The notes under the pieces were generated by a model, which was given only the letters and a program-made list of their open reading frames with translations, did no database searches and was not told the origin of the DNA. The position numbers were made by a program, and so were the translations under genes. This document shows, in pieces, positions 1-5,653 of a stretch of DNA of 5,653 nt (position 1 is its first letter; each line of letters opens with the position of its first letter). The stretch comes from an uncultured Flavobacterium sp. (lineage in GTDB: Bacteria; Bacteroidota; Bacteroidia; Flavobacteriales; Flavobacteriaceae), in contig CAMLKV010000169.1 of the NCBI GenBank assembly GCA_946480635.1, positions 1 to 5,653 of the forward strand, in the 5' to 3' direction.

Positions 1-151
1 AATAATTTGCGCATTATTTATTATCTTTACTCTCACTTCATGTGGTCCTCATCGTATGAAATGCGGACCCCGAAGATGTGAAATAAAAAATCAAAACAAT
101 CATAATCATGAAAAAAATAGTTTTACTGTTACTAACGCTAGTATCGTTTAG
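1..151 (+). CDS. Small Cys-rich lipoprotein, 3' part only
   Basis: The frame beginning at base 2 is open to a TAG at 149-151 and is cut by the left window edge. The 49 visible residues begin with a hydrophobic stretch (IICALFIIFTLTSC) ending in a lipobox-like LTSC, so C14 of the visible part would be lipidated. The pattern CGPHRMKCGPRRC follows, placing C14, C21 and C26 in two similar CGP units, and then a polar, His/Asn-rich tail. That order (signal peptide, lipobox, short Cys/Arg motif) is hard to get by chance in such a short stretch. I have an impression of similar tiny lipoproteins in flavobacteria but cannot confirm it. The function is unknown; metal or thiol chemistry is only a guess from the cysteines. 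The last 44 bases overlap the next gene in another frame, which is unusual, so the true C-terminus may differ if there is a sequence error or frameshift. Confidence 0.55.
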   Translation, partial: IICALFIIFTLTSCGPHRMKCGPRRCEIKNQNNHNHEKNSFTVTNASIV

Positions 152-437
152 TGTAAGCGCACAAGAAAAAAAGAAAGAAATCAAAGATCAAGTTGTAGAA
201 GCATCTTGTGGTCAATGCAATTTTGGAATGACTTCAAAAAAAGGATGTGATTTAGCAGTAAAAATAGATGGCCATTCGTACTTTGTAGAAGGAACAAAGA
301 TTGACCAACATGGGGATGCACATGCTGAAAATGGATTTTGCAATGCTGTGAGAAAAGCAAAAGTTAGTGGCGAAATCAAAAATGATAAAATTATAGCAAC
401 TGATTTTGCATTGGTTGACGAAAAAACAAAAAAATAG
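108..437 (+). CDS. Small exported Cys-containing protein (DUF6370-like)
   Basis: The 109-residue product begins with a classical Sec signal peptide: MKK, then a hydrophobic core to about residue 16, with a likely cut after SVSA (residue 18). The mature part starts QEKKKEIK. A CGQC motif (C34, C37) in the context EASCGQCNFGM is followed by C47 and by a second block HGDAHAENGFCNAVRKAKVSGEI carrying H68, H72 and C78. The overall pattern resembles the flavobacterial DUF6370 family, some members of which I recall carrying implausible enzyme names. The fit comes from memory and not from a search. No catalytic function is known to me. The spaced cysteines and histidines would suit metal binding or a structural disulfide in the periplasm, which is inference. 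ATG at 108 gives the intact signal peptide. The gene lies 3 bases before the Crp/Fnr gene, so the two are probably cotranscribed. Confidence 0.85.
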   Translation: MKKIVLLLLTLVSFSVSAQEKKKEIKDQVVEASCGQCNFGMTSKKGCDLAVKIDGHSYFVEGTKIDQHGDAHAENGFCNAVRKAKVSGEIKNDKIIATDFALVDEKTKK

Positions 438-440
438 TTC

Positions 441-1016
441 TTGAACCTTCTTCTAGAAAACATAGCAAAACACGTTTCACTCACTTCACAAGAGCAGGAA
501 CGTGTTTTATCTTTTACAGAACCTTTACAATTCAAAGCTAAAACCATACTTCTTAAATCAGGTGAAGTTTGTACCCATTCCTATTTTGTAACCAAAGGTA
601 TTATTCGTAGTTATAACATGGATGAAAATGGTGTCGAACATGTAGTAAGTTTTGCTTGTCCGGGTTGGTGGATTGCCGATATGTATAGTTTTCTATCACA
701 ACGCCCAGGCCAATTATACATCGAAGTGAACGAAGACGCCGAAGTCCTTGCCATATCTAAAGAAAATCAAGAAAAAATGTATTCGGAAGTTCCTAAACTA
801 GAACGTTTCTTCCGCATTATCATAGAAAACTCCTTAGTTGCGAGCCAGCAACGTCTTATCGACAACATGAGCTTTACTGCCGAAGCTCGTTATGATAAAT
901 TCCTTAAAAAATTTAACGATTTGGCACATTGCATTCCTCAAAAGCAAATTGCCTCTTATATAGGAGTAACTCCTGAATTTTTCAGTAAAATGAAAGCGCG
1001 ACTTTTGAAGAAATAA
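441..1016 (+). CDS. Crp/Fnr-family transcriptional regulator, TTG start
   Basis: The 191-residue protein has an N-terminal cyclic-nucleotide-binding-type beta-roll (about residues 20-110; landmark LLKSGEVCTHSYFVTKGIIRSY at 37-58). A dimerisation helix follows (about 112-145), then a short winged-helix end (about 148-191) with IPQKQIASYIGVTPEFFSKMK, the usual HTH region of Bacteroidota family members. The phosphate-binding cassette of true cAMP receptors (FGE...RxA) is not visible, so the ligand is probably not cAMP. C44, C73 and C164 do not form an FNR iron-sulfur pattern. The start must be TTG 441: an in-frame stop, which is the stop of the previous gene, lies at 435-437, and the next ATG (619) would delete half the sensor domain. 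Spacing to the upstream gene is 3 bases, suggesting translational coupling. Its likely targets are the two palindrome-containing promoters downstream (inference). Specific regulator name unknown. Confidence 0.92.
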   Translation: MNLLLENIAKHVSLTSQEQERVLSFTEPLQFKAKTILLKSGEVCTHSYFVTKGIIRSYNMDENGVEHVVSFACPGWWIADMYSFLSQRPGQLYIEVNEDAEVLAISKENQEKMYSEVPKLERFFRIIIENSLVASQQRLIDNMSFTAEARYDKFLKKFNDLAHCIPQKQIASYIGVTPEFFSKMKARLLKK

Positions 1017-1062
1017 TTCTAAAACAAGGAAGTTCTTCTTTCAACTTTTGACTTCAGAAATA

Positions 1063-1121
1063 TTTCTTAATCTAGGTTAAGTGTCCGCCCCTACCTCCTA
1101 TCATAACTTTGTCCTATCAAA
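1063..1121 (+). promoter_or_regulatory. Promoter of the pirin gene, copy 1 of a shared module
   Basis: The core is TAACTTTG at 1104-1111, matching the Bacteroidota -7 consensus TAnnTTTG. No TTG box is found at the usual 17-23 base distance upstream; the palindrome at 1066-1081 sits there instead, which suits an activator-dependent promoter. The spacer 1083-1101 is strikingly C-rich for this region. An estimated start of transcription near 1116 leaves a leader of about 17 bases before ATG 1133. Bases 1063-1082 are identical to 1993-2012, and bases 1102-1121 match 2032-2051 at 18 of 20 positions. Confidence 0.75.
1066..1081. promoter_or_regulatory. Operator palindrome, copy 1
   Basis: CTTAATCTAGGTTAAG equals its own reverse complement at 14 of 16 positions, with CTTAA/TTAAG arms and a CTAG centre. 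The centre (1073.5) lies 30.5 bases before the TAACTTTG box, about -42 from the estimated start. That is the usual class II activator position for Crp/Fnr proteins. Binding by the regulator encoded at 441-1016 is inferred from proximity and dyad size, not shown. Confidence 0.68.
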
Positions 1122-1132
1122 ATGAACAAGTT

Positions 1133-1990
1133 ATGAACCGAAAAGATTTTATCCGAAAAGTAGCTTTAGGTAGCGGAGCAATTCTAACAGGAACTGCTTT
1201 AGCTAAAAAAACTACAGAATCCGAAAAAGAAGCCATCGGATTCAATCACATCCAAAACACAAATTCAAAAATTATGGAAAATATCGTTTTACACAAAGCA
1301 GACACACGCGGTAATGCTAATCATGGTTGGTTACAAAGTTTTCACACCTTTAGTTTTGCTAATTATTTTAATCCAGAGCGAATGAATTTTGGAGTACTTC
1401 GAGTACTTAATGACGACACCGTTTCTGCTGGAATGGGTTTTGGCAAACACCCGCATCAAGACATGGAAATCATCAGTATTCCGCTTGAAGGTGATTTAGA
1501 ACACCAAGACAGTATGGGTAATAAAACTGTGATTAAAAATGGTGACATTCAGGTTATGAGTGCCGGAACTGGAGTACAACACAGCGAATACAATAAAAAT
1601 GAAGATAAAGCCGTAAAATTTCTTCAAATTTGGGTTATTCCTAACAAAAAAGGGGTTACTCCACGCTATGACCAAATTACTCTGAATCAAGAGGATCGTC
1701 ATAATAAATTACAGCAAATCCTATCTCCAAACGCAGATGATGCTGGAGTTTGGATTCATCAGGATGCTTGGTTTCATTTAGGAAAATTTGATAAAGATTT
1801 CACAACTGAATATACTTTTAAAAAAGAAGGTAATGGGTTGTATGTTTTTGTATTAAATGGAGATATAACAGTTGGTGGACAAGTTTTAAACAAAAGAGAC
1901 GGTTTAGGAATTTGGAATACTGAAAATGTAACTATCAAAGCAGATTCTGATGCTGAATTTTTGTTAATGGAAGTTCCAATGAATATCTAA
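1133..1990 (+). CDS. Pirin-like bicupin (YhaK type) with N-terminal extension
   Basis: The 285-residue product belongs to the pirin family of bicupins, metal-binding proteins of which some show quercetin 2,3-dioxygenase activity. From residue 48 it follows the YhaK-type pattern: ADTRGNANHGWLQSFHTFSFANY, then HPHQDMEII (H106, H108) and TGVQHSE (H150, E152), which together give the four expected metal ligands in the N-terminal cupin. The C-terminal cupin is about residues 180-285. Residues 1-47 are extra compared with typical YhaK (about 233 residues). They begin NRKDFIRKVALGSGAILTGTALA, resembling a Tat signal but with RK in place of RR, so export is uncertain. ATG 1133 was chosen because an upstream in-frame TTG (1109) lies inside the promoter core. 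ATG 1274 (M48) would give a plain 238-residue cytoplasmic pirin. The gene has its own promoter, matching that of the following YceI gene. Natural substrate unknown. Confidence 0.9.
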   Translation: MNRKDFIRKVALGSGAILTGTALAKKTTESEKEAIGFNHIQNTNSKIMENIVLHKADTRGNANHGWLQSFHTFSFANYFNPERMNFGVLRVLNDDTVSAGMGFGKHPHQDMEIISIPLEGDLEHQDSMGNKTVIKNGDIQVMSAGTGVQHSEYNKNEDKAVKFLQIWVIPNKKGVTPRYDQITLNQEDRHNKLQQILSPNADDAGVWIHQDAWFHLGKFDKDFTTEYTFKKEGNGLYVFVLNGDITVGGQVLNKRDGLGIWNTENVTIKADSDAEFLLMEVPMNI

Positions 1991-1992
1991 AA

Positions 1993-2051
1993 TTTCTTAA
2001 TCTAGGTTAAGTATCTGAATAACAACCTCAACATAACTTTGCCTTATCAAA
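1993..2051 (+). promoter_or_regulatory. Promoter of the YceI gene, copy 2 of the shared module
   Basis: TAACTTTG at 2034-2041 fits the TAnnTTTG -7 box, again with no TTG box at the usual place and with the palindrome 1996-2011 in its stead. The module begins 2 bases after the pirin stop, so the YceI gene has its own initiation site, although readthrough from pirin is possible because no hairpin separates them. The spacer 2013-2031 has the same length (19) as in the pirin promoter but a different sequence, so the conserved blocks look constrained and not merely recently copied. Estimated leader to ATG 2082 is about 35 bases, A-rich near the start codon. Confidence 0.75.
1996..2011. promoter_or_regulatory. 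Operator palindrome, copy 2
   Basis: The 16-base near-palindrome CTTAATCTAGGTTAAG is identical to that at 1066-1081, with the same 30.5-base distance from its centre (2003.5) to the TAACTTTG box. Identity extends to 20 bases (1993-2012). It is a probable binding site of the nearby Crp/Fnr regulator (inference). Confidence 0.68.
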
Positions 2052-2081
2052 TTAGAATAATAAAATTTAAAAAAAATAATT

Positions 2082-2612
2082 ATGTCAACAACAAAATGGT
2101 CAATAGACCCAACACACTCAACAATAGGTTTTAAAGTAAAACACATGATGTTTACTAATGTATCTGGAAAATTTGAAAACTATGATGCAAACATTGTGAC
2201 AGAAGGTGACGATTTTACAAAATCAAACATTGAATTTTCTGCAGATATCAATTCTATTGATACTCGTAATGCAGACCGTGACAATCACTTAAAAAGTGCT
2301 GATTTCTTTGATGCAGAAAATCATCCAAAAATGACATTCAAAGCATCATCATTAACAAAAATTGATGATGAAAACTACGAAATTGCAGGAGATTTATCAA
2401 TGAGAGGCGTAACCAAGTTCGTAAAACTTCCAGCAGAATTTAGCGGATTAATGACTGATCCATGGGGTAATACTAAAGCAGGTTTAAATATTTCAGGAAA
2501 AGTAAACCGTAAAGATTGGGGATTAAACTGGAACTCAGCTTTAGAAACTGGTGGTGTTTTAGTAAGTGAAGATGTAAAGTTAGATATCGAATTACAATTA
2601 ATTAAACAATAA
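2082..2612 (+). CDS. YceI family protein
   Basis: The 176-residue protein spans the full YceI domain, a lipocalin-like beta barrel that in characterised members binds long lipophilic molecules such as polyisoprenoids. Visible landmarks are WSIDPTHSTIGFKVKHMMFTNVSGKF (6-31), NADRDNHLKSADFFDAENHPKMTF (63-86), GDLSMRGVTKFVKLP (103-117) and NRKDWGLNWNSALETGGVLVSEDVKL (142-167). There is no signal peptide, so unlike E. coli YceI it should be cytoplasmic. ATG 2082 is the first start after the promoter, and the WSIDPTHS motif begins four residues into the usable N-terminus, as is common for the family. Its promoter matches that of the pirin gene, so both are expected to respond to the same signal. 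In other bacteria YceI and pirin genes are often tied to stress or redox responses; here that is only a suggestion. The bound ligand is unknown. Confidence 0.95.
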   Translation: MSTTKWSIDPTHSTIGFKVKHMMFTNVSGKFENYDANIVTEGDDFTKSNIEFSADINSIDTRNADRDNHLKSADFFDAENHPKMTFKASSLTKIDDENYEIAGDLSMRGVTKFVKLPAEFSGLMTDPWGNTKAGLNISGKVNRKDWGLNWNSALETGGVLVSEDVKLDIELQLIKQ

Positions 2613-2638
2613 GTAAGTTAAGTTTTTGGTTTGTTTAT

Positions 2639-2676
2639 AATAACCCTGTGTTTTTGAAACATAGGGTTATTTTTTT
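2639..2676 (+). terminator. Rho-independent terminator after YceI
   Basis: AATAACCCTGTG (2639-2650) pairs with CATAGGGTTATT (2660-2671) over 12 bp, with one G-U pair, around a 9-base loop, and runs straight into a T-tract ending at 2676. It starts 26 bases after the YceI stop and marks the end of the pirin/YceI region. An A-run is lacking on the other side, so it works best for plus-strand transcripts. Confidence 0.88.
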
Positions 2677-2760
2677 ATAAAGAAATTTAAAAATAAGAAA
2701 TAGAAATTGTTTAAAAAAGCGATTCAAATCTCATTACCAAGTTTTTTAAATATAACATAT

Positions 2761-2787
2761 TAGCTTTGTATAACAAAATAATTTTGT
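2761..2787 (+). promoter_or_regulatory. Possible promoter and palindrome before the 104-residue gene
   Basis: TAGCTTTG at 2761-2768 matches the TAnnTTTG -7 pattern, but no TTG box is seen 17-23 bases upstream. Five bases later ACAAAATAATTTTGT (2773-2787) is a perfect 7-bp inverted repeat around one base, near where transcription would start, a place suited to a repressor. TAATTTTG (2779-2786) inside it also fits the -7 pattern. Such matches are frequent in A+T-rich DNA. I see nothing else in the gap 2677-2898. Confidence 0.3.
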
Positions 2788-2898
2788 AAATTTAGCTAAG
2801 AAAGAATACTACCACTTTTGTGCTAACTTACCTTATCTTTCCATTAAACTCATATCCAAAATTGTATTTTTCTTAGTTATAAACCAAAACTTCATGTT

Positions 2899-3213
2899 AT
2901 GGACAATTCTGCACAAATAATTGTAGACTATAAGCTTAAAATCTTACTTATATCTAAAGGAATAATTGATAAAATGCATACATTTTACTATAAGAATATA
3001 GATAATGAGCCCTCTCTTGAAATCTCAAATCGATTTAAAGATCTCTTTAGTTACGAAATTGAAAAGTTTGAGCATGAATATGCAAGGGTTATTCCTCCTG
3101 AGCTAAAAAACTCACCTTTTGATTTTATTCCTTACAATTTTTCATTACGCTTATTAATAGATTTAAAAAAAGAATACATTTATCTTATTGAAAAAATTAA
3201 CGAAAAAGAGTAA
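2899..3213 (+). CDS. Hypothetical protein, 104 residues
   Basis: I do not recognise this protein. It has no signal peptide or convincing transmembrane helix. It is rich in Lys, Glu, Ile, Tyr and Phe, contains no cysteine, and looks mostly helical, with two probable amphipathic helices at about residues 6-35 and 82-103 joined by a segment containing VIPPELKNSPFDFIPYNF (64-81). The Pro/Phe-rich middle and charged C-terminal helix look like a real folded protein and not random translation. ATG 2899 is the natural start, with an A+T-rich upstream region and no Shine-Dalgarno site, as for its neighbours. It stands alone between a terminator upstream and a weak hairpin downstream, so it is probably monocistronic. 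It could be a lineage-specific gene. Confidence 0.6.
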   Translation: MDNSAQIIVDYKLKILLISKGIIDKMHTFYYKNIDNEPSLEISNRFKDLFSYEIEKFEHEYARVIPPELKNSPFDFIPYNFSLRLLIDLKKEYIYLIEKINEKE

Positions 3214-3227
3214 AAACAATAAAAAAA

Positions 3228-3283
3228 CAAAATCATATTTTTTTCAATCAATTCAATAAGATTTTGAAAAAGTGTCTTTTTTT
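3228..3283 (+). terminator. Weak terminator-like region after the hypothetical gene
   Basis: CAAAATC (3228-3234) can pair with GATTTTG (3260-3266) around a 25-base loop. It is followed by a small hairpin AAAAAG-TGT-CTTTTT (3267-3281) that merges into a T-run. Both stems are weak and A/T-based, so this is only a possible transcript end. Confidence 0.3.
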
Positions 3284-3338
3284 CCTGCGCCATGGCTTGG
3301 TTGTTTTATCAATGCGAAATTATTCTAAAACTTTTTTA

Positions 3339-3346
3339 TAACTTTA
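3339..3346 (+). promoter_or_regulatory. Possible -7 box of the DUF1801-like gene
   Basis: TAACTTTA differs from the TAACTTTG core of the pirin and YceI promoters only in the last base. It lies 20 bases before ATG 3367, nearly the same spacing as in the pirin gene (21). No -33 TTG box and no copy of the palindrome is seen upstream. Weak support. Confidence 0.3.
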
Positions 3347-3366
3347 AGACTACAAAAAGACTAAAC

Positions 3367-3714
3367 ATGGATTTGGATATAAAACTTTACAACGACAAAC
3401 AAGAACCAGAAGAAAAGTTTATTTGCCAGACTTTAGAAAAAGAAATCAACAAAGGTCTTCCAGAAGCTGAAAATAAAGTGTGGCATGCACATCCTGTTTG
3501 GTTTTTAGAAGGGAATCCTATTGTAGGCTACAGCAAACAAAAAGACGGAATTCGATTAATGTTTTGGAGTGGTATGGATTTTGAAGAAGACAAGCTAAAA
3601 CCAGGAACCGGAAAATTTAAAGATGCTTCTATTTTTTATACAGAAGCCAGTCAAATTGACACTTCAGATTTGCAAAGATGGCTTGAAAAAAGCCGAAATA
3701 TTCAGTGGGATTAA
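3367..3714 (+). CDS. DUF1801-like small cytoplasmic protein
   Basis: The 115-residue protein resembles the DUF1801 family: small soluble alpha/beta proteins, including Bacillus YdhG-type proteins, of unsettled function. Visible features are an N-terminal helix with EKFICQTLEKEINKGLPEAENKVW (16-39), the family-like segment HAHPVWFLEGNPIVGYSKQKDGIRLMFWSG (40-69), and a C-terminal helix after an aspartate/serine turn (SDLQRWLEKSR, 100-110). There is no signal peptide. ATG 3367 was chosen over an in-frame ATG at 3292 because the extra 25 residues (MAWLFYQCEII...) fall outside the domain and would cover a possible promoter box at 3339-3346. The gene is probably monocistronic, ending at the terminator shared with the convergent efflux operon. 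Family assignment is from pattern recall. A molecular role cannot be given. Confidence 0.82.
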   Translation: MDLDIKLYNDKQEPEEKFICQTLEKEINKGLPEAENKVWHAHPVWFLEGNPIVGYSKQKDGIRLMFWSGMDFEEDKLKPGTGKFKDASIFYTEASQIDTSDLQRWLEKSRNIQWD

Positions 3715-3779
3715 AAAAACATTGTAAAAAGAAAAGGAGTATTGGAAAGACTTAAATAACTTCTGAAAAATAAAAAAGC

Positions 3780-3814
3780 AAAAGCCATTATACATTACAG
3801 CATAATGGCTTTTT
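3780..3814. terminator. Bidirectional terminator between convergent genes
   Basis: AAAAGCCATTAT (3780-3791) and ATAATGGCTTTT (3802-3813) form a perfect 12-bp stem around a 10-base loop. Reading plus, the stem ends in TTTTT. Reading minus, it is followed by TTTTGCTTTTTTATTTTTC, a longer T-rich tract. It serves the DUF1801-like gene and the outer-membrane lipoprotein gene from opposite sides and probably works better for the efflux operon. Confidence 0.9.
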
Positions 3815-3840
3815 AAGTAACTCAAAAAAAATAAACTATT

Positions 3841-5280
3841 TTAATTCCATCCCCCACCTAAAGCTTTGTAAATATTTACCATAGCATTAAGTTGTTGCAT
3901 TTTAGTTTCTATTAAATCAAATCGTGATTCTAAAGCATCGCGTTGTGTTAATAAAACTTCCATATAATCTGCTCTTGCAGAACGGAACAACTCGTTCGAA
4001 ATTGAAATTGAAGTCGTAAGAGCATCTACTTGTTGTGCTCTCAAATTATAACTCTTTTCTAAATTGCTAATTTTTGAAACCTGATTAGCTACCTCAACAT
4101 AACCATTCAAAATTGTTTGTTCATAATTATAAACAGCCTGAATTTGTTTAGCATTCGCAGTATTATAACTTGCTTTTATTGCATTACGGTTAATTAACGG
4201 AGCTACTAAATCACCTGCTAGAGAATATAACAATGATTTAGGTTTAAAGACATAACTAGGATCAAAAGCTTGATAACCAATTCCAGCTGTAATACCTATA
4301 GAAGGGTAAAATCTAGCTTTAGCAGCTTTTACATCTAACTTACAAGCTTCCAATTCAAATTCGGCTCTACGGATATCAGGTCTATTAGCTAAAAGTTGTG
4401 ATGGGATGCCAGCATGAACAATATTTGGTATTATTTCGTTGAAATCAACTTTGCTTCTATCAACATGTTGTGGAAACCTACCTACTAAAAAGTTGATTCT
4501 GTTTTCTGTTTCAACAATTTTTTGTTGTACTTCAAACTGAAGGCTTTTTGTTTTAAACACTTCCGCTTCAAATTTTTTCACTGCCAATTCAGTAACACGA
4601 GCTGCTTCCTTCTGAACTTTTACAATCTCTAAAGCATTACTCTGAATTTCAATATTCTGATTAACAATTTGTAATTGATTGTCTAGAGCTAACAATTCAT
4701 AATATGAATTTGCAATTTCTCCAATTAAGTTCGTAACCATAAAGTTCTTTCCTTCAACCGAAGAAAGATATCTGTTTACAGCTGCTTTTTTTCCATTACG
4801 AAGCTTTTTCCAAATATCTAATTCCCAATTGGCAACAATTCCAATATTGTAATCTTGCAAAGGCTCAGGCATTTCTTTCCCTTCTTCAATTTCGGTATTA
4901 GCCTCCATTGCACCAATGTTGGTATAACGTGCACGTTTATCAACAGCTGCACCAGCCTTTAATCCAACAAATGGAAGATACTCTCCTTTTCTGGCTTTAA
5001 TTTCATTTTTCGCAATCTCAATTTCTTGCATTGTAATATTAAGCTCCTGATTGTTTTTCAAGGCCTCATCCACTAACGCTTGCAAATAAGTATCTTTAAA
5101 ATACTCTTTCCATGAAATCTTTGCAGAATTAACAGTATCCTGAACAGTTGCAAACTGTTCAGGCATATTTTTATTCTCATTTCTTTTTACTACATCAGGT
5201 GTTTTACAACCAATAACAGTTAACAAAACTAATGCTGTAGCTACCAAAGAAACTTTAAAATTTTTATTTATTCTCATCAT
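3841..5280 (-). CDS. RND efflux outer-membrane lipoprotein (TolC/OprM/NodT type)
   Basis: This is the outer-membrane channel of a tripartite RND exporter, forming a trimeric beta-barrel with a long periplasmic alpha-barrel. The 479-residue product has a lipoprotein signal peptide ([25 protein letters not shown]) with lipobox VIGC; C25 is the lipidated residue. Then come [25 protein letters not shown], the usual start of the NodT/OprM fold, and two outer-membrane-efflux repeats at about residues 55-245 and 280-470. [35 protein letters not shown] near the start of the second repeat is diagnostic. Length fits the family (450-490). The start is ATG 5280 or ATG 5277; a further upstream in-frame start at 5304 would only add residues from inside the transporter gene and spoil the signal peptide. 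It overlaps the transporter stop by 14-17 bases, so it is in the same operon and probably translationally coupled. Substrate unknown. Confidence 0.95.
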
Positions 5281-5653
5281 CGTGTTTGTTAGTTTTAAAA
5301 TCATCTATCATATGAACAAAATTCTCTGATAATGAACTTTCTTCTTCATCTTTAATTAATTTTCTTCCATCAGCCATTGTTCCAAAAATATAATACAAAC
5401 CTGGCACAATAATTACTCCGAAAATCGTTCCGAATAACATTCCTCCTAGAGCAGCACCTCCAATGGTTCTGTTACCAATTGCTCCTGCTCCAGTTGCAAT
5501 GATTAATGGAATTAATCCTGCAATGAACGCAAATGATGTCATCAAAATTGGACGGAAACGAACCTTAGCACCTTCAATAGCAGCATCTAGAATGGTAAAT
5601 CCTTCATTTCGCTTCTGAATAGCAAACTCAACAATTAACACGGCATTTTTACC
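5264..5653 (-). CDS. RND (AcrB/HAE1-like) efflux transporter, C-terminal part
   Basis: Only the last 129 residues are in the window; the gene continues past base 5653, which falls exactly on a codon boundary. The visible part starts [13 protein letters not shown], the conserved RND segment, then [26 protein letters not shown] (33-57) and [26 protein letters not shown] (65-90), corresponding to the last transmembrane helices, and finishes in a charged cytoplasmic tail of about 35 residues. RPILMTS and a TGAG followed by GG repeats are typical of HAE1 proton-driven drug or hydrophobe pumps, not of heavy-metal CusA types. A GTG at 5641 is an internal valine, not a start. It lies upstream of, and overlaps, the outer-membrane lipoprotein gene. 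The periplasmic adaptor gene would be expected further upstream, outside the window. Confidence 0.95.

Follow-up and report, generated by a model that had tools for sequence, protein, structure and literature searches.

How two matching, promoter-like modules come to stand before two neighbouring genes of a flavobacterium, and which protein reads them, is the question raised by the DNA analysed here. The window, that is, the whole stretch of 5,653 nucleotides from an uncultured Flavobacterium sp. (contig CAMLKV010000169.1), shares 94% identity with Flavobacterium terrae across its first 2.6 kb. An earlier note had seen in the modules a defined operator of a flavobacterial regulon, and the analysis supports that view, with a regulon larger than the pirin and YceI genes from which it started.

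The gene cluster and its two modules

The genes of interest all lie on the plus strand in the order DUF6370, Crp/Fnr protein, pirin and YceI, with one operator directly upstream of each of the two target genes. The Crp/Fnr-family regulator (crp, 441..1016, TTG start) is the candidate binder of both operators, and the targets encode a pirin or quercetinase-like protein (1133..1990, ATG at 1133; PF02678 and PF17954) and a YceI-family protein (2082..2612; PF04264). The gene for the DUF6370 protein (108..437, from the open reading frame list and a domain scan) stands directly upstream of crp and is possibly carried on the same transcript. Its cysteine-containing product has a signal-like N-terminus, and the gene adjoins crp also in loci L099-L101 and, where crp is missing, pirin in L254 and L259; the protein may be linked to the signal of the regulon. 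Further downstream, the window's open reading frame at 2899-3213 (104 residues) gave no Pfam or NCBIfam match. The pirin of the window's clade starts with what looks by eye like a twin-arginine leader, MNRKDFIRK (1133-1210), which is missing from the pirin of the johnsoniae group (a label of this analysis), and pirin may thus be exported in one clade only.

The 20-mer at 1063-1082 is repeated exactly at 1993-2012, 930 bp further on, and contains in both copies the 16-base near-palindrome CTTAATCTAGGTTAAG, with 2 mismatches against its own reverse complement. Operator 1 accordingly occupies 1066..1081, before pirin, and operator 2 occupies 1996..2011, before yceI. Exactly 19 bases past each 20-mer, at 1102 and 2032, begins CATAACTTTG, from which point the two modules match at 18 of 20 bases; the 19-base spacers, on the other hand, agree at 5 of 19 positions. 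The -7 boxes TAACTTTG lie at 1104..1111 for the pirin promoter and 2034..2041 for the yceI promoter, and the palindrome is centred 30.5 nt upstream of the box in either copy. The repeat, the shared stretch after the fixed gap, the diverged spacers and the distance from palindrome to core had all been pointed out in the earlier note, and each was recovered as described there.

The two-module repeat is far above chance. When up to 3 mismatches are allowed, the window contains 4 strand matches to CTTAATCTAGGTTAAG, whereas 200 dinucleotide shuffles average 0.14 and none of them reaches 4. A chance repeat was therefore rejected, the more so as the operators are conserved in relatives. Two exact copies within one window might also suggest that a promoter was recently duplicated, or that the repeat is structural and devoid of regulatory meaning. 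This is vanishingly improbable, as the modules recur across many species, before several gene families and at distant loci, and their spacers differ; it is this conservation on which chance, duplication and a non-functional element alike were rejected.

Conservation of the operator and its spacing

A total of 80 Flavobacterium-type loci was fetched with the Crp protein as the query, and not with the palindrome. Together with the window, these loci hold 157 consensus sites CTTAAYCTAGRTTAAG on the gene strand, all with a TAnnTTTG downstream, and the distance between the two is 22 nt at 156 sites and 21 nt at one. Read on the opposite strand, 125 of the 126 sites in the same sequences have no TAnnTTTG within 60 bases. 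A site at the 22-nt spacing is present in every one of the 81 sequences, and 74 of them have two or more. Among the seven single-site sequences, the fetched stretch stops at most 1.4 kb from the site in three (L026, L064, L066), the other site has a 21-nt spacing in one (L065), and the remaining three (L006, L010, L013) have one site each by the pattern used. Among the 143 strict sites of a broader collection, gathered with patterns that themselves limit the spacing, 128 stand at 22 nt and 15 at 21 nt. The flanking C is found in 134 and the flanking G in 109 of these 143, the TTAA arms being fixed by the search pattern. Many of the sites stem from closely related species, and relatedness inflates simple tests on such counts.

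The arrangement of the genes varies more than the operators do. In the johnsoniae group, crp is mostly 5-7 kb from pirin, and the operators are still kept. One stretch of this kind (L099, 3118-8018) holds isocitrate lyase and malate synthase between crp and pirin, along with a helix-turn-helix regulator with an ScfRs-type C-terminus (Pfam). In F. enshiense (L102, 7797-8406), a divergent second yceI has an operator of its own, CTTAACCTAGGTTAAG. Across nine whole genomes, all 18 exact palindromes sit in the pirin-yceI cluster. The exact palindrome seldom occurs beyond the closest relatives: of 299 family-sample genomes, 9 have it. A tighter pattern matched in 32 of 395 genomes of the order sample, against 3 control hits. 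Two loci (L290, L291) carry weaker operators and boxes: the operator reads CTTAATATAGGTTAAC and the box ends in A, not G. The earlier note had tied its claim to the presence of the palindrome before pirin and YceI orthologues of related species, where it was indeed found; the claim thus withstood this comparison.

Promoter geometry and the -33 place

A published start-site map of F. psychrophilum places the TAnnTTTG box at -12 to -5 (PMC9723704). Carried over to the window, this position predicts 5' ends at about 1116 for pirin and 2046 for yceI, with the palindrome centred near -42.5 and overlapping the -33 place, close to the value near -41.5 expected for a class II site.

Whether the operator takes the place of a -33 element, as had been proposed, was addressed by comparison with 165 other TAnnTTTG sequences standing before genes in the same loci. 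A TTG is found 17-23 nt upstream in 79 of these 165 and at 2232 of 16000 random positions, against 1 of 156 regulon promoters. When the count is confined to 17-19 nt, which lies wholly in the regulon spacer, the figures are 9 of 165 and 1 of 156. In the other 70 of the 165, the TTG stands at 20-23 nt only, exactly where the last bases of the operator stand. The downstream arm of the palindrome thus covers these TTG positions, and the proposal holds. The near-absence of TTG from the regulon promoters follows from the operator's occupying the -33 place, and the contrast therefore shows where the operator lies and not an independent loss of the -33 element. The missing TTG is accordingly weakened as an independent sign of activation, the operator's own bases filling those positions.

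The class II position suggested earlier is close to the predicted distance, and the activation read from it stays a prediction: an operator near -42.5 with one arm on the -33 place suggests activation. A site over the -33 region could also block the polymerase, and the adjacent Crp/Fnr protein might bind the palindrome as a repressor released by an inducer, much as repressors (MhqR, QsrR/YodB) control the quinone-detoxification regulons of Firmicutes, whose enzymes are in part similar (PMC6798810). However, the operator arm leaves no standard -33 TTG at these promoters, from which a low basal strength would be expected, and the near-fixed spacing between operator and box fits a contact between protein and polymerase. 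A repressor is thus unlikely, and a class II activator is the preferred reading.

The Crp/Fnr protein and its link to the operator

The protein encoded at 441-1016 belongs, judging by its domain and its profile alignment, to the Crp/Fnr superfamily and is not FNR proper. Its N-terminal cyclic-nucleotide-binding beta-roll matches PF00027 (E 3.8e-12, 46.4 bits against a cutoff of 27.5), and its profile aligns through the C-terminal domain, a winged helix-turn-helix, of FNR chains and of 3dn7; the Pfam scan of the protein reported no HTH domain. The closest solved relative is 3dn7, a cyclic-nucleotide-binding regulatory protein (E 4.1e-39, Crp residues 4-187). A two-fold symmetric operator with the 14-16 bp arm geometry of the superfamily is likewise present. 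FNR proper carries an N-terminal cysteine cluster for an iron-sulphur centre; the 191-residue Crp protein aligns only from FNR residue 42 or 53 and lacks a match to that cluster. CRP proper binds cAMP; against the CRP equivalog model, the candidate scores 33.7, the cutoff being 266.

An orthologue of this protein (56-99% identity, the next-best matches reaching at most 44%) occurs in 40 of 61 genus genomes. A strict composite site is found somewhere in the genome in 37 of these 40 against 1 of the 21 without the orthologue, as tallied by hand (Fisher p 5.5e-12, kinship ignored), and the site in that sole exception precedes an RNase HII gene. A relative of pirin-1 is present in 60 of the 61 genomes, the weaker ones at 48-51% identity, and the difference in sites is therefore not simply the absence of a target. 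Three genomes have the orthologue and no strict site. In two of them (G341, G366), TTGA replaces TTAA promoter-proximally and the recognition helix of Crp has Arg, not Lys; in the third (G353), the only pirin found is a fragment, on a short contig.

The residue concerned is Lys183 of the window's protein (codon 987..989), a recognition-helix position which covaries with the operator half-site in the alignment. Its counterpart in FNR chains is the Arg of the recognition helix TVETISR, residue 213 in E. coli FNR. Among 95 distinct orthologues compared with their own pirin promoters, 91 combine Lys with a promoter-proximal TTAA and 4 combine Arg with TCAA (the TTGA half-site), one of the four Arg rows (L299) having been entered by hand. 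A one-residue switch change accompanies a one-letter operator change. Both traits change 3 times on the tree, and the pair test cannot become significant, because well-supported branches force only two of the K/R changes. A codon search for TPEFFSRM across 398 genus genomes, which detects this exact string and misses Arg orthologues with other neighbouring residues, returned exactly four genomes (G341, G366, G886, G895). Of the same 398 genomes, 38 gave matches to the corresponding operator search, 43 in all, and one pirin operator of each Arg genome is among them; of the eight matches examined, four stand beside orthologues, three beside a more distant Crp and one before a GNAT gene. Among the best 120 relatives in a protein search, 113 carry TPEFFSKM and five carry TPEFFSRM. 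The R-type helix was also matched in G205 of the family sample, but the protein is a 38% relative whose 3-kb locus has no pirin or yceI match, and it was not counted.

The rule is one of the orthologues and does not extend to every Crp. That Lys always means TTAA had to be rejected, since ten distant crp neighbours carry Lys with TTG half-sites; in three other Crps (39-41% identity), Lys is paired with one half of each kind, TTAA and TCAA. Three further crp genes of the family sample (L121, L123, L124) lie directly upstream of an exact palindrome and another gene, which encodes an MFS transporter, a DJ-1/PfpI protein or an unnamed protein.

A change of regulator is also matched by a change of operator. 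The gene before pirin encodes a different Crp (35-38% identity) in ten loci, where a CTTGTCCTAGTTCAA-like palindrome is centred 29 nt before the box at 13 of 13 sites, against about 30 in the window type. In one of these loci (L240), the modules before pirin and yceI again match each other. The -7 boxes of the ten loci read CA/GAnnTTTG and are weaker still, which argues further against repression. Neither operator was found in the seven fetched pirin loci whose stretch contains no crp, one of which (L253) has a pirin of only 51% identity.

These observations also bear on the possibility that the palindrome is bound by another regulator, be it a Crp/Fnr paralogue, an HxlR protein near one hydrolase target or an AraC protein beside the yceI of the johnsoniae group. 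Candidates of this kind do exist: at E <= 1e-30, as many as 8 Crp-like matches occur in a single genome, the hydrolase of L108 is preceded by an HxlR gene, and next to yceI in L099 is an AraC-type gene (Pfam), with similar genes in the same place in L100 and L101. However, no HxlR or AraC match was obtained among the eight window proteins scanned, and either regulator would leave unexplained the covariation with the helix of the adjacent Crp, the swap of operator with the swap of Crp and the absence of operators where no crp is near. A different binder is thus very unlikely. The palindrome is most likely bound by the Crp/Fnr protein of 441-1016, the adjacent gene product for which the modules very probably provide the binding sites.

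The probable target genes

A relaxed composite pattern matched 117 times in the 61 genus genomes, against 19 matches of the reversed control pattern. The gene counts that follow cover only the fetched loci, which include part of the pattern matches of the genus and order samples. These loci contain 121 sites, 120 of them with a called downstream gene, of which 108 are strict. As many as 100 of the 108 strict sites precede seven recurring families: pirin-1 (34), pirin-3 (11), pirin-2 (8), cytoplasmic YceI (17), secreted YceI (4), where the two YceI types rest on N-termini judged by eye, an alpha/beta hydrolase (14) and a VOC-family protein (12). Five more strict sites each precede a single case, namely two GNAT types, a nitroreductase, a DJ-1/PfpI protein and a 104-residue protein; the labels for PfpI, nitroreductase and the 96-residue GNAT each denote a single protein matched to itself. 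The last three precede unrelated genes (L124, L134 with RNase HII, and L165). The genes behind 8 of the 12 non-strict sites belong to none of the target families. The VOC protein, presumably kin to ring-cleavage dioxygenases, reaches the Pfam glyoxalase/dioxygenase model and falls below every NCBIfam cutoff, for which reason its reading as a ring-cleaving dioxygenase is a guess.

Other conserved stretches were seen alongside. A second promoter-like one, TTAACTTATTTTAACTAAATAGTTC..CAAAACTAACTATTTTTG, occurs at L161 549-593 and in similar form in G366, G320, G347, G311, G355, G335 and G321; the gene behind it (L131, L161, L162 and, as a variant, L146) encodes a CGSY(Q/K)N(S/T)S protein, and the stretch is probably under a different regulator. 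The operator-search matches across the 398 genus genomes also yielded a conserved ATAACATACATCAAATTA...TAATATGCCGCAAGTAGCTTTG-like stretch (G739, G924, G945, G1026, G967, G781, G831, G311, G894, G930, G539) and one like ATAACATAAATCAACTT...ACTACTTTTG or CTTACTTTTG (G986, G1034, G361, G007, G768, G893).

A model for the regulon

It is quite probable, on the evidence of the DNA and its relatives, that both modules are activator-dependent sigma-A promoters bound and activated by the Crp/Fnr protein of 441-1016. What the sequences establish directly is the operator with its spacing and its overlap with the -33 place, the set of genes behind it and the covariation of regulator and operator. A dimer of this protein would bind CTTAAYCTAGRTTAAG through CTTAA/TTAAG arms around a conserved CTAG-like centre. 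The site lies some 42 bases before the predicted start and covers the -33 place with its downstream arm, and the bound dimer would probably act like a class II activator, bringing RNA polymerase to the TAnnTTTG box. The targets would be pirin and yceI in the window and, across Flavobacterium, further pirins, YceI proteins, the alpha/beta hydrolase, the VOC-family protein and small GNATs, with the nitroreductase or DJ-1/PfpI protein as single cases. Going by family names only, the likely role of such a regulon would be defence against reactive aromatic or electrophilic compounds.

A more ambitious version of the model, for which the balance is even, holds that a dedicated Crp/Fnr activator runs an electrophile- or quinone-type detoxification regulon, that Lys or Arg at the position of FNR Arg213 sets TTAA or TTGA and has flipped at least twice, and that part of the genus uses a different Crp with its own palindrome for the same genes. 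If true, this would offer a natural series for testing the joint evolution of regulator and operator. Changes in the DNA preference of Crp/Fnr proteins could be studied on a set formed by the link of K/R to A/G and the second, parallel regulator pair. Moreover, a candidate regulator, an operator, a promoter geometry and a target list come together here, in genomes where Crp-like proteins are numerous, and pirin and YceI, both poorly understood, gain a regulatory context in common with the hydrolase and the VOC-family protein.

Relation to known systems

In terms of gene content, the nearest parallels are the MhqR and QsrR/YodB quinone regulons, which comprise partly overlapping enzyme types (ring-cleavage dioxygenases, alpha/beta hydrolase, nitroreductase) and employ MarR/DUF24 repressors, in contrast to the Crp/Fnr candidate here; pirin goes without mention in the text of the source (PMC6798810). 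No MarR or DUF24 repressor was matched among the eight window proteins scanned, and the regulator that covaries is a Crp/Fnr protein. The structure listing of 3dn7 names neither a function nor an operator. A literature search on the motif strings, and on Crp or Fnr with flavobacterial or Bacteroidetes terms, found no description of the system, with the slash in the spelling 'Crp/Fnr' a way for papers to escape it; a motif string turned up in an unrelated phage-display paper.

At the level of DNA recognition, the PrfA box, TTAAC-N4-GTTAA, is a Crp/Fnr-family site which, compared by its motif alone, has TTAA arms in the same 14-bp frame as the operator described here. PrfA is, however, a different protein with different targets. 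The E. coli FNR box is TTGAT-N4-ATCAA, and class II sites are centred near -41.5. The present system resembles class II FNR and CRP in the arm spacing (TTRAY-N4-RTYAA), the register of the recognition helix and the predicted location of the site centre. It differs from FNR in the middle base, which is A and not G, in the Lys in place of Arg at the matching helix position, in the profile alignment, which includes no N-terminal iron-sulphur region, and in a -7 box of the Bacteroidota type. Taken together, the regulator and its operator appear to constitute a variant of Crp/Fnr control, apparently one that has not been described before, in which the operator, at what looks like a class II promoter, stands in the place of the -33 box.
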